Source: Magnetococcales bacterium (GTDB lineage: Bacteria; Pseudomonadota; Magnetococcia; Magnetococcales; JADFYX01). Taken from it: a stretch of DNA of 64,000 nucleotides. The notes under the pieces are model-generated. The model made no database searches. It was not told where the DNA came from and saw only the letters and a program-made list of their open reading frames with translations. Position numbers and translations under genes: made by a program. Each line of letters opens with the position of its first letter. Position 1 is the stretch's first letter. Positions 1 through 64,000 of the stretch are shown here, piece by piece. The stretch spans positions 62,001-126,000 of the forward strand of contig PEAM01000010.1 in NCBI GenBank assembly GCA_002753565.1, read 5' to 3'.

Positions 1-43
1 CAGTGAAGAGCCGGTGGCTGGGATGGGTTTTATCATGATTTAG
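1..43 (+). CDS. 3' end of an upstream gene, probably cas3 (partial)
   Basis: From base 2 an open frame encodes 13 residues ending GMGFIMI and stops with TAG at 41-43. The stop overlaps the ribosome binding site of cas5c, as expected for the last codons of a co-transcribed upstream gene. In type I-C loci the gene directly upstream of cas5c is normally cas3, the HD-nuclease/helicase that degrades the target. The identity is inferred only from this order, because 13 residues carry no recognisable motif. Confidence 0.45.
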   Translation, partial: SEEPVAGMGFIMI

Positions 44-53
44 GAGGAGATCT

Positions 54-761
54 GTGGATAACCGCATTAGCTTTAAGGTGAGTGGTCGATATGCCCTGTT
101 TACCGATCCTGTTTCACGGGTGGGAGGCGAGAAGTGCAGCTACCATCTGCCTACCTACGAGGCGATCAAGGGTGTTGTCAAGTCGATCTACTGGAAACCC
201 ACTCTGGTCTGGATCGTCGACCGGGTAAGGGTCATGAAACCACTGCGTACCCAGACCAAAGGGACCAAACCGATCAAATTTCAGTCTTCCGGCAACGATC
301 TGGCCATCTACACTTTTTTGCGTGATGTTGAATATCAGGTCGAAGCCCATTTTGAGTGGAACCCATATCGGCCTGAACTCAAAGCGGACCGCAACCCCAG
401 AAAGCATCTCGCTATTGCCCAACGCATGGTTGAACGGGGCGGACGGCAGGATGTTTTTCTGGGCAGCCGTGACTGTCAGGGTTATGTGGAATCCTGTGAA
501 TTTGGTGCGGGAGAAGGGGCCTATGATGGGATTGAGGAGCTGGGATTTGGCCTGATGTTTCATGGCTTTGACTACCCCGATGAAACCGGAGAAGAGGCGC
601 TGGGCAGTCGCTTTTGGCACGCCACTCTGCGTCACGGTCTGATCGACTTTCCACGACCTGAGGCCTGCACGATTCGCCGCCACATTCGACCGATGCGGGC
701 TAAGCGATTTGAACTGAACGCAAGTCAACTACCTGTGACCCACGAGGAGAGTCGGTTATGA
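54..761 (+). CDS. cas5c: Cas5c (Cas5d), type I-C crRNA endoribonuclease
   Basis: In type I-C, Cas5 replaces Cas6: it cuts pre-crRNA at the base of the repeat hairpin and stays on the 5' handle in Cascade. The 235-residue protein has the usual family length. The residues known to be catalytic in Cas5d (Tyr, Lys, His) can be matched to Tyr46 and the Lys117-His118 pair in RNPRKHLA. The glycine-rich stretch around GGRQDVFLGSRDC is also typical. The GTG start is supported by AGGAGGAGA six bases upstream. The stop overlaps the next start (ATGA), so translation is coupled to cas8c. Confidence 0.95.
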   Translation: MDNRISFKVSGRYALFTDPVSRVGGEKCSYHLPTYEAIKGVVKSIYWKPTLVWIVDRVRVMKPLRTQTKGTKPIKFQSSGNDLAIYTFLRDVEYQVEAHFEWNPYRPELKADRNPRKHLAIAQRMVERGGRQDVFLGSRDCQGYVESCEFGAGEGAYDGIEELGFGLMFHGFDYPDETGEEALGSRFWHATLRHGLIDFPRPEACTIRRHIRPMRAKRFELNASQLPVTHEESRL

Positions 762-2740
762 GCTGGATGGCCAAACTGTATGCAACCTATGAAGCGGGAA
801 TACGCCTTGATCTGGATGGTGAAGAGCCATTAATGCCCATAAGCCACTCCATTCAAAATGCCCACATCCACCTGACCCTTAACGAAGCGGGGCAGCTGCT
901 GCGTGCCGAAGCGGTCGAAAAAATGGCCGTCATGCTCCCAGCCACAGAAAAATCGGCTGGTCGTACCAGTAATGAAGCGCCCCACGCATTGGCTGATAAA
1001 CTGCAATATGTAGCAGCTGACTACCTTGCCTTTGGTGGAATCAAAAAAAGCTATTATGCCGGCTATCAACAACAGCTTCGCGGGTGGTGCCAATCCCCTT
1101 TCAACCATCCCAAGGCAGAAGCGGTACTGCGCTATATCGAGAAGGGGCGGGTTATCGCTGATTTGGTTGACCAGGGGGTGGTTTTTCTCGATGAAGCGGG
1201 GAAACTGCTCCAGCGATGGTCTGGAGACGATGTCCCACGGCTCTTTAAATCTCTTCCAAAACAGAGCGGTATCACAGACCAGGGAGCAGCCTTGGTCTGT
1301 TGGAGTGTCGAAATAAGCAGGGAGCCTGAATCCCGCAGTTGGGTTGATCCTGACCTGCAGCAGAGCTGGGTGGACTATCAAGCCAGTCAGGGCAGTGATA
1401 CAGGTCTCTGTTATATAACCGGTCAACAGTTGCCCCTAGCCACCAGCCATCCCGCCAAGCTACGCCATTCGGGAGATGGTGCCAAGCTTGTCTCCGCAAA
1501 CGATGAAAGAGGATTTACCTTTCGTGGTCGCTTTCACCATTCAAACGAGTCAGCCGCCATCGGTTTCGATGTCACCCAAAAAGCCCATAACGCCTTGCGC
1601 TGGCTCATCAACCGCCAAGGGTTTCGCAACGGCGAGCAAGTCTGGGTTTGCTGGGCAGTCTCTGGCAAGCCGATCCCAGAGGTGACAGTCAGTAGTTTGG
1701 AGTGGCATCTCGACGACTTGGCCATTCAAGAGCCCACCCCCCCAGAGTCCAACCACAACCAGCCGCCTGCCATCCTCCACAGTCGTAATCTGGGGGCGCA
1801 GTTTGCTCATCAACTTAACCGTTATCTGGCCGGTTATCGGGCCAAGCTCCATCCCACCGACGAGATCGTCATCTTGGGGCTGGATTCAGCTACACCTGGA
1901 CGCATGAGCATCATCTATTACAGAGAGTTTTTGGCTGAGGCATTTCTCAACCGACTACACGACTGGCACCTGCATTTTTCGTGGTATCAACGTCACACCC
2001 AGACGCAGCCGGTCGAAGGCCGCAAAAAAGCAAAAAAGGTCACAATCTGGCCCGTCGCCTCGCCCGCTCCCAAAAAAATAGCAGAGACAATCTACGGTAG
2101 CCGACTGGATGAGGCGCTCAAGAAAAAGGTGATCGAGCGGATCATGCCCTGCCTGATCGATCGTCGCCCCCTACCCGAAGATTTAATGCGCCTGGCGGTT
2201 AAACGGGTCAGCAATCGGGTTGGCTATCCCAGTGATGAGTGGTGGCGCTGGGAGCAGGACCTGGGCATTACCTGCGCCCTTTATCGCGGTTATTGCTACC
2301 GTCACCCCAATCCAAACCAACAGAAGGAGTTTTCCATGGCACTAGAAGAGGACAACCATACACGCGACTACCTCTATGGTCGATTGCTTGCTCTGGCCGA
2401 ACGCATTGAAGAGGTTGCGCTGAGTATCAGTGGTGAAAATCGCACCACCATGGCAGCAAGACTCATGCAGCGCTTTGCCAACCACCCCTATACCACCTGG
2501 CGCACCCTGGAACTATCCCTCCAGCCCTATATGCAGAGGTTGCAGGTCTCACGCACCGGCTTTTTGGTCATCCAAAAACGGGAACTCGATCAGATTTTAT
2601 CCTGTTTCACCTCTGCCGATTTCAGCAGTGACAAGCCCTTGCGTGGGGAGTTTTTGCTTGGCTACCACTGCCAGCGCCTGGCCCTGCGCAATAAAAAGGC
2701 TGACCCAGATCAAACCACCGAATCGACCCAAATCTCTTAA
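758..2740 (+). CDS. cas8c: Cas8c (Csd1), large subunit of type I-C Cascade
   Basis: Cas8c recognises the PAM and helps recruit Cas3; an internal translation product often supplies the small subunit in type I-C. At 660 residues it is at the upper end of family length. Features typical of Csd1 are the N-terminal block with SHSIQNAHI, the CYITGQQLP segment followed by HPAKLRHSGDGAKLVSAN, and the LDSATPGRMSIIYYRE segment. It lies between cas5c (4-base overlap) and cas7c (11-base gap). No frameshift or early stop is seen, so interference is probably still possible. A C-terminal internal start for a Cas11-like product may exist but was not assigned. Confidence 0.93.
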   Translation: MSWMAKLYATYEAGIRLDLDGEEPLMPISHSIQNAHIHLTLNEAGQLLRAEAVEKMAVMLPATEKSAGRTSNEAPHALADKLQYVAADYLAFGGIKKSYYAGYQQQLRGWCQSPFNHPKAEAVLRYIEKGRVIADLVDQGVVFLDEAGKLLQRWSGDDVPRLFKSLPKQSGITDQGAALVCWSVEISREPESRSWVDPDLQQSWVDYQASQGSDTGLCYITGQQLPLATSHPAKLRHSGDGAKLVSANDERGFTFRGRFHHSNESAAIGFDVTQKAHNALRWLINRQGFRNGEQVWVCWAVSGKPIPEVTVSSLEWHLDDLAIQEPTPPESNHNQPPAILHSRNLGAQFAHQLNRYLAGYRAKLHPTDEIVILGLDSATPGRMSIIYYREFLAEAFLNRLHDWHLHFSWYQRHTQTQPVEGRKKAKKVTIWPVASPAPKKIAETIYGSRLDEALKKKVIERIMPCLIDRRPLPEDLMRLAVKRVSNRVGYPSDEWWRWEQDLGITCALYRGYCYRHPNPNQQKEFSMALEEDNHTRDYLYGRLLALAERIEEVALSISGENRTTMAARLMQRFANHPYTTWRTLELSLQPYMQRLQVSRTGFLVIQKRELDQILSCFTSADFSSDKPLRGEFLLGYHCQRLALRNKKADPDQTTESTQIS

Positions 2741-2751
2741 GGAGTAGAACC

Positions 2752-3591
2752 ATGAGCCTGAGCCATAAAATCGACTTTGCCCTTATTTTCAGCGTCAAAA
2801 GTGCCAACCCCAACGGAGACCCCCTCAACGGCAACCGTCCACGAACCGACTATGAGGGCTACGGTGAAGTCACCGATGTTTGCCTCAAGCGCAAATTGCG
2901 CGATCGGTTACAGGCGGATGGTCAGAGCATTTTTGTTCAGTCGGACGAGAAGAAGAGCGATGGTATGACCAGCCTGAAAAATCGGGCCATATCAGCTGAT
3001 TTTGGCTTGGGTAAAGAGGTGTTCAACGCTAAAAAAACGCCACCCGATGAAGCTGCCCGCTTAGCTTGTGCCAAATGGCTTGATGTGCGTAGCTTTGGTC
3101 AACTCTTTGCCTTTAAAAGCGATAACAAAGATGGGGTTTCGATACCCATTCGTGGCCCGGTAACCATTCAGTCAGCCTTTAGTATTGAACCGGTGAGCAT
3201 CACCAGCACCCAAATCACCAAAAGTGTCAGCGGTGAAGGCGATGGAACCAAGCGCAGTGCCGACACCATGGGTATGAAACATCGGGTTGATCACGCTGTC
3301 TATGTCACTTTTGGCAGTATGAACCCCCAACTGTCGGAGCGCACAGGATTTGAAGATGCGGATGCCAATCTGCTTAAAACAGCCCTGCCACGACTCTTTG
3401 AAGGTGACGCCTCATCTGCCCGCCCAGAAGGGAGTATGGCCGTCGAAAAGGTGATTTGGTGGCAACACAACTGTCCCAGTGGTCAATACTCTTCGGCAAA
3501 GGTTCATCGCAGTCTGTCGGTCAATCCGGATGGTAGCTATACCCTTGTCCCTCTCGAAGGGTTGAAAGCCGAAGAGATAGAGGGTTTTTAG
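2752..3591 (+). CDS. cas7c: Cas7c (Csd2), type I-C Cascade backbone
   Basis: Cas7 polymerises along the crRNA spacer and forms the backbone of Cascade. The 279-residue protein carries the family N-terminal signature NPNGDPLNGNRPR and the central IPIRGPVTIQSAFSIEPV block, followed by a TQITKS thumb region and MGMKHRVDHAVY. Length is normal. An AAGGAG site lies just before the ATG, and it follows cas8c by 11 bases in the same operon. The sequence appears intact. Confidence 0.95.
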   Translation: MSLSHKIDFALIFSVKSANPNGDPLNGNRPRTDYEGYGEVTDVCLKRKLRDRLQADGQSIFVQSDEKKSDGMTSLKNRAISADFGLGKEVFNAKKTPPDEAARLACAKWLDVRSFGQLFAFKSDNKDGVSIPIRGPVTIQSAFSIEPVSITSTQITKSVSGEGDGTKRSADTMGMKHRVDHAVYVTFGSMNPQLSERTGFEDADANLLKTALPRLFEGDASSARPEGSMAVEKVIWWQHNCPSGQYSSAKVHRSLSVNPDGSYTLVPLEGLKAEEIEGF

Positions 3592-3618
3592 GCCAAACAG
3601 GATCAAAGTGCATCCCTC

Positions 3619-3747
3619 ATGTTTGAAGAAAACGACCTGCTTCCACTCTCTGGCTTGCAACATCTGGCTTTTTGTCCCCGGCAGTGGGCACTGATCCATA
3701 TCGAACAGATAGTCCGCATCAGTCCGCAGCCATCGCCCGAGCAGTGA
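3619..3747 (+). pseudogene. cas4: cas4 5' remnant, cut off by the cas4-cas1 deletion
   Basis: The frame from ATG 3619 encodes 42 residues. About the first 30 are the recognisable Cas4 N-terminus, [18 protein letters not shown], including the first iron-sulfur cysteine in FCPRQW. Reading then passes into cas1 DNA out of frame and stops at 3745-3747. The RecB-like nuclease motifs and the C-terminal cysteine cluster are missing, so PAM-trimming activity in adaptation must be lost. The normal type I-C order is cas7-cas4-cas1-cas2, and this piece sits exactly where cas4 should begin. Confidence 0.88.
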
Positions 3748-4451
3748 TTGCAGCCAAAATCGCTAACAGCCGCAATGTGATACAGCGGGCATTACGGGAC
3801 TATCCAACAAGTGAAGGCAACAACGAACTGGAGCAGGTACAACGGCATTTAAAGTCGAGACTTAAATCACTGGAACAACTCAATCAAGAGACGGTCGATA
3901 CGCTGCGGGGTATCGAGGGTGAGTCAGCCAAAAGCTATTTTAGCGTTTTTGATCATCTGATAAGAGGTGATCAAAAAGCGTTCTTTTTTCATGGCCGCAA
4001 CAAACGCCCACCAAGAGACAATACCAATGCTCTTTTATCGTTTGTTTACACTCTTTTGGTCCACGATGTTACGGCTGCATTGGAGGGGGTTGGGCTCGAT
4101 CCTTCCGTCGGCTATTTGCACCGCGATCGGCCCGGAAGATTGGGACTATCTCTCGATTTAATGGAGGAGTTGCGGGCCTATTTGGCGGATCGGTTGGTGT
4201 TGTCGCTTATCAATAGACAGCAGGTAAAGCAGCGTGGCTTTTCCCAGTCAGAATCGGGAGCAGTAACAATGGATGAGGCTACCCGAAAAACTGTTTTAGT
4301 CGCATGGCAAGAGCGTAAACACGATATCATTACCCACCCTTTTTTAAGAGAAAAGATGGAAGTTGGCCTGCTACCACACATCCAATCAATGTTACTGGCA
4401 CGAACGATCCGAGGAGACCTTGATGGCTACCCACCCTTTATTTGGCGTTAG
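3699..4451 (+). pseudogene. cas1: cas1, N-terminal part deleted
   Basis: Cas1 is the integrase that inserts new spacers. The open frame covers only the C-terminal part, about 250 residues against roughly 340 in the family. It begins at the region matching [16 protein letters not shown]. The catalytic residues are present: the Glu in GIEGESAKS, and the His and Asp of GYLHRDRPGRLGLSLDLME. The N-terminal beta domain, needed for dimer formation, is absent. No good ribosome site starts the frame; only a TTG at 3672 inside cas4 could. The junction lies in TATCGAACAG (3699-3708), readable as both cas4 and cas1, which suggests a deletion between short repeats. About 0.7 kb is missing. Confidence 0.9.
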
Positions 4452-4463
4452 GAAAGTACAAAA

Positions 4464-4754
4464 ATGTTGGTGTTAGTAACATACGATGTCAAAACCGATT
4501 CAGCTGATGGTGCAAAGCGGCTGAGAAGAGTAGCTAAATTGTGTGAAGATGTTGGTCAGAGAGTCCAATATTCTGTCTTTGAATGTCTGCTTGACCCAGC
4601 ACAGTGGGCACTTTTTCGTCAGAAATTGCTTGATGAAATTGATAAGGAACAAGATAGTTTGCGCTTCTATTTTTTAGGCGCAAACTGGAAAAAAAGAATT
4701 GAACATGTAGGAGCAAAGCCCGCCTACGATCCAGAAGGGGTTTTAATGATCTGA
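4464..4754 (+). CDS. cas2: Cas2, adaptation complex subunit
   Basis: Cas2 holds two Cas1 dimers together during spacer integration. The 96-residue protein starts MLVLVTYDV, the usual first beta strand with its aspartate. It continues with RVQYSVFECL and ends in the type I-C tail GAKPAYDPEGVLMI. It is full length and 12 bases after the cas1 remnant. With Cas1 truncated and Cas4 missing it has no obvious active partner here, so its intact state suggests either a recent deletion or complementation by cas1/cas4 elsewhere in the genome. Confidence 0.95.
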   Translation: MLVLVTYDVKTDSADGAKRLRRVAKLCEDVGQRVQYSVFECLLDPAQWALFRQKLLDEIDKEQDSLRFYFLGANWKKRIEHVGAKPAYDPEGVLMI

Positions 4755-4947
4755 CCAACTGGCGAACCTGAAGCTATCATAAAAACCCCCGTCTGTTCGC
4801 GTATAAAATTGTTCTTTTATAATTAGCTGGTTAAACTGATAGCACGCTATTTAACGATCCATCGCAACCATGATTAGTGTGGTTGAAATCTGGATCGCAA
4901 AAAGTGTATGCTATCTTTAAGCTGTATCTATTATTTTTCATAGTGCA
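4755..4947 (+). promoter_or_regulatory. CRISPR leader with candidate array promoter
   Basis: This 193-base AT-rich stretch separates cas2 from the first repeat. An inverted repeat, GCGAAC at 4762-4767 and GTTCGC at 4795-4800, lies just after cas2; similar arms are known in other type I-C leaders. A possible promoter is TTGAAA at 4883-4888 and TATGCT at 4907-4912 with an 18-base spacer, which would start transcription about 30 bases before the array. The leader lies upstream of the repeats, whose 3' ends are GATTGAAAC. The only degenerate terminal repeat is at the far end, which agrees with this orientation. Confidence 0.75.
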
Positions 4948-9164
<4,217 letters not shown>

Positions 9165-9308
9165 ATCCAACTCCAGGTAGCATGCCCATGTGACAAAGCT
9201 TGGATTTTTGAGTGCGGAGGCAGGCCTGGATATCCCGCAGGCTTTCTCGATAGGTTAGAAGGTCAACTTTCAATGCCGATTGACAGACGCTGATCTCTGA
9301 TCTGTTTT

Positions 9309-10742
9309 TTACTGAATCGATGGTTTTTCCTCTTTAAAAACCTCTGAATCAATAGGGAGTCGCACCCTGATTTCAAGCCCCCCTTCAGGCCGATTTTGAG
9401 CCGAAATTACGCCACCATGTTTACGAATGGCCTTGGCTGCGATAGCCAACCCCAGCCCATACCCTCCCGCTCGACGATCCCGGGCCTCATCACTGCGAAA
9501 AAAAGGCTCGAAGATTTGACTCAGATGTGGCTCGCTCACTCCTCCGCCCTGATCTGTAATCGAGAGTTGTACCGCCTGATCCTCATTTTTTTCCATTGCA
9601 ATGTGAACCTTGCCCCCGCGCGGTGTGTGGTGCAGGGCGTTGCGAATAATATTTTCCAGAGCCGAATGCAACTGCTGCCCATCTCCATGCACAACGATCT
9701 CCTCATCAGACTTGAAAATCAATCTGTTTTTCTGTTCACCTGCTTCAAACTCAGCATCATCCATAATAGACCGAATCAACGCTCCCAAATCGATCCAGTC
9801 TCTTTTATCCGAGGAGATGAGAAGATCGGGTTGAGAGAGGGTGATGATCTGGCCAATCAATTCATCCAGTGTTGTAATCTCCCTATCCAGTCGATGACAG
9901 TTTTTATTGTCCTGCTCTCTCTCTTGTTGCAACAGCCCTACAGCGGCCCGCATTCTTGCTAGGGGAGAGCGTAGTTCATGAGAAATGTCTCGAATCAACT
10001 GTTTTTGGGCATGAAACAGCTGTTCCAAACGGTCTGCCATAAAGTTAAAGTCTCGGCTGAAGTCGCTTAACTCATCCGGTATTCGATACCGCTTCAAGGG
10101 GGTTCTGGCCCGTAAATTCCCATTGGCCAGCTCTAGAGATGTCTCTCTAAGTCTCTTAATAGGCAAAGAAAAATGACGAGCCAAAAAAAATACAGCCAGG
10201 ATGCTTATGCCAAGAAGAAAAAAGGGGATAAGTGGATTGCGAGAGAAGATAACGCTGAGTAGACTCAGGGTTGAAGGCATGGAAAAAAACAGGTAACGCT
10301 CACCTGTTGGTGAAAAACCGACCCGTGATCGTGAAATCAGTGTATTGGCGTGCCGACGGCCTGAAGATCTCATCTGCTCATCAGGGAGTCGATTTTCTGC
10401 ATGATTGGTATTGTGATCCAACCTTCTTAGCTTATTTTTAAACATCAGGCGCCTTTTCAGCGGGGGGGGCAACGCCCGATCAAGTATCTCGTTATTGTTA
10501 GAGTCGACAATGTATAGCGCATCTTTATGAGGATGCGATTGCAAATGATCTTTGAGTTTTTCAACCCCTGCGCTTCTCAAAAGGTTGATCAACAGCTCTC
10601 TCTCTCCCGCCTTTCGTTTATTCTCCTCCTTGCGAATCTGATCCACATCGCCACGCAACTGGTAACTGACCCAACCAGCACTGAATCCAACCAGGAGTAC
10701 GATCAGCCAAAAAGAGAAAAACAGTTTAAAAAACAATCTCAT
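9309..10742 (-). CDS. CpxA-like sensor histidine kinase
   Basis: The 477-residue inner-membrane kinase has an N-terminal membrane segment (FFKLFFSFWLIVLLVGFSAG), a periplasmic loop, a second membrane segment near residue 170 (LIPFFLLGISILAVFFLA) and a HAMP region. The H box is RDISHELRSPLARM, the N box NIIRNALHHTP, and the ATP lid has DQGGGVSE and GYGLGLAIA. This layout matches the CpxA/EnvZ class that senses envelope stress. It starts 3 bases after its response regulator and is co-transcribed with it. A CpxP/Spy-like gene is divergent from the pair, which supports a Cpx-type role. The input signal is inferred. Confidence 0.85.
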   Translation of the reverse strand: MRLFFKLFFSFWLIVLLVGFSAGWVSYQLRGDVDQIRKEENKRKAGERELLINLLRSAGVEKLKDHLQSHPHKDALYIVDSNNNEILDRALPPPLKRRLMFKNKLRRLDHNTNHAENRLPDEQMRSSGRRHANTLISRSRVGFSPTGERYLFFSMPSTLSLLSVIFSRNPLIPFFLLGISILAVFFLARHFSLPIKRLRETSLELANGNLRARTPLKRYRIPDELSDFSRDFNFMADRLEQLFHAQKQLIRDISHELRSPLARMRAAVGLLQQEREQDNKNCHRLDREITTLDELIGQIITLSQPDLLISSDKRDWIDLGALIRSIMDDAEFEAGEQKNRLIFKSDEEIVVHGDGQQLHSALENIIRNALHHTPRGGKVHIAMEKNEDQAVQLSITDQGGGVSEPHLSQIFEPFFRSDEARDRRAGGYGLGLAIAAKAIRKHGGVISAQNRPEGGLEIRVRLPIDSEVFKEEKPSIQ

Positions 10743-10745
10743 TAT

Positions 10746-11438
10746 CTACTCCCGAAAAGGTAGGACAAATTGGTATCCAGACCCTCGAACGGTGCAAATA
10801 TACGGTTCGGATTGGGTGTTTTGTTTAAGTTTTCTGCGTATATTGCTGATATGAATATCAACACTCCGATCATATGGGGTCAACTTACGGCCTAAACCTT
10901 GTTCACAAAGCACCTCTTTAGAGATAACCTGACCGGCCTCTTTCATGAGCAGGTGCAGTAAGGTAAACTCGGTACTGGTTAACTCCACCTCCTCACCACC
11001 TGCCTCTACATGGAGAGAGCCAGGACGTAGCGTTACCTTGCCGATTGTGACCGGCTCCATAGGAGTGGGACCCTTGCCCCTTACCCGACGCAACACGGCA
11101 CGCAGATGGGCGACCAACATTTGCGGACTACATGGCTTGGCCAGATAGTCATCCGCACCTATTTCCAGCCCGATGATGCTGTCGGTCTCATCTCCACGAG
11201 CGGTGAGCATGATGACGGGGGTATCTTTGCTTTCTCGGAGTTTGCGAACCACATCAAAGCCGTTCATCTTTGGCATCATGACATCCAACACCAGCGCATC
11301 AAATGAGCGACCCAATGCTTTTTTCAACCCCTCCTGACCATCATGGGCTGTTTCACAGCTAAAACCGTCCCCAACAAGAAATTCTGCAATCATAGAACAT
11401 AACTCCAGGTCATCATCCACAAGTAGAATTTTGTCCAT
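10746..11438 (-). CDS. CpxR-like response regulator, OmpR family
   Basis: The 230-residue protein has a receiver domain (MDKILLVDDD, phospho-acceptor Asp52 in LVLDVMMPKMNG, and the conserved Lys in YLAKP). A winged-helix DNA-binding domain follows, ending DRSVDIHISNIRRKL and VRGSGYQF. This is the OmpR/PhoB layout. It is first in the two-gene operon with the kinase and divergent from the Spy/CpxP-like gene at 11621, its most likely target. No convincing CpxR-type direct repeat was seen in the 182 bases between them. Confidence 0.88.
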   Translation of the reverse strand: MDKILLVDDDLELCSMIAEFLVGDGFSCETAHDGQEGLKKALGRSFDALVLDVMMPKMNGFDVVRKLRESKDTPVIMLTARGDETDSIIGLEIGADDYLAKPCSPQMLVAHLRAVLRRVRGKGPTPMEPVTIGKVTLRPGSLHVEAGGEEVELTSTEFTLLHLLMKEAGQVISKEVLCEQGLGRKLTPYDRSVDIHISNIRRKLKQNTQSEPYICTVRGSGYQFVLPFRE

Positions 11439-11620
11439 CGCAGTTTCCTCTCTTCGATACCAGTTATTCTTAGTCTCTTTTTCACCGATTGTGCTACTTT
11501 ATTGGAAGTTAAAAAACCTGTCATCCTTCCATACAAATCTTTACTCATTCGAAACACACATAAACAAACCGACCGGCTACTCTGTCTCCAACAATAACTT
11601 GACCAATAAGGAGACGTAAA

Positions 11621-12067
11621 ATGACTTATGCCAAAAAAATTCTTATGATTGCTGCTCTTGCTTCCGTAACAACCGCCTCAGGGGTTGCCCTTGCCCAGAG
11701 GGGGGCTGGAATGGAACATTGGGGAGACAAAAAATGTTTCAGTGAAGAGCGAGCAGGAATGAAAAGCTCTTTTTCCAGGCACAAGGATGGGCAGCGTCAT
11801 CACGCTGCTCTTTTGAAACAGATTCCAGAAGAGAAACAGTCAGAAGCCAAGGCGCTGATCCGAAACCATCGGGAAAAAACAATGGATTTGCGTCAACAAA
11901 TGATGAATCACCGCTTCGATCTCAAGAGGCTGGTACGTCATGAAAAGTGGAACGAAGAAGAGGTTCGCAAACAGACAACCGCCATGTCAAAGACCCTTTC
12001 CGAGCTGATGCTGCAAAAGGCCCATATGAAACATACCCTGCGCCGTTTGGCCGGAAACAACCTTTAA
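11621..12067 (+). CDS. CpxP/Spy/ZraP-like periplasmic chaperone
   Basis: The 148-residue protein has a signal peptide (AKKILMIAALASVTTASGVALA, about residues 4-25) and a mature part that is helical and rich in His, Lys, Arg and Met. The family binds unfolded proteins or metals in the periplasm and dampens the Cpx response. Segments such as IPEEKQSEAKALIRNHREK and the two Met/His-rich helices fit the LTxxQ superfamily, though the exact LTxxQ motif is not clear. AAGGAG precedes the ATG. Its divergent position next to a CpxRA-like pair is the classic cpxP arrangement. Confidence 0.75.
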   Translation: MTYAKKILMIAALASVTTASGVALAQRGAGMEHWGDKKCFSEERAGMKSSFSRHKDGQRHHAALLKQIPEEKQSEAKALIRNHREKTMDLRQQMMNHRFDLKRLVRHEKWNEEEVRKQTTAMSKTLSELMLQKAHMKHTLRRLAGNNL

Positions 12068-12095
12068 GGTGTGCCCAGGTAGAGGAGGGCCAGCA

Positions 12096-12251
12096 ATGAA
12101 AAACGTTAAGTTTTTCCTGATTACCTGTTTGGTCCTGGGGGCTCCTCTACCGGCCCTGGCAGATGCCACAACCGGGGCAGGTAAACCAACCCTCACACAA
12201 GACTCCATAGACGACAAGAGCGTCGCTGGAGAGAATGGTAACTATCTTTAA
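12096..12251 (+). CDS. Small exported protein (51 residues), unknown function
   Basis: A short frame starts at ATG 12096 behind a strong GAGGAGGG site, 28 bases after the CpxP-like gene. The first 22 residues form a clear signal peptide (FFLITCLVLGAPLPALA), leaving a mature peptide of about 29 acidic, polar residues. It is probably co-transcribed with the chaperone and ends just before a strong hairpin. I recognise no family. It is supported by its ribosome site, signal peptide and position. Confidence 0.6.
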   Translation: MKNVKFFLITCLVLGAPLPALADATTGAGKPTLTQDSIDDKSVAGENGNYL

Positions 12252-12260
12252 CCCCTCTGC

Positions 12261-12291
12261 ACCATCCGGGCCTGATGAATGCCCGGATGGT
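12261..12291. terminator. Bidirectional stem-loop between convergent genes
   Basis: An 11-base perfect inverted repeat (ACCATCCGGGC and GCCCGGATGGT) encloses a 9-base loop. It lies between the stop of the small exported protein and the stop of the rubredoxin fusion gene, which ends two bases further on. There is no clear T run on either side, so it may act by itself only weakly, but the position fits a shared terminator. Confidence 0.65.
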
Positions 12292-12292
12292 G

Positions 12293-13753
12293 TTAGGTGG
12301 ATATGCCAGCAAACGGCAAGCCGGTTCCATCCGCCACCTCTCGGGTTAGAGCAGCCATGTCCTCCAACCCCAAGGCAGAGATATCCCTCTTGCCACACAT
12401 ACGTGGAAAGTCCGCCAGTTCATTTGCATAGACCCGGAAGAGGGTAGCCAACATTTCAGCCGATTTTTCAATATGGAACCGTGAACGGAGTTCAGGGTTT
12501 TGGGTGGCGATGCCGACGGGGCAGGTTCCTTTGTGGCATACCCGATACTGCTGGCAGCCAATGCCGATCATGGAAGTGGTCGCCAAGCCAACCGCATCGG
12601 CTCCCAGAGCCAGACATTTGGCAATATCGCCGGAGGTACGGACTCCACCTGCTACCAGGAGAGAAATAGCTTTCTCTTTTCCTCTTTTCTGCAAAAAAAG
12701 CCGTGCCCGGGCCAATGCATAGGGTAGGGGAATACAGACATTATCTTTGATGTGATCGGGGGCAGCACCGGTTGAGCCGCCTCGAGCATCCAGTGTGATA
12801 AAGTCAACTTCAGCCGCTATGGCAATTTCCAGATCCTCTTCAATCCAACCGGTAGCTATTTTGACCCCAACCGGTATTCCACCACCCACCTGCTTGAGCC
12901 AGGCAACCTTCTGGATAAAGTCAGCCGGTTCATGAATATCGGGATGGCTGGCAGGGGAGATACAATCCACGCCCTGCTGAATGCCCCTGGCTGCTGCGAT
13001 ATCGGCATTTACCTTGGCGGCGAGCAGGTGTCCACCCAAACCGGCTTTGGCTGCTTGGCCCATTTTAATCTGGATGGCGTGAGATTTTTTCATGTTCTCT
13101 TCGCTGGCACCATAGCGACCGGTAGAATATTCAAAAACATAGGCTTTAGCCGCCTGAAACTCCTCTTCTAACAGCCCCCCTTCACCCCCAAAAATAGCGG
13201 TCCCAGATTGTGCGGCCCCCTTGGATAGGGCGATTTTTGCCTCTTTGGAGAGACCGCCAAAGCTCATGTCAGAGACATAAAAGGGCAGATCAATTGTGAG
13301 AGGTTTAGCCGCCTTGGGTCCGATGGTCACCCCAAGATTGGGGGAAACCTCCCGGTGATCCAAGGGACGCCGAGCCAGTTGACCGGGAAGAAAAACAATC
13401 TGCTCCAGAAGGTTCAGCCACTTGGGAGAGCGCATGGAGGATATCTCCTCCTCTCCGGTGAGTGCTTTATTCATGATGGAGCGAAATTCAGGCTCCCGCT
13501 CATCACTCTTTCTCTCCCAGTCCGCCAAATAGAACCCTTTCGAAGTGGCTGGCTGTGACGCAGGTGGTTTGCGGATAACTCGGGAAAAATCCTCCTTACC
13601 TGCACCACAAACGGGACAGACCCAATCTTCTGGAATCTGCTCCCAAGTGGTGCCAGGGGCTATTCCGCCATCCGGGTCACCTTGGCGTTCGTCATAAGTC
13701 CAATCACAGACATCACAGATGTAGTCAACCATTGTTATTTTATTTTGGGTCAT
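12293..13753 (-). CDS. Rubredoxin-glutamate synthase domain fusion protein
   Basis: The 486-residue protein joins an N-terminal rubredoxin (Cys13/Cys16 in CDVC and Cys46/Cys49 in CPVC, with WEQIPEDWVCP between) to an FMN-binding glutamate-synthase-type TIM barrel. The second domain keeps GGVRTSGDIAKC and the GltB-like cysteine segment CHKGTCPVGIATQ, which in glutamate synthase binds an iron-sulfur cluster. It lacks the amidotransferase domain, so it is not a complete GOGAT. Electron transfer from rubredoxin to FMN is the likely arrangement; the substrate is unknown. An inner ATG (MVDYICDVC) seven codons later is an alternative start. Confidence 0.85.
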   Translation of the reverse strand: MTQNKITMVDYICDVCDWTYDERQGDPDGGIAPGTTWEQIPEDWVCPVCGAGKEDFSRVIRKPPASQPATSKGFYLADWERKSDEREPEFRSIMNKALTGEEEISSMRSPKWLNLLEQIVFLPGQLARRPLDHREVSPNLGVTIGPKAAKPLTIDLPFYVSDMSFGGLSKEAKIALSKGAAQSGTAIFGGEGGLLEEEFQAAKAYVFEYSTGRYGASEENMKKSHAIQIKMGQAAKAGLGGHLLAAKVNADIAAARGIQQGVDCISPASHPDIHEPADFIQKVAWLKQVGGGIPVGVKIATGWIEEDLEIAIAAEVDFITLDARGGSTGAAPDHIKDNVCIPLPYALARARLFLQKRGKEKAISLLVAGGVRTSGDIAKCLALGADAVGLATTSMIGIGCQQYRVCHKGTCPVGIATQNPELRSRFHIEKSAEMLATLFRVYANELADFPRMCGKRDISALGLEDMAALTREVADGTGLPFAGIST

Positions 13754-13934
13754 GAGAGTTCTCTGTTGAAGCGTGGAGGGGGCGACTAATTCTGCCCCAA
13801 AAAAAGGGTCCTATCCGTTCATTCGGCATAGTACGGCATCGCAAAAAAATATCAGCATTTCAAGACGTGCAAGCGGCCGACACAAGGGTAGCTCGTCTGG
13901 TCGCTTCAATGCGCCTGGCGATTGGGTAGGGGGT

Positions 13935-14495
13935 CTACTCCTTCGGCGGAACTTGGCAAAACCCTTGGGGAGGAACATCCAATGCGGCGTTAAATTTGGA
14001 CGATAAATTCTGGAACGCCACCAACCCCGTCAGCTCGACCAGAGTGTCATCGTCAAAGGTCTGCTTGATCCGCCCCATCAACGCCTCATCCACACGACGG
14101 TCGCTCCAGGTCATAGCCTCTGCATACTCCAGGGCCAACTGCTCCTGATGGGTAAAATAGGGCAGACTCTTTTCTGCTCTCCAGTCCGAAAGCCGGTCTA
14201 TCTTCTCCTGGGTAACGCCTCGTTGCATGAGAGTGTTGGCGTTAATGTCCACACAGAAGGCACAGTGATTAATCTGGGATACCCGCACAGTCAGCAGCGA
14301 ACGCAAGGCCGGATCCAAAGGGGATGAGCGGCGGTTAATAGCCCCGTAGAGGAGGGCCACCGTCGAGAACAGCCAGGGTGACCGTCCCCACAACAGCCCC
14401 GGGTCCAGAACCTTGCCGTAGGTGAGCTTCTGTTTCCAGAAAAAAAGTCTGACGTACCAAGGATAGTGCTGTGACGGTTTGGGTAAGATGTACAT
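13935..14495 (-). CDS. Carboxymuconolactone decarboxylase/AhpD-like protein
   Basis: The family includes AhpD-like peroxidase partners with a redox-active CxxC. Here HCAFCVDINA supplies the Cys-x-x-Cys with a following acidic residue, and SQINHCAFC is the usual context. I place the start at the ATG at 14495 (MYILPKPSQHYPW), which has an AAGGAGGA site, giving 186 residues; a longer frame reaches further upstream without a ribosome site. It stands alone on the minus strand between the rubredoxin fusion and the cyclase. Its substrate is not evident. Confidence 0.8.
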   Translation of the reverse strand: MYILPKPSQHYPWYVRLFFWKQKLTYGKVLDPGLLWGRSPWLFSTVALLYGAINRRSSPLDPALRSLLTVRVSQINHCAFCVDINANTLMQRGVTQEKIDRLSDWRAEKSLPYFTHQEQLALEYAEAMTWSDRRVDEALMGRIKQTFDDDTLVELTGLVAFQNLSSKFNAALDVPPQGFCQVPPKE

Positions 14496-14589
14496 TTTCC
14501 TCCTTACTTCTTTTATTGAGGTGCTCAACCTGCCTCTGTCGGTGTCCATTGCGACTGGCAACCGACAGTTGGCAATCCAATCTTAAAAT

Positions 14590-16800
14590 TTAGTTACGCA
14601 GTCTGCGGGCCATCTCCTCTAATGTTGAGGCGAGGTTTTGTCGCTCCTCTGGATCAAGCTGGCCTCCCTCAACCTGAACGGTGTAGCCTCTCCCTTTTGA
14701 TTTGAAATTCAGTTTTTTTGTCGAGAGGTGGTCAACTTTTCCTTCAACCTGATAGGTTGTCACCGGGTGGGTTATACCTTTGACCTTAATCTCCTCCCGT
14801 GGTGTACAAAGTATCTTATCTTTGATTAAAGAGTAGGTCTCATGGGAGATGAGTATGGTATCTGGCTCTGCATGGTGCTCTAAACGGCTGGCAAGATTGA
14901 CGTTACCACCAATAATCGTATAATCCATGCGGTCCTCACTGCCAAAATTGCCCACGGTACAATAGCCGGTGGTAATACCGATTCGAATTCGAAAGGGTTG
15001 AGAAAAACCCTGCTGCTCCCACCAGATATTACGCAACGCCCCCATGCGATTTCTCATATCGATAGCCATGTTGACGCAGGCCAGAGCATCCTCCTTTTCA
15101 CCTCGACTTTCCGGATCTCCAAAAAAAATCATGATGGCATCGCCAATAAACTTATCGATGGTACCACCATGCTGTAACGCTATCTTGGACATCTCATTGA
15201 GATAGTCATTGAGGAGGTTGGTCAACTCTTCGGATTCCATGCTATCCGTAGTGTTGGTGAAACCGACAATATCTGAGAAAAAAATGGTTAGCTTTTTCCT
15301 TCCCGATTGGATGCGTACCTCTTGGCGTCCAGAAAAAATGGAGGCGTAAACTTGAGGGGAGAGATATTTTGCCAGTTTTTTTGAAATGACTTCCAGATCT
15401 GAATTGCGCTTTTCCAACCGCCCCATGGCCTCTTTCAGGCTGATGGCAACCATTCCCACATTATGGGATATTTGGTCCAACTCATCTCTTTTCAACTCAG
15501 GCAAGCTATCCAACCGGAGATCCAGATCACCCCGAGAAATGTGTGCTAACGCCTCACCAATACGGCCAACCTTGGTACCAAGGCGGCGTACCATCAAGGT
15601 GACCAAGAAGATGGCCAAAAGAACCATAACAATCATCACCATAAGATTGATTCTGGTATGCAGTTTATTGCTTTCATTGGTTTGTTGTCTGATCTTTGCG
15701 ATGACTTCATCCTCCTGAGAAACCGCATCATTGATCAGGGGATTGAGTCGCTTAAAGGTTTGGGTCGTCTCTGCCATCAATAGGGCGATATCATTGTCCA
15801 ATTGTACCAATTTAGAAAAGGCGGTGTCATAGATCTGAAGTGCCTCAAACAGCTCCTCTTTCTGGGTTGGGGTGATGTTGGCGGATTGGATGCGTCCCCT
15901 TAATAAATCCAGAGTCTGATTGACGCCGATCACATGTTTGGCTTGACGTCCCAGCTCACGATATTCCATCTCGTAATAGAGCAAGGTTCTGAGAAGAAAG
16001 TTATAGTCCTGAATGGTATGGGCATTTAAAATGGCGCTGATCTCTTTGGCCTGTTGTTCCAGCCGTTCATGGTCAGAGCCTTTTTTCCTGGTTGCCAGAC
16101 GCAGTAGCTCCTGCTCATAACGATCTATCCCTTTCTGAAGTTTGATGGAGAGTTCTTGATCGAGATTAGAGCGGGTTAGATTATGACGGAAATCGGCAAT
16201 CAAACCCTTGATAGTGTTTATAAAAGCAGGTTTCCAGTACAGGTAAAATTCGTACTCCTGCCAACGAATAGTACCCATTAATGATTGAAGACCATGGGTG
16301 TTGTAATGAGAGAGGCGGCTGCGCAGTCCATTATAGGCCGCTTGACGAAGAGTCAGGCTGACGCCCTCTTCCCGGTTAAAGCCACGGGCCTTCCATAGCT
16401 CCAGGGATTGGGCAAAGGTGTTGTGATAAGTGTCGATATGGCTTTCGATGCTCGGTAGGGAGACCTTCTCTTCCTGACTGAGCGAAGTGACATCCGGCTT
16501 GTCCATGGCAGCCAATTCGCCCTTGGCCTGCTTCAGATAGGATAAGACTCTCTGAGCATCTTCATCATTCTGTTCGGCATAGAAACTTTTCTCAGCCTGA
16601 CGGGACAGGTTGACCAGCATTTCCACCCGCAACAAGAGATTACGCTCCTTTTCCTCTTCATTGACAATATTGTAGTTAGAGAGAACCTGACTGTTTGTCA
16701 CGTAGAAAGAGATAACGATACTGACGCAGATAACCACTAAAAGGGTAACAATAGCGATTAATTGTCCGACGAACTTGTTTAAGCTATATCTGGCTATCAT
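14590..16800 (-). CDS. Membrane class III adenylate/guanylate cyclase with HAMP
   Basis: The 736-residue protein has a membrane helix near residues 12-33, a long periplasmic helical sensor region, a second membrane helix near 385-405 (LMVMIVMVLLAIFLVTLMV), a HAMP linker and a C-terminal class III cyclase domain. Both metal-binding aspartates are visible (FFSDIVGFT and IGDAIMIFFGDP). The transition-state Asn-Arg pair appears in NVNLASRLE, and Lys in IDKFIGDA with Asp in RMDYTIIGG suggests ATP rather than GTP. It is monocistronic. It likely makes cAMP in response to a periplasmic signal that cannot be deduced. Confidence 0.88.
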   Translation of the reverse strand: MIARYSLNKFVGQLIAIVTLLVVICVSIVISFYVTNSQVLSNYNIVNEEEKERNLLLRVEMLVNLSRQAEKSFYAEQNDEDAQRVLSYLKQAKGELAAMDKPDVTSLSQEEKVSLPSIESHIDTYHNTFAQSLELWKARGFNREEGVSLTLRQAAYNGLRSRLSHYNTHGLQSLMGTIRWQEYEFYLYWKPAFINTIKGLIADFRHNLTRSNLDQELSIKLQKGIDRYEQELLRLATRKKGSDHERLEQQAKEISAILNAHTIQDYNFLLRTLLYYEMEYRELGRQAKHVIGVNQTLDLLRGRIQSANITPTQKEELFEALQIYDTAFSKLVQLDNDIALLMAETTQTFKRLNPLINDAVSQEDEVIAKIRQQTNESNKLHTRINLMVMIVMVLLAIFLVTLMVRRLGTKVGRIGEALAHISRGDLDLRLDSLPELKRDELDQISHNVGMVAISLKEAMGRLEKRNSDLEVISKKLAKYLSPQVYASIFSGRQEVRIQSGRKKLTIFFSDIVGFTNTTDSMESEELTNLLNDYLNEMSKIALQHGGTIDKFIGDAIMIFFGDPESRGEKEDALACVNMAIDMRNRMGALRNIWWEQQGFSQPFRIRIGITTGYCTVGNFGSEDRMDYTIIGGNVNLASRLEHHAEPDTILISHETYSLIKDKILCTPREEIKVKGITHPVTTYQVEGKVDHLSTKKLNFKSKGRGYTVQVEGGQLDPEERQNLASTLEEMARRLRN

Positions 16801-16979
16801 TACAGATTTTTCCTGTATTTGTCTCTGGTCATCATCCTCTTTATCGTTGGGATAATAACGCCGGGAACGCTCTTGTTTGTGTGAGTCGTAAATTTTTTCC
16901 GTTGTTATCTAGAGATATACCACGTTATCTCATCTCCCGCCAAACAGCTTCTGCTTCACAGGTATATCACCCCTGTCAA

Positions 16980-17684
16980 TCAGGATGACCCCAGAAAAAA
17001 AAGTTTTGCGCCCATCATCATCAGAACAATACTGCTCAGTTTTTGCAGCATCCCCTGGTGCCTTGGAATGGCCTCCCTGATTTTTTTTGAAATCCAGCCG
17101 GCAGAACCACCACCAATATAATAGAGCGGAGAGAAGGCTGTACCGATTCCAAACAGGAAGGCCAAGGATGCTCCCGTCAGGATGGATTGACTGGTTGCGG
17201 AATAAAGCAGTATGGCAGATAGGGGAAGACAGGGCATCAAGCTGGTGACAAACCCCAGTGTGGCCATATGACGTTTAGTGTGTGGTCGGCATGCAGCCAT
17301 ATCTTCATTGCCACCGTTCATATGACAGCTATTCCGCCGCTGCCAAGCCAACAGTCCGACCAGGATAATAAGAATGCCGCTTCCGGCCAAGAGTTGATCA
17401 GCCGGTATTTTTTCCAGTACGACAGAACCTAATGAACCAGAGATGGCCCCCAACAGGGTGTAGGTGACCACTTTGGCAGCAACGAAGACAGCTGTGGCAG
17501 AAAATCCCTGTTTAAATCCCCCCTGTACGCCAAAGATATAGGGGCCGATTATCGGTAGACAGGAAAAGCTACAGAGGGTCAGACCATAAAAAATCCCCAT
17601 GATCAAAACACCCAGGCTGATGCTTTCAAACCCCTCTAGAAGACGCAGGTGAATCATGATCTCTGGATTAACCGTTTGATTCAT
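16980..17684 (-). CDS. TauE/SafE-CcdA-type membrane protein
   Basis: The 234-residue protein has about six membrane segments and two matching cysteine motifs, LCSFSCLPIIGPYIFG in the first helix and TSLMPCLPLSAIL in the second half. This is the pattern of the DsbD/CcdA-like group, annotated either as sulfite exporter TauE/SafE family or cytochrome c biogenesis protein. Such proteins carry reducing power across the inner membrane or move metal or sulfur compounds. It is the last gene of the minus operon and abuts the activator ATPase (start at 17684, next gene ends 17685), so it probably serves the same redox process. Confidence 0.75.
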   Translation of the reverse strand: MNQTVNPEIMIHLRLLEGFESISLGVLIMGIFYGLTLCSFSCLPIIGPYIFGVQGGFKQGFSATAVFVAAKVVTYTLLGAISGSLGSVVLEKIPADQLLAGSGILIILVGLLAWQRRNSCHMNGGNEDMAACRPHTKRHMATLGFVTSLMPCLPLSAILLYSATSQSILTGASLAFLFGIGTAFSPLYYIGGGSAGWISKKIREAIPRHQGMLQKLSSIVLMMMGAKLFFLGSS

Positions 17685-18503
17685 CTAGGCAACCTCTTCC
17701 ACATGCCTGCCAAAGAGTTTTTGCTCACGGGCTATGAGGGCCGCTCCCACTGCAGTTGTTACCTGTGGGACCTCAGGAGGGACATAGATATCGGTGATCA
17801 ACTCATCTTCCAAGGCCTTTCTCAGGCCAATGTTCAACGCTGGGCCACCATCAAAGAAAACCGTATCTTCCAGCCCCACCCGCTTGGTCATGCGTCCGAG
17901 TCGTTTGGCAATACCATGATGGGCGCCGGCAATAATGTCGGCTTTTTTCTTGCCCCGTGCCAGCAGGGAGACAACCTCCGACTCGGCAAACACGGCACAG
18001 GTAGAGTTAATCCTGATGGGAACGGTGGACTGCAGGGCCAACACCCCCAGCTCGGTTATGTTGATCTCCATAATTCGACAGAGTGTCTCCAAAAAGCGAC
18101 CCGTACCGGCTGCGCATTTATCGTTCATGGCAAAATTTTTGGTGACACCCTGATCGTCCAAGGCAATGACCTTGCTATCCTGACCTCCGATATTGATAAT
18201 GGTTCGTATGGCCTGCCCACTTTGTGAACCATACCAGATAGCCCCCTGGACGTTGGCACTGATTTCGCTGATGGTGGAGTTGGCAAATTTAACCATTCTT
18301 CGACCATAGCCGGTTGCGGTTATATTGGTGATGACACTCTGTTCCAAGTCTAAATCCTGACACAACTCTGCCAGAACCTTTCGGGCGGTCTCCTCACAAT
18401 GAACGCCCGATGGCGCTACTTTATGACCGACAATCTTTTCTTCAAAAAGTAACGCCACCTTGGTTGTGGCCGAACCAATATCGATCCCTGCATAGTAACT
18501 CAT
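17685..18503 (-). CDS. ATP-dependent activator of a dehydratase/double-cubane protein
   Basis: This is a 272-residue BadF/BadG/HgdC-type ATPase of the ASKHA fold. It shows the phosphate loop YAGIDIGSATTKVAL, the GGQDSKVIAL segment, and two cysteines (KCAAGTGRF and STCAVFAESE) that in HgdC hold one [4Fe-4S] cluster between two subunits. The family uses ATP hydrolysis to push an electron at very low potential into a partner protein. Its start overlaps the stop of the partner upstream (18500-18503), so the two are made together. Confidence 0.88.
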   Translation of the reverse strand: MSYYAGIDIGSATTKVALLFEEKIVGHKVAPSGVHCEETARKVLAELCQDLDLEQSVITNITATGYGRRMVKFANSTISEISANVQGAIWYGSQSGQAIRTIINIGGQDSKVIALDDQGVTKNFAMNDKCAAGTGRFLETLCRIMEINITELGVLALQSTVPIRINSTCAVFAESEVVSLLARGKKKADIIAGAHHGIAKRLGRMTKRVGLEDTVFFDGGPALNIGLRKALEDELITDIYVPPEVPQVTTAVGAALIAREQKLFGRHVEEVA

Positions 18504-19783
18504 GATTTTTCCTTGTGTCTCTGACCTTTCAGGGTCTCCATGAACGCTTCGATACGGGTTCTGAGTTGTTCCACATCCTGAGGACTGTAATCGGTCTCTA
18601 TCTTGAGCATCGGCACACCGTTATCCTGTAGTAGTTTTTCGATAATCCTGGTTTCGACATCGTAGGGGTGGCACCCTTTTAATATGTGATAAATGACCCC
18701 TTCGGCTCTATAATCCTTGATGAGTTGCAGTAGCCGGTCCCGGCGGTCGATGGTCGTAGAAAAGATGGGGCAGCAGCTGGGTAGCAGATAGCGGTCGGCA
18801 ATGGCGTGGAGCATATCGGATAGCAGGCCTTCATCGACGGCTACTTTGTCGTGTAGATAGCGGTTGGAGGTACAAAACTCGTCGGCCACCATCACACCGC
18901 CCAACTCTTCAATAACAGTGGGTATCTTCCAGTTGGGGAAAACCATGGGTGAACCGGTAATGAGCAGACGGGTCGCCATGGGTTTGGCAACAGACTCTCG
19001 ATTGTTGACCCGCTCCTCCAGTTCATCATTAAGAGTGGCCATGGCAGCAGTCCAGCTCTCCACATGGTCATAGAAATAGGCGTTTAAAACCTCCAAGGCA
19101 TCCCGCCCATGAATGACAGGGGGTTCTGCTTTGCGAATTTCGTGAAAACGCCGAAACTGCACCTGTGCCTTTTGGATCATTTGAATCGCACCACGCAGCC
19201 GACTCCGGGTAACACGCATCCCGGTAACCTTCTCCACCTCTTTGGTGAAACGTTTCACCTCACTGAGCCAAAATGCCCGAGAAGCTTCACCCTCCTTGAC
19301 TTTTGGCATGTCCAGCATCACCACCGGGACATAGTCGTGGATGATCTCAGCCATCTTCGCCTTCCAGTCACAACTGGCAGGAATGGCAACCAGGTCACAC
19401 TGCTGATAAAAGGAAAGAACCGGCAGGGTGGTGAATCCAACCTCAGACTTGACCATGGGACAGGCGGAGTCGGGGAGGAACTCCTCTCCAACCTCAACGC
19501 TCTCATAAGCCCCGGCACATAATCTGACCGGCTGTCCGCCCGCGGCATAGATGATCTCTTCCGGCACAAACAGACAATAGGTTCCGATTAACTTTTGAGT
19601 TTTCTTTCGGTTTACCGCCCCCTCTCCGCCTTGGGTAAAGGTTTTGAAAATTCGGTCAAAATAGGCCATTTTTTTTGGCCGGGTTGTATCCTCATCAATA
19701 GGATCAAAAATCTCCCCAACCGTCATCGCCAGATTGAGTTGAATTTTTTTAGCCAACCGTTTGCGTTTTTCCTGCTTATCCAT
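18500..19783 (-). CDS. Double-cubane cluster/2-hydroxyacyl-CoA dehydratase-type protein
   Basis: The 427-residue protein belongs to the HgdB/FldB/YjiM superfamily. Conserved cysteines are visible in IGTYCLFVPEE, DSACPMVKS, PASCDWKAK, ADEFCTSNRY, LPSCCPIF and LKGCHPYD, in the order typical of this fold. Only one such subunit is present, with one activator, and no CoA-transferase or acyl-CoA gene is near. That pattern is seen for double-cubane cluster proteins (DCCP) rather than true dehydratases, which have two subunits. DCCPs reduce small molecules at low potential. The substrate here is unknown, and the DCCP assignment is inferred from gene content. Confidence 0.8.
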   Translation of the reverse strand: MDKQEKRKRLAKKIQLNLAMTVGEIFDPIDEDTTRPKKMAYFDRIFKTFTQGGEGAVNRKKTQKLIGTYCLFVPEEIIYAAGGQPVRLCAGAYESVEVGEEFLPDSACPMVKSEVGFTTLPVLSFYQQCDLVAIPASCDWKAKMAEIIHDYVPVVMLDMPKVKEGEASRAFWLSEVKRFTKEVEKVTGMRVTRSRLRGAIQMIQKAQVQFRRFHEIRKAEPPVIHGRDALEVLNAYFYDHVESWTAAMATLNDELEERVNNRESVAKPMATRLLITGSPMVFPNWKIPTVIEELGGVMVADEFCTSNRYLHDKVAVDEGLLSDMLHAIADRYLLPSCCPIFSTTIDRRDRLLQLIKDYRAEGVIYHILKGCHPYDVETRIIEKLLQDNGVPMLKIETDYSPQDVEQLRTRIEAFMETLKGQRHKEKS

Positions 19784-19788
19784 ATCTG

Positions 19789-20763
19789 TCAGGCTCCATT
19801 CTTGTTTGTATGGCTCTCTTCATCCAGACCCTGGCGTTTTAAAAAACCCTGTTGACTGGCGGTAAAAATCGGGATTCCACAGAAACGGGTCTCCAGAGCC
19901 TTATCTTCGGGACAAACCTCAACACATCTCAAACAGAGGGTACAATCCTGTGTCACCAGATTGGTCAGAACCTTCTCCTCCTCAATCTCCCGGATCTCCA
20001 TGGGGCAGGCCCGAGAGCAGTTGCCGCAGCGGGTACAGCGCTGCCCGTTCTTTTTAAGAGATAGCAGGCCAATTTTATCGAATAGAGATAACAGGGCCAG
20101 CATTGGGCAGTAGGAGCAGAAAAACCGCCTTTTGACAAAAGCAGTCGTAAAAAACAGGGCCACCAGTACCATGACGATGGTGGTCAAGACCATGGTGGTA
20201 TTGCTGGAAAAATCGATATGAATCTGGCTAAAATCCCCATTGAAAACAGGCAGGATAACCCGTGCCGGACAGATCTGGCAGAAAGGTACCGACCAGTCAC
20301 GAGGGATTTTTTCCAGGCCAAAAAAAGAGTTGGCAATCCCCAAAGGGATCAAGATGAGCAAGACCAGGAAAATATATTTGACCGACTTGTAACGGGTGCG
20401 TGTTATCCAGCCAAAACGGGAGAGATCCACATCGAAGAAACTGCGGATTTTACTCAGCATATCCTGCAGAAAACCAAAGGGGCAGATCCAGCCGCACCAA
20501 GCTTTATTCAGAACAATGGACCACAAGGCAAAAATCCCCATGGCCTTGAGCAGGCGAATACCCGCATCACCAAGGAACTCGCCAAACGGGCGACTGAGCA
20601 TATGCTGAAAGCCGATCAAAAAGCAGCCACCACCACGATCATCGACATAGGCACAGGAGAAGGTCGGCATCCGGTTGCCCATATCAATGTAAAACAGACC
20701 ACCATATATCAAGATGATAAAACTGATAGCCTGTACGGCTATCCTTAAACGGTAGACCTTCAT
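19789..20763 (-). CDS. NapH/NosR-like 4Fe-4S membrane electron-transfer protein
   Basis: The 324-residue protein has several membrane helices, membrane-proximal cysteine motifs (WCGWICPFG and CSYCPMLAL), and two ferredoxin-type clusters near the C terminus (CTRCGNCSRACP and CTLCLRCVEVCP). NapH, NosR and CcoG proteins of this layout transfer electrons between the quinone pool or cytoplasm and periplasmic or cytoplasmic reductases. It lies 5 bases before the DCCP-like gene and its start overlaps the stop of the upstream gene (ATGA), so it is a likely electron donor in this operon. Confidence 0.85.
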   Translation of the reverse strand: MKVYRLRIAVQAISFIILIYGGLFYIDMGNRMPTFSCAYVDDRGGGCFLIGFQHMLSRPFGEFLGDAGIRLLKAMGIFALWSIVLNKAWCGWICPFGFLQDMLSKIRSFFDVDLSRFGWITRTRYKSVKYIFLVLLILIPLGIANSFFGLEKIPRDWSVPFCQICPARVILPVFNGDFSQIHIDFSSNTTMVLTTIVMVLVALFFTTAFVKRRFFCSYCPMLALLSLFDKIGLLSLKKNGQRCTRCGNCSRACPMEIREIEEEKVLTNLVTQDCTLCLRCVEVCPEDKALETRFCGIPIFTASQQGFLKRQGLDEESHTNKNGA

Positions 20764-21848
20764 AGAGCTTTCCTTTGGCGTTTTCTGCGGATGGCGATGG
20801 CACCACCAGCCAGCAAAAAGGTACCAGAACCAACCATGTAAGCCATGCGTTTGCTCTGCCAGTCGGACTTTGGTGGGAAGACCTGGAGGGGCAGGGTGGC
20901 TATGTGGTGTTCATGGTGAAAAGGCTGACCGTTCAAAACACCCGTTGCCGGTAGAACATGTTCGGTGGTCAGGAGATAATTTTCTGATTTGCGGCGATCA
21001 ATTTTTTCTGGAAACAGCTCTTTGATCAGGAGGAACGATACCTTGCCATGGTCATCGGTACGTTTGCTCTGCTTCCAGCCCTGTTCGGTTATCAGGGTCA
21101 GGGTCTGGTTGGCCAACGGCTCTCCCTTGAAACTTACCTGCACCCGCAGATTTTGTCCGGCATGGGTGCGATAGCATTCATGATCGTCGGCACACAACCG
21201 TTTTATTTCCAGTATGGGCTGGCCCTTGAAAAAGCCCGGACCCTCTATGCCATTGGTCTCATGCTTGTCGACAGAGTCACCATGGCTCATGAAATGGGTG
21301 TAGGAGTATCGATGTATCCGGCTATCGTTGTTGACACCTTGATCGTGGTAGGCAAAGAGGTCGTACCAGCCACCATCCCCAGCCGGGAAGGAGAACAGAC
21401 TAACCGGACCTCGCTGCTTTGGAGCAAAGGAGAGGCTGCGGTTATCGGGATATTTTACCCAGAGTATGGCTTGAGTTTGGGATTTTTTCGGTTTGGCCCG
21501 GTGGTTATATTGACCATTCATTCTTGCCGGTCGGCCTGACTGTTGCCTGTCCGGTTGAGGAAATTCACCAGAATGTAAATAATAGGAACGTGGTCTGGCA
21601 CCCCGAGCCGCTCTTTTTTTGCCTTTATCCTGGCTGGTTGAATAGGACTCGGCTGGATTCGGTGCCTCCTGCTGTCCGCCGGTCACTTTTGTTATTGCCG
21701 CCTTTTTTTTAGCCCGTTGCGCCCGGATGGCATCCCAAGACATGGGTTCAAGCCACATGAAGGTAGCAGGTTGAGCCGCCTTGGCGGTAGCCAGGGCCGG
21801 GAAAAGGCAAAACAGAGCCATAAAGCAGCTTATTACAGTTTTTATCAC
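20760..21848 (-). CDS. Exported DUF4198-like periplasmic protein with C-terminal anchor
   Basis: I place the start at GTG 21848, four bases after GGAGGG. The protein (about 362 residues) opens with a signal peptide (VISCFMALFCLFPALATAKA). A basic, low-complexity region follows, then a beta-rich part with AGQNLRVQVSFKGEPLANQTLTLITE that looks like the Ig-like DUF4198 or CbiK-type fold. A membrane helix near the C terminus is followed by RRKRQRK. DUF4198 proteins often accompany TonB receptors and metal or cofactor uptake. It sits between the receptor and the iron-sulfur protein. The family call is by resemblance only. Confidence 0.6.
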   Translation of the reverse strand: MIKTVISCFMALFCLFPALATAKAAQPATFMWLEPMSWDAIRAQRAKKKAAITKVTGGQQEAPNPAESYSTSQDKGKKRAARGARPRSYYLHSGEFPQPDRQQSGRPARMNGQYNHRAKPKKSQTQAILWVKYPDNRSLSFAPKQRGPVSLFSFPAGDGGWYDLFAYHDQGVNNDSRIHRYSYTHFMSHGDSVDKHETNGIEGPGFFKGQPILEIKRLCADDHECYRTHAGQNLRVQVSFKGEPLANQTLTLITEQGWKQSKRTDDHGKVSFLLIKELFPEKIDRRKSENYLLTTEHVLPATGVLNGQPFHHEHHIATLPLQVFPPKSDWQSKRMAYMVGSGTFLLAGGAIAIRRKRQRKAL

Positions 21849-21885
21849 GCGACCCTCCGTCACTTTAATACTGAAAAATTGGATA

Positions 21886-23898
21886 TTAAAAGGCGTAGGA
21901 GAGGCCGGTGTATACGGTCAGTGGCGTACCAGACTTAATGTTTCTTTTAGCGGCAGAGAATCTTGAAGCTGGGCTGTAAGAGACATAGGTGGCATATTTT
22001 TTATCAAAAATATTGAGCCCGTGTGCCCAGAAAGACCAGGGCCCTTTGGTATAATTCAGGCGCAGATTGACCAGATCCGGGCGCTCTTCTTTGCCAGCCG
22101 TGTCGGCACTGTTGTCGATGTAGGTGTAGTAACCGGAGAGATGGTCCCACTCCAGCTCCGCTTCAAGATTGTTGATTGGGGTCCAGGTTACTCGGGCATT
22201 GATATGGTGGTTTGGTGATTGAGCGAGATCGTTGCCACTGTAGTCGCTACCGTTATCCACAAAATCAATATATTGGTTTCTGGCATAGGTGTGGGTCAGA
22301 TTAAAACGCAGAGAGTCAACAGGCTGCAGCGCAATGGAACTTTCGACACCCTTAACCCGGACTTTACCGGCATTAACATAGATATTGGCAGGGCCATCAA
22401 CAACCATCTCTTCAATCGTGGTGTGGTATAGAGCCACCTCATAGTTCAGTCGTTTGCTGAACAGCCGTCCACGCAGACCAAATTCATAGTTTTGGGCCTT
22501 TTCCGGGTTCAGATCGGCATTGGTGGTCACGCTGGTGCTGGTAAACAGTTGACTTGAGGTCGGCACAACAAACCCCTCTCCATAGCCAATCCAGAGGCTG
22601 TTGTCGGCATCGATCTCCCATGTGGCGCCGGCCTTGGATGTCAAGTTGCTGAAACGCAGCTCCTTATCCTTGGCAGTCACCCGATCATCAGCATCGTAGT
22701 TTATATTGTCATAACGGGTAGCGACCGTAACCCGCAACTTTTCAACCGGAGAGATCTCAAACTGGACAAAAGGGGAGGTTACCTGGGCGCTGATCTCCCA
22801 GCTGGTCTCGACTCCGGTATGGATGGTTCGACCGAAATAATCCTTGTTATCCGTATTACTATGTTGCAGGTCGGCCCCGGCGATGATGCGAGAGCGGCGG
22901 AAATCAAAATCGTGCTGGTAGGTAGCAACCAGATTGTGATTCAGGAACGTATTTTCGGCAATATCGGCACCATTACGATAGGTGGGGTGGCCTTCATCAT
23001 TTTGAGAGCGAATACTGTAGGAAACCTTCATGTTGGACATGTCGCTCAGTTCACGTTCGTAGGAGGCGGCTGCCGATAGCATCCGCTCATCCTTGTAGCC
23101 TTCTACTTCGCTGGATTGCCCCCAGTCTGAATCAAATTGGGCCTGGGTCAGATAACCGGGGTTTTCCTGAAATTTTTCCAGATATTCGGCCCGGAATGTA
23201 ACCAGAGCGTTGGTACCGATATCCTTCTCAATCTTGCCGCTGATGGCTTTCCGCTCTTTCGCGGTTCTATCCTGCCAACCTTTGTATTCAAGAAAATTAG
23301 TATCGAGAAAATAACCAAAATTATCAAAGGTTCCTGCTGCAGATGCCCCACCTCGGAAGCGATCATGGATGCCAACCTCTCCCCACACCTTATATTCTGG
23401 AGTAAGGGGTGGTTTTCTGGTGATAATGTTGATCACGCCACCCAGAGCATGGCTACCGTAGAGTGCTGAAGCCGGCCCTTTGATGACTTCGACCCGTTCG
23501 ATGTCGGATGTGTTGCTCTCGTCGATAAAGCTATTGGTACCACCACCAAAATTATTGACCGCCATACCGTCGACCAGATTAACCGTGTAGTTTTTCCCTC
23601 CGATGGGAATTCTCAAGTTGCGAGTCAGACTATTACCGGGAATACGACGCAACAGCTCCTGCTCGGAGTCGGTAAATTTGGTGATCTCCAGCTCTTTGCC
23701 ATCAATAATATCAATGGTAACCGGGGTCTCCCTGACTTTTTCTGCAACCCGTGATGCCGTAACAGAAACAGCATCCAACGAATGAACCTTTTCTGGTTTT
23801 TGGGAGTCTTCAGAAACGTTTTCTGCCAGGGCTGATAGTGGGGTCAATGTCGCCAATGTTACCAATGTCAGGATTGTTGGTCTTTTCTTGTTATTCAT
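21886..23898 (-). CDS. TonB-dependent outer-membrane receptor
   Basis: The 670-residue protein has a signal peptide (ILTLVTLATLTPLSALA), a plug domain with DAVSVTASRVAEKVRETPV (TonB-box region) and VEVIKGPASALYGSHALGGVINI, and a beta barrel ending in the terminal aromatic strand TVYTGLSYAF. The length is typical for receptors of iron complexes, cobalamin or other large ligands. It is first in a six-gene minus-strand operon with iron-sulfur redox genes and divergent from a complete TonB2 system, its likely energy source. The ligand is unknown. Confidence 0.93.
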   Translation of the reverse strand: MNNKKRPTILTLVTLATLTPLSALAENVSEDSQKPEKVHSLDAVSVTASRVAEKVRETPVTIDIIDGKELEITKFTDSEQELLRRIPGNSLTRNLRIPIGGKNYTVNLVDGMAVNNFGGGTNSFIDESNTSDIERVEVIKGPASALYGSHALGGVINIITRKPPLTPEYKVWGEVGIHDRFRGGASAAGTFDNFGYFLDTNFLEYKGWQDRTAKERKAISGKIEKDIGTNALVTFRAEYLEKFQENPGYLTQAQFDSDWGQSSEVEGYKDERMLSAAASYERELSDMSNMKVSYSIRSQNDEGHPTYRNGADIAENTFLNHNLVATYQHDFDFRRSRIIAGADLQHSNTDNKDYFGRTIHTGVETSWEISAQVTSPFVQFEISPVEKLRVTVATRYDNINYDADDRVTAKDKELRFSNLTSKAGATWEIDADNSLWIGYGEGFVVPTSSQLFTSTSVTTNADLNPEKAQNYEFGLRGRLFSKRLNYEVALYHTTIEEMVVDGPANIYVNAGKVRVKGVESSIALQPVDSLRFNLTHTYARNQYIDFVDNGSDYSGNDLAQSPNHHINARVTWTPINNLEAELEWDHLSGYYTYIDNSADTAGKEERPDLVNLRLNYTKGPWSFWAHGLNIFDKKYATYVSYSPASRFSAAKRNIKSGTPLTVYTGLSYAF

Positions 23899-24044
23899 TT
23901 AAAAGCCTCTTTAAAAGTAGTTTGTCCCTCTATTTCGTCGCATTTTTAGTAACTACTTCCTTCAGCAATGGTTGGACCATAATTAAAAAATATTTAATTA
24001 CAGTTAGTTATACATATTTTTCATTACACCAAAGCCTAATTTTT

Positions 24045-24121
24045 GGTCAAATAACTCAGTTAATGGGTCATTTGACCTGACATTGCTGTGGTTCTGTTTA
24101 GCAACCTATTGATTATAGGTT
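24045..24121. promoter_or_regulatory. Operator-like inverted repeats between the receptor and TonB2 operons
   Basis: The 291-base divergent intergenic region holds two clear symmetric elements. GGTCAAAT (24045-24052) is inverted as ATTTGACC (24070-24077), and the second arm is also part of a compact GGTCA-TT-TGACC palindrome (24066-24077). Further on, AACCTAT (24103-24109) and ATAGGTT (24115-24121) form a 7-5-7 inverted repeat that runs into TATAAT (24121-24126), a possible -10 box for the plus-strand operon. They look like regulator sites able to control both operons. The regulator is not known, and no clear Fur box was found. Confidence 0.5.
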
Positions 24122-24189
24122 ATAATTTTATTGGCAAGCCCTTTGCTAAACCCATGCTAGGTTGATCTCTTTAAAAGGAAGGAGTCAGG

Positions 24190-24999
24190 TTGAGCATTAG
24201 AAGATATTCACCAGTCAGACAGACCGTTGGAGTTGTTGTCGGCTTGGTTTGTTTGGGGCTTGTCGTTGGGGAGAATAATCCTGCCTATGGTGGTGAGGAT
24301 GCCCTATCCCGTTCGTTGGAAATCAGTGCGCAAAACAGCCGTAAGGCGCGTCGTTCCCAGATTCATATTGACCACCTGGATGATGAAACCCGCATGATGC
24401 TGGAAGAGTACCGGAAGATAAATCGGGCGTTGGATTCTCTGAAAATATATAACGATCAATTAGCGCGCATGCTTGTCTCTCAGAAACAGGAGATATCCTC
24501 CATTGGCAAGCAGTTGGACGATATTGAGGTCACACAACGGGAAATTGTTCCGCTCATTATCCGTATGGTCGAGTGGCTGGCAGAGTTGGTCGAACTGGAC
24601 CACCCTTTTCTACCAGAGGAGCGGCAGGGCCGGGTCCATTTGATGCGCTCCATGCTTGACCGGGCGGATGTCAGTACCGGAGAAAAATATCGCCGGGTGT
24701 TGGAGGCCTATCAGGTTGAGACCGAGTATGCCCGGACCATTGAGTCCTACCAGGGCGAGCTGCTTGATAATGGTGAGAGTCGAAGCGTGGTTTTTTTGCG
24801 GATGGGTCGAATTGAACTCTATTATCAAACGTTGGACGAGAGCGAAAGTGGTTGGTGGGATCGGGTTAACAATCGCTGGCAAGTGTTACCTGAGCGTTTT
24901 AACAAACCCATAAGCCATGGTCTTCGTCTGGCCCGCAAACAAGCGGTTCCAGCCCTTTTAAGGTTGCCCATACATGCACCAAAGGAAGGTGGGTCATGA
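24190..24999 (+). CDS. DUF3450 protein of the TonB2 system
   Basis: The 269-residue exported protein starts at TTG behind AAGGAAGGAG. After the signal peptide comes a long coiled coil (about residues 40-110, with SLKIYNDQLARMLVSQKQEISSI split by Ser/Gly) and a helical C-terminal half ending near SHGLRLARKQ. DUF3450 proteins are the first gene of TonB2/TtpC operons in Vibrio-like bacteria and support the transducer in the periplasm. The stop overlaps the next start (ATGA). Confidence 0.82.
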   Translation: MSIRRYSPVRQTVGVVVGLVCLGLVVGENNPAYGGEDALSRSLEISAQNSRKARRSQIHIDHLDDETRMMLEEYRKINRALDSLKIYNDQLARMLVSQKQEISSIGKQLDDIEVTQREIVPLIIRMVEWLAELVELDHPFLPEERQGRVHLMRSMLDRADVSTGEKYRRVLEAYQVETEYARTIESYQGELLDNGESRSVVFLRMGRIELYYQTLDESESGWWDRVNNRWQVLPERFNKPISHGLRLARKQAVPALLRLPIHAPKEGGS

Positions 25000-26351
25000 T
25001 CGGGATCTGCCTGAAAAATTCAGCCTTGACTCTTCTCATCCTACTGTTTTGCCCACTGTCTGCGTTGGCCCAACCCGTTGATAGTCTCTACAAGTTACAG
25101 CAAAGAATGGAGGAGACCAGAAAGCGAGAGAGTGCCATTCGTACAGAACGTGAACAGGGTTTTATTGCCGTCCATGCCGACAGAAAACGGTTGCTGAAGG
25201 AGATGCGGCAACGGCTTGCAGATGAACAAAAACGTAGTGAAACATTGAGGAAATCTTTTGCAGAAAATGAGGCATCTCTGGTCTCCTTGGAGAGAGAGCT
25301 ACACCAGAGCAGCGGTGATTTGGGGGAGGTGTTCGGTACCGTGCGGCGGACAGCGAAGGATCTGGTCGCTCCTGTTTCCGAATCAATGGTCTCGGCTCAC
25401 TATCCTGATCGTGTTCGCTGGCTGACAGAGTTGGGAGAACGAAAAAAACTGCCAGATATGAGTGAGCTGACCCAATTGTGGCATTTGATGCAGCAGGAGA
25501 TTATTCAATCAGGACAGGTGGTTGGTTTTCCAGCCAGAGTGGTCGGTGTCGATGGTGTGGCTCGCCAACAAAAGGTAATCAGAGCTGGTCTCTTTACTGC
25601 AGTCTCTCAAGGTCACTATCTGCACTACAGGTCGGAGAGTTCTCTGTTCACCATCCTCTCCCGACAACCATCCGCTACCGACCGAGCTCTGGCAGCAGAG
25701 CTTGGGGAGACAAAGGATGGTTTTGCCGAGATGGTGTTGGACCCAACTCGTGGTGTTCTACTGGAAATGTTGGTTGAAATTCCCAATCATCTGGAGCGGA
25801 TTAAACAGGGCGGTGTTGTTGGCTATGCCATTCTGGTTTTGGGGCTGGTTGGCCTGATTCTTGGCCTGTGGCGACTGTTTTACCTAACCTTTGTGGGGCG
25901 GAAAATATTCAAACAGTTGAAAAACCCTGCGGTACCATCGGCAACCAATCCTTTAGGACGAATCCTTGCGGTGGCAAAAGAGAAATCCAGAAACAACCTG
26001 AAAAATGTTGAAATGTTGATTGATGAAGCCATCCTTTTGGAGATACCGGCTCTGACACGGGGTGAGCGCCTGATGAAGCTGTTGGCTGCCATCGCACCGC
26101 TTCTCGGCCTGCTGGGAACGGTGATCGGCATGATTGTAACCTTCCAGGCCATCAGCCTGTTTGGAACCGGCGACCCCAAGCTGATGGCTGGCGGTATCTC
26201 ACAAGCATTGGTCACCACCACCTTGGGGTTGATCGTGGCTGTTCCTCTCCTGTTTCTGCATACCTTGGTGGTGTCACGCAGCCGGGCATTGGTCAGAATC
26301 CTGGAGCAACAATCTGCCGGCCTTATCGCCATGGTCTGGGAAAAAGCCTGA
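24996..26351 (+). CDS. ttpC: TtpC, MotA/TolQ/ExbB-type channel with periplasmic extension
   Basis: The 451-residue protein has a signal peptide, an N-terminal coiled coil of about 100 residues (RMEETRKRESAIRTEREQ and on) and a C-terminal ExbB-like proton channel with three membrane helices. GLLGTVIGMIVTFQAISLFGTGD carries the conserved TolQ-family motif in the final helices, split here as GLLGTVIGMIVTF and QAISLFGTGD. TtpC is the extra component needed by TonB2 systems of marine gammaproteobacteria. It sits between the DUF3450 gene and a second, short ExbB. Confidence 0.87.
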   Translation: MIGICLKNSALTLLILLFCPLSALAQPVDSLYKLQQRMEETRKRESAIRTEREQGFIAVHADRKRLLKEMRQRLADEQKRSETLRKSFAENEASLVSLERELHQSSGDLGEVFGTVRRTAKDLVAPVSESMVSAHYPDRVRWLTELGERKKLPDMSELTQLWHLMQQEIIQSGQVVGFPARVVGVDGVARQQKVIRAGLFTAVSQGHYLHYRSESSLFTILSRQPSATDRALAAELGETKDGFAEMVLDPTRGVLLEMLVEIPNHLERIKQGGVVGYAILVLGLVGLILGLWRLFYLTFVGRKIFKQLKNPAVPSATNPLGRILAVAKEKSRNNLKNVEMLIDEAILLEIPALTRGERLMKLLAAIAPLLGLLGTVIGMIVTFQAISLFGTGDPKLMAGGISQALVTTTLGLIVAVPLLFLHTLVVSRSRALVRILEQQSAGLIAMVWEKA

Positions 26352-26867
26352 ATGCTAGATCTACTTGCAGAGGTTCGGTTTTTTTTGGATAGCGGTGGTC
26401 CGGTACTCTGGGCCATCGGCTTGTTGTCTAGCTTGATGACGGCTTTGATCATCGAACGCTACTGGTTTTTTCGTCACCATAGCCAATGCCACGTTACCGC
26501 TATGGTGGTGCAGTGGAATGAACGCCAGGATCGTGGCTCCTGGACGGCTCTGCGTATTCGGGATGCTCTGATTGCTGACGTAGCGGCTAATCTTTCAAAA
26601 AACCTGGCTGTTATCAAGGTGTTGGTCAAGTTATGCCCACTTTTTGGCCTGCTCGGTACCGTCACCGGGATGATCTCGGTATTTGACGTGATTGCCCTGT
26701 TTGGAACCGGCAACCCTCGAACCATGGCTACGGGAATATCCCATGCCACCATTCCCACCATGGCTGGGATGATGATCATGCTGCCCGGTCTCTATTTTTG
26801 CCATGGGCTGCATCAGGAGATGAACCGTCGTATCGAACAGATCTCCCATCAACTTACTATCAATTAG
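26352..26867 (+). CDS. exbB2: ExbB2 proton channel
   Basis: This 171-residue inner-membrane protein of the MotA/TolQ/ExbB family starts one base after the ttpC stop. It has three membrane helices and the motif GLLGTVTGMISVFDVIALFG, parallel to that of TtpC. With ExbD it forms the channel that converts proton motive force to TonB motion. Length and position match ExbB2. Confidence 0.9.
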   Translation: MLDLLAEVRFFLDSGGPVLWAIGLLSSLMTALIIERYWFFRHHSQCHVTAMVVQWNERQDRGSWTALRIRDALIADVAANLSKNLAVIKVLVKLCPLFGLLGTVTGMISVFDVIALFGTGNPRTMATGISHATIPTMAGMMIMLPGLYFCHGLHQEMNRRIEQISHQLTIN

Positions 26868-26877
26868 GGCTATCACC

Positions 26878-27291
26878 ATGCGTCGCCATCTTTTGGATTC
26901 CAGTGATAACGGTGAGTCAGAGATTGATTTGACTCCCATGCTTGACGTGGTTTTTATCATGTTGATTTTTTTCGTGGTCACCACTTCGTTTGTCAAAGAG
27001 TCCGGTATTGATGTCAATCGACCCAGCGCCAAAACCGCACAAAAGCAGGAGCAGGGTAATATTCTGCTGGCAATTCGCCCTGATGGTGAGATCTGGATAG
27101 ATGGTCGAACCGTAGATATTCGCACTATTCGTAGCCATATCGAACGGCTTCGTATCGAAAATCCGGAAGGAGAAGTGGTGATACAGGGTGATCGTCTGGC
27201 TCAAATTGGTCGGTTGGTTACGGTTATGGATCAAGTGCGGCTTGCCGGTATTACCACTATTTCCATTGCGGCTGAACAGGGAAGCAACTAG
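26878..27291 (+). CDS. exbD2: ExbD2 biopolymer transport protein
   Basis: The 137-residue protein has one N-terminal membrane helix and a periplasmic domain. The channel motif with the essential proton-carrying aspartate is visible in EIDLTPMLDVVFIMLIFFVV (the Asp of PMLDV). It follows exbB2 by 10 bases and abuts tonB2 (next start one base after the stop). It pairs with ExbB2. Confidence 0.93.
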   Translation: MRRHLLDSSDNGESEIDLTPMLDVVFIMLIFFVVTTSFVKESGIDVNRPSAKTAQKQEQGNILLAIRPDGEIWIDGRTVDIRTIRSHIERLRIENPEGEVVIQGDRLAQIGRLVTVMDQVRLAGITTISIAAEQGSN

Positions 27292-27957
27292 ATGTTGGCT
27301 GACTCTGCGACGACCAGTCATCTGTTTCGTCTTTTGATGGCCGGGATCATTGGTTTGGTTGCTACTTTCTGCCTGTTGTGGATGATGCAGCAGATGGTAA
27401 CCGGAGAGAGAGACCAATCCATGCATAACCGGCAGAGGCCGGTCATTCAGTTTGTCCGCCTAAAAAAAAGCCCCCAAACCCAGTTCAAAAACCGTACTCC
27501 TCCACCAGATCTTCCCCCATTGTCAGACCCACCGCCACCTACAGTGCCGCGCCTGATGATGAGCAAAAATACCCTGACAGCACCCATCCCGGATTTGGAT
27601 ATCTACAGGCCTCAAACAGCTTTTTCTTTTGACTCACCGTTCCTGGGGCCTGTTATGTCAGATCCTGTTTTTGCCGGTCCAATCGACAGGGATTTTATTC
27701 CCCTGGCCCGAATACCGCCACACTATCCCTATAGAGCGCTGCGCCGGGGAATTGAAGGGTGGGTAAAGGTCTCCTTTCTGATTACTGAACAGGGTAAGGT
27801 TGACAATTTGGTTTTAGTTGATTCCAACCCACCAAAGTTGTTTGATCAAGCCGCATTGAAGGCTGTCTTGCGCTGGACATTCAAGCCCCGTATCCACAAC
27901 GGCAAGCCGGTAGCGACCCGTGCGGAACAAATGGTCAATTTCAAGTTGAAAAAATAA
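27292..27957 (+). CDS. tonB2: TonB2 energy transducer
   Basis: The 221-residue protein has an N-terminal membrane helix (LLMAGIIGLVATFCLLWMM), a proline-rich stretch (RTPPPDLPPLSDPPPPTVP) and a C-terminal TonB domain with IPPHYPYRALRRGIEGWVKV, split here as IPPHYPYRAL and RGIEGWVKVSF, followed by AALKAVLRWTFKP. It spans the periplasm and transmits energy to receptors such as the one encoded divergently. The short form is typical of TonB2 rather than TonB1. Confidence 0.93.
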   Translation: MLADSATTSHLFRLLMAGIIGLVATFCLLWMMQQMVTGERDQSMHNRQRPVIQFVRLKKSPQTQFKNRTPPPDLPPLSDPPPPTVPRLMMSKNTLTAPIPDLDIYRPQTAFSFDSPFLGPVMSDPVFAGPIDRDFIPLARIPPHYPYRALRRGIEGWVKVSFLITEQGKVDNLVLVDSNPPKLFDQAALKAVLRWTFKPRIHNGKPVATRAEQMVNFKLKK

Positions 27958-27959
27958 AC

Positions 27960-29195
27960 ATGAATGTGACACCACTCATGGGACAGCCTGTTGTAGCCAT
28001 ACTCTTTCTGTTGGCTACCTTGACAGGGACAACACCACTCTTGGCTGAGCAGAGACAGGCTCTATCCCGAACCACCCATGAGGCGATGGTCTCCTGTCAT
28101 AAACTATTGAACCTTGGAAAGCATACCGAGGCTATTGCCAGCCTGACAGAGTTGCTCGATAAGAGAGCTGATCAACCTTATGAGCGGGCGGTTATCCTGC
28201 AAAGCCGGGCTCATGCTTATCTGGCTCAGGAAAACCATACAAAAGCTATTGCTGATTTTAAACGAAGTTTGGAGCTAAACATGCTTCCTGACGATGTGCA
28301 GCAACAGCTGAGGTATAACCTGGCTCAGCTATACATGATGACTCAACACTATGAACAGAGCGTCAAACTGCTGAGAACCTGGTTTGAATTTTCCTCAAAA
28401 CCACCCCCTGAAGCCTATGCGCTACTAGGCAGTGCGTATTTTCAGCTTAATCAATACCGGCAGGCGGCTGGAAGGCTTAGAATCGCTATTTCTCAGAGCC
28501 AAACTGCCAAGGAAAACTGGTATCAGGGGCTTCTCTCTGCCCATTATGAGTTGAAGGAGTACGACACTTGCGAGACCATTCTTCAGACCATGTTACACCT
28601 GTTTCCCCATCGTGGGTCTTTATGGCGTCAGCTTGCCGGCCTTTTATTGATGCAGGAAAAATATCAACAAGCCTTACCGGTAATGGAGCTGGCCTATTTG
28701 AGTGATCATCTTGACAAAGAGCATGATCTAATCAACCTTGCCCAACTCTATATTCATCAGGGGATACCCTACAAAGCTGGCAAACTGCTTGAGAAGGAGA
28801 TTCTACGAGGTAGAGTCAAGGAAAGTGGGAAAAACCATCAACTGTTGGCCAATGCCTGGCTGCAAGCACGAGAGAAAGATCGAGGAGTTGTCGTGCTAAA
28901 AAAAGTTTGGGAAAAATCTCACGAACCAAAAGATGGAATACGACTTGCCCGGTTTTATCTGGAAACCAGAAAGTGGGAACAAGCTGAAAGATTGCTCTCA
29001 AATTTACTCAATGATGGCGGGTTGGTTAAGGATACCGTTGGCCAAGCCTGGTTACTGTTGGGTATTGTCCATTTTGAGCTTGGATCGCAGGAAAAATCTC
29101 ATGCTGCTTTTACCCAGGCAGAAAAACAGATCACTACCCGCAAAGAGGCAGGTCAGTGGTTGATATTTCTAAAAGAAATTCAAAGATCGTCGTGA
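27960..29195 (+). CDS. TPR protein of the TonB2 operon
   Basis: The 411-residue exported protein has a signal peptide (VAILFLLATLTGTTPLLA) and a chain of tetratricopeptide repeats from about residue 40 to the end, for example ERAVILQSRAHAYLAQENHT and LEMMAYLSDHL-like units. Each repeat pairs two helices for protein contacts. TPR genes close many TtpC/TonB2 operons and are thought to help complex assembly. It begins two bases after tonB2 and is followed by a strong terminator hairpin. Confidence 0.8.
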   Translation: MNVTPLMGQPVVAILFLLATLTGTTPLLAEQRQALSRTTHEAMVSCHKLLNLGKHTEAIASLTELLDKRADQPYERAVILQSRAHAYLAQENHTKAIADFKRSLELNMLPDDVQQQLRYNLAQLYMMTQHYEQSVKLLRTWFEFSSKPPPEAYALLGSAYFQLNQYRQAAGRLRIAISQSQTAKENWYQGLLSAHYELKEYDTCETILQTMLHLFPHRGSLWRQLAGLLLMQEKYQQALPVMELAYLSDHLDKEHDLINLAQLYIHQGIPYKAGKLLEKEILRGRVKESGKNHQLLANAWLQAREKDRGVVVLKKVWEKSHEPKDGIRLARFYLETRKWEQAERLLSNLLNDGGLVKDTVGQAWLLLGIVHFELGSQEKSHAAFTQAEKQITTRKEAGQWLIFLKEIQRSS

Positions 29196-29232
29196 GCAGG
29201 CATGATCAGGTCACTATTAACTGAAGATTATG

Positions 29233-29265
29233 CGTGTGAATCGGTATCCAATGCCGATTCACACG
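29233..29265. terminator. Terminator hairpin after the TonB2 operon
   Basis: A perfect 12-base stem (CGTGTGAATCGG and CCGATTCACACG) with a 9-base loop lies between two convergent genes. It is followed on the plus strand by TTAAAAAAC and sits directly beside the stop of the minus-strand gene at 29266, so it can serve both directions. Confidence 0.8.
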
Positions 29266-30144
29266 TTAAAAAACTTTCGAGATTTTGAATCGAATCAAAT
29301 CGTAGGAGATCCCACTACGTACCTTGAGGGCATGCTGATAACGCAGACCCGATTCCCATCCCGGCGCAAAATGCCAATCCACTGCCGTTTGCAAGGCATG
29401 GTCAGAACGGGAATTGTTTTGAGGGACGTCATCGATACTGGTCTCCCCGCCACCATGGAAAAAAAAGCTTAATGACCCCTCCCATTCCGAGCTGAAATCA
29501 TGGCTGACATGGCTTTCAAAGGCGAGGAGGGGCTCGCGGCTCAACCTCCTGTTGGCAGGGGTATATTCATCGTTGTCGGAAAAGAGGCTGACGGAGCCGG
29601 CTACTTCCCAAAAGGTCCGTGGGTCGGACCGGTAGGTGAGATTGAGTTCGGGCTTGGTCGCCCAGCGATTTGCCCCGATATTCAACAGGCGGCTCGAATC
29701 ATATTCACCCAGGGGAATCGTCAGCCAATTGGAAAGGCCGATGCGCCACACCCCGGCCTTATCCAGAACGTGAGAAGTGCCAAGAACCAGTATGGGGTCA
29801 ATGGGACCCTGTGCTCGAAGCTTGTCGTTTGCTCCCGGTGGTCGGTAGGAGGCGGAACCATACCCGATAATGGGTATGATGGCGGTGTTCCATGTCCCCA
29901 GTTTGCCATAACGCGCATATTTGAAGATGAGCAGTTCAGAACGATAATCGGTGTTTGAGGAAATCTCGGCCCCGTTGACATAGAGGGAGTCTCCGGATTG
30001 TATCTCGAAGCTGGAGAACAGAACCTGTTTCCCCGGTGGGGCCGGAAGATAATCTCGAGGGGCATTATCACTAAATCCCACTGATGGAAAAAGAACAAGG
30101 CAACAGGAGACAAAATAGGGCAAATGCATTTTTATCGCTGACAT
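29266..30144 (-). CDS. Outer-membrane channel-like protein (phenol MetA family type)
   Basis: I start the gene at ATG 30144, which follows AGGAG by six bases; the frame is open for 38 more codons upstream without a ribosome site. The 292-residue product has a signal peptide (LPYFVSCCLVLFPSVGFS) and alternating beta-strand segments ending with an aromatic residue (ISYDLIRFKISKVF). It resembles the MetA-pathway outer-membrane family seen in degradation and efflux loci. It is a single gene, and no substrate can be deduced. Confidence 0.65.
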   Translation of the reverse strand: MSAIKMHLPYFVSCCLVLFPSVGFSDNAPRDYLPAPPGKQVLFSSFEIQSGDSLYVNGAEISSNTDYRSELLIFKYARYGKLGTWNTAIIPIIGYGSASYRPPGANDKLRAQGPIDPILVLGTSHVLDKAGVWRIGLSNWLTIPLGEYDSSRLLNIGANRWATKPELNLTYRSDPRTFWEVAGSVSLFSDNDEYTPANRRLSREPLLAFESHVSHDFSSEWEGSLSFFFHGGGETSIDDVPQNNSRSDHALQTAVDWHFAPGWESGLRYQHALKVRSGISYDLIRFKISKVF

Positions 30145-30746
30145 GACAGCTCCTGATGGCCGATTGACCAGAGAGACAGTTAGGTGAAATGCAAATAATC
30201 TGCTGCCAATGGTGGAAACCTCTCCCTGTTTTGTCAAGTTGCCATGGTGAGAAAGCAATTAAAGCATGCTTTGTCAGTATTATTATATGGTAAATCAGTT
30301 TTTTTTCGTCTGCAGCCATGTTTTTCCACAATAATTGTAGCCAAAAGTAACCAATCCAGCAGAATGGTGATAAAAAGGGGAACCAATTTCGCCCTATTTT
30401 CGGCGGACCATTCTCTTCGCTCAGTCGCGCTAAAAACATGCAATCTTCACTCTTGAACAGCTAAGGGGTAGGAGGAAAAGTCCGATCTTGGAAAAAATAC
30501 ACGAAAGCGTACCGGAATAAGAGTGCGAGAGCGCCCCGCGCCGAGCTTGTTACAAATCTTTTGGGCTTTAAATACACTGATTTTTAAGAAAATATTAATG
30601 ATATGGCTAAACTGCACCGGACACACAATTGTAAATAGACAGGATGAATGTAAAGAGGAATGTCAGTGATATTACATGATTATTAAGTAAAAAAATTCAT
30701 TGTCTGGTTAGGCGTGTGGTATAAGGTGAGGCAAAAGGAGTAAGTC
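30145..30746. other. Non-coding stretch (602 bases), AT-rich
   Basis: No credible gene is seen on either strand. The region must hold the promoters for the divergent outer-membrane gene and the solute-binding protein. AAAGGAG lies just before the start at 30747. I found no convincing promoter pair, hairpin or repeat, apart from short AT runs. Confidence 0.5.
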
Positions 30747-32390
30747 ATGCATCACTTTTACGGTAGAATACTCTCTTATCTTTTGGTGATAGTTGTGTTG
30801 GTCTCTTCTCCTCAGTGGGTTGATGCCAACCCGGAGGACCACCTGTCTGGGGATGAGAACAGAACCTCTTTAAGATACGCCTTTCCTTCGCGCATTTTTG
30901 AGTTGCTTCCGCTTTTTACCAGCCTGAGCGGGGAGGGGTTGGTGGGTGCGCAACTGTTTGCCAGCCCCCTTCGGCTCCAACCCGATGGGAAGGTTGGCCC
31001 CTATTTGGTGGAGTCCTGGAGCTATTCAGAGGATAGTCTCAGGCTCACGCTGCATCTGCGACAAGGGGCGGTTTTTCATGATGGCCAGCCCATTACCGCC
31101 TCCGATCTGGCCTTTTCTCTGGCGATGGTGAAAAAACATCACCCCTTCCGACTTGTTTTGGCAAACCTGGAAAGGGTGGAAACCCCTGACTCTTTAACGG
31201 CTGTGCTTGTCATGAGCAAGCCCATTCCGGCCCTGTTGCGCTTTTTGATCCCGCCCTTGGTGCCCATTCTTCCTCGCCATGTCTATGGCGATGGTCACCC
31301 TTTGCGTTCACACCCGGCAGCCATTCGGGTGGTTGGATCGGGCCCTTTTCAGTTGGATGAGTTTGTGCCGGGCAAACGGGTCGTTTTGAAAAAATTTGAT
31401 CGATTCTTCTTGGCTGGTCGACCGCATCTGGAAAAGATTACCATCACCATGTATCCCGAGAGTGAAGGGGTGCCCTTGGCCCTTGAGAGGGGTGATGAGG
31501 AGGCGGCTGGCTATCTGATCTATTTTTACAAGCGCTTCTCTTTGGCCAGCCAACTCAAGGTTACCCAGGCCGGCTATGAAAATTGGATGGCACAATCCAT
31601 TCTCGTTTTCAACAACAGCAAGCCTCCGTTGGATCAGGTCAAAATCCGCCAGGCACTGAGCCTGAGTTTTGACCGCTCCTTCCTGGACTTTTTGCCCGGC
31701 TCAGACCAATGGGATGGAAAAGGGGGAGTTATTCCTCCTGGGACGGCGTTTTATCATGCCATACCAGATCCAGATCCATTCAATGTAGCCAAGGCCAACA
31801 AACTGCTGGATGAAGCGGGCTATCCACGGGATGAAAACGGCAAACGGTTTTCCCTGACCTTCTCTCTACTCCCCGATGAGACCGTTACCCAACCTTTTGC
31901 CGAACTACTGCGCCAGAGTTACATGCGAAAGGTTGGCATTGAGCTGGATCTTATCTATCACCCCGATAATAGCAGCTGGGGCAGGAGTATCCTGACAGGC
32001 TCTTTTCATATGGCCCTCAACGGGACTTTTTTATGGGGAGATCCGCAGATTGGCGTGCATCGGCTGCTGCACAGCAAGAGCATCTATCCTGGAGCCTTAT
32101 GGGCCAACTATTTTCGTTTTATCGACCCCATGACCGATGCCCTTCTGGATGAGGCTGGTTCGACCATGGACCAATCGGTACGAATGGCACGATATAAGGC
32201 GTTGCAGCGTCGGGTCTCTTCTCAATATCCGGCCCTTTGGTTGGCGCCTCTGGAGTTTTCCACCGTTCATCACGAAAATCTTATCGGTTTGTCCGAGCAG
32301 TATAGTGCTGGGCAGCCTTGGGATGGTCTCTATTGGCAACAGCAAGAGAGGGAGGCTCATCCACACTCCCTGCCATCTTTCAAGGATTGA
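30747..32390 (+). CDS. Family 5 extracellular solute-binding protein
   Basis: The 547-residue exported protein has a signal peptide (LSYLLVIVVLVSSPQWVDA) and the two-lobed family 5 layout: LRLTLHLRQGAVFHDGQPITASD near residue 100 is the family signature (here LRQGAVFHDGQPI). It normally binds peptides, nickel or other ligands for an ABC transporter, but no permease or ATPase gene is near. Instead a hybrid kinase starts two bases downstream, so it probably acts as the ligand-sensing partner of that kinase. It may have kept transport through another operon. Confidence 0.85.
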   Translation: MHHFYGRILSYLLVIVVLVSSPQWVDANPEDHLSGDENRTSLRYAFPSRIFELLPLFTSLSGEGLVGAQLFASPLRLQPDGKVGPYLVESWSYSEDSLRLTLHLRQGAVFHDGQPITASDLAFSLAMVKKHHPFRLVLANLERVETPDSLTAVLVMSKPIPALLRFLIPPLVPILPRHVYGDGHPLRSHPAAIRVVGSGPFQLDEFVPGKRVVLKKFDRFFLAGRPHLEKITITMYPESEGVPLALERGDEEAAGYLIYFYKRFSLASQLKVTQAGYENWMAQSILVFNNSKPPLDQVKIRQALSLSFDRSFLDFLPGSDQWDGKGGVIPPGTAFYHAIPDPDPFNVAKANKLLDEAGYPRDENGKRFSLTFSLLPDETVTQPFAELLRQSYMRKVGIELDLIYHPDNSSWGRSILTGSFHMALNGTFLWGDPQIGVHRLLHSKSIYPGALWANYFRFIDPMTDALLDEAGSTMDQSVRMARYKALQRRVSSQYPALWLAPLEFSTVHHENLIGLSEQYSAGQPWDGLYWQQQEREAHPHSLPSFKD

Positions 32391-32392
32391 CC

Positions 32393-35023
32393 ATGGGCCT
32401 TGCCGTCTTTAGAAAAAGAAGCCGTTTTTCCTGGTTTAGCACAATAACCGGGCGGTTTTTTATTGGTTTGGGTGCCATTATTCTTTTTAGCAGTCTCTCC
32501 TTTCTTCTGTTCCAGTTGACCAAAGACAGATTTGAAACCACCTTTTCATCCCTTGTTGAAAACCGGTTGCCTGAACTTTTGGTGATCTCTCAACTGATGG
32601 AGAAAAGTGAGCAGCTATCGAGTCTTGCTCCAGAAATCCTTATGGCTGATAACCAGATCATGGGCTCGGCTATTATAAAAAGGGTGAAGGCAGTGGCCTC
32701 GATAAGCCCGGCTCTCTTTCACACGCTGAATCAATCTGAACTGTCCAAACAGCAGATTGAGGGGCTTGTTGAGGGGTTTGATAAAATCTCAAAAAACCTG
32801 TTTGCCATGAATCAGGTACAGCAAAGAATCATGATGCAAGAGAATGAAATCCGTATCATTCTAACCCGATTGAGACGGCTCCATGGCGATTTACTCCCCA
32901 TGGTTAAGGATATCAAACCTATAGAGCTAAATGATAACATGTGGTTTCTTAACGTGCAGCTGGCCATCATCGAACTGCTCAGCCTCAACCTCTCCAGCCA
33001 TTTTAATCAGCATCAATTATTGGAGCAGCGCTATAACCAACGGCTCAATCACTCCTTAAAGGCCTTGGTCACTGTCTCCCCCGCCAGAAAGGCCGTCTCC
33101 CAACGTATTCTTGATGAGCTGAAACGGCACCCAAGAGAGAGAGAAGAGGGTCTGCTGTCCAAATGGAGGCAGATCTTTTTTGACAAGAATAGCGTACAGG
33201 GCCATCTGGATAGAAACCGTTTTTTAATGGATAAACTGCATCAAGATCTAAAATTGATCAATGCCAAGGTGACGGGTGTTTTCTATTCGGCCAAGGGACG
33301 GCTTTTGGAAGAGTGGTCAGAGCTCTCTAATATTCTGACCTGGGGATTGGTCATCATGATACTCAGTGCCGTCATGATGCTGTTATATTTAAAACTATCC
33401 GTCATTGAAAGGCTGGTCACCTTGCGCAATGCTCTGGATACCCATGTGCGAGGGGAGCAGGCCCCCCTTCCGCTGGAGGGCAGGGATGAGGTGGCTGAGA
33501 TGGCCCATGCCGTCGAGTTTTTTTTACAGGCTATCTCAGAACGACAGGAAAAGCTGGAGGAGGCCAGAAGGGAGGCTGAAAAGGCCAACCAGATAAAAAG
33601 CCGCTTTTTGGCCAATATCAGCCATGAGCTTCGGACCCCCTTAAACACCATTTTAGGATATGGGCAGCTTTTCCAACGCAGTGACTGCAGCACCCAGGAG
33701 TTGCAAAAGGGGCTGTTGGCTATCGATTCCAGCGGGGGACAACTGTTGGCATTGATCGATGATCTGCTGGATTTTACCCGCATGGAATCAGACTCCTTCG
33801 AACTTGTTGAGGAGTCGTTCTACTTCCATCATTTTCTAGAGATGACCGCCGATGCTCTCTCGGTTCAATTTCAGCAAAAGGGGTTGGTTTACACCACACA
33901 CATTGACCCTGACCTGCCGATTATTATCCGCAGCGACAAAAAACGACTGCGGCAGGTCTTGTTGAATCTGCTTGCTAATGCCTGCAAATATACCTCGGCA
34001 GGTCAGGTGACCTTTCTTATCCATCGGCAGTCAGCCCCTTTTTTTGAAGGAGAGGAGGAGAGAGTCTCGATTCGATTTGAGATTCGGGATACGGGGGAGG
34101 GGATTGATGCTTCGGACCAGGCTTTTATCTTTAAACCGTTTTTCAAGTTGAACTCTGGGCGTGGCTATTCGACAGGGGCTGGTTTGGGGCTGGCAATCAG
34201 CCAGGAGCTGGTTCGGATGATGGGAAGTCGCATACAGTTAAAAAGCAAAAAAGGGGAAGGGAGCGCCTTCTTTTTTCATCTGGAGTTTGCGCTGGGTCGG
34301 GAGGAGCTGGTGGAGCTGCCTCGTCAGACAGCCAAACCCGTTAGCTACGAAGGCAAAACCATGCGGCTGCTTATTGTCGATGATATTCAACAAAACAGAG
34401 ATTTTTTCCAAGATCTTTTTTTGGGGTTGGGATTTGAGGTGGACCTGGCCGAAAACGGGCGCCAAGGGGTGGAGATGGCCCAGGCGTTAAGGCCAGATTT
34501 AATCTTGATGGACCGCATCATGCCGGTCATGGATGGTTTCCAAGCTGTCGAAAGGCTTCGTTTACAGCCGTCTCTCAGCTCTATTCCGGTTATTCTTATC
34601 ACCGCCGCCACCCTGGAAATAACAGAACAGCAGCTTGGGGAGATGGGGTTCGATGGCGTTCTGCCCAAGCCTGTCGATATTGAGAGTCTGCTGGGGTTGG
34701 TGGGAGAGCTTTTGGGGTTGGTGTGGCAGGAGGGTACTGATACCAAGAAGCCACTTGCCAGCCCAGATTTCCTGGAGAAAAATTCGGCCTTTTTCCCGAA
34801 GATGGATGCTGCCATGGCTCTTCCTGACGCCGCGAGTCTCAAGAGGTTGCAGCACTACGCACGGGCCGGGAAACTTTTGAAAATTCAGAGATGGTGTGAA
34901 CAGATCGGACAGCAGCAGCCCGCGGCGGCCGGTTTTGTTGAGCAGATTAGCCAGATGGCCAGTCGCTATCAGGATGAACAGATCGATGCGTGGGTTGGTC
35001 GTTATTTGGAGAGGTTATCATGA
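32393..35023 (+). CDS. Hybrid sensor histidine kinase with C-terminal receiver
   Basis: I start at ATG 32393, two bases after the solute-binding gene and behind AAGGA; a longer frame overlaps that gene. The 876 residues show a membrane helix, a helical periplasmic sensor region of about 270 residues, a second membrane helix near 325-345, HAMP, HisKA (His about 411 in NISHELRTPLNTIL), a HATPase domain (NLLANACKYT, DTGEGID, GAGLGLAIS) and a receiver domain with Asp about 707 in LILMDRIMP. The C-terminal stretch of about 100 residues may be an HPt-like helical region but lacks a clear motif. It overlaps the regulator gene (ATGA). Confidence 0.88.
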   Translation: MGLAVFRKRSRFSWFSTITGRFFIGLGAIILFSSLSFLLFQLTKDRFETTFSSLVENRLPELLVISQLMEKSEQLSSLAPEILMADNQIMGSAIIKRVKAVASISPALFHTLNQSELSKQQIEGLVEGFDKISKNLFAMNQVQQRIMMQENEIRIILTRLRRLHGDLLPMVKDIKPIELNDNMWFLNVQLAIIELLSLNLSSHFNQHQLLEQRYNQRLNHSLKALVTVSPARKAVSQRILDELKRHPREREEGLLSKWRQIFFDKNSVQGHLDRNRFLMDKLHQDLKLINAKVTGVFYSAKGRLLEEWSELSNILTWGLVIMILSAVMMLLYLKLSVIERLVTLRNALDTHVRGEQAPLPLEGRDEVAEMAHAVEFFLQAISERQEKLEEARREAEKANQIKSRFLANISHELRTPLNTILGYGQLFQRSDCSTQELQKGLLAIDSSGGQLLALIDDLLDFTRMESDSFELVEESFYFHHFLEMTADALSVQFQQKGLVYTTHIDPDLPIIIRSDKKRLRQVLLNLLANACKYTSAGQVTFLIHRQSAPFFEGEEERVSIRFEIRDTGEGIDASDQAFIFKPFFKLNSGRGYSTGAGLGLAISQELVRMMGSRIQLKSKKGEGSAFFFHLEFALGREELVELPRQTAKPVSYEGKTMRLLIVDDIQQNRDFFQDLFLGLGFEVDLAENGRQGVEMAQALRPDLILMDRIMPVMDGFQAVERLRLQPSLSSIPVILITAATLEITEQQLGEMGFDGVLPKPVDIESLLGLVGELLGLVWQEGTDTKKPLASPDFLEKNSAFFPKMDAAMALPDAASLKRLQHYARAGKLLKIQRWCEQIGQQQPAAAGFVEQISQMASRYQDEQIDAWVGRYLERLS

Positions 35024-35895
35024 GTGTTGGCTGTATGAGACAATCTTGGGAAGAGCAATCGGATGAACCCATTGAAACATCAGCGGAAAAGGGGGTGTTG
35101 TTGGTCGATGATAATCCGGAAAACCTGGATACCCTGGCGTTACTGTTGGCAAAGAGCGGATTTGATTTGCAAATTGCTTTAACGGGACAAAGCGCCCTGA
35201 GAAAGGCCCGGGTCGAAAAGCCGGATGTTATTCTTCTGGATATAAGAATGCCCCAGATGGATGGATTTGAGGTGTGCAGGCAGTTTAAGAAGGATGCTGA
35301 ACTGTCTGCCATTCCCATCCTTTTTCTTTCTGCAGCAGACAGTACCGAGGAGAAGGTTCAAGGTTTTTCCCTGGGGGCGGTGGACTTTATCTCCAAGCCT
35401 TTTTCAGAAGAGGAGGTTTTGGTTCGCATCAACCTGCAGCTGCGTCAAGTAGAGCAGCAAAAAGAGCTTACCCATCGCCTGCAAACCTATCAGAGCCATT
35501 TTCAGTCCAACCTTTTTAATGAGCAGAAGGCTTTGGAGTATAAACGCCATCCATCTAATACACTGGGTCTGGTTACCAGTGCCATGGATTTGATCTCTAA
35601 AAACTTGAAAACCCCCCTGACCCTGATTGACTTGGCTAAACTTTTAGGTACCAACCAAAACAAGGTATCGGCGGCCTTTCGGGAACATTTAAAAACCACA
35701 GCGTATGATTTTCTGCGGGAACAGCGGTTGGAATATGCCGCACAACTGTTGAGAAAGACCCCCCTACAGGTTTTGGAAATTTCTGAGCAGGTTGGGTATA
35801 AACATGGCAGCGACTTTGCTGCCGCCTTTAAAAAACGCTATGGGGTTTCTCCCCGTCAGTTCAGACAGTCCATCCAAAACAAACAACGAACCTGA
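35020..35895 (+). CDS. Response regulator with AraC-type DNA-binding domain
   Basis: The 291-residue protein starts at the ATG overlapping the kinase stop. The receiver domain is about residues 24-145 (VLLVDDNPENLD, Asp74 in VILLDIRMP, Lys in FISKPFSEEE). The C terminus has two AraC helix-turn-helix units with LIDLAKLLGTNQNKVSAAF and VLEISEQVGYKHGSDFAAAF. It is the output of the solute-binding/kinase module. Nearby candidate sites are the 13-base direct repeats at 36067-36100, upstream of the pilus operon. Confidence 0.88.
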   Translation: MSVGCMRQSWEEQSDEPIETSAEKGVLLVDDNPENLDTLALLLAKSGFDLQIALTGQSALRKARVEKPDVILLDIRMPQMDGFEVCRQFKKDAELSAIPILFLSAADSTEEKVQGFSLGAVDFISKPFSEEEVLVRINLQLRQVEQQKELTHRLQTYQSHFQSNLFNEQKALEYKRHPSNTLGLVTSAMDLISKNLKTPLTLIDLAKLLGTNQNKVSAAFREHLKTTAYDFLREQRLEYAAQLLRKTPLQVLEISEQVGYKHGSDFAAAFKKRYGVSPRQFRQSIQNKQRT

Positions 35896-36378
35896 GGTCT
35901 GTTGGTTGGATGATGATAATAAACTCTCATTAATAAGAAGATTAAACATGCATCAACTGTTTTTTATGTTGCCTTCCACTATCCTATAATAGTAAGCTCT
36001 TCAACTAGACGTTTTACCTGCTCCTCTGCCTGTCCTGGCAACAATAATTACGCCTATTCTTCCCCTTACTGACATTCCTTTTTTCTCTACTGACATTCCT
36101 AAGTATCTGTATTTACAAATCATTTTATATATGCAAGAATCCTATTCAAATAAGGTGGAGATTCCTTCACGAGCCTGTGACGTGGGGAGGATTGCCGTTC
36201 CACCCTGGCAAGGTCAGGTGGTCTGAAGTTGGATTCTGCACACGTCATGCTAAGTAAAAAGAGAGCGTTATTATCCAAATAAGGATTATCTCCAATTATC
36301 TTATACTATCTTTTAGTGTAGTTTTTGGGCCATTCATACGTTTAGCCTAAAAGAGGAAACCTGCCAGGTCATTGTAGC
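35896..36378. other. Non-coding region (483 bases) upstream of the pilus operon
   Basis: No gene is seen. The stretch is AT-rich and contains paired direct repeats at 36067-36100 and a second repeated motif, TATYCAAATAAGG, at 36143-36155 and 36272-36284. It presumably holds the promoter of the long pilus operon. No ribosome site clearly fits the first GTG start at 36379. Confidence 0.55.
36067..36100 (+). promoter_or_regulatory. Tandem 13-base direct repeats, candidate AraC-type operator
   Basis: TACTGACATTCCT occurs exactly at 36067-36079 and 36088-36100, so the two copies are 21 bases apart, two turns of the DNA helix. AraC-family dimers typically bind such direct repeats. An AraC-type response regulator ends 171 bases upstream and the pilus operon starts 279 bases downstream. 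The repeats are seen directly; binding is inferred. Confidence 0.5.
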
Positions 36379-37113
36379 GTGAACACTGTTTTTTTACCCT
36401 GTTTTGGAGCATCTGTTTTGTCGAGAAATCGTTCAAATGAGAGCGGCTTTAGTTTGATTGAGTTGTCTGTCGTGCTGGTTGTGCTGGGTATTATCATGGG
36501 GGTTACTTCCGTCAGCAAGGATGTGATCCGCAGTGCCGAATTTAAAAAAATCTACTCTCGGCATATTCAGGCCTGGGTCAGTGCCTACAGCGATCATATC
36601 GACCGTCAAGGGGTGGTTGTGGGGGACGATGCCACCACACCGACGTTAAAGGTCAATCAGGCTCTAAATACTGAGTTGTGCGACACCAATGCCGGTGTTG
36701 CTGGCGAACTCCACTCATATATGGATGCCGCCGGAATTGAAATGCCCAGTGGTCGGGCTGAAGGGCGGGAAGATCGTTATGTCTATCAGGACACCAACGG
36801 CAACCCCCAAGAGGTGCAGATCTGTTTTGTCAATACCAATTGGTCTGACCAGTCTGGGGTATCCATTGCCCGCAACGTGATGGTGATCAAGGGGCTGGAG
36901 CCAGCCTTGGTCCGATCTCTGGATACCACCATCGATGGACGGCCCGATGCCCGATTTGGCCTTTTTCGTTCCAGTACCCTGGCCGGATCTACGACCACGG
37001 TGAGTGCGGAGTGGAGTGTGGATAATCGGGATACCTATGGAACAACCAACTCAGCCAACCTGGATGAAGATCAGATAGCCGTTGTGACGGCCTATTACCG
37101 AATGAGTCAATAA
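36379..37113 (+). CDS. Type IV prepilin-like protein 1 (MSHA-type)
   Basis: The 244-residue protein starts with GTG and has a 23-residue leader. The prepilin cleavage site is at Gly23-Phe24 (GFSLIELSVV) with Glu at +5, followed by the usual hydrophobic helix. A segment DAAGIEMPSGRAEGREDRY is shared with the next gene, as is YQDTNGNPQEVQ, so the two are paralogues. It could be the major or an early minor pilin. A TTG at 36421 is an alternative start. Confidence 0.82.
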   Translation: MNTVFLPCFGASVLSRNRSNESGFSLIELSVVLVVLGIIMGVTSVSKDVIRSAEFKKIYSRHIQAWVSAYSDHIDRQGVVVGDDATTPTLKVNQALNTELCDTNAGVAGELHSYMDAAGIEMPSGRAEGREDRYVYQDTNGNPQEVQICFVNTNWSDQSGVSIARNVMVIKGLEPALVRSLDTTIDGRPDARFGLFRSSTLAGSTTTVSAEWSVDNRDTYGTTNSANLDEDQIAVVTAYYRMSQ

Positions 37114-37151
37114 CCACCGTACGCCAAGCCTGTTCTATCTGGAAGGGTAGA

Positions 37152-38093
37152 GTGGCACTAATAGACGATAGGATACTAAACATGTATAAGTTTATCTCAC
37201 TGATTCACAAGGTCAAAGAGTACCGTTTGACAACCACCGCTGCCCAACAGCCGCCAAAAAAATGGGCGGGTCAAGGGGGGTTTTCTCTGCTCGAGTTGGC
37301 CGTCGTGTTGTCGGTTATTGGTCTTATTCTAGGTGGTATTGCGGTTGGAAAGGACCTGGTTCGAAACGCAGAATACAAAAAGATCAAACATAAATTCATA
37401 GACCAGTGGGCACAAGCCTACAGCCAATATTATGAGCGCTATGGCGTTGTGATCGGCGATAGTCAGACCGATCCGACCATGGTGATCAATGCGGCGGTCA
37501 ACACCACCATTTTGGATGGTTTTCATACGGCCGGTATCGCTAACTACAGTGCGGTAACTGCCCCTGGCATGATCTGTCAAGGGACCATTACCGGCAGCCC
37601 AGACTCCACCGCAAACCGAACCACCAACGCCGCCACAACCCTACACAGTTTTTTTGATGCCGCCGGTATCGAGATGCCTCCGGGAAGGGCCGAAGGTCGG
37701 GAAGATCGTTATGTCTACCAGGACACCAACGGCAACCCACAAGAGGTTCAGGTCTGCTTTCAGTGGAACCCGCCAGGAACCCGAAGCGGTTCGGGCAATG
37801 TCATGATCATCACCGGGTTGACACCCGATCTGGCCCGCATGCTCGATACCATGGTGGATGGCAAGCCTGATGCTCGGGAAGGGCTGTTTCGTCAGGATAT
37901 CACCACAGACGGGACCACCAGCGGCAAGGCGGGTGTGACCTGGAATGCGGTCAACTCGGTCATGTTCGGTGCTTCGGCCACAGCGGCCGGGGCCACCAAC
38001 GACGATGTCGGCACTACCCGGGAAACTGCGGCAGAGCGGCGGGATGAGGATCAGGTCTATATTGTAACCGCCCACTATAAAATGACCCAATAA
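37152..38093 (+). CDS. Type IV prepilin-like protein 2 (MSHA-type)
   Basis: The 313-residue frame starts at GTG 37152 behind GGAAGGG; an ATG at 37182 would give a shorter leader. The cleavage site is at Gly43-Phe44 (GFSLLELAVV), Glu at +5. The C-terminal half repeats DAAGIEMPPGRAEGREDRY and YQDTNGNPQEVQ from its neighbour almost without change, while the middle carries an extra 60-residue block. This points to gene duplication followed by divergence of the exposed part. Confidence 0.82.
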   Translation: MALIDDRILNMYKFISLIHKVKEYRLTTTAAQQPPKKWAGQGGFSLLELAVVLSVIGLILGGIAVGKDLVRNAEYKKIKHKFIDQWAQAYSQYYERYGVVIGDSQTDPTMVINAAVNTTILDGFHTAGIANYSAVTAPGMICQGTITGSPDSTANRTTNAATTLHSFFDAAGIEMPPGRAEGREDRYVYQDTNGNPQEVQVCFQWNPPGTRSGSGNVMIITGLTPDLARMLDTMVDGKPDAREGLFRQDITTDGTTSGKAGVTWNAVNSVMFGASATAAGATNDDVGTTRETAAERRDEDQVYIVTAHYKMTQ

Positions 38094-38148
38094 TAGCCAT
38101 GTTTGCTGTTATCACCCTGATGGCAAAGAGTGAATTGAGGAAAAGTGC

Positions 38149-38679
38149 ATGAGGAAACTGTTTGGAGGTGTTCTCTCCCTGGTATTGATTGGTGCAGCCC
38201 TGTTGTTGCCAACTCTGGCCTACTTTGCCCATGATGCTTATGGCAAACTGGCCTACCTGGAGAGACAGCGTTATCTCTTAAAAAAAGATGTCAGTCGCAT
38301 CATTCCCCGCCAACGTCAGATTCGGGTTGCCAAAAACTATGTGGATGAGACCAGCCGGTTCACCCAATCAGCTCATACTGTGGGGCTGACACCGGAGGCT
38401 TGGGACATGCACAAGGTCTCCTTTAAAAAACGCATCGTCCCTTTTCGTGAGTTGGGATGGCTCAGCGCCAACACCCGACCCGGTGCTAACTACTATTTTG
38501 TCACCCAATCATTGGAAATTTTCACCCCGGATGCAGGGGATTGGCAGGTTCGGGAGTTAAGCGACCAGAGCGTCGATAATCTGGACCACGTTCTGGTCAC
38601 CATGGAGGGGGAGTATTGGGTCCGTGATCCCCTGTTTGGTCAGCCACATAAGCGGGATGGTCAGGGGAAAGTGCTATGA
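38149..38679 (+). CDS. Bitopic membrane protein, PilO/MshJ-like candidate
   Basis: The 176-residue protein has one N-terminal membrane helix (GVLSLVLIGAALLLPTLAYF), a short coiled region (LAYLERQRYLLKKDVSRI) and a mixed periplasmic domain. This is the shape of PilO, GspM and MshJ assembly proteins. The gene lies just before a PilM/PilN-like gene, where MSHA loci place the alignment subcomplex. No specific signature was recognised, so the role is inferred from form and position. Confidence 0.55.
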   Translation: MRKLFGGVLSLVLIGAALLLPTLAYFAHDAYGKLAYLERQRYLLKKDVSRIIPRQRQIRVAKNYVDETSRFTQSAHTVGLTPEAWDMHKVSFKKRIVPFRELGWLSANTRPGANYYFVTQSLEIFTPDAGDWQVRELSDQSVDNLDHVLVTMEGEYWVRDPLFGQPHKRDGQGKVL

Positions 38680-39986
38680 AACATGGCAACGCGCCGTTTG
38701 TTGTCGAGCTGGAGGGTCAATGCTATCACCTGAGTGGCAAGAGACTTCGATCCATCACAGCGGTAGATGAGCTGCGTCGGGCCAAATGGTTGCTCACCGA
38801 CTTTCATGGCGCCATCCCCAGGGTGATGTCGGCTCGCTCCACCCGTGAAGATGCGGGCGTGGTGCTGGAAAAACAGCTTCGGGAGACCGGTGAACTGGAT
38901 GGGCCGGGTGAGGTGATGGTTCATGGGGCCAAAAAAAGAGACAAACATGAGTGGGAATGTCTGTTTACCAGTACCACTCGGGCGATATTTGGCGACTATC
39001 AGTTTGCCTCCGACGAAGATGAAAACCATCGTCTGCTTTTTGCCTTCCCTTCCTTGCTGGCTAAAGCCTGGAAGATGCTCCGTCCCAAACGCCCCTCAGC
39101 CATTCTCATTCATCATGGTCGCCATGTGGATCTGCTGGTTGCCGATCGGGATCATCTCTACGATGCCACACGAGTTTCGGTCAGTAGTGAAGAGGATGCC
39201 GAGCAGTTTCCTCATTTGGTGCAGACGGTGCTACGTGCCGCCGAGAGCCGTTGTGAGGTGCAGATCCGAGAGATCACCTTTCACTACTGGCTAAGCCATG
39301 AGCCAGAGGAGTTTGCCTGGGTGAAGACGCTGGCGGAATTTATGCAGGCCACCTACACCATTGCCCCCTCATCCCTCATCCGGATCAATGGACAAGAGAA
39401 GGCTCGCACCACCTTGTTGCCTCTGATCAACGCCCTGGAGATTGCCGACTCGGCCTCTAACCGGAAAGATAGAACACTCTTTTTTCTCCATCGAATTGAG
39501 CCATGGCTGGCGCTACCCTTGGTGGCGGGGGTGGTTTTTCTGGCCTTTATGACCTTGCAATGGCGGGGAGAGGCCGAGGTCCTCTCTGATGAGATCGCCT
39601 CTCTTCAGCAGCGTGTTGATTCTGGCTTGGCTCGTGAGGCCAAACTGGAGATGAATCCTGCCTTTGAAAAAACCCGTGGCTTGGTCGAAACCCTGCACAG
39701 GGCCAGCCAGCAACCGATTCCCGACCTTATTCTTCGGCAAATTTATCAATCCTCACTCTCTCAGGTAACCTTCAGCCGGGTCAAGCTGGACTATCAAGGG
39801 GAGCGCATTGTGGTGCAACTCCAGGGTCGTGTGGATAAAAGGCTGGGTAATGATGTGGAAAATTTCAATACCTTTGTCTCCAACATGCGCCAGGAGGGGT
39901 ATACGGTGGCAGAGAGTAACTTGCAGACCGATGTCCACTATCTTCTCTTTAATCTGAAACTCGATCGGGTGCTCCATGAAAGCTAA
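38676..39986 (+). CDS. mshI: MshI-like (PilM-PilN type) pilus assembly protein
   Basis: The 436-residue protein has a cytoplasmic N-terminal part with an ASKHA-like pattern (AILIHHGRHVDLLVADRD). A single membrane helix follows near residue 275-290 (LPLVAGVVFLAFMTLQW), then a coiled, PilN-like periplasmic part. MshI and GspL have this fused layout and link the assembly ATPase to the periplasmic alignment proteins. The start overlaps the stop of the upstream gene. Sequence similarity is weak, and order in the operon supports the call. Confidence 0.65.
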   Translation: MKHGNAPFVVELEGQCYHLSGKRLRSITAVDELRRAKWLLTDFHGAIPRVMSARSTREDAGVVLEKQLRETGELDGPGEVMVHGAKKRDKHEWECLFTSTTRAIFGDYQFASDEDENHRLLFAFPSLLAKAWKMLRPKRPSAILIHHGRHVDLLVADRDHLYDATRVSVSSEEDAEQFPHLVQTVLRAAESRCEVQIREITFHYWLSHEPEEFAWVKTLAEFMQATYTIAPSSLIRINGQEKARTTLLPLINALEIADSASNRKDRTLFFLHRIEPWLALPLVAGVVFLAFMTLQWRGEAEVLSDEIASLQQRVDSGLAREAKLEMNPAFEKTRGLVETLHRASQQPIPDLILRQIYQSSLSQVTFSRVKLDYQGERIVVQLQGRVDKRLGNDVENFNTFVSNMRQEGYTVAESNLQTDVHYLLFNLKLDRVLHES

Positions 39987-41007
39987 AACAAAAGGGGCTA
40001 TCTCCCTGGTGGTTGCCTTGTGCTCTGTGAGTGTTGCCGGGGTTATCTCCTATCAATCGGTCACCGGCGGGCCTCGTCGCACAGGTCTGGCTCCTACTGC
40101 CATGCCGACTTTGCAGGTGGATCGATCGGTTTTAAAGAAGATCAGCCAGTTAGAGCCTGTCTTTAATACCATCAACAATCCAGGTCAGATTCCCCAACCC
40201 ACCCCTTTTATCCATTTGGCTGCGCTGTTTGGGGCCTCGAACAAAGATCTGCTTGCCCTGGCTCCAGCGGTGGTCGACAAACCACTTCCTCCTCTTGTTA
40301 AAGAGGTATTGGTTACCCCCACCCCTCAGGATCCGGGCAAGGCGGAGACCAATTGGCACTATCCCCGTTGGGAGACGTCGACCGACAAAAAGTCAGAGGT
40401 GAGAGCCCGTCAGCCTGTTGAGGTGAGAGCCCGTCAGCCTGTTGAGGTGAGAGCCCGTCAGCCTGTTGAAAAGAGTGGTGTCAAACTGGCCGCAAAAGAG
40501 CGGGATCTGTGGCCCAATCTACCTTCAGATTCGTTGTCTATCCCGGCTGAGTATCAAGAGGAGGGGAGTGTTGAGCCCATCCTGATGCCTGAACCTTTTC
40601 CTGTGCATGGTCTCTCGATGACCTTTATGAGTTCGGACAACAAAATGGCGGTTATTGATGGGTTTCTCTATGAGGAGGGCGACCAGCTTTCCAGTGGTGC
40701 CCAAGTGGTGGAGATTTTAAGAAATACCGTGGTGTTAACCCATCATGAGGAACCGTTTACCCTCAGTATGGAGAGTGGCTTTATTGGGGAGATTCAAGAG
40801 TATGCTCTGGGAGAGACCCCAACCGCCCAGACAGAAACCATGGGCAGTAGCACGGCTGAGGCAACCAGTCAAACCAGCCAGGCACTGGTCTCTGATAAAA
40901 AGGAGAGCGCTACAGCACCAAGGAGTGGACGTCACAACCCTCTGGGGGCTTTGGGGTTGAGACTTGTTCAGAACGCCCTGAAAAACTCAGCCACCTCTTC
41001 GCCATAG
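39976..41007 (+). CDS. MshK/PilP/GspC-like periplasmic protein
   Basis: The 343-residue protein has an N-terminal membrane helix (GAISLVVALCSVSVAGVISY), a long low-complexity linker, and a small beta domain near residue 205-260 (SSDNKMAVIDGFLYEEGDQL and VVEILRNTVVLTH). That domain matches the HR/PilP fold that contacts secretins. The linker contains three exact 8-residue units (EVRARQPV). The position after the MshI-like gene and before the secretin fits MshK. The start overlaps the previous stop by 11 bases. Confidence 0.65.
   Translation: MKAKTKGAISLVVALCSVSVAGVISYQSVTGGPRRTGLAPTAMPTLQVDRSVLKKISQLEPVFNTINNPGQIPQPTPFIHLAALFGASNKDLLALAPAVVDKPLPPLVKEVLVTPTPQDPGKAETNWHYPRWETSTDKKSEVRARQPVEVRARQPVEVRARQPVEKSGVKLAAKERDLWPNLPSDSLSIPAEYQEEGSVEPILMPEPFPVHGLSMTFMSSDNKMAVIDGFLYEEGDQLSSGAQVVEILRNTVVLTHHEEPFTLSMESGFIGEIQEYALGETPTAQTETMGSSTAEATSQTSQALVSDKKESATAPRSGRHNPLGALGLRLVQNALKNSATSSP
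40396..40467 (+). repeat. Three perfect 24-base tandem units in the mshK-like gene
   Basis: The unit starting GAGGTGAGAGCCCGTCAG is repeated three times without any change (40396-40419, 40420-40443, 40444-40467). Each adds the eight residues EVRARQPV to a linker, so copy number can change without breaking the frame. Identity at the DNA level suggests a recent expansion. Confidence 0.95.
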
Positions 41008-41008
41008 A

Positions 41009-41794
41009 GTGATGAATAGCCAAGCTCAACACGGTCCGATCAACAGCAGATCCAACCAGGCAGGTCTTACCTTGCTGGAGTTGACGGTTGTGGTGGTGAT
41101 TTTCGGATTACTCTACAGCATCGGCTCTCCCAGCATGCTGGGTCTGATGGATACCGCCAACAAGTCGAAAATTGCCCAGATATTAACCGATGCCCAGTCG
41201 GCTCTCATCAACTTTTCGGCCACCAACTACCGTCTGCCCTGTCCCGCCGACCCCGACCTGGTTCCCGGCCATTCCGGTTACGGACTGGAAGATTGCAACC
41301 GGGATGCCGGCATGGTGCCCCACGTTACCTTGGTTATGGATCAAGCGGTTCTGGATACCGCCATGAAGCCGGTGCGTTATGTGGTCTATCGGGTGGCCAA
41401 CGGTACGGCGTCAGCGGATGCGGATCTGGCTGTTGCTCAAAATCGGGTGGACAACCTGGGTGAAGATGGGTTGGTCAATATTTGGGATTTTTGTAAAGCG
41501 GTCGAAAATGGCAGCACCACTTTGGGTACCGGCGAGGCGTCAATCTCCACCGAGCCTTTTACCAACTCAGCCAATGGTTGCCAAGGGGCGGATAGCTTTG
41601 TCAATCAGGCTTTTGTCATGGCAAGCTCCGGTAACCGGGATAGCAGCAGGCCGGCAGATGGCAACGATTTTGACGGCATCAACACCGCAACCTCCACCTG
41701 TTTTGCCAGCCCAGACCAACCTTGGGATACCAGCTACGATGATCTGGTGGTCGCGACCAGCTTTGCCACTCTGTTAGGAGTACTCTGCCAATGA
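41009..41794 (+). CDS. Minor pilin A of a four-member family (261 residues)
   Basis: The cleavage site is at Gly19-Leu20 (GLTLLELTVV), Glu at +5. After the helix come the family marks: YRLPCPADPD, then WDFCKAVENGS, the acidic turn SSRPADGNDFDGIN, YDDLVVATSF, and a C-terminal LCQ. It is the shortest member and ends where the others continue. Its stop overlaps the next start. A second ATG three bases in is an alternative start. Confidence 0.82.
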   Translation: MMNSQAQHGPINSRSNQAGLTLLELTVVVVIFGLLYSIGSPSMLGLMDTANKSKIAQILTDAQSALINFSATNYRLPCPADPDLVPGHSGYGLEDCNRDAGMVPHVTLVMDQAVLDTAMKPVRYVVYRVANGTASADADLAVAQNRVDNLGEDGLVNIWDFCKAVENGSTTLGTGEASISTEPFTNSANGCQGADSFVNQAFVMASSGNRDSSRPADGNDFDGINTATSTCFASPDQPWDTSYDDLVVATSFATLLGVLCQ

Positions 41795-43026
41795 TGGATC
41801 TGCCAAAAAGCCTCACAAGACAATCCATGGCTGGTTTCAGTCTGGTTGAGCTATCCATCTCTCTGGCTGTGGTCGGTATGATAACGGCGGTGGCCTTGTC
41901 TGTCAGTACCGGTCGAAATGCGGTTGAGCAAGTAGCCCATCGTAGTGTGGCAAAACAGTCCATGGCAAGCATGAAAAATGCTGAGGATGTGGTGCTGGGA
42001 TTTGCCATGCGCAATGAGCGGCTTCCCTGCCCGGATGTGGATGGGGATGGACGTGAAGATTGTACCTCACTCAGCAATAAGGTAGGCACCGTCCCCTATC
42101 TGGATATTGGGCTTTCGCAACCTTTTTTGGATGGTAATGGCAATGCGGTTCGTTATGGGGTCTACAGAAATTCAACCGCCAAGGCCGACCTTACCGAAAA
42201 GAGTAATCATATGGTGCCTTGGTTGCTGAAAGTAGATAGACGAAATGATCTGGAAGCAGCCGGAGGAGACGACACCACCGGCGCCCATGCAATCCACCAA
42301 AACCGAATGGATTTTTGTCGGGGGCTGTTCAATGCCATGCGAAGCGGTTCTTCCAGTAATCAGGTCTATGTGAGGGACAGCACCGCTATCCTCAATATGG
42401 CCTATATATTGGTCAGTGGCGGCGTGATGGATGCAGATGGGGATGGTTCTCATTTTGATGGACAAAATGCCACGGCTCCCAGCACTTTTTTTGAGACCCC
42501 AGACAGACGCAAAAGTGAGGAGTACGACGATATTGTCAAAGTCATGCCCTTTGGGGTTTTGGCCTATCGGCAGGGGTGTTATGAAGCCAACATGGCCATG
42601 AAGGCGCTGGCCATGTCGACCATTGCGGCAGAGAATAAATATGTCGCCTCGGTCAACTCCTATAAAAATGCCGAATTTGGTGTAAAAACCGCAACATACG
42701 ATCGAGACTCTGCCATCTATGGCACGGTGATGGCGGGTATTGATGTGGCGGTTGTTCTGTTTGATGCCTCCATTACCATTGCCGGTATTGTCAAAAGCAA
42801 CCAATCTCCTCTGGCCTCTCTGCCGGGCCTGGCCGTGACGGCGACCAACGTGGGCTACACCATCTTTTCCACCGCCGATAGTTTGAAAGGGGCCATTGAT
42901 GGTTTGGCGGGAGCTGTGGAGGGACGTGATGCGGCCATTGTTACCGAACAGGAGACTTGGGACAGCTTGAAAGTAACATGGAAGGATGCGGCGAAAATGG
43001 ATGAAGATGAGGGGATAAAACGATGA
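41791..43026 (+). CDS. Minor pilin B of the family (411 residues)
   Basis: The cleavage site is Gly15-Phe16 (GFSLVELSIS), Glu at +5. It repeats the family blocks ERLPCPDVDGDGREDC, MDFCRGLFNAMRSGS, the calcium-loop-like DADGDGSHFDGQN and YDDIVKVMPF. An additional C-terminal part of about 150 residues follows, with helical and glycine-rich stretches (IDVAVVLFDASITIAGIV). The DxDxDG loop is known to bind calcium in other pseudopilins. The gene overlaps both neighbours by four bases. Confidence 0.83.
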   Translation: MMDLPKSLTRQSMAGFSLVELSISLAVVGMITAVALSVSTGRNAVEQVAHRSVAKQSMASMKNAEDVVLGFAMRNERLPCPDVDGDGREDCTSLSNKVGTVPYLDIGLSQPFLDGNGNAVRYGVYRNSTAKADLTEKSNHMVPWLLKVDRRNDLEAAGGDDTTGAHAIHQNRMDFCRGLFNAMRSGSSSNQVYVRDSTAILNMAYILVSGGVMDADGDGSHFDGQNATAPSTFFETPDRRKSEEYDDIVKVMPFGVLAYRQGCYEANMAMKALAMSTIAAENKYVASVNSYKNAEFGVKTATYDRDSAIYGTVMAGIDVAVVLFDASITIAGIVKSNQSPLASLPGLAVTATNVGYTIFSTADSLKGAIDGLAGAVEGRDAAIVTEQETWDSLKVTWKDAAKMDEDEGIKR

Positions 43027-44198
43027 AAGGCTTTAAAACCTCCCCCAAAAACGGCTTTAGCTTGATTGAGATGAGTGTAGCCCTGGTGGCCTTGGGCGCT
43101 TTGGTGAGTGTCGCCCTTACGGTTGCTCCCAAACTGATGAAGGAGGGGACCGATTCGGGTCACCCAACGGCAGTCCCGAGTAAAGAGCTGTTAAACATGG
43201 CAGAGGGTGGCATCTTGGCCTTTATTGCAGTCAATAATCGCCTCCCTTGTCCTGACAGCAGCAACCGGGATGGTCGAGAAGATTGTGGTGGCGGTGGTGT
43301 AGGAGATCTGCCCTGGCGCAGCTTGGGTTTTTCTGCCCCTTTGGCCGATATCAGCGAAACACCGGTCCGTTATGGGGTCTATCGGGATAGTGGTGCCAAG
43401 GCCGATTTGGCGGCGATAACCAACCTTTTTCAACCCTCCATTCCTCGCAACACCAGTAGCCAGAATAATCTGTTGGACTTCTGCACCGCACTGCGCAACG
43501 CCACTCTACGACCCGAGAGTGGCAACATTATCCACACCCGTGATGAAGGAGGCAACGTCGCCAACCAAGCCTTTATTCTTGCCAGTGGCCACGGTTTTGA
43601 TGCCGATGGTGATGGGGCCAATGGCTCTTTTGATGGTCTGAATGTTTCGGGTGTCAGCTTTGAGAGGCCGGGGGCTAAAAGAAGCCGCACCTATGATGAT
43701 GTGGTGCGCAGTGTCGGTTTGATGGATCTCTCCAGCCGGCTCTCCTGTTCGTTGATGATGACCTCGGTCAACTCTCTGGCCATGCTCGCAACGGCGGATG
43801 AGTTTCGGGTAGAGCAGTCCAAATACTCCCACAGCAATGCCCAGTGGAATGCCGAGATGGTCAGTTGGGATATTGCCGATGCGGCCCTCTCCACCATTGC
43901 CACCACCGCTGATATCTGTGTTGCGGGGGCCCAGTTGGTTTGCGATGCACCGGCTGCCCCCTGTGGCACACCAGGGGCCATCGCCATGGATGTGGTCGGG
44001 CTGGGTGGAGCGGTTCTTCAGCAGGTTCTGGCTTTTGTCAACATGGCAGAGCGCATTGCCGCCAAGGTGATTGCCGATAATTATCGCGATATCGCCGAGG
44101 GGCTGCTGGATGATGCCAAAGCCAGTGCGGCAATTTCCAATGCTCGGGCTATCAAGGCCGATGATAACGCCCACTTTGGAACGGAGACAACCCCATGA
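43023..44198 (+). CDS. Minor pilin C of the family (391 residues)
   Basis: The leader is short with the cleavage site at Gly11-Phe12 (GFSLIEMSVA), Glu at +5. Family blocks are NRLPCPDSSNRDGREDC, LDFCTALRNATL, DADGDGANGSFDGLN and YDDVVRSVGL. The C-terminal extension has a cysteine-bearing segment (DICVAGAQLVCDAPAAPCG). The last residues overlap the next start. It is probably part of the same tip complex as its paralogues. Confidence 0.83.
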   Translation: MKGFKTSPKNGFSLIEMSVALVALGALVSVALTVAPKLMKEGTDSGHPTAVPSKELLNMAEGGILAFIAVNNRLPCPDSSNRDGREDCGGGGVGDLPWRSLGFSAPLADISETPVRYGVYRDSGAKADLAAITNLFQPSIPRNTSSQNNLLDFCTALRNATLRPESGNIIHTRDEGGNVANQAFILASGHGFDADGDGANGSFDGLNVSGVSFERPGAKRSRTYDDVVRSVGLMDLSSRLSCSLMMTSVNSLAMLATADEFRVEQSKYSHSNAQWNAEMVSWDIADAALSTIATTADICVAGAQLVCDAPAAPCGTPGAIAMDVVGLGGAVLQQVLAFVNMAERIAAKVIADNYRDIAEGLLDDAKASAAISNARAIKADDNAHFGTETTP

Positions 44199-46732
44199 GA
44201 AAACAGCATGACGCTTCCATGTGGGGGTTTGGCATGTTGGGCGCCATGACCGCTCTGGTCGCCTTGGGTGGTGCGGTGGCGGTAGCCATCAACATGATGC
44301 CCGGCCAGCAGGAGCGGCAGTCGGTGGAGATAACCCAAAAACTGTTGCCAAAAATCAGTGATATGCTCACCGACTTTGCCGCCACCTACAGTCGACTTCC
44401 CTGCCCAGACCTGAACGATGATGGTTGGGAGGGGGGAGCCGGCAAGGCTTGTCCCTCTGGTCAACAGGTTGGCACGGTGCCCTGGCGAACCTTGCGGCTC
44501 TCGGACCCGGTTAAAGATGGCATGGGGGTCAAGGTGCGCTATGGTGTCTTTCGAGAGACAGGCAAAGTGGATCTGGCTGTAGCCAGCAACACCTTTACGC
44601 CGGCGTTTCCTGGTCTGGAGGGGGCGGCGGCCATGTTCACCTTTGAGCCTTTTGCCAAGCTCAGCTCCGACCTGCTCACCAACTCCACTCTCTCTACCTT
44701 TGGTAGTTTTGTCGATGGAATCAAAAATGCCATTCCCGGCTCCGATATTGTCATGCCGGGCAACATGGCAGAGTCCTTCTCTCTGTATGGTCTGTTGAAT
44801 AAAGAGGCGGGCTTGGTGGATAAGATCAAGGATGGATCGAGCGCGGTCAATCTCTACGATTTTTGTTTTAACCTGGAGGAGGCCGCAAAAACCACCACGG
44901 CCTCAGTACTCGCCATTAAAAATGCCAAAGAGGCGGAGATAGCCTATAAAGCCGCCTATGATGCCAAATACACCGAGGCCAGCCAGTCAGAAGAGAACTA
45001 TTCTGCCGGAGAGATTATTCAGATGGCCAAAAAAGCCGGTGAGATAGCTGCCAACAACGTAGCAGGGGTACACCCGGCTTATGTTTTAGTTAGTGGCAAC
45101 CGAATCGATGCCGATGGTGATGGGGTTGATGGGGCTTTTGATGGCGAAAATGAGGGCACAGACGCGCAGTTTGACAACCCCTATCGGGGACGCAGCGAGC
45201 TGTACGACGATGCCCTGTTTGCCATGCCTTTAAGCAAACTCCAGGTTAATCTGGGCTGTGAAGGGTTTAAAACAGCCATCGACGGTATGGTGGGTATTGC
45301 CAACGATATGTTGGGCGAGGCGGCCGGGGCTCAGCAGGCAGATATGTGGGCTACCGTGGCGCTGGTTCAAGGGTATAACTCGGTATTGGAAGCCGGTTTG
45401 GGGTTACTGGATGTTGGCGTGTGTGCGGCCTCCCAGGCAGAGACCACCGCCAAATGCGCCCCCAACTTTCCCGCGGGCACAGCAGGTGCCGTGGCGTGTG
45501 GTGTGGCTACCGGGGTCTGCGTTGCCTGTAGTGCGGTAGCGATAACCAATGTGGTGGCAGCCACCCTCTCTCAGGTAACCGCCTACCGCAATAAAGCTGC
45601 CTCTAGCGAGACCGTCAACGGGGCCATCAGTTTGCTGGCAGAGGTGATGAACTCGGCGTGGTCCATGGAGACCAACGGCGCACTCTATCCATATGCTGTG
45701 CCAACCATTACCAGCTATGCCGGACTGGTGCTGCCAGCCATTGACCAGGATGCCGTCGATCAAGCCGAGGCAGCAGCCAACAGCGATATGACCGATTTGG
45801 CTACCCAAACCGCTGCCAGCCAATCGACCCAAAATGCCGAGCTTCTCACCCTGTTGGCCTTTACCCGTGCCCAGGCCGTCACTGATAAGCAGTATTTGGA
45901 AGATCTGGAGACAGCCATCACCAACGCCTTGACCACCAGAGGGATGACGGTAGCCGGGTTGGGGAGCGAAGTTTTTCCTCTTGCCCAGATTACCGGTACC
46001 GACAGTAATGGCAATACGGTGGTTGTTACCCCAGCCTTCGACCTCTCATCAACCGATCTGACCACTCTCTCTCAAACCCTGGATCTGGATACCGAGATTA
46101 TGGCAGCACTGCTGCTCCCCTCCAAAGCCGATGGCGGAGCCGTTTTTTCTCTACGAGATCGTATTATTCTAGAGATGGGGGATACCGCTTTGATTACCGG
46201 TAGCTCCACCCAGACATCCAGCTATGCCTATCACAGCTACAGTTCTCCCAGAGGCCCCTACGAGGGGGCGGGGGTTCCGGCTGGCTCCGATGCCGACGCC
46301 AACCAAAGAGCGTATGACTCGCTGAAGTATATTCTCGATTACAAGATCGATAAAGTGGATAGCCAAGCCGATGATCCTGCCGTGCAAGCGGATGTGGATG
46401 CCGCCAAGAGTGGCTTGGCTGATGCCGAAGCGGCGACGGCTAATGTCTCCCTGGATGGTTTGAGTGCAGCGGATAAAGCGCAGATCGAGAGTAACAAGCA
46501 GGCGTTTGCCGATGCCAAAGCGGCAGAAGAGGCAAACAAAGAGTTGGTGCGAGATGATACCCGGCAGTTGCAAAAACTGGTTGCTTTTGAAGATTGGGTA
46601 AAAGGGATGAACATCAAGGCCTTGCTGGTGGAGATTACTGCCGGTATGGCCTCTCAAGATAGCCTGATCTTCGATTTGGACTGTGCCAAGAGCAACATTG
46701 AGGGATCAACACCGGCAGATGGCTGTTCTTAA
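44195..46732 (+). CDS. Giant pilin-like protein lacking Glu at +5 (845 residues)
   Basis: The N-terminus GFGMLGAMTALVALGG has the Gly11-Phe12 cleavage context and hydrophobic helix but Gly instead of Glu at +5. The other family blocks are kept (SRLPCPDLNDDGW, YDFCFNLEEAAK, IDADGDGVDGAFDGENEG, YDDALFAMPL), so homology is clear. Beyond them is a long Ala- and Thr-rich region with coiled coils, ending near residue 845. GspK/PilX-type subunits that start the pilus also lack Glu5, so this is a likely tip protein. The size is unusual for a pilin. Confidence 0.8.
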   Translation: MRKQHDASMWGFGMLGAMTALVALGGAVAVAINMMPGQQERQSVEITQKLLPKISDMLTDFAATYSRLPCPDLNDDGWEGGAGKACPSGQQVGTVPWRTLRLSDPVKDGMGVKVRYGVFRETGKVDLAVASNTFTPAFPGLEGAAAMFTFEPFAKLSSDLLTNSTLSTFGSFVDGIKNAIPGSDIVMPGNMAESFSLYGLLNKEAGLVDKIKDGSSAVNLYDFCFNLEEAAKTTTASVLAIKNAKEAEIAYKAAYDAKYTEASQSEENYSAGEIIQMAKKAGEIAANNVAGVHPAYVLVSGNRIDADGDGVDGAFDGENEGTDAQFDNPYRGRSELYDDALFAMPLSKLQVNLGCEGFKTAIDGMVGIANDMLGEAAGAQQADMWATVALVQGYNSVLEAGLGLLDVGVCAASQAETTAKCAPNFPAGTAGAVACGVATGVCVACSAVAITNVVAATLSQVTAYRNKAASSETVNGAISLLAEVMNSAWSMETNGALYPYAVPTITSYAGLVLPAIDQDAVDQAEAAANSDMTDLATQTAASQSTQNAELLTLLAFTRAQAVTDKQYLEDLETAITNALTTRGMTVAGLGSEVFPLAQITGTDSNGNTVVVTPAFDLSSTDLTTLSQTLDLDTEIMAALLLPSKADGGAVFSLRDRIILEMGDTALITGSSTQTSSYAYHSYSSPRGPYEGAGVPAGSDADANQRAYDSLKYILDYKIDKVDSQADDPAVQADVDAAKSGLADAEAATANVSLDGLSAADKAQIESNKQAFADAKAAEEANKELVRDDTRQLQKLVAFEDWVKGMNIKALLVEITAGMASQDSLIFDLDCAKSNIEGSTPADGCS

Positions 46733-47729
46733 ACCGAGAAATGGCCAATATCGGCAGATGGTCGGCCTCACTCTGTTGGCTCTGTTGGTTCTCCTCTCCT
46801 CTCATGGGCTTGCCGGTTCTCAAGCCGAGTTTTGGGCTGAGCTGGATGGGGTGTGTGGTTCGGAGAGTCGGGCAGACAAAAAGGTTTTTTTTCAGCGCAA
46901 TCTGCTGCCTGACACCAAGGATAAGCGCAACGGTTCTGCTGTTGGGCCGGGGCTTTTGGCCCTTGAGCAGTTTCAGGCAGACCATCCGACACTCGCCCAA
47001 CAAGCGCGTCTGGAGGATTGGTTTGGGTTTCGGCTTCTGGCTCTGTTATGCCAGGAGAGAGAGCTTGCCACCCAAAGCAAACCGGCAAGCCGCCAATTAA
47101 AAGGGGTTTGGCAAGGAGAGAACCAGAGCCCAAGCTTGGTTGAGCTCTATTCGGTCTCGGAAGCGGTATCGATTCCGCTCTTTTCTGAGTTCTCCCGAGC
47201 CATTGCCGCTCTGGCTAAAGAGGGCGACGGGTTGATATCGATTTTAAACAGGGAGTTGACAGAGGAGACTGAGGAGCCCGCTCTGTACAAGCAGGCTTCC
47301 CCAACCACCCCCGCTGCCGACAAGCTGGCTGAGCCTGTTCCGACACAACTGGAGAGCTGCATGAAAATGCTCGATGCCAAGCAATATTTAATCTCCCCGA
47401 CCCCTGGCAAGAGTGCCTTCTCCTGCTTGAGGTCGGTGCTGGCCCAAGAGCCTGATAATCGAGAGGCGATGGATGGGTTGCAGTTTATAGAAAACAGCTA
47501 TTTTAGCAGTTCAAGCAAGGGGTTGAAGCGGGGAGATCCACAACTGTTTTTTACCTATTACCGACGTCTGGCAACGGTGAATAAAAACAGTCGGCTGTTA
47601 GCCAAACTCAAAGAGGACTATTGTCGCACCCTCTCGATTGTTGAGCGACAGAGTGTGGTGTGGAGTGTTTATAGAGACCCTCCCCCTTGTCAAACCGAGG
47701 CAGTTGTGGTTTTGCCTTCATCGGATTGA
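46719..47729 (+). CDS. Exported protein in the pilus operon, unknown function
   Basis: I start at ATG 46719, overlapping the end of the giant pilin gene. The 336-residue product has a signal-like helix (MVGLTLLALLVLLSSHGLAG) and a helical soluble part with five or more cysteines. The C terminus has EPDNREAMDGLQFIENSYF and RLLAKLKEDYCRTLSIV, resembling repeat-type helical pairs. I do not recognise the family. Its place between pilins and the secretin suggests an accessory periplasmic role. Confidence 0.6.
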   Translation: MAVLKPRNGQYRQMVGLTLLALLVLLSSHGLAGSQAEFWAELDGVCGSESRADKKVFFQRNLLPDTKDKRNGSAVGPGLLALEQFQADHPTLAQQARLEDWFGFRLLALLCQERELATQSKPASRQLKGVWQGENQSPSLVELYSVSEAVSIPLFSEFSRAIAALAKEGDGLISILNRELTEETEEPALYKQASPTTPAADKLAEPVPTQLESCMKMLDAKQYLISPTPGKSAFSCLRSVLAQEPDNREAMDGLQFIENSYFSSSSKGLKRGDPQLFFTYYRRLATVNKNSRLLAKLKEDYCRTLSIVERQSVVWSVYRDPPPCQTEAVVVLPSSD

Positions 47730-47765
47730 ATGAACGGTCTTAACCGTATATGAAAGGAGTTTTTG

Positions 47766-48158
47766 ATGTCTAGAATCTTGGTAACATTTTTTCTGCTGCT
47801 CTCCCCCCTGTTGATGGCTGGGTGTGGGCAGGGATTTGACATAAAAAAATCGGCTCTGATGGAGCCCCACCTATCCGACCTGGATTGGAACGCGCGATAC
47901 GGAACAGAGGAGAGCTTCCAAAAGGTTCTGCACAGACAACAGCGGGTGGCAAACCGGTGGGCAGATTGGCAAGAGAGCCACCCCCAACTATCCGATCATA
48001 ACCTGGACCAGCTGGTCGCCGTCTTTAAAGCAGGTTATCTGCAAGCGTACGTCTGGACCTATTTTCGCCAGGAAAGGTGGCAGGCTCCCGATGGGATTGA
48101 TCTGAGTGGATTTGAGAAGTGGCGTTCTACCCGCTTGATCAATCATAGCCCCTTATGA
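47766..48158 (+). CDS. Small lipoprotein in the pilus operon
   Basis: The 130-residue product starts at ATG 47766 after AAAGGAG. It has a lipoprotein signal with lipobox LMAGC (Cys about residue 19). The mature part is helical and hydrophilic, with many Trp residues. It could be a pilotin-like helper of the secretin encoded downstream, as pilotins are small lipoproteins, but no sequence signature proves it. Confidence 0.6.
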   Translation: MSRILVTFFLLLSPLLMAGCGQGFDIKKSALMEPHLSDLDWNARYGTEESFQKVLHRQQRVANRWADWQESHPQLSDHNLDQLVAVFKAGYLQAYVWTYFRQERWQAPDGIDLSGFEKWRSTRLINHSPL

Positions 48159-48161
48159 CAG

Positions 48162-49835
48162 TTGAAAAAGATGTTTTTTTCGATGATGACACCGCCTATA
48201 AATGGAAACTATTCGATGAATGCCAGAACCACCCACACCCATAAATGGAATACCCTTTTCAGGCAGAGGGGGGGATGTTCTCCCTTCGGCCTTTTTTGGC
48301 TGGTTGCAGGCCTGCTTGCCGTAGGATCGATGATCATGCCGGATCAGGCTTCCGCTTTTTGCCGGGATGTGCTGTATCAAGCCAAACAGGCCGACAATCA
48401 ACTGATGGAGCAAAAAAAACAGGCCCATTTGCAAACAGCCATTCAAGCCTATGAAAAAGCGCTTGTATCCTGTCGATGGTTTAATGAAAAAGAGCGGATA
48501 ACCCAAAGGTTGGACCAACTGAAAAATCAGGTTCATAACGAGATTAACTGTGACGAAGCGTATTATAAAGAGGCCAAGAAAAAAGAGGATATGGCCCAGG
48601 TTGCGCGACAGGAGGGAGATTGGGCCGACGCCCATCAGGCGTACAATGCCTTGGCTGACCATTTTGATGCCATTGTTGCCAAGTGTGACCAGGAAAAAAA
48701 AGATAAGGCTGCCAGATATGCCCGTATCGCCCGGCATAATCGAGATCAAGCCTGGTGTGCGGAGCGAATGGTTAAAGGGGGCGACGGGGCGGAGGCTATT
48801 GCTCGGGGAGAGGCCTCTTTCAAGGCAGAAGATTGGGAGGAGGCCATCCCTTATTTTGAGCAGGCTATTCAGATCAACCAATGGGTCTCTGAGCATTGTC
48901 AAGATGCCTCTTTACGACAGACCGCCTGGTTTAATTTGAGTTCCAGTCGAGCCAAGCTTAAAAAGGCGCTACCAAAGCGTTCTCAACAGCGTTGTGCCAT
49001 CGCCACCAAAAAAGCCCTCTCCGTACCAGGTGTAGAGGCCATGGACCGTCATACCATGACCGATGGCTGGTGGGACCGGGCGGAACCTCTGCTAAAACGT
49101 CAACGGGATCTTTATACCAAGTCGGCAAAACTGTGTCAGGGTCAGCCAAGTGGACAGCACCACCGGCAGATGTTGGTCAAAGTGGATGAACGGCTCAATC
49201 AGTGGGGCTGCCAAACTTTGACAGACCGTGCCCACACTCTGCGCATGGCCGGGGGAAAATGGGTTGCTCAAAACAGTGTTGAGCAGATTGCCGTCAATTT
49301 TCAACAGATGTTGGAGACCCAGAAAAAAGCCCTCACCTACTGCAGCCAAGCGCCAGGTTCAGGACCTTATAGCCCTCGGGCCATACAGGCTAAGAAAGAT
49401 ATCGACTATTACCGTTGTCAAAGCCTCTTGGCTCAGGCCAACCGGGATCTCCATCGTAGCACGATGAAAGTTAAGGAGGGAGATAAACAGCAGGCAAAAG
49501 CCCTGACTCAACAAGCGACCTCTATCTTGGATAAGGCACAAGCGGTCTGTTTGGAGGCTCCCCATGCGGTGGAGAAAAAACAGGTGGAAGAGCAGCTTGC
49601 CTGTCAGAAAAAATGGCTCTCTGCCACCCTTTTGGCCGACCAACTGACCCAACAGATTCGATCGTTGCGATGGGACGAGGCAAAGCTATCCCTTGAAGAT
49701 TCTATTTTGGCCTGGACAGATGTCAAGCAGGCCTGCCCGCTGGAGCAGAGTGATAGAGCCAACGCCAACCTGGAAATTCTCAAGGTAAAAATAGAGCCTC
49801 AAATTCGGGATATGAAAACCAGGGGGCACTTGTAA
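48162..49835 (+). CDS. Exported TPR-like helical repeat protein
   Basis: The frame opens at TTG 48162, but ATG 48216 (MNARTTHTH) is a more usual start. A membrane helix or signal (PFGLFWLVAGLLAVGSMIMP) precedes a soluble part with repeated helix pairs and regularly placed cysteines (for example FCRDVLYQAKQADNQLM, ALVSCRWFNEKERIT, RCAIATKKAL). The layout is that of TPR or Sel1-like repeats. Its place before the secretin gene suggests a periplasmic scaffold. The exact family is not recognised. Confidence 0.6.
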   Translation: MKKMFFSMMTPPINGNYSMNARTTHTHKWNTLFRQRGGCSPFGLFWLVAGLLAVGSMIMPDQASAFCRDVLYQAKQADNQLMEQKKQAHLQTAIQAYEKALVSCRWFNEKERITQRLDQLKNQVHNEINCDEAYYKEAKKKEDMAQVARQEGDWADAHQAYNALADHFDAIVAKCDQEKKDKAARYARIARHNRDQAWCAERMVKGGDGAEAIARGEASFKAEDWEEAIPYFEQAIQINQWVSEHCQDASLRQTAWFNLSSSRAKLKKALPKRSQQRCAIATKKALSVPGVEAMDRHTMTDGWWDRAEPLLKRQRDLYTKSAKLCQGQPSGQHHRQMLVKVDERLNQWGCQTLTDRAHTLRMAGGKWVAQNSVEQIAVNFQQMLETQKKALTYCSQAPGSGPYSPRAIQAKKDIDYYRCQSLLAQANRDLHRSTMKVKEGDKQQAKALTQQATSILDKAQAVCLEAPHAVEKKQVEEQLACQKKWLSATLLADQLTQQIRSLRWDEAKLSLEDSILAWTDVKQACPLEQSDRANANLEILKVKIEPQIRDMKTRGHL

Positions 49836-49966
49836 TGGCTAACCAATACCCACCTTTTACCTGGTTGAGCCACTCTTTTTCAAGGGTGCAACCGTCCCTG
49901 TCACAACCTGTTTCTGTTCAGAATAGAGCAGATCAGCAACCCAACCCACCCAAAAGGTTTTGCTCT

Positions 49967-51673
49967 ATGAAGGCTAACAGAACGCTCTGCTTTTCCATCG
50001 GTGCCGCTCTTGTATTAACGGCCTGTGCAGGGAAGGTTAAAGAGCCAGATTCGTACGAAAAATGGACCGCCAGCCAACAGTCCAATCTGCCTTTTTCCGA
50101 TAGTGAAATTGCCAAAAGATCCCGAGAGCTTTTTGCCCAAAGCCAGCGTATGCGGGAGATGTTGGAGAAGAAAAACCCCCAACCAGAGAGAATAGCACCC
50201 ATTCGGCCCACCCCAGGCCCCATGGATAATACCCTGATCTCTTTGGATGTGACCAACGGGGAGCTGCAACATGTTATTAAGGCCTTAGCCATGCAGGCCG
50301 GTTTGGATTTGGTCATCCATCCCAGTGTGGCAGAGGTCTCTAACCGGGTCTCGATCCATTTTACCGACGCACCTGCCAGCATGGTGCTGGATAACCTGCT
50401 GCGTTCAGCGGATCTTTTTGGAAAGATTGACGGCAACCTGTTGATCATCATGCCCCTGGAGGAGCGGATTTTCAAACTGGACTTTATGGAGACCAGTTTT
50501 ACGACGGATATTTCTGCTGGTGGCGATATTTTGGGTAACTCCAATGTCTCCGGTGGCAGTTCCGGTGGTGTTTCCGGCAAGTTTGAGATTAAAAGCGAGC
50601 AGGGGGCCGAAAAGGCCAACAACCCCTACGAACAGCTGGAAAAAATGCTGCAAACCATGGTGGGATCGGTCAAGGACCCCAATAGCCAGGGTAAAGATCT
50701 GGACTCGGCTACAACAATCTCCGACGCCGGGGCCATGGCACGGTTTAACAATGCCATTCAGCAGGATACCCCTACCTATCACCTGAACCGCCTGACCGGA
50801 ACCCTCTTTGTTCGGGCTAAAAAATCGGTGATGGACAATGTGGAAAAGTTGATTATTGACTTTAAATCCATGCTCAATCGTCAGATTGTTATCGAAGCAC
50901 AAATAATCGACTTGATACTGGATGAGGGGCATCAGGAGGGGGTGGATTGGGCGGTTCTCAATAAAAAATTGGCAGCTGGGGTGGCGGCAAACGGTTTAAC
51001 CATCGGTGGAATCACCTCGACCATTGCCGGTGGTGTCATCGCTCCTCGTAGTGTGACCGCCCCCTCCATCTCTTCGGCGGTGGGTAAAAACATGTTGACA
51101 GTTGGCTATGGCAACGGAACCGTCAATGCGGTGCTTAACCTGCTGCAGGCCTACGGCGAAACCCGCATTCTCTCCAACCCTTTCCTTAGAACCCAGCACG
51201 GACGTCCGGCTTTGATCAGTGTGGGTACGACAACCAGCTATATTTCAGCGACCAAACCCAGAGAGACCGATGATAACGGCAACATTATCCAAGACCCACC
51301 CGACACCTCTACCGTGTTTGATGGTCTGCTGGTTGGCATTATCCCCTTTATTGATGAGGATCGAATTATCTCTCTGACAGTCAACCCCATTCAAAGCACC
51401 GTTGACACCGACAGCCTGGCTCTGGTCGATGCCGGTAACGGTAACTTTCTCACCCTGCCAAAGGTTGACCTTAAAGAGCTGTTGACCACCCTCAAGATCA
51501 AGGATGGTGATACGGTGATGCTCGGGGGGCTGATCCATCGAACTCGGACCAACTCATCTCAGCGGGTGCCGGTTTTAGGCTCACTTCCTTTGTTTGGAAA
51601 AATCTTTAAAAAAGATGCAACCAACGAAACGGCACGGGAACTGATTATTGTGCTTCGGGTGAATGTCATTTGA
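49967..51673 (+). CDS. mshL: MshL-like outer-membrane secretin lipoprotein
   Basis: I start at ATG 49967, which gives a lipoprotein signal (SIGAALVLTAC); a longer frame runs 44 codons further upstream. The 568 residues show N-domains (VTNGELQHVIKALAMQAG, IHFTDAPASMVLDNLLRSA) and the C-terminal secretin domain with a Gly-rich part, GNGTVNAVLNLLQAYGETRI, and VPVLGSLPLFGKIFKK just before the end. The protein forms the pore for the pilus. It overlaps the next gene and fits MshL rather than GspD in length and neighbours. Confidence 0.85.
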   Translation: MKANRTLCFSIGAALVLTACAGKVKEPDSYEKWTASQQSNLPFSDSEIAKRSRELFAQSQRMREMLEKKNPQPERIAPIRPTPGPMDNTLISLDVTNGELQHVIKALAMQAGLDLVIHPSVAEVSNRVSIHFTDAPASMVLDNLLRSADLFGKIDGNLLIIMPLEERIFKLDFMETSFTTDISAGGDILGNSNVSGGSSGGVSGKFEIKSEQGAEKANNPYEQLEKMLQTMVGSVKDPNSQGKDLDSATTISDAGAMARFNNAIQQDTPTYHLNRLTGTLFVRAKKSVMDNVEKLIIDFKSMLNRQIVIEAQIIDLILDEGHQEGVDWAVLNKKLAAGVAANGLTIGGITSTIAGGVIAPRSVTAPSISSAVGKNMLTVGYGNGTVNAVLNLLQAYGETRILSNPFLRTQHGRPALISVGTTTSYISATKPRETDDNGNIIQDPPDTSTVFDGLLVGIIPFIDEDRIISLTVNPIQSTVDTDSLALVDAGNGNFLTLPKVDLKELLTTLKIKDGDTVMLGGLIHRTRTNSSQRVPVLGSLPLFGKIFKKDATNETARELIIVLRVNVI

Positions 51674-52566
51674 GCATCATCTTCGATGCCTTGCAGGCGC
51701 TGAACAGCCGTACCAAGGTCGGAGAGGATCGTGGAGAGGTGGCGACCGGACCTGTTTGGGAGGAGGGGCCTCTTGCTCCCAGCTCAAGGTGGTGGGGGCT
51801 GGTCGCTTTTTTGGCTCCTCTTTGGGCCAAACCCTTACAACTTTTTGTTAGTCTGGCTCTGTTGGCAGGGGGGACGGTGTGGATGGTTACCCCAAAAAAA
51901 GAGCCTGTTGAGCTGAGCTTTGAGAAGAGGGTTGTAGACCAGATCTCTCTGGGAAAAGATGCCCATACCAACAGTCAGGCTGGCCCCGCGCCAGCCAACG
52001 TTGCTTGGGTTGGTCTATCCTCGGCGGAAGAGAGGCCCGTCAACGTGCCGGTATTCTATGCTCCCCTCTCGTCACCCAAGCCAAAAGAGGTTGTTCACCG
52101 GAGAGAGGCGGGGATCAAACACCGCGCGGACCCTTCTCCTGGCAGAAGTAGTGGGATTCGGATCAGCTCCCGAACCACCGACCACAACCCCAAAGGGGTG
52201 GGGTTGATTACCCAAGCCCTGTTTGATGCCATGGATGGGGGAGACCATGAGGCGGTTGCAGGCCATCTAACCCGCCTGCAGACCATGCTGGGCGACCAAA
52301 ACCCGTTTGTTATCAAAATGCAGGCCTATTGGTATCTGCGCCAGGAAAACCACCACCGTGCCCACCGTCTGCTCAGCCAAATTTTAGATGCTACTCCCCA
52401 AGATTTTGAGGCCAACCTGAATATGGCGGTGGCAGAGATCGGTATCGATAAACTTCACTCAGCCAGGATCAGGCTCAATGGTCTGATAGACCGTCACCCC
52501 AACCACCCCAAAATACTGTCACTGCTCAGCTTGTTGCCCCATTCAACCTCTGTTCAGGAGCCTTGA
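51670..52566 (+). CDS. MshN-like TPR membrane protein
   Basis: Translation probably starts at TTG 51670, overlapping the secretin stop. The 298-residue protein has a membrane helix near residues 55-75 (LQLFVSLALLAGGTVWMV), a disordered linker and C-terminal TPRs (YLRQENHHRAHRLLSQILDA, FEANLNMAVAEIGIDKL). MshN proteins have this form and accompany MshM. It begins SIIFDALQAL, a short cytoplasmic segment also common in that family. Confidence 0.7.
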   Translation: MSIIFDALQALNSRTKVGEDRGEVATGPVWEEGPLAPSSRWWGLVAFLAPLWAKPLQLFVSLALLAGGTVWMVTPKKEPVELSFEKRVVDQISLGKDAHTNSQAGPAPANVAWVGLSSAEERPVNVPVFYAPLSSPKPKEVVHRREAGIKHRADPSPGRSSGIRISSRTTDHNPKGVGLITQALFDAMDGGDHEAVAGHLTRLQTMLGDQNPFVIKMQAYWYLRQENHHRAHRLLSQILDATPQDFEANLNMAVAEIGIDKLHSARIRLNGLIDRHPNHPKILSLLSLLPHSTSVQEP

Positions 52567-52567
52567 G

Positions 52568-54151
52568 TTGACGGCCGTATTGGATATCAGGGGTGGCCGG
52601 TGGCTGGAGTCCTCCGTGAGCAAAAGCCGTCGGGATCGATATGTTGCGGGGGCCGAAAGCTATTTAGATGTTCTGGGGCTTACCTCTTCGCCGTTTCCGG
52701 TTGTCCCCGATGCTGCCAACCTGTTTGAAACCCAATGGATGACCGAAACCATTGCAGAGATTGTTGATGGTGTCGTGCGCCGCAAAGGTTTTATTGCGGT
52801 GACCGGTGAGGTGGGGCTGGGTAAAACAACCCTCTCTCGCTCGCTTTTGACCCTCTTTCAAGCGTTGGACATTCGAGTCTCTCTCACCTTCAATAGTTTT
52901 CTGCAGGGGGTAGAGTTGATTCGGGCGATTAATCAGGATTTTAATCTTCCAGCAGAAGGACAAACCCTGAGCGAGTTGATGGCAGAGTTGACGCACTTTT
53001 TGATGGATGCGTTCCGCCACAACCATAACTGCGTTATTTTGATTGATGATGCCCAAAACCTCACCCCAGATAATCTGGAGATGATTCGGCAGATCTCCAA
53101 TCTGGAGACCGGTACCGAAAAACTGGTGCAGATTATTCTGGTTGGTCAGACGGAGTTGGAGACCACCCTGCACCATCATTCCATGCGCCAGTTGCATAGT
53201 CGCCTGGCCATGCACAAAAGAATCCAGCCTCTCACCGGTGAAGAGCTGTCGCGGTATGTACATTATAAGTTGGAGCGGGCTGGTAATCAAAAACGTCTGA
53301 GTATAACACGTGGAGCTTTGGCTGTTTTGTATAAACAGAGCGGTGGCAACCCACGTAAAGCCAGCCGGATGATGGACCGTTGTCTGTATGCGTTGGTTGC
53401 TTTCCAACGGTTTGAGATCAATGCACGGTTGATCAAACTGGTTGCCGCCGAACTGAATGCCGAGCTCAACCAAAAGGGGGAGAGCAAACTCTCCGTTCAA
53501 AAATCAGCTGGCTATTGGCTGGGGCTGCCTCTGTTGGCTCTTCTGGTTATCTTGATGAGTGTCAATCGGGCACCTCTCAGCCAATTGGTTGCTGGCTTCT
53601 CCTCTTTCATCCCCTCTGTCGCCCACTTTTTGGCTGAACCATCTCGCCCCCTTTCAGGAGGACATGATCAGGATAGCCTGCCTCTCTCCTTTCTGGAAGA
53701 GTACGGTCTGGCCTCTTATGTCACCCCCTTTAAAAGAGCGCTTGAACAGGGGGAGTTTGCGTCGATCTCTGCTCTTATTGAGGCAGAAACCGGGTTTAAA
53801 ATGGTGCAACTATCCACTATTCCTCCGCCATTGGAGGGAAAATTTTCAACCCTGAAAATGCAGAAGAGTGGGGGGCAACGCTCCATCCTTTTCTGGAAAC
53901 CTGCTTACTCTGCTGATGATCTTCATCTTCTCTCAAACGGGGAGACGGTCCGCCGGGTAAAAGCGGACCTATCCCGGTTTGGCTTGGACACCGGGCCAGA
54001 ATTGGCCTGGGGAAACAGTGGGATTCTTCATACCTTGGCAATTTTTCAAAAATCAGCCGGCTTACCAGCTACCGGTCGACTGGATGATACCACCCTGTTT
54101 TTACTGGACCAGTTAAAAAACAGGGCGGAAGAAAGTGGGATAAAAAAATGA
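52568..54151 (+). CDS. mshM: MshM/ExeA-type AAA ATPase with peptidoglycan-binding end
   Basis: Translation starts at TTG 52568, seven bases after CAGGAG. The 527-residue protein has an N-terminal AAA domain (Walker A GEVGLGKTTLS near residue 80, Walker B CVILIDDAQN near 157). A membrane helix lies near 320 (LGLPLLALLVILMSV), and a C-terminal peptidoglycan-binding type 1 domain carries ILHTLAIFQKSAGLPATGRL. ExeA-like proteins use this layout to help insert the secretin through the wall. The stop overlaps the next start (ATGA). Confidence 0.85.
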   Translation: MTAVLDIRGGRWLESSVSKSRRDRYVAGAESYLDVLGLTSSPFPVVPDAANLFETQWMTETIAEIVDGVVRRKGFIAVTGEVGLGKTTLSRSLLTLFQALDIRVSLTFNSFLQGVELIRAINQDFNLPAEGQTLSELMAELTHFLMDAFRHNHNCVILIDDAQNLTPDNLEMIRQISNLETGTEKLVQIILVGQTELETTLHHHSMRQLHSRLAMHKRIQPLTGEELSRYVHYKLERAGNQKRLSITRGALAVLYKQSGGNPRKASRMMDRCLYALVAFQRFEINARLIKLVAAELNAELNQKGESKLSVQKSAGYWLGLPLLALLVILMSVNRAPLSQLVAGFSSFIPSVAHFLAEPSRPLSGGHDQDSLPLSFLEEYGLASYVTPFKRALEQGEFASISALIEAETGFKMVQLSTIPPPLEGKFSTLKMQKSGGQRSILFWKPAYSADDLHLLSNGETVRRVKADLSRFGLDTGPELAWGNSGILHTLAIFQKSAGLPATGRLDDTTLFLLDQLKNRAEESGIKK

Positions 54152-55839
54152 GTGAAAAACGGAAACCCTTGGGAACCTTGCTCGAAGAGCGTGGATTGAT
54201 CCGACCCCAGCATATTAAGTTTGCCCTCCAGGAACAAAAAGTGACTGGAGAGCGTATGGGTGAGGTGTTGGAGCGTATGGGCTTTGTGACCCAGTTTGAT
54301 GTGGCTACCTTGGTAGCCGATCAGGAGGGGATCAAACATCTGGATGTCAGCCGGATTGTGCCCGAAGTGGATGCCTTGCGGCTATTTAATAAAAATCTCT
54401 GTGTTAAAAATGATTTTCTACCGATCAAGCTGCATAAAAACCAGATTGAAGTGGTCTCTGCAGCAACCAATCTGGATATGCTGCGCCAAACCATTCAGCG
54501 CCATAGCTCCAGTACCAAAGCCCCGATATTACACCAGGGAGAACGGCATAAAATTCAGCAGGCTATCCAGCACTACTACTACTTCCTGGAGAATCCCATC
54601 GAAGAGTTGATGGAAAAAGAGATCGCCAAGGCGACCATCAACCCAGACTCCGCCCAAAATCTGGAATCTCTGCTCTCCCATATGTTTACCTTAGCCATTC
54701 GCTACAGAACATCCGATATCCACATCCGACCCGGACCGTTGAGTATTGCGGTGGCGTTTCGGATTGATGGCATCATGCACCCGATGTTCTCCTTAAACTT
54801 AAAGCTGATGCGCCTTGTTTCAACCATTAAAATGCGTGCCAAACTAGACCTGGCCGAACAGCGACGCCCCCAAGATGGTCGTTTCTCTTTAACGGTCTTG
54901 GATATGGGGTATGACGTACGTGTCTCCACCATTGTGACGCCCCATGGTGAAAATGTTGTGATGCGTATTCTTCTCAGGGACCAAGGGGCCAAAGGGTTGG
55001 GAGAGCTTGGTTTTGAGCCAAAGGATGTCAAGCGGTTACAGCGGTTGTTCAATGAGCCGTTTGGCATTGTACTGCTGACGGGGCCGACAGGCTCAGGAAA
55101 AACCACAACCCTCTATGCTGGAATCCAGACCCAAGATGTGTTGTCCAAAAATATTCTAACCGTCGAAAACCCCATCGAATATCAGATCGCCTCCATCCGG
55201 CAGACAGAGGTCAATGTGAAGTCCGGTTATGGATTCTCCAATGCCATTCCCCATTTTCTCCGTCATGATCCCGATATCATCATGTTAGGGGAGATTCGTG
55301 ATAGTGATACGGCCCACACCGCCCTGATCGCCGCAGAGACCGGCCATGTGGTTCTCTCCACTCTGCACACCAACGATGTGTTTGGAACCATTCCCCGCCT
55401 ACTCTCTCTGGGAGTCTCCCACGTGAGCCTGGCCGACGCCCTGATTGGGGTGGTCAGTCAACGTCTGGTCCGGCGCCTTTGTGATAACTGCCGAGAGAGT
55501 TACCCCCCAACCAAGCACGATCTGACCTATCTGGGTCAGAAAGCCTCCGAGTTACACCGTGGTGTGGGGTGTGACGCTTGTAATCAGACCGGCTACATCG
55601 GTCGGGTACCAATCTATGAAATTTGGGGAATCAATCAAGAGGTCTCTGATAGTCTGGCCCGTGGAGAGACCATGGACCGAATCATCGCCTTGGCTAAACA
55701 AGGGGACTACAACGATATTTTTTCGACAGGTGTCAGAAAAGTTTTGGCGGGTGAAACAACGGTTGAAGAGCTGATTCGGGTTTTGGGCTATGGCAAAGGG
55801 TCCATCCAGGGTAAAGCCTCTCCATCCCCTGCACCATAA
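54148..55839 (+). CDS. mshE: MshE/GspE-type pilus assembly ATPase
   Basis: The 563-residue cytoplasmic ATPase has an N-terminal MshEN-type domain (LGTLLEERGLIRPQHIKFAL) that in MshE binds c-di-GMP. The C-terminal motor carries Walker A LTGPTGSGKTTTLYAG near residue 312, an Asp box, Walker B (PDIIMLGEIRDSDTA), a His box (GHVVLSTLHTND) and four zinc-type cysteines (CDNCRES and CDACNQTG). It powers extension of the pilus. The diguanylate cyclase gene at the end of the window would be a plausible upstream signal source. Confidence 0.92.
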   Translation: MSEKRKPLGTLLEERGLIRPQHIKFALQEQKVTGERMGEVLERMGFVTQFDVATLVADQEGIKHLDVSRIVPEVDALRLFNKNLCVKNDFLPIKLHKNQIEVVSAATNLDMLRQTIQRHSSSTKAPILHQGERHKIQQAIQHYYYFLENPIEELMEKEIAKATINPDSAQNLESLLSHMFTLAIRYRTSDIHIRPGPLSIAVAFRIDGIMHPMFSLNLKLMRLVSTIKMRAKLDLAEQRRPQDGRFSLTVLDMGYDVRVSTIVTPHGENVVMRILLRDQGAKGLGELGFEPKDVKRLQRLFNEPFGIVLLTGPTGSGKTTTLYAGIQTQDVLSKNILTVENPIEYQIASIRQTEVNVKSGYGFSNAIPHFLRHDPDIIMLGEIRDSDTAHTALIAAETGHVVLSTLHTNDVFGTIPRLLSLGVSHVSLADALIGVVSQRLVRRLCDNCRESYPPTKHDLTYLGQKASELHRGVGCDACNQTGYIGRVPIYEIWGINQEVSDSLARGETMDRIIALAKQGDYNDIFSTGVRKVLAGETTVEELIRVLGYGKGSIQGKASPSPAP

Positions 55840-55878
55840 TTGTGATCAAGCGCGTTCAGAGAGGTTGAACAACAAATC

Positions 55879-57117
55879 ATGGCCATCTTTTACTACAGGT
55901 ACATTCAGCCAGATGGGCGGAGAAAAACCGGGGTGGTGCAGCTTCCCCTGATTGAAGTCAGGGATGCCCAAATTTTTCTGGAAGAGACAGGCAATACCGT
56001 CATTCTCGTTCGACGCCTCTCCCGTGTGATGGAAAAAATTGTCGGCACACTGCTTCCTCTTGTTCAAAAACCGGTCAAGCTGGATGATTTGATTATGTTT
56101 TTGAACAATCTCTCTGCCATGTTGAAGGCAGGAATCTCTCTGATGGATGCGTTACGGGTAGGGGTTGATAAAAAGGAGAGCCCCGGCATGGCTCGAACCG
56201 TCGAGCAGTTGCGCCTGCAACTGGAGGCTGGCACACGGTTTTCGGATGCCGTTGAAAAACACCGGGATGTTTTTCCCGATTCAGTCTGTTTTTTGGTGAG
56301 AGTCGGAGATGAGACCGGCACCCTGGAGCGCACCCTCAAGGATGCCTCCAAACATCTGGCCCGGGTCAGAAACATCTCGGCCAATACCCAAAAAGTCTTA
56401 ATCTACCCGGCCATGGTTTTTCTGAGTACCCTGGGTGCTGCCGGTTTTTGGGTCTATACCGTGGTGCCTAAAATGGTGGGGCTCTTCCAGCAGATGGATG
56501 TAGACCTACCCCCCATCACCCTCTTTTTGTTGGCACTCTCAAAGTTTTTAGAACAGTATATCGTTCTGGTTCTGGTGGGGATTATCGTCCTGTTTTTTGT
56601 TGTCAAAACCCTTATAAAAACCAACAAAAATGTGCGGTTTCGCTTTCATCAGCTACAACTGCGCCTGCCTGTGGTACGCACCCTGGTTCAAACCTCAACC
56701 CTGTCGTTCATGTCAGAATATTTCAATCTTCTTACCTCAGCCGGAATTGATATCATCCAGTGCCTGAAGATTCTGTCCGAATCCTTGGATAATGAGGTGT
56801 ATGCCAGAAAAATCAACGAGGTAAAAGAGGGGATTCTGCATGGTGACAGCTTGGGAGAGGGGTTTGCCAGAACGGGAGTCTTTCCATCCTTTGTCTTGGA
56901 GATGATCAAAGTGGGCGAGCAGAGCGGAACCCTGCCTGATCAGCTTGAATATATTGCCGAAGAGTATAGAGAACGGCTTCAAAATCTGGTGGATAATTTG
57001 AGTGAAGTGATTCAGCCCTTGGCTATTTTTGTTGTCGGCGGTATTTTCGTCTTCATCTTGGCTGGACTTTTGCTACCTATCTACACCTTGATTTCTCAGG
57101 TAAGTACGGCTGTTTGA
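55879..57117 (+). CDS. mshG: MshG/GspF-type inner-membrane platform protein
   Basis: The 412-residue protein carries the two GspF repeats, each ending in a membrane hairpin (PAMVFLSTLGAAGFWVYTVV, LFVGIIVLFFVVKTL-like helices). Characteristic turns are NLSAMLKAGISLMDAL and NLLTSAGIDIIQCL. It anchors the assembly ATPase and is the last gene of the long operon. A second ATPase of retraction type (PilT) is not present, as usual for MSHA loci. Confidence 0.92.
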   Translation: MAIFYYRYIQPDGRRKTGVVQLPLIEVRDAQIFLEETGNTVILVRRLSRVMEKIVGTLLPLVQKPVKLDDLIMFLNNLSAMLKAGISLMDALRVGVDKKESPGMARTVEQLRLQLEAGTRFSDAVEKHRDVFPDSVCFLVRVGDETGTLERTLKDASKHLARVRNISANTQKVLIYPAMVFLSTLGAAGFWVYTVVPKMVGLFQQMDVDLPPITLFLLALSKFLEQYIVLVLVGIIVLFFVVKTLIKTNKNVRFRFHQLQLRLPVVRTLVQTSTLSFMSEYFNLLTSAGIDIIQCLKILSESLDNEVYARKINEVKEGILHGDSLGEGFARTGVFPSFVLEMIKVGEQSGTLPDQLEYIAEEYRERLQNLVDNLSEVIQPLAIFVVGGIFVFILAGLLLPIYTLISQVSTAV

Positions 57118-57458
57118 GAAAAAAAACAGGAGCGTACCGTGCCTGAATCAAACACTCTATAGCAGTTCTAAACCAAATGAGCGAATGCACTTTTAAAAAA
57201 GGAAATTCTCTGTTTCTTGTGCAACGCAGCAAGAGAATTTTCCGAATCCTGTTCGGTCGATCTAGCGCTTATGGTAATCTTTGTATCACATTAAAATAAA
57301 ACATGTTTTATGATTAATATGGAAGCTCTCTCGGGTCCGACATGCCAGTGAACTTGGTAGGCGATTGCATTTTCAGGAAGTTCTCCAGGGTCCGACTTTC
57401 GATTAATACACAATATTTATGTTATAAGATATGTCTCAAAGCAGCCTTTTGGCCTGAT
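57118..57458. other. Non-coding region with short direct repeats
   Basis: The 341 bases between the pilus operon and the truncated Rpn gene hold no gene. They carry the first copy of a dispersed 32-base repeat (57129-57160) and two copies of GGGTCCGAC (near 57337 and 57386), both preceded by TCTC. The region marks the transition to the accessory DNA. Confidence 0.5.
57129..57160 (+). repeat. Dispersed 32-base repeat, copy 1
   Basis: The segment begins GGAGCGTACCGTGCC and ends CTCTAT. It is matched at 62591-62622 in the same orientation with 29 of 32 bases equal. Both copies border the block of transposase remnants. They may be parts of a larger lost element or insertion boundaries. Confidence 0.7.
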
Positions 57459-58130
57459 TCACTCGGCAAAAATATCATCCAATGATTTAGCTTCCAGAAC
57501 TCGGTCACCCCAAACTTCTAAGGTCTCCGGGTTGGCGGAATGAACTCTGACGGCAACCCACTCCGGTAAAGCACTAAAACGGCGTTGCAATAACCGTAGT
57601 AGAAATGCAGCCTCGCCTTCCTGTCGACCTTCCTGTCGACCTTCCTGTCGACCTTCCTGCCTTCCCATCTGAACCCATTCCGGTTTTTCCTTATTGATCA
57701 CTTCTTGGGCAAATTGTGACATCATTTCATATTCCTCCTTAGGCTTTACTCCTCGGATAACCTCACGCAAATCATCGCCTCCAACATCATCATACGTCTC
57801 AACCATATACCGAAGAAGAGCAAGCAGATCCTCCGGCACTTCAGCCATGACCTCTATAAGCGGCTGCTTAATCTCGGCAAATGCGACATTGCGCGTGCCG
57901 TATTTTGCCACCATCAACCACGCCCGTAGTCGAGAATGGCTTGAAAGCTCGTGATCGGCTATATGCCCCAGATCGAAAACTGGAAACCGAAAGTTCAGCA
58001 AATAGGGTTTCCAACCTTCCTCTGCCTCAACAAGAGCCAGAAACTCAGCCGGTATTCGCCACTCGGCGGCCCCATGGTAAAAGACGAACGGAACTACCGC
58101 CGGTAACATCGCCCAACATGGCACTCCGCC
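57459..58130 (-). pseudogene. Rpn/YhgA-type PD-(D/E)XK nuclease gene, 5' part missing
   Basis: The frame reads on to codons at 58157, but recognisable family sequence starts near AMLPAVVPFVFYHGAAEW, which in full-length members lies about 120 residues from the N terminus. The catalytic N-terminal part is therefore missing. Near 58130 the reading frame of an IS transposase begins on the other strand, so an insertion or rearrangement cut the gene. The C-terminal part is typical, with four perfect QEGR-type units (GRQEGRQEGRQEG, a 12-base DNA repeat) and LRLLQRRFSALPEWV. No activity is expected. Confidence 0.7.
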
Positions 58131-58135
58131 ATCAT

Positions 58136-59066
58136 AATCAATGTTCTGCGTCGTCAACGGACAAAGAGGCCTGTACTGAATCGTTGGAACAGAATATTCT
58201 GGATCTGGTTATCGCGAATCTGGCCAAGATGGAAAGAGGCTCTTGTGATCGTGCAACCCGATACGGTAGTGAAATGGCATCAGACAGGCTTTAGAATTTT
58301 CTGGCGATGGCGATCTCGTAAGAAACATCCTGGACGACCGCAAGTTTCCAAGGAATTGCGAAATCTGATTCGTGCAATGAGTTTGGACAATCCTCTTTGG
58401 GGAGCACCTCGTATCCATGGAGAATTGCTGATGCTGGGCTATGATGTCGGTGAGACCACAGTCGCCAAGTACATGATCAAGCCAAAAAAGCCGCCATCCC
58501 AGACCTGGAAGACGTTTTTGGAAAATCATGCTGGCCAGATAGTTGCCATGGATTTTTTCACAGTCCCAACCATCTTCTTCAAAGTGCTTTACGTCCTGAT
58601 TCTGATTGATCATGAGCGGCGGCGCATCGTCCACTTCAACGTTACCACCAATCCAACATCAAAATGGGTGATTCAGCAAATCCGAGATGCCTTTCCCTGG
58701 GATTCATCACCACGTTTCTTGTTGCATGATCGTGATCCACTCTTCATGGCCAGTCAGTCATCATTGAAGAAAATGGGGATGGAGACCGTCATCACGGTAC
58801 CACATTCGCCTTGGCAAAACGCTGTCGCGGAGAGAATGGTTGGCAGCCTGAGAAGAGAGTGCTTTGACCACATCATCGTCCTCAACGAGGGACATCTCCG
58901 ACAAAAAGTGAGTCCCTATGTTGACTATTACCACTCAACGCGCACGCACCTTGGATTGGATAAACAATGCCCAATCCACCGTGATGTTCAGAGAGATGAA
59001 TCGGGGAAAGTCGTAGCGTTTCCCGTTCTCGGCGGTCTGCACCATCGGTATGAGCGAGCGGCCTGA
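58136..59066 (+). mobile_element. IS transposase copy A (rve integrase type), 5' truncated
   Basis: The longest ATG-free frame can be read from about 58136 (NVLRRQRTKRPVLNRW), aligning with copy B at 60843, whereas the formal start is GTG 58245 with 273 residues. Relative to copy B, about 35 N-terminal residues are missing. The DDE residues are intact: Asp in VAMDFFTVPT, Asp in LLHDRDPLF and Glu in NAVAERMVGSLRREC. The C-terminal GLHHRYERAA is complete. No terminal inverted repeats were recognised. It is probably inactive because its N-terminal DNA-binding part is incomplete. Confidence 0.75.
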
Positions 59067-59147
59067 TCCTAGCCAGTCGATCGGTTCCTGATTTTCAAAG
59101 AACGCTTCGGCTTGGCGTTCCGGATCATCTTGCCTGAAATCTGCCAT
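59067..59147 (-). pseudogene. Short 5' gene remnant next to IS copy A
   Basis: An ATG at 59147 follows a strong GGAAGGAGG site and encodes MADFRQDDPERQAEAFF and about ten further residues before the frame runs into the end of the IS. It looks like the first codons of a lost gene cut by the insertion. I do not recognise the protein, and the frame beyond 59066 is that of the IS antisense. Confidence 0.35.
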
Positions 59148-59244
59148 TCAAGCCAGTTGGCCGTCGCCAAACCTCCTTCCCAGCCAACATTCTCCCTGAA
59201 TTCACATATTCAGTCCAGCAAAATCGGATTTGCAGTATCTGGGA

Positions 59245-59486
59245 ACTGACCAGATTTGCGGTCAGATGAGGTTTCCGAGATGGACACCATCAGCCATACC
59301 ATGCCGAGTTGCCCCAGGCATTTGGCAGCGGGGACAGTGTCTCTCGTCGGCGATCCGTTCTTCGATAACATCGTGGCTGGCCCGTTCTGGATCTGGTGAA
59401 CTAAGCGACTCCATAGCACGCTGACGCTGAAATGGGGTCAGATCATCAGCCTGGGCAAGCTATTTTTGGAATTCTGTTGGCTTCAT
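59245..59486 (-). pseudogene. IS1595-family transposase N-terminal remnant
   Basis: Starting at ATG 59486 behind GGAGG, the frame reads MKPTEFQK, a TAG stop, then LAQADDLTPFQRQRAMESL and onward to DERHCPRCQMPGATRHG. This is the N-terminal zinc-ribbon region of ISXO2/IS1595 transposases (first CxxC present). After about 75 codons similarity ends at a TGA. The in-frame stop and the missing catalytic part show it is dead. Confidence 0.65.
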
Positions 59487-60053
59487 TGCAAACCTCCAAA
59501 TAATCAAACTGTTGGAGGAATTCTACCATCCATCCCACACTTAACGCAAATAGAGCCTAGCGCAAACTAAACAGAAACGGCTTTTCCAGGATCTTGGAAT
59601 ATGGCATACTTCTCAGGGGTGTTCGGGACAGGCGTAAGTGGCATAACCGAGGCCTTCTGGTTCCCGACAGTTCATGATTTTATCGCAAGTTGGTGTAAGC
59701 AGGAGGTTCGTCCATTTCAAGAAGATTGTTTTTAAACGGCTATTTTTGTTTTGTCCTGTACAGAGCCGCCGAATTTAGGTTTATGGGAGTGGGGCAATGA
59801 GGGCCGACCATGTTGACTGGAAACAACGGAGCTCGTTAGAGATCAGGGAAGTGGCCTCCATTTCTTTGCGCGACCTTGCTATTGCCACTTGTTCCTATTC
59901 TCTTTCATCCTCTAGGGTGGCACGCAACCCCGCCATGCCCGTTTGATCCATTCCTGGTGAACCAGTGCTTTAAGGAGCGGACCATCCAGGACTCATCCAG
60001 CGCAGCGGAATCGGATGCTCCGGGCCGCTTGGGAGAAGGAAGCAGGTACTACG
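59487..60053. other. Non-coding region between IS remnants and methyltransferase
   Basis: About 570 bases with no credible gene on either strand. Base composition shifts from AT-rich near 59700 to GC-rich after 59900, where the methyltransferase segment begins. No clear inverted or direct repeats were found. Confidence 0.4.
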
Positions 60054-60758
60054 ATGGCCAGAACAGTCATGGGGCGCCTCCAGCTGGCGATCAAACGGGA
60101 CGGATGGTGGGCAACGGTGCGCCTGGTGATCCGGAACCTGCAGCTTCTGATCCGCAAGCCGACCGCCCCCCTGCCGCCGGATCCCTTTGATCAATGCTAT
60201 GGCCTCGATACGGCGACGATCATGGAGGGGTGTCAACTGGAGACCGATAGCGACAGCGCCATCGATGGTATCCGCTATCAATCGAGCAGCGATGGCCACT
60301 TCCGGAGGGCTCTGGCTGCTCTGCCCATAGATGACCCGGAAAACTTTACCTTCCTGGATATGGGGTCGGGCAAGGGAAGGGTCCTGATTCGGGCAGCGTT
60401 TCTGCCGTTTAAACAGGTGATCGGCGTCGAATATGCCGTGAACCTGCACCGGATTGCCCTGGAGAATGTGGCCCGAATGCCGGCGGGGGTCTGCCGGGCG
60501 CCCATCGAACCTCGGCATGGCGATATCCTGCAGTTCGACTATCCCGATGGCGACCTGATCGTCTACATCTATCATCCGTTTGGCGGGGCCACTTTCGACC
60601 GATTTCTCGATGGCCTGGAGCAGGCCTACTGTCGGCAAACGCGTCGGCTCTTTTTCCTCTATGTCAATCCCCACCTTTTAGCAAAGGTTCAGGCTAGGCC
60701 GGCATTCGACCCCCTGGTGACGGAATCGGCTTTCGCGCTGTTCCGTCTCCGCACCTGA
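60054..60758 (+). CDS. Class I SAM-dependent methyltransferase
   Basis: I start at ATG 60054 behind GGAGAAGGAAG, giving 234 residues; a longer frame begins at 60015. Motif I is FTFLDMGSGKGRVLIRAA near residue 100, followed by VIGVEYAVNLHRIALEN (acidic residue of strand 2) and GDILQFDYPDGDLIVYIYHPFG, split here as GDILQFDYPDG and LIVYIYHPFG, typical for the Rossmann-like fold. The substrate is unknown. It is surrounded by transposase remnants and is visibly more GC-rich than the pilus operon, so it may have been brought in by transfer. Confidence 0.78.
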   Translation: MARTVMGRLQLAIKRDGWWATVRLVIRNLQLLIRKPTAPLPPDPFDQCYGLDTATIMEGCQLETDSDSAIDGIRYQSSSDGHFRRALAALPIDDPENFTFLDMGSGKGRVLIRAAFLPFKQVIGVEYAVNLHRIALENVARMPAGVCRAPIEPRHGDILQFDYPDGDLIVYIYHPFGGATFDRFLDGLEQAYCRQTRRLFFLYVNPHLLAKVQARPAFDPLVTESAFALFRLRT

Positions 60759-60842
60759 TCCAGCGCTCGACGGTGTACCTGTCCTACTTGTTTTTCTCGT
60801 CACCCATGATTTTAAAGCGTTTTCAGTGTATCATGCCAAAGT

Positions 60843-61656
60843 ATGAAAACGCACTTGATCTCACTCATTCAGACCATTTTTTCTGCACTGGGAACAAACG
60901 CCATCCTGCGTTTGGAAATCCTGGCTTTGAGACATCAGGTATCGGTGCTGAAACGCAAGAATCCCAGAAGACCAATGCTGAGGAGCCTTGATAGCATTTT
61001 CTGGGTCTGGCTGTCCAGAGTCTGGTCGGATTGGCGACCGGCTCTCATCATAGTCGAGCCCAAGACGGTTATCGGCTGGCATCGCCAGGGGTTCCGTCTA
61101 TTCTGGCGGTGGAAGTCTCGACGCAAGAATCCAGGCCGGAAACCTATCGATAAGGAGGTTCGGGATTTGATCAAGAGGATGAGTGAGGAGAATGTTCTCT
61201 GGGGCTCACAGCGTATCCTCGGTGAGTTGGAGAAGCTCGGGATCAAAGTCGGTCTATCTTCCGTTTTGAAATATATGTTAGACGACAATCACCGCCGTCT
61301 CAAACCTGGAAGACCTTCCTGAAAAACCATATGCACAACACGGCATCAATGGATTTCATGGTGGTCCCGACCATCAGTTTCAATATCCTCTACGTCCTGG
61401 TTATTCTCCAGCATGAAAGGCGACGGCTGATCCATTTCAATGTTACGGCCAACCCGACTGCGATCTGGGTCGCACAGCAATTGAAAGAAGCATTTCCGTG
61501 GGATACAGCCCCGAAATATCTGATCCGAGACCGCGACAAAATCTATGGTGAGCACCAGAGGCGCGGAATGTTCAAAAGGCGGAGGAGGGGAACATCGTAT
61601 CCTTTCCCCAGGTCGGTGGTCTCCATCATCGGTACGAGCAGCGAAAAGCGGCTTGA
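60843..61656 (+). pseudogene. IS transposase copy B, frameshift and internal deletion
   Basis: This is a relative of copy A. The N-terminal 150 residues are open (MKTHLISLIQTIF to VLKYMLDDNHRR). A one-base shift near 61296 then moves reading to the frame with SQTWKTFLKNH and MDFMVVPTISF. After LIRDRDKIYG about 110 residues, including the catalytic Glu, are missing, and the sequence resumes at NIVSFPQVGGLHHRYE and stops at 61654-61656. It provides the N-terminal part lost from copy A. Confidence 0.78.
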
Positions 61657-61919
61657 CGCTGTTTGTGGAGAACAGGCTTGAGCCCATTGCTATTGGCATT
61701 CGGGCCGGAACAGCTTACCCTGAAATTGAAATGGGGCTGTCGTTTTCGTGATTATCGCCAAATCGGATCTCAATTTTTCCAAACGGTTACTCTTGTGAGC
61801 TCATTTTCTTGTCCGAGTTGACTCGAAATTGAATGGATGGGAGGCTTTTTTTGTGGCGACAGCATTTTCAGGCAGGACAGGGGGATTTGTTAAAAGTACC
61901 GAACTCCATTAATAGCTTG

Positions 61920-62255
61920 TTACACAGCAATTTTTCCTTGGCCGATTGCAATAAAGAACAGGACATTTAGGACAAACAGGATAAACGCTCCAAGTAACCA
62001 GCCATAATTTATGAATTTCCAGCCTTTTTTCCTGAAAAATAATGATACCGGAACAACATACACAAGCTGGGAAATTCCATGAAAAAACAACCAAATCGAA
62101 AAAATTTTTTTTACTGCCTCGTTCTCAATCTCTTTCGGAATAAAATATAAGGACCAATAATTCAAGGCAATAACTGATAGGTATATTGCAGCCCCTAATA
62201 TTATTTCTCCAGAAAGTAGTGTATATTTTTTAAAAGTCATCTTTTTCTGATTCAA
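61920..62255 (-). CDS. Small four-helix membrane protein, unknown function
   Basis: The 111-residue product has about three to four membrane segments (LLSGEIILGAAIYLSVIAL, LVYVVPVSLFFRK, WLLGAFILFVLNVLFFIAIG). The gene is AT-rich compared with the rest of the window and its start overlaps the end of the upstream small gene, so the two are probably co-expressed. I recognise no family. Small membrane proteins next to accessory genes are sometimes immunity proteins, but nothing here shows that. Confidence 0.55.
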   Translation of the reverse strand: MNQKKMTFKKYTLLSGEIILGAAIYLSVIALNYWSLYFIPKEIENEAVKKIFSIWLFFHGISQLVYVVPVSLFFRKKGWKFINYGWLLGAFILFVLNVLFFIAIGQGKIAV

Positions 62256-62502
62256 ACGTTACAGTGCCTGCTTCAGAATAGGAATCTTGTTCCCATGCTT
62301 GGCTTGCAGAATCTAGTAAGCAATCATTTGCATATATATACTCCGCTTCTTTTTCCAAAACTTCTGGTGTCCTCTCTTCCGGCCATCTTGATTCTATAGT
62401 GATAATGCTACTTTCATCCAGAGGTTGATTTGGTGAGGTGTCAGATATACTGTTATTTGAGGATGAATCGTTTTCCCATTCTCTGCTTGCTATATCTACC
62501 AA
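62230..62502 (-). CDS. Small acidic protein, unknown function
   Basis: The frame can be read from about 62565 without a stop; the given start is TTG 62502 with a poor ribosome site. The protein is acidic and Ser-rich, with two related segments, VDIASREWENDSS and LDSASQAWEQDSYSE, which suggests an internal duplication. A third piece upstream (FWESRRYFQDKED) is in the same frame, so the true gene may be longer and partly lost. No family is recognised. Confidence 0.4.
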   Translation of the reverse strand: MVDIASREWENDSSSNNSISDTSPNQPLDESSIITIESRWPEERTPEVLEKEAEYIYANDCLLDSASQAWEQDSYSEAGTVTFESEKDDF

Positions 62503-62590
62503 CTCATCTGTGGCATCAGACAGATCCTCTTTATCTTGGAAATATCTTCTTGATTCCCAAAATGCATCCTATCCTTCCTCTACAATTCCT

Positions 62591-62622
62591 GGAGCGTACC
62601 GCGCCTGAATCGAACATTCTAT
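62591..62622 (+). repeat. Dispersed 32-base repeat, copy 2
   Basis: It begins GGAGCGTACCGCGCC and ends TTCTAT, with 29 of 32 bases equal to the copy at 57129-57160 and the same orientation. The differences are three transitions. It lies just upstream of the small acidic gene and before the third transposase remnant. Confidence 0.7.
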
Positions 62623-62995
62623 CAGGTTTCAGTGTTGAATTTTTAGAACGGAAATTCCTGCCAATAGCCGGGGAAAAGTAGTGGCGGGTCGGTTGTTATT
62701 ATCTGCAAATAAAGGGGAAATCAACCTTATTAGGAGAGCACCAAGTTGTTTGATCCAGGGAGGTGAATGATTGGGGTACAGAACTTCGAACAGTGTCCAA
62801 ACTCTACCGGGCTGAAGGCGATTTTGACGAAACACCTCTGTACTGGGTAGGGGGCTTCAGGTCCCCAATTCTGATTATAGGAAGGGGGGTGATCTGTGCT
62901 CCTTGGCTGAGAGCCGTACCAAAATGTAGAATCCGTCCATTCCCATGGCTTTTCAGCCATTTTTAAAAAACAGCACAGTGGTAGTTACATCAAAT
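62623..62995. other. Non-coding stretch without recognisable features
   Basis: About 370 bases between the dispersed repeat and the third transposase remnant. Short frames exist on both strands but show no ribosome sites or family motifs. I see nothing functional in it. Confidence 0.4.
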
Positions 62996-63452
62996 ATGGA
63001 TGCGTTCGTTTCCCTCCTTTGGGTCTTAATGACCCACTTTGTCAGCCCTCGGAACAATGCCCAGGTACGATTGCTCAAGGCCCAGATCAGAATTCTTCAG
63101 GCACGGGTCCCGACCAAAAGAATCTCACCATCTCCAGAAGAAAAGTCAGAACTTCTCCGCCTGGGCAAAGCATGTGATCAAGATATCGCCGATCTGATGG
63201 AAATCGTCAAGCCCGCCACATACCGGCGGTGGGCTAGCCAGTCAAACAGAGGTGAAGTCTTTAAGCCCCTTGGGCATCCCCGCCTGACTCAGTAACTTCG
63301 TGATGCTGCCATACGTATGGCCAAAGAGAGCGCCCTCTGGGGGTACCGCCATATCGCCGGTGAACTCAAGAAACTCGGCCTTTACGCCGGTCCCACCACA
63401 GTCAAACGAATACTCATCGAATCGAGCAACCTATCCATGTTAGTCTGGTAGA
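62996..63452 (+). pseudogene. Third transposase remnant with in-frame stop
   Basis: From ATG 62996 the frame encodes AQVRLLKAQIRILQARVP and TYRRWASQSNRGEVF, typical of N-terminal helix-turn-helix parts of integrase-type transposases. A TAA interrupts it at 63293-63295. Without shift it continues LRDAAIRMAKESALWGYRHI and GPTTVKRILI, which resembles the ALWGxxRI part of copies A and B, then ends in TAG before any catalytic domain. It is a different, longer-diverged element. Confidence 0.65.
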
Positions 63453-64000
63453 ATGACTATACAAGTAGAGGATACTAAAAACCCTGTTCCGCTTCCCGTG
63501 GATAACGACCTTCTGGCAGCATTCTTCAATGATCTTGATTGGGCCTATCGTGGTTTTGTCACGTGGCTGACTGACATCAACAAGACCCTGATTTTCGGCT
63601 CCCCCGATAAGGAGGATAGGCAATGGGAGGTAGAGAAGTGCGACCTGTGCCGTTTCATCGACAACGTCTCCATCCCTGAGATCAAAGGCAACTACGATTT
63701 CAAGAGGTTAGTCGCCACCCACAACAGTGCGCATGAGAGTGCTGACGCGCTATTGCGTTCCCACGCATCCGGCCAACTTGAGATCGGGGATTACGAGACA
63801 TTCAAGCGCATGGCGATTCGAATGAATGTCTATGTAGATCATCTTAGACACCTGAGTGCCTTTACCATCGCCCATACCGATGATCTTACCGGTCTGCTGA
63901 CTCGTGACGTCATGGACAACTATCTGCAAAAGGAACTCGACCGTTGTAAACGCACTGGTCGTGTGTTCTGTCTCGCCATCGCCGATCTCGACCATTTCAA
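63453..64000 (+). CDS. CZB-like/GGDEF diguanylate cyclase (partial)
   Basis: The gene starts at ATG 63453, directly after the transposase remnant, and runs off the window after 182 codons. The N-terminal 120 residues match the shape of the zinc-sensing CZB domain of DgcZ: KCDLCRFIDN gives the Cys, and THNSAHES gives two His. The first zinc His seems replaced (WAYRGFVTW). A GGDEF domain then begins with HTDDLTGLLTRDVMD and FCLAIADLDHF, the first metal Asp. It would make c-di-GMP, possibly acting on the MshE-like ATPase. No clear ribosome site precedes the start. Confidence 0.8.
   Translation, partial: MTIQVEDTKNPVPLPVDNDLLAAFFNDLDWAYRGFVTWLTDINKTLIFGSPDKEDRQWEVEKCDLCRFIDNVSIPEIKGNYDFKRLVATHNSAHESADALLRSHASGQLEIGDYETFKRMAIRMNVYVDHLRHLSAFTIAHTDDLTGLLTRDVMDNYLQKELDRCKRTGRVFCLAIADLDHF

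Follow-up and report, generated by a model that had tools for sequence, protein, structure and literature searches.

Damaged adaptation genes have been described in type I-C CRISPR systems of Pseudomonas aeruginosa, where lineages 3 and 4 have a common cas1 frameshift and completely dissimilar spacers, and where the Cas3-5-8-7 set of PaLML1, which is listed among the cas1-frameshift strains, gave functional immunity (PMC7913775). In the type I-C system of Bacillus halodurans, Cas4, Cas1 and Cas2 form a single complex (PMC6519985). Loci that do without cas1 and cas2 are found in other subtypes, namely III-A of Pyrobaculum islandicum and I-A of Pyrococcus abyssi (PMC3396285), and a natural Cas4-Cas1 fusion occurs in type I-G (PDB 7mi4; NF049935).

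The locus described here lies at the beginning of a 64,000-nt stretch of the genome of a Magnetococcales bacterium (contig PEAM01000010.1), referred to as the window. Like the P. aeruginosa systems it is of type I-C with a broken cas1, but theirs is a frameshift carried on a mobile island, whereas here a deletion has also removed cas4. It has the gene families and gene order of the intact operons of B. halodurans (PMC6519985) and of a relative from the same order (G014), except that these retain a full cas4 and the N-terminal domain of cas1, and about 850 bp of this DNA is gone from the present locus. The P. islandicum and P. abyssi loci likewise produce crRNA without adaptation genes, a capacity predicted from sequence alone in the present case, although in those subtypes the adaptation genes are wholly absent rather than truncated. 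The likeness to the I-G fusion is that cas4 and cas1 are both involved, but that fusion is one in-frame functional polypeptide, while the two remnants here are out of frame and the genes mostly deleted. In all likelihood the deletion ended the normal addition of spacers while leaving interference with 63 stored spacers possible, and the event was probably recent. It is an ordinary loss-of-function deletion and a new example of a loss seen repeatedly, yielding a clean natural knock-out of adaptation that spares the genes for interference and a large, uniform array.

The operon and the remnants of cas4 and cas1

Together with the DNA immediately upstream, the window carries the type I-C gene order cas3-cas5c-cas8c-cas7c-cas4/cas1 remnants-cas2-array (Table 1). 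The effector genes cas3, cas5c, cas8c/csd1 and cas7/csd2 form a single operon and score above curated cut-offs, the cas5c, cas8c and cas7c models being subtype-specific for type I-C (NCBIfam); for Cas3, this holds for both the helicase core (TIGR01587) and the HD domain (TIGR01596). No cas6 was found within the operon. A prior reading of the sequence alone (the sequence-only reading) had taken Cas5c, Cas8c, Cas7c and Cas2 to be complete, and the curated models agree. The genome assembly consists of 92 contigs, with 99.12% completeness and an estimated contamination of 3.46%.

Table 1. Features of the type I-C locus, in window coordinates
Feature	Position	Strand	Details
cas3, 3' end	1..43	+	805 aa; remainder upstream at L031:3626-6043
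cas5c, complete	54..761	+	235 aa; TIGR01876, 248.6 bits
cas8c, complete	758..2740	+	660 aa; TIGR01863, 373.8 bits, positions 1-586 of 588
cas7c, complete	2752..3591	+	279 aa; TIGR02589, 312 bits
Damaged cas4/cas1 stretch	3619-4451	+	between cas7c and cas2
cas4 stub	3619..3708	+	first 30 codons; ATG at 3619
Most likely deletion junction	3706..3708	+	3-bp overlap CAG, placed by comparison with homologues
cas1 remnant	3708..4451	+	about the last 247 codons; frame differs from that of cas4
cas2, complete	4464..4754	+	96 aa; above curated cut-off
CRISPR array	4948..9164	+	64 repeats of 32 nt, 63 unique spacers

Over its 30 residues the cas4 stub is ordinary I-C Cas4 sequence. Beyond 3708 its frame runs on for 12 out-of-frame residues to a TGA at 3745-3747, giving 42 codons in total. 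With a full-length I-C Cas4 of a relative as query, the genome yielded a single match, the stub (32 residues, 78% identity, E 4.8e-11), and the Cas4 Pfam profile PF01930 had no match anywhere in the genome. The cas1 frame is open from upstream of the junction through 4451 and its product matches TIGR03640 from position 96 to 340 of 340, the first 95 positions being unmatched, at a score of 361.6 bits that falls under the curated cut-off of 385; it also matches PF01867 (positions 91-283), and its alignment to the solved Cas1 chain 8d3l covers residues 98-343 of that chain (E 1.1e-76). These results bear out the sequence-only reading in its claims that about 30 codons of cas4 and 250 of cas1 are left between cas7c and cas2, and that the two are out of frame with each other. 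A Pfam search of the genome for Cas1 returned the remnant as its only match, so that profile and Cas4 query searches of a 99%-complete genome did not find the second cas1 or cas4 that the earlier reading had proposed looking for.

What has been lost from Cas1 is indicated by the fold predicted for the intact homologue from L032 (mean pLDDT 78.2), in which a beta domain occupies residues 6-80 and helices begin from 86. As the remnant starts at about homologue residue 98-99, the N-terminal beta domain is gone. This domain mediates dimerisation in other Cas1 proteins. The catalytic Glu, His and Asp, which are invariant in an alignment of 26 sequences, are all kept, with codons at 3915, 4119 and 4155, respectively; the His, which is residue 235 of the homologue, is the counterpart of H234 in B. 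halodurans Cas1 (PMC6519985).

The closest sequences to the cas1 remnant (up to 65%) are Cas1 proteins from gammaproteobacterial, planctomycete and deltaproteobacterial assemblies, and its identity to I-C Cas1 from its own order is only about 50-56%. These nearest relatives suggest that the CRISPR locus may have been acquired by horizontal transfer. Within the remnant, at 3946-3977, there is also a 13-pair inverted repeat (TTTTTGATCATCTGATAAGAGGTGATCAAAAA) that scored as terminator-like; such repeats are no more frequent in this DNA than in shuffled versions of it.

Size, junction and age of the deletion

The sequence-only reading had recommended a comparison with intact type I-C loci. In 61 intact homologues the distance from the HIEQ codons of cas4 to a conserved Asp codon of cas1 has a median of 845 bp (quartiles 833 and 866), and from these the DNA missing here is estimated at about 833-866 bp. 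The comparison supports a single deletion, one that took out the greater part of cas4 together with about the first third of cas1. It had been further proposed that the deletion fused the two genes; the deletion stands but the fusion does not, as the two reading frames are not continuous and no fused protein can form. A functional Cas4-Cas1 fusion is also rejected by the end of the cas4 frame after 42 codons.

The same reading placed the deletion between short direct repeats represented by TATCGAACAG at 3699-3708. This sequence is present and can be read in both the cas4 and cas1 frames, but it comprises the HIEQ codons belonging to cas4, and these codons (CAT ATC GAA CAG), when read in the cas1 frame, yield Y-R-T by themselves, with no contribution from cas1. 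Two features of intact Cas1 proteins favour an overlap of about 3 bp instead. The spacing from QYR to KxxN is 18 residues in all 82 scorable homologues, and counted from the YR here it is 17; just before the conserved Asp, 81 of 85 homologues have Ala, and here there is Thr (ACA). A join at CAG between cas4 GAA-CAG and cas1 GCA-GAT, converting GCA to ACA, would account for the Thr. A 3-bp CAG overlap is the simplest reading and the best fit to the homologues, although chance alone would give an overlap of that length at about 5% of random junctions.

The main explanation could also hold with a different mechanism, replication slippage between direct repeats of 7-10 bp, for which the double reading of TATCGAACAG is the starting point. 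A 7-bp overlap, CGAACAG, is possible in that QYR is most often followed by R (43 of 85 homologues), but it would require an ancestral Thr at the position that is so nearly always Ala, while a 10-bp repeat would require an ancestor one codon shorter than every scorable homologue. The 10-bp microhomology was rejected as the preferred reading on both the spacing and the Ala, and slippage between longer repeats is considered unlikely overall. It is very unlikely that full cas4 and cas1 genes exist and that the assembly skipped about 850 bp or selected a deleted minority variant. The fragmentation of the genome and its estimated contamination could be taken to favour such an error, but the approximately 3 bp shared at the junction are far too few to lead an assembler astray, the junction is interior to a 126,778-bp contig, and the missing segments of cas4 and cas1 are absent from the rest of the assembly.

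A single deletion with a short overlap thus remains the preferred reading, and several observations bear on its age. No stop codon occurs over 738 nt of the cas1 remnant and, as 4.6% of single changes would create one, neutral divergence since the deletion should be below about 9% (95%). Three of 80 strongly conserved positions have changed (R to K, A to S and A to S), all conservatively, a number equalled or exceeded by 11% of 88 intact Cas1 homologues; conservation is thus near normal, and strong decay of the remnant is not seen. In cas2, none of the 32 strongly conserved positions has changed. Sixty of the 64 repeats are identical, the variants being numbers 31, 39, 52 and the terminal repeat 64, which ends in T rather than C. 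The sequence-only reading had pointed to uniform repeats and an intact cas2 as signs of a recent event, and both are confirmed. If array growth stopped at the deletion, all repeats must be at least as old as the deletion, and four variants in 64 x 32 nt (2,048 bases) would then correspond to about 0.2% divergence with an upper limit of 0.45%, assuming that the repeats are neutral and have not been homogenised. The uniformity also fits an array that is still growing or has been homogenised. A recent event is nevertheless likely, because the cas1 remnant is free of stops with little decay and the repeats are so uniform.

Probable consequences for adaptation and interference

Without the N-terminal beta domain of Cas1, no Cas4-Cas1-Cas2 integrase would be expected to assemble, and new spacers would no longer enter the array by the normal route. 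Cleavage of pre-crRNA by Cas5c at the repeat hairpin should remain possible, as should the destruction, by Cas5c-Cas8c-Cas7c together with Cas3, of targets that match the 63 stored spacers; over time the locus would be expected to decay. Loss of canonical adaptation is well supported by inference, because the beta domain is gone, no other Cas1 or Cas4 was found in the genome, and Cas4, Cas1 and Cas2 form one complex in B. halodurans. Counted against it are the clean frame and catalytic residues of the remnant. Retained interference is plausible, given that the effector genes are intact, that the repeat folds into a hairpin (7-bp stem, -15.1 kcal/mol, z -2.05) and that PaLML1 provides an example of immunity from the same gene set. 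Interference without acquisition, which the earlier reading had put forward as a possibility, is a good inference. It is plausible, too, that the array is frozen; a broken cas1 is no guarantee of a static array, since the P. aeruginosa lineages with one cas1 frameshift differ in their spacers.

Two alternatives would keep the array active. A Cas1 and a Cas4 might sustain adaptation in trans from a plasmid or from genomic sequence missing from the assembly. The genome is still a draft, and supply of Cas1-Cas2 in trans has been proposed for other subtypes, but with an assembly that holds neither a second Cas1 nor a Cas4 this is highly improbable; provision by another system within the assembled genome is rejected, the remnant being its only Cas1 match and no Cas4 having been found. 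The least credible alternative, of very low probability, is that the remnant still functions as a minimal adaptation protein, alone or with Cas2, re-initiated at a GTG that overlaps the stop codon of the stub (GTGA, 3744-3747), for although the clean frame, the retained catalytic residues, the near-normal conservation, the GTG itself and the differing spacers of P. aeruginosa may be cited in its favour, Cas4 is missing and Cas1 has lost its entire beta domain (residues 1-80), no clear ribosome-binding site is visible ahead of the GTG, and a recent deletion accounts for a clean frame without function. The spacer diversity of those lineages hints at a wider version of this, just as improbable here, in which a truncated Cas1 of this kind, or some other enzyme, still adds spacers in place of normal Cas1.

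None of the 63 spacers is duplicated. Comparison with 50,697 phage records and with the rest of the genome turned up no convincing target; in the genome, the best matches outside the array were of about 27-29 nt at 89-90% (E 0.17). Spacers 15, 32 and 58 (5907-5940, 7028-7061 and 8759-8792) have a similar core, CCTCxCGxCCACAAAG, which suggests repeated capture from one target family; a scan of viral contigs with this core gave 59 candidate contigs. Spacer 14 (5842-5874) is mostly an internal tandem repeat, TTTTTTATGTCCGAC followed by TTTTTTATGTCCGA.

Adaptation gene loss in relatives

Among 398 genomes sampled from the phylum, the order of the window included, 29 have cas8c, at 31 loci, and the positions of the cas8c matches were compared with those of cas1. 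A full-length cas1 lies nearby on the same contig at 22 of the 31 loci, five are not judgeable because of contig ends or a cas1 on a different contig, and four are missing a full cas1: the present locus and those of G172, G028 and G282. Comparable losses thus occur at three of the 25 other judgeable I-C loci, and on this count the loss of adaptation genes is recurrent. The stretch from cas7c to cas2 had no match in the four other genomes of the same genus; of these only G004 has cas8c, which is partial and cut by a contig end, and none of the four has a comparable version of the locus.

The three other losses take different forms. The I-C remnant in G282 (L211 7600-13719) has a cas3 split over two frames and a cas8c match that stops at position 536 of the 588 in the profile, with an integrase gene beside it, and the genome has no Cas1 anywhere. 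The locus in G172 (contig C136; L210 8917-11160), from the same phylum, is a parallel case: an independent deletion, again between cas7c and cas2, has removed cas4 and the N-terminal ~196 residues of Cas1. Its breakpoints differ from those described above: no cas4 start is left, all that follows cas7c of Cas1 is its final ~144 residues (positions 197-340), the cas2 frame is disrupted, and there are only about 7 nearly uniform repeats. In G028 (contig C18; L201 5552-9420), cas5c-cas8c-cas7c have no adjoining cas4, cas1 or cas2 and no cas3 immediately upstream, and a different Cas1 is encoded on another contig. Seven degenerate repeats directly follow its cas genes, an old, decaying array that exemplifies an old loss of adaptation, so that the present locus, G172 and G028 together represent early and late stages of adaptation gene loss.
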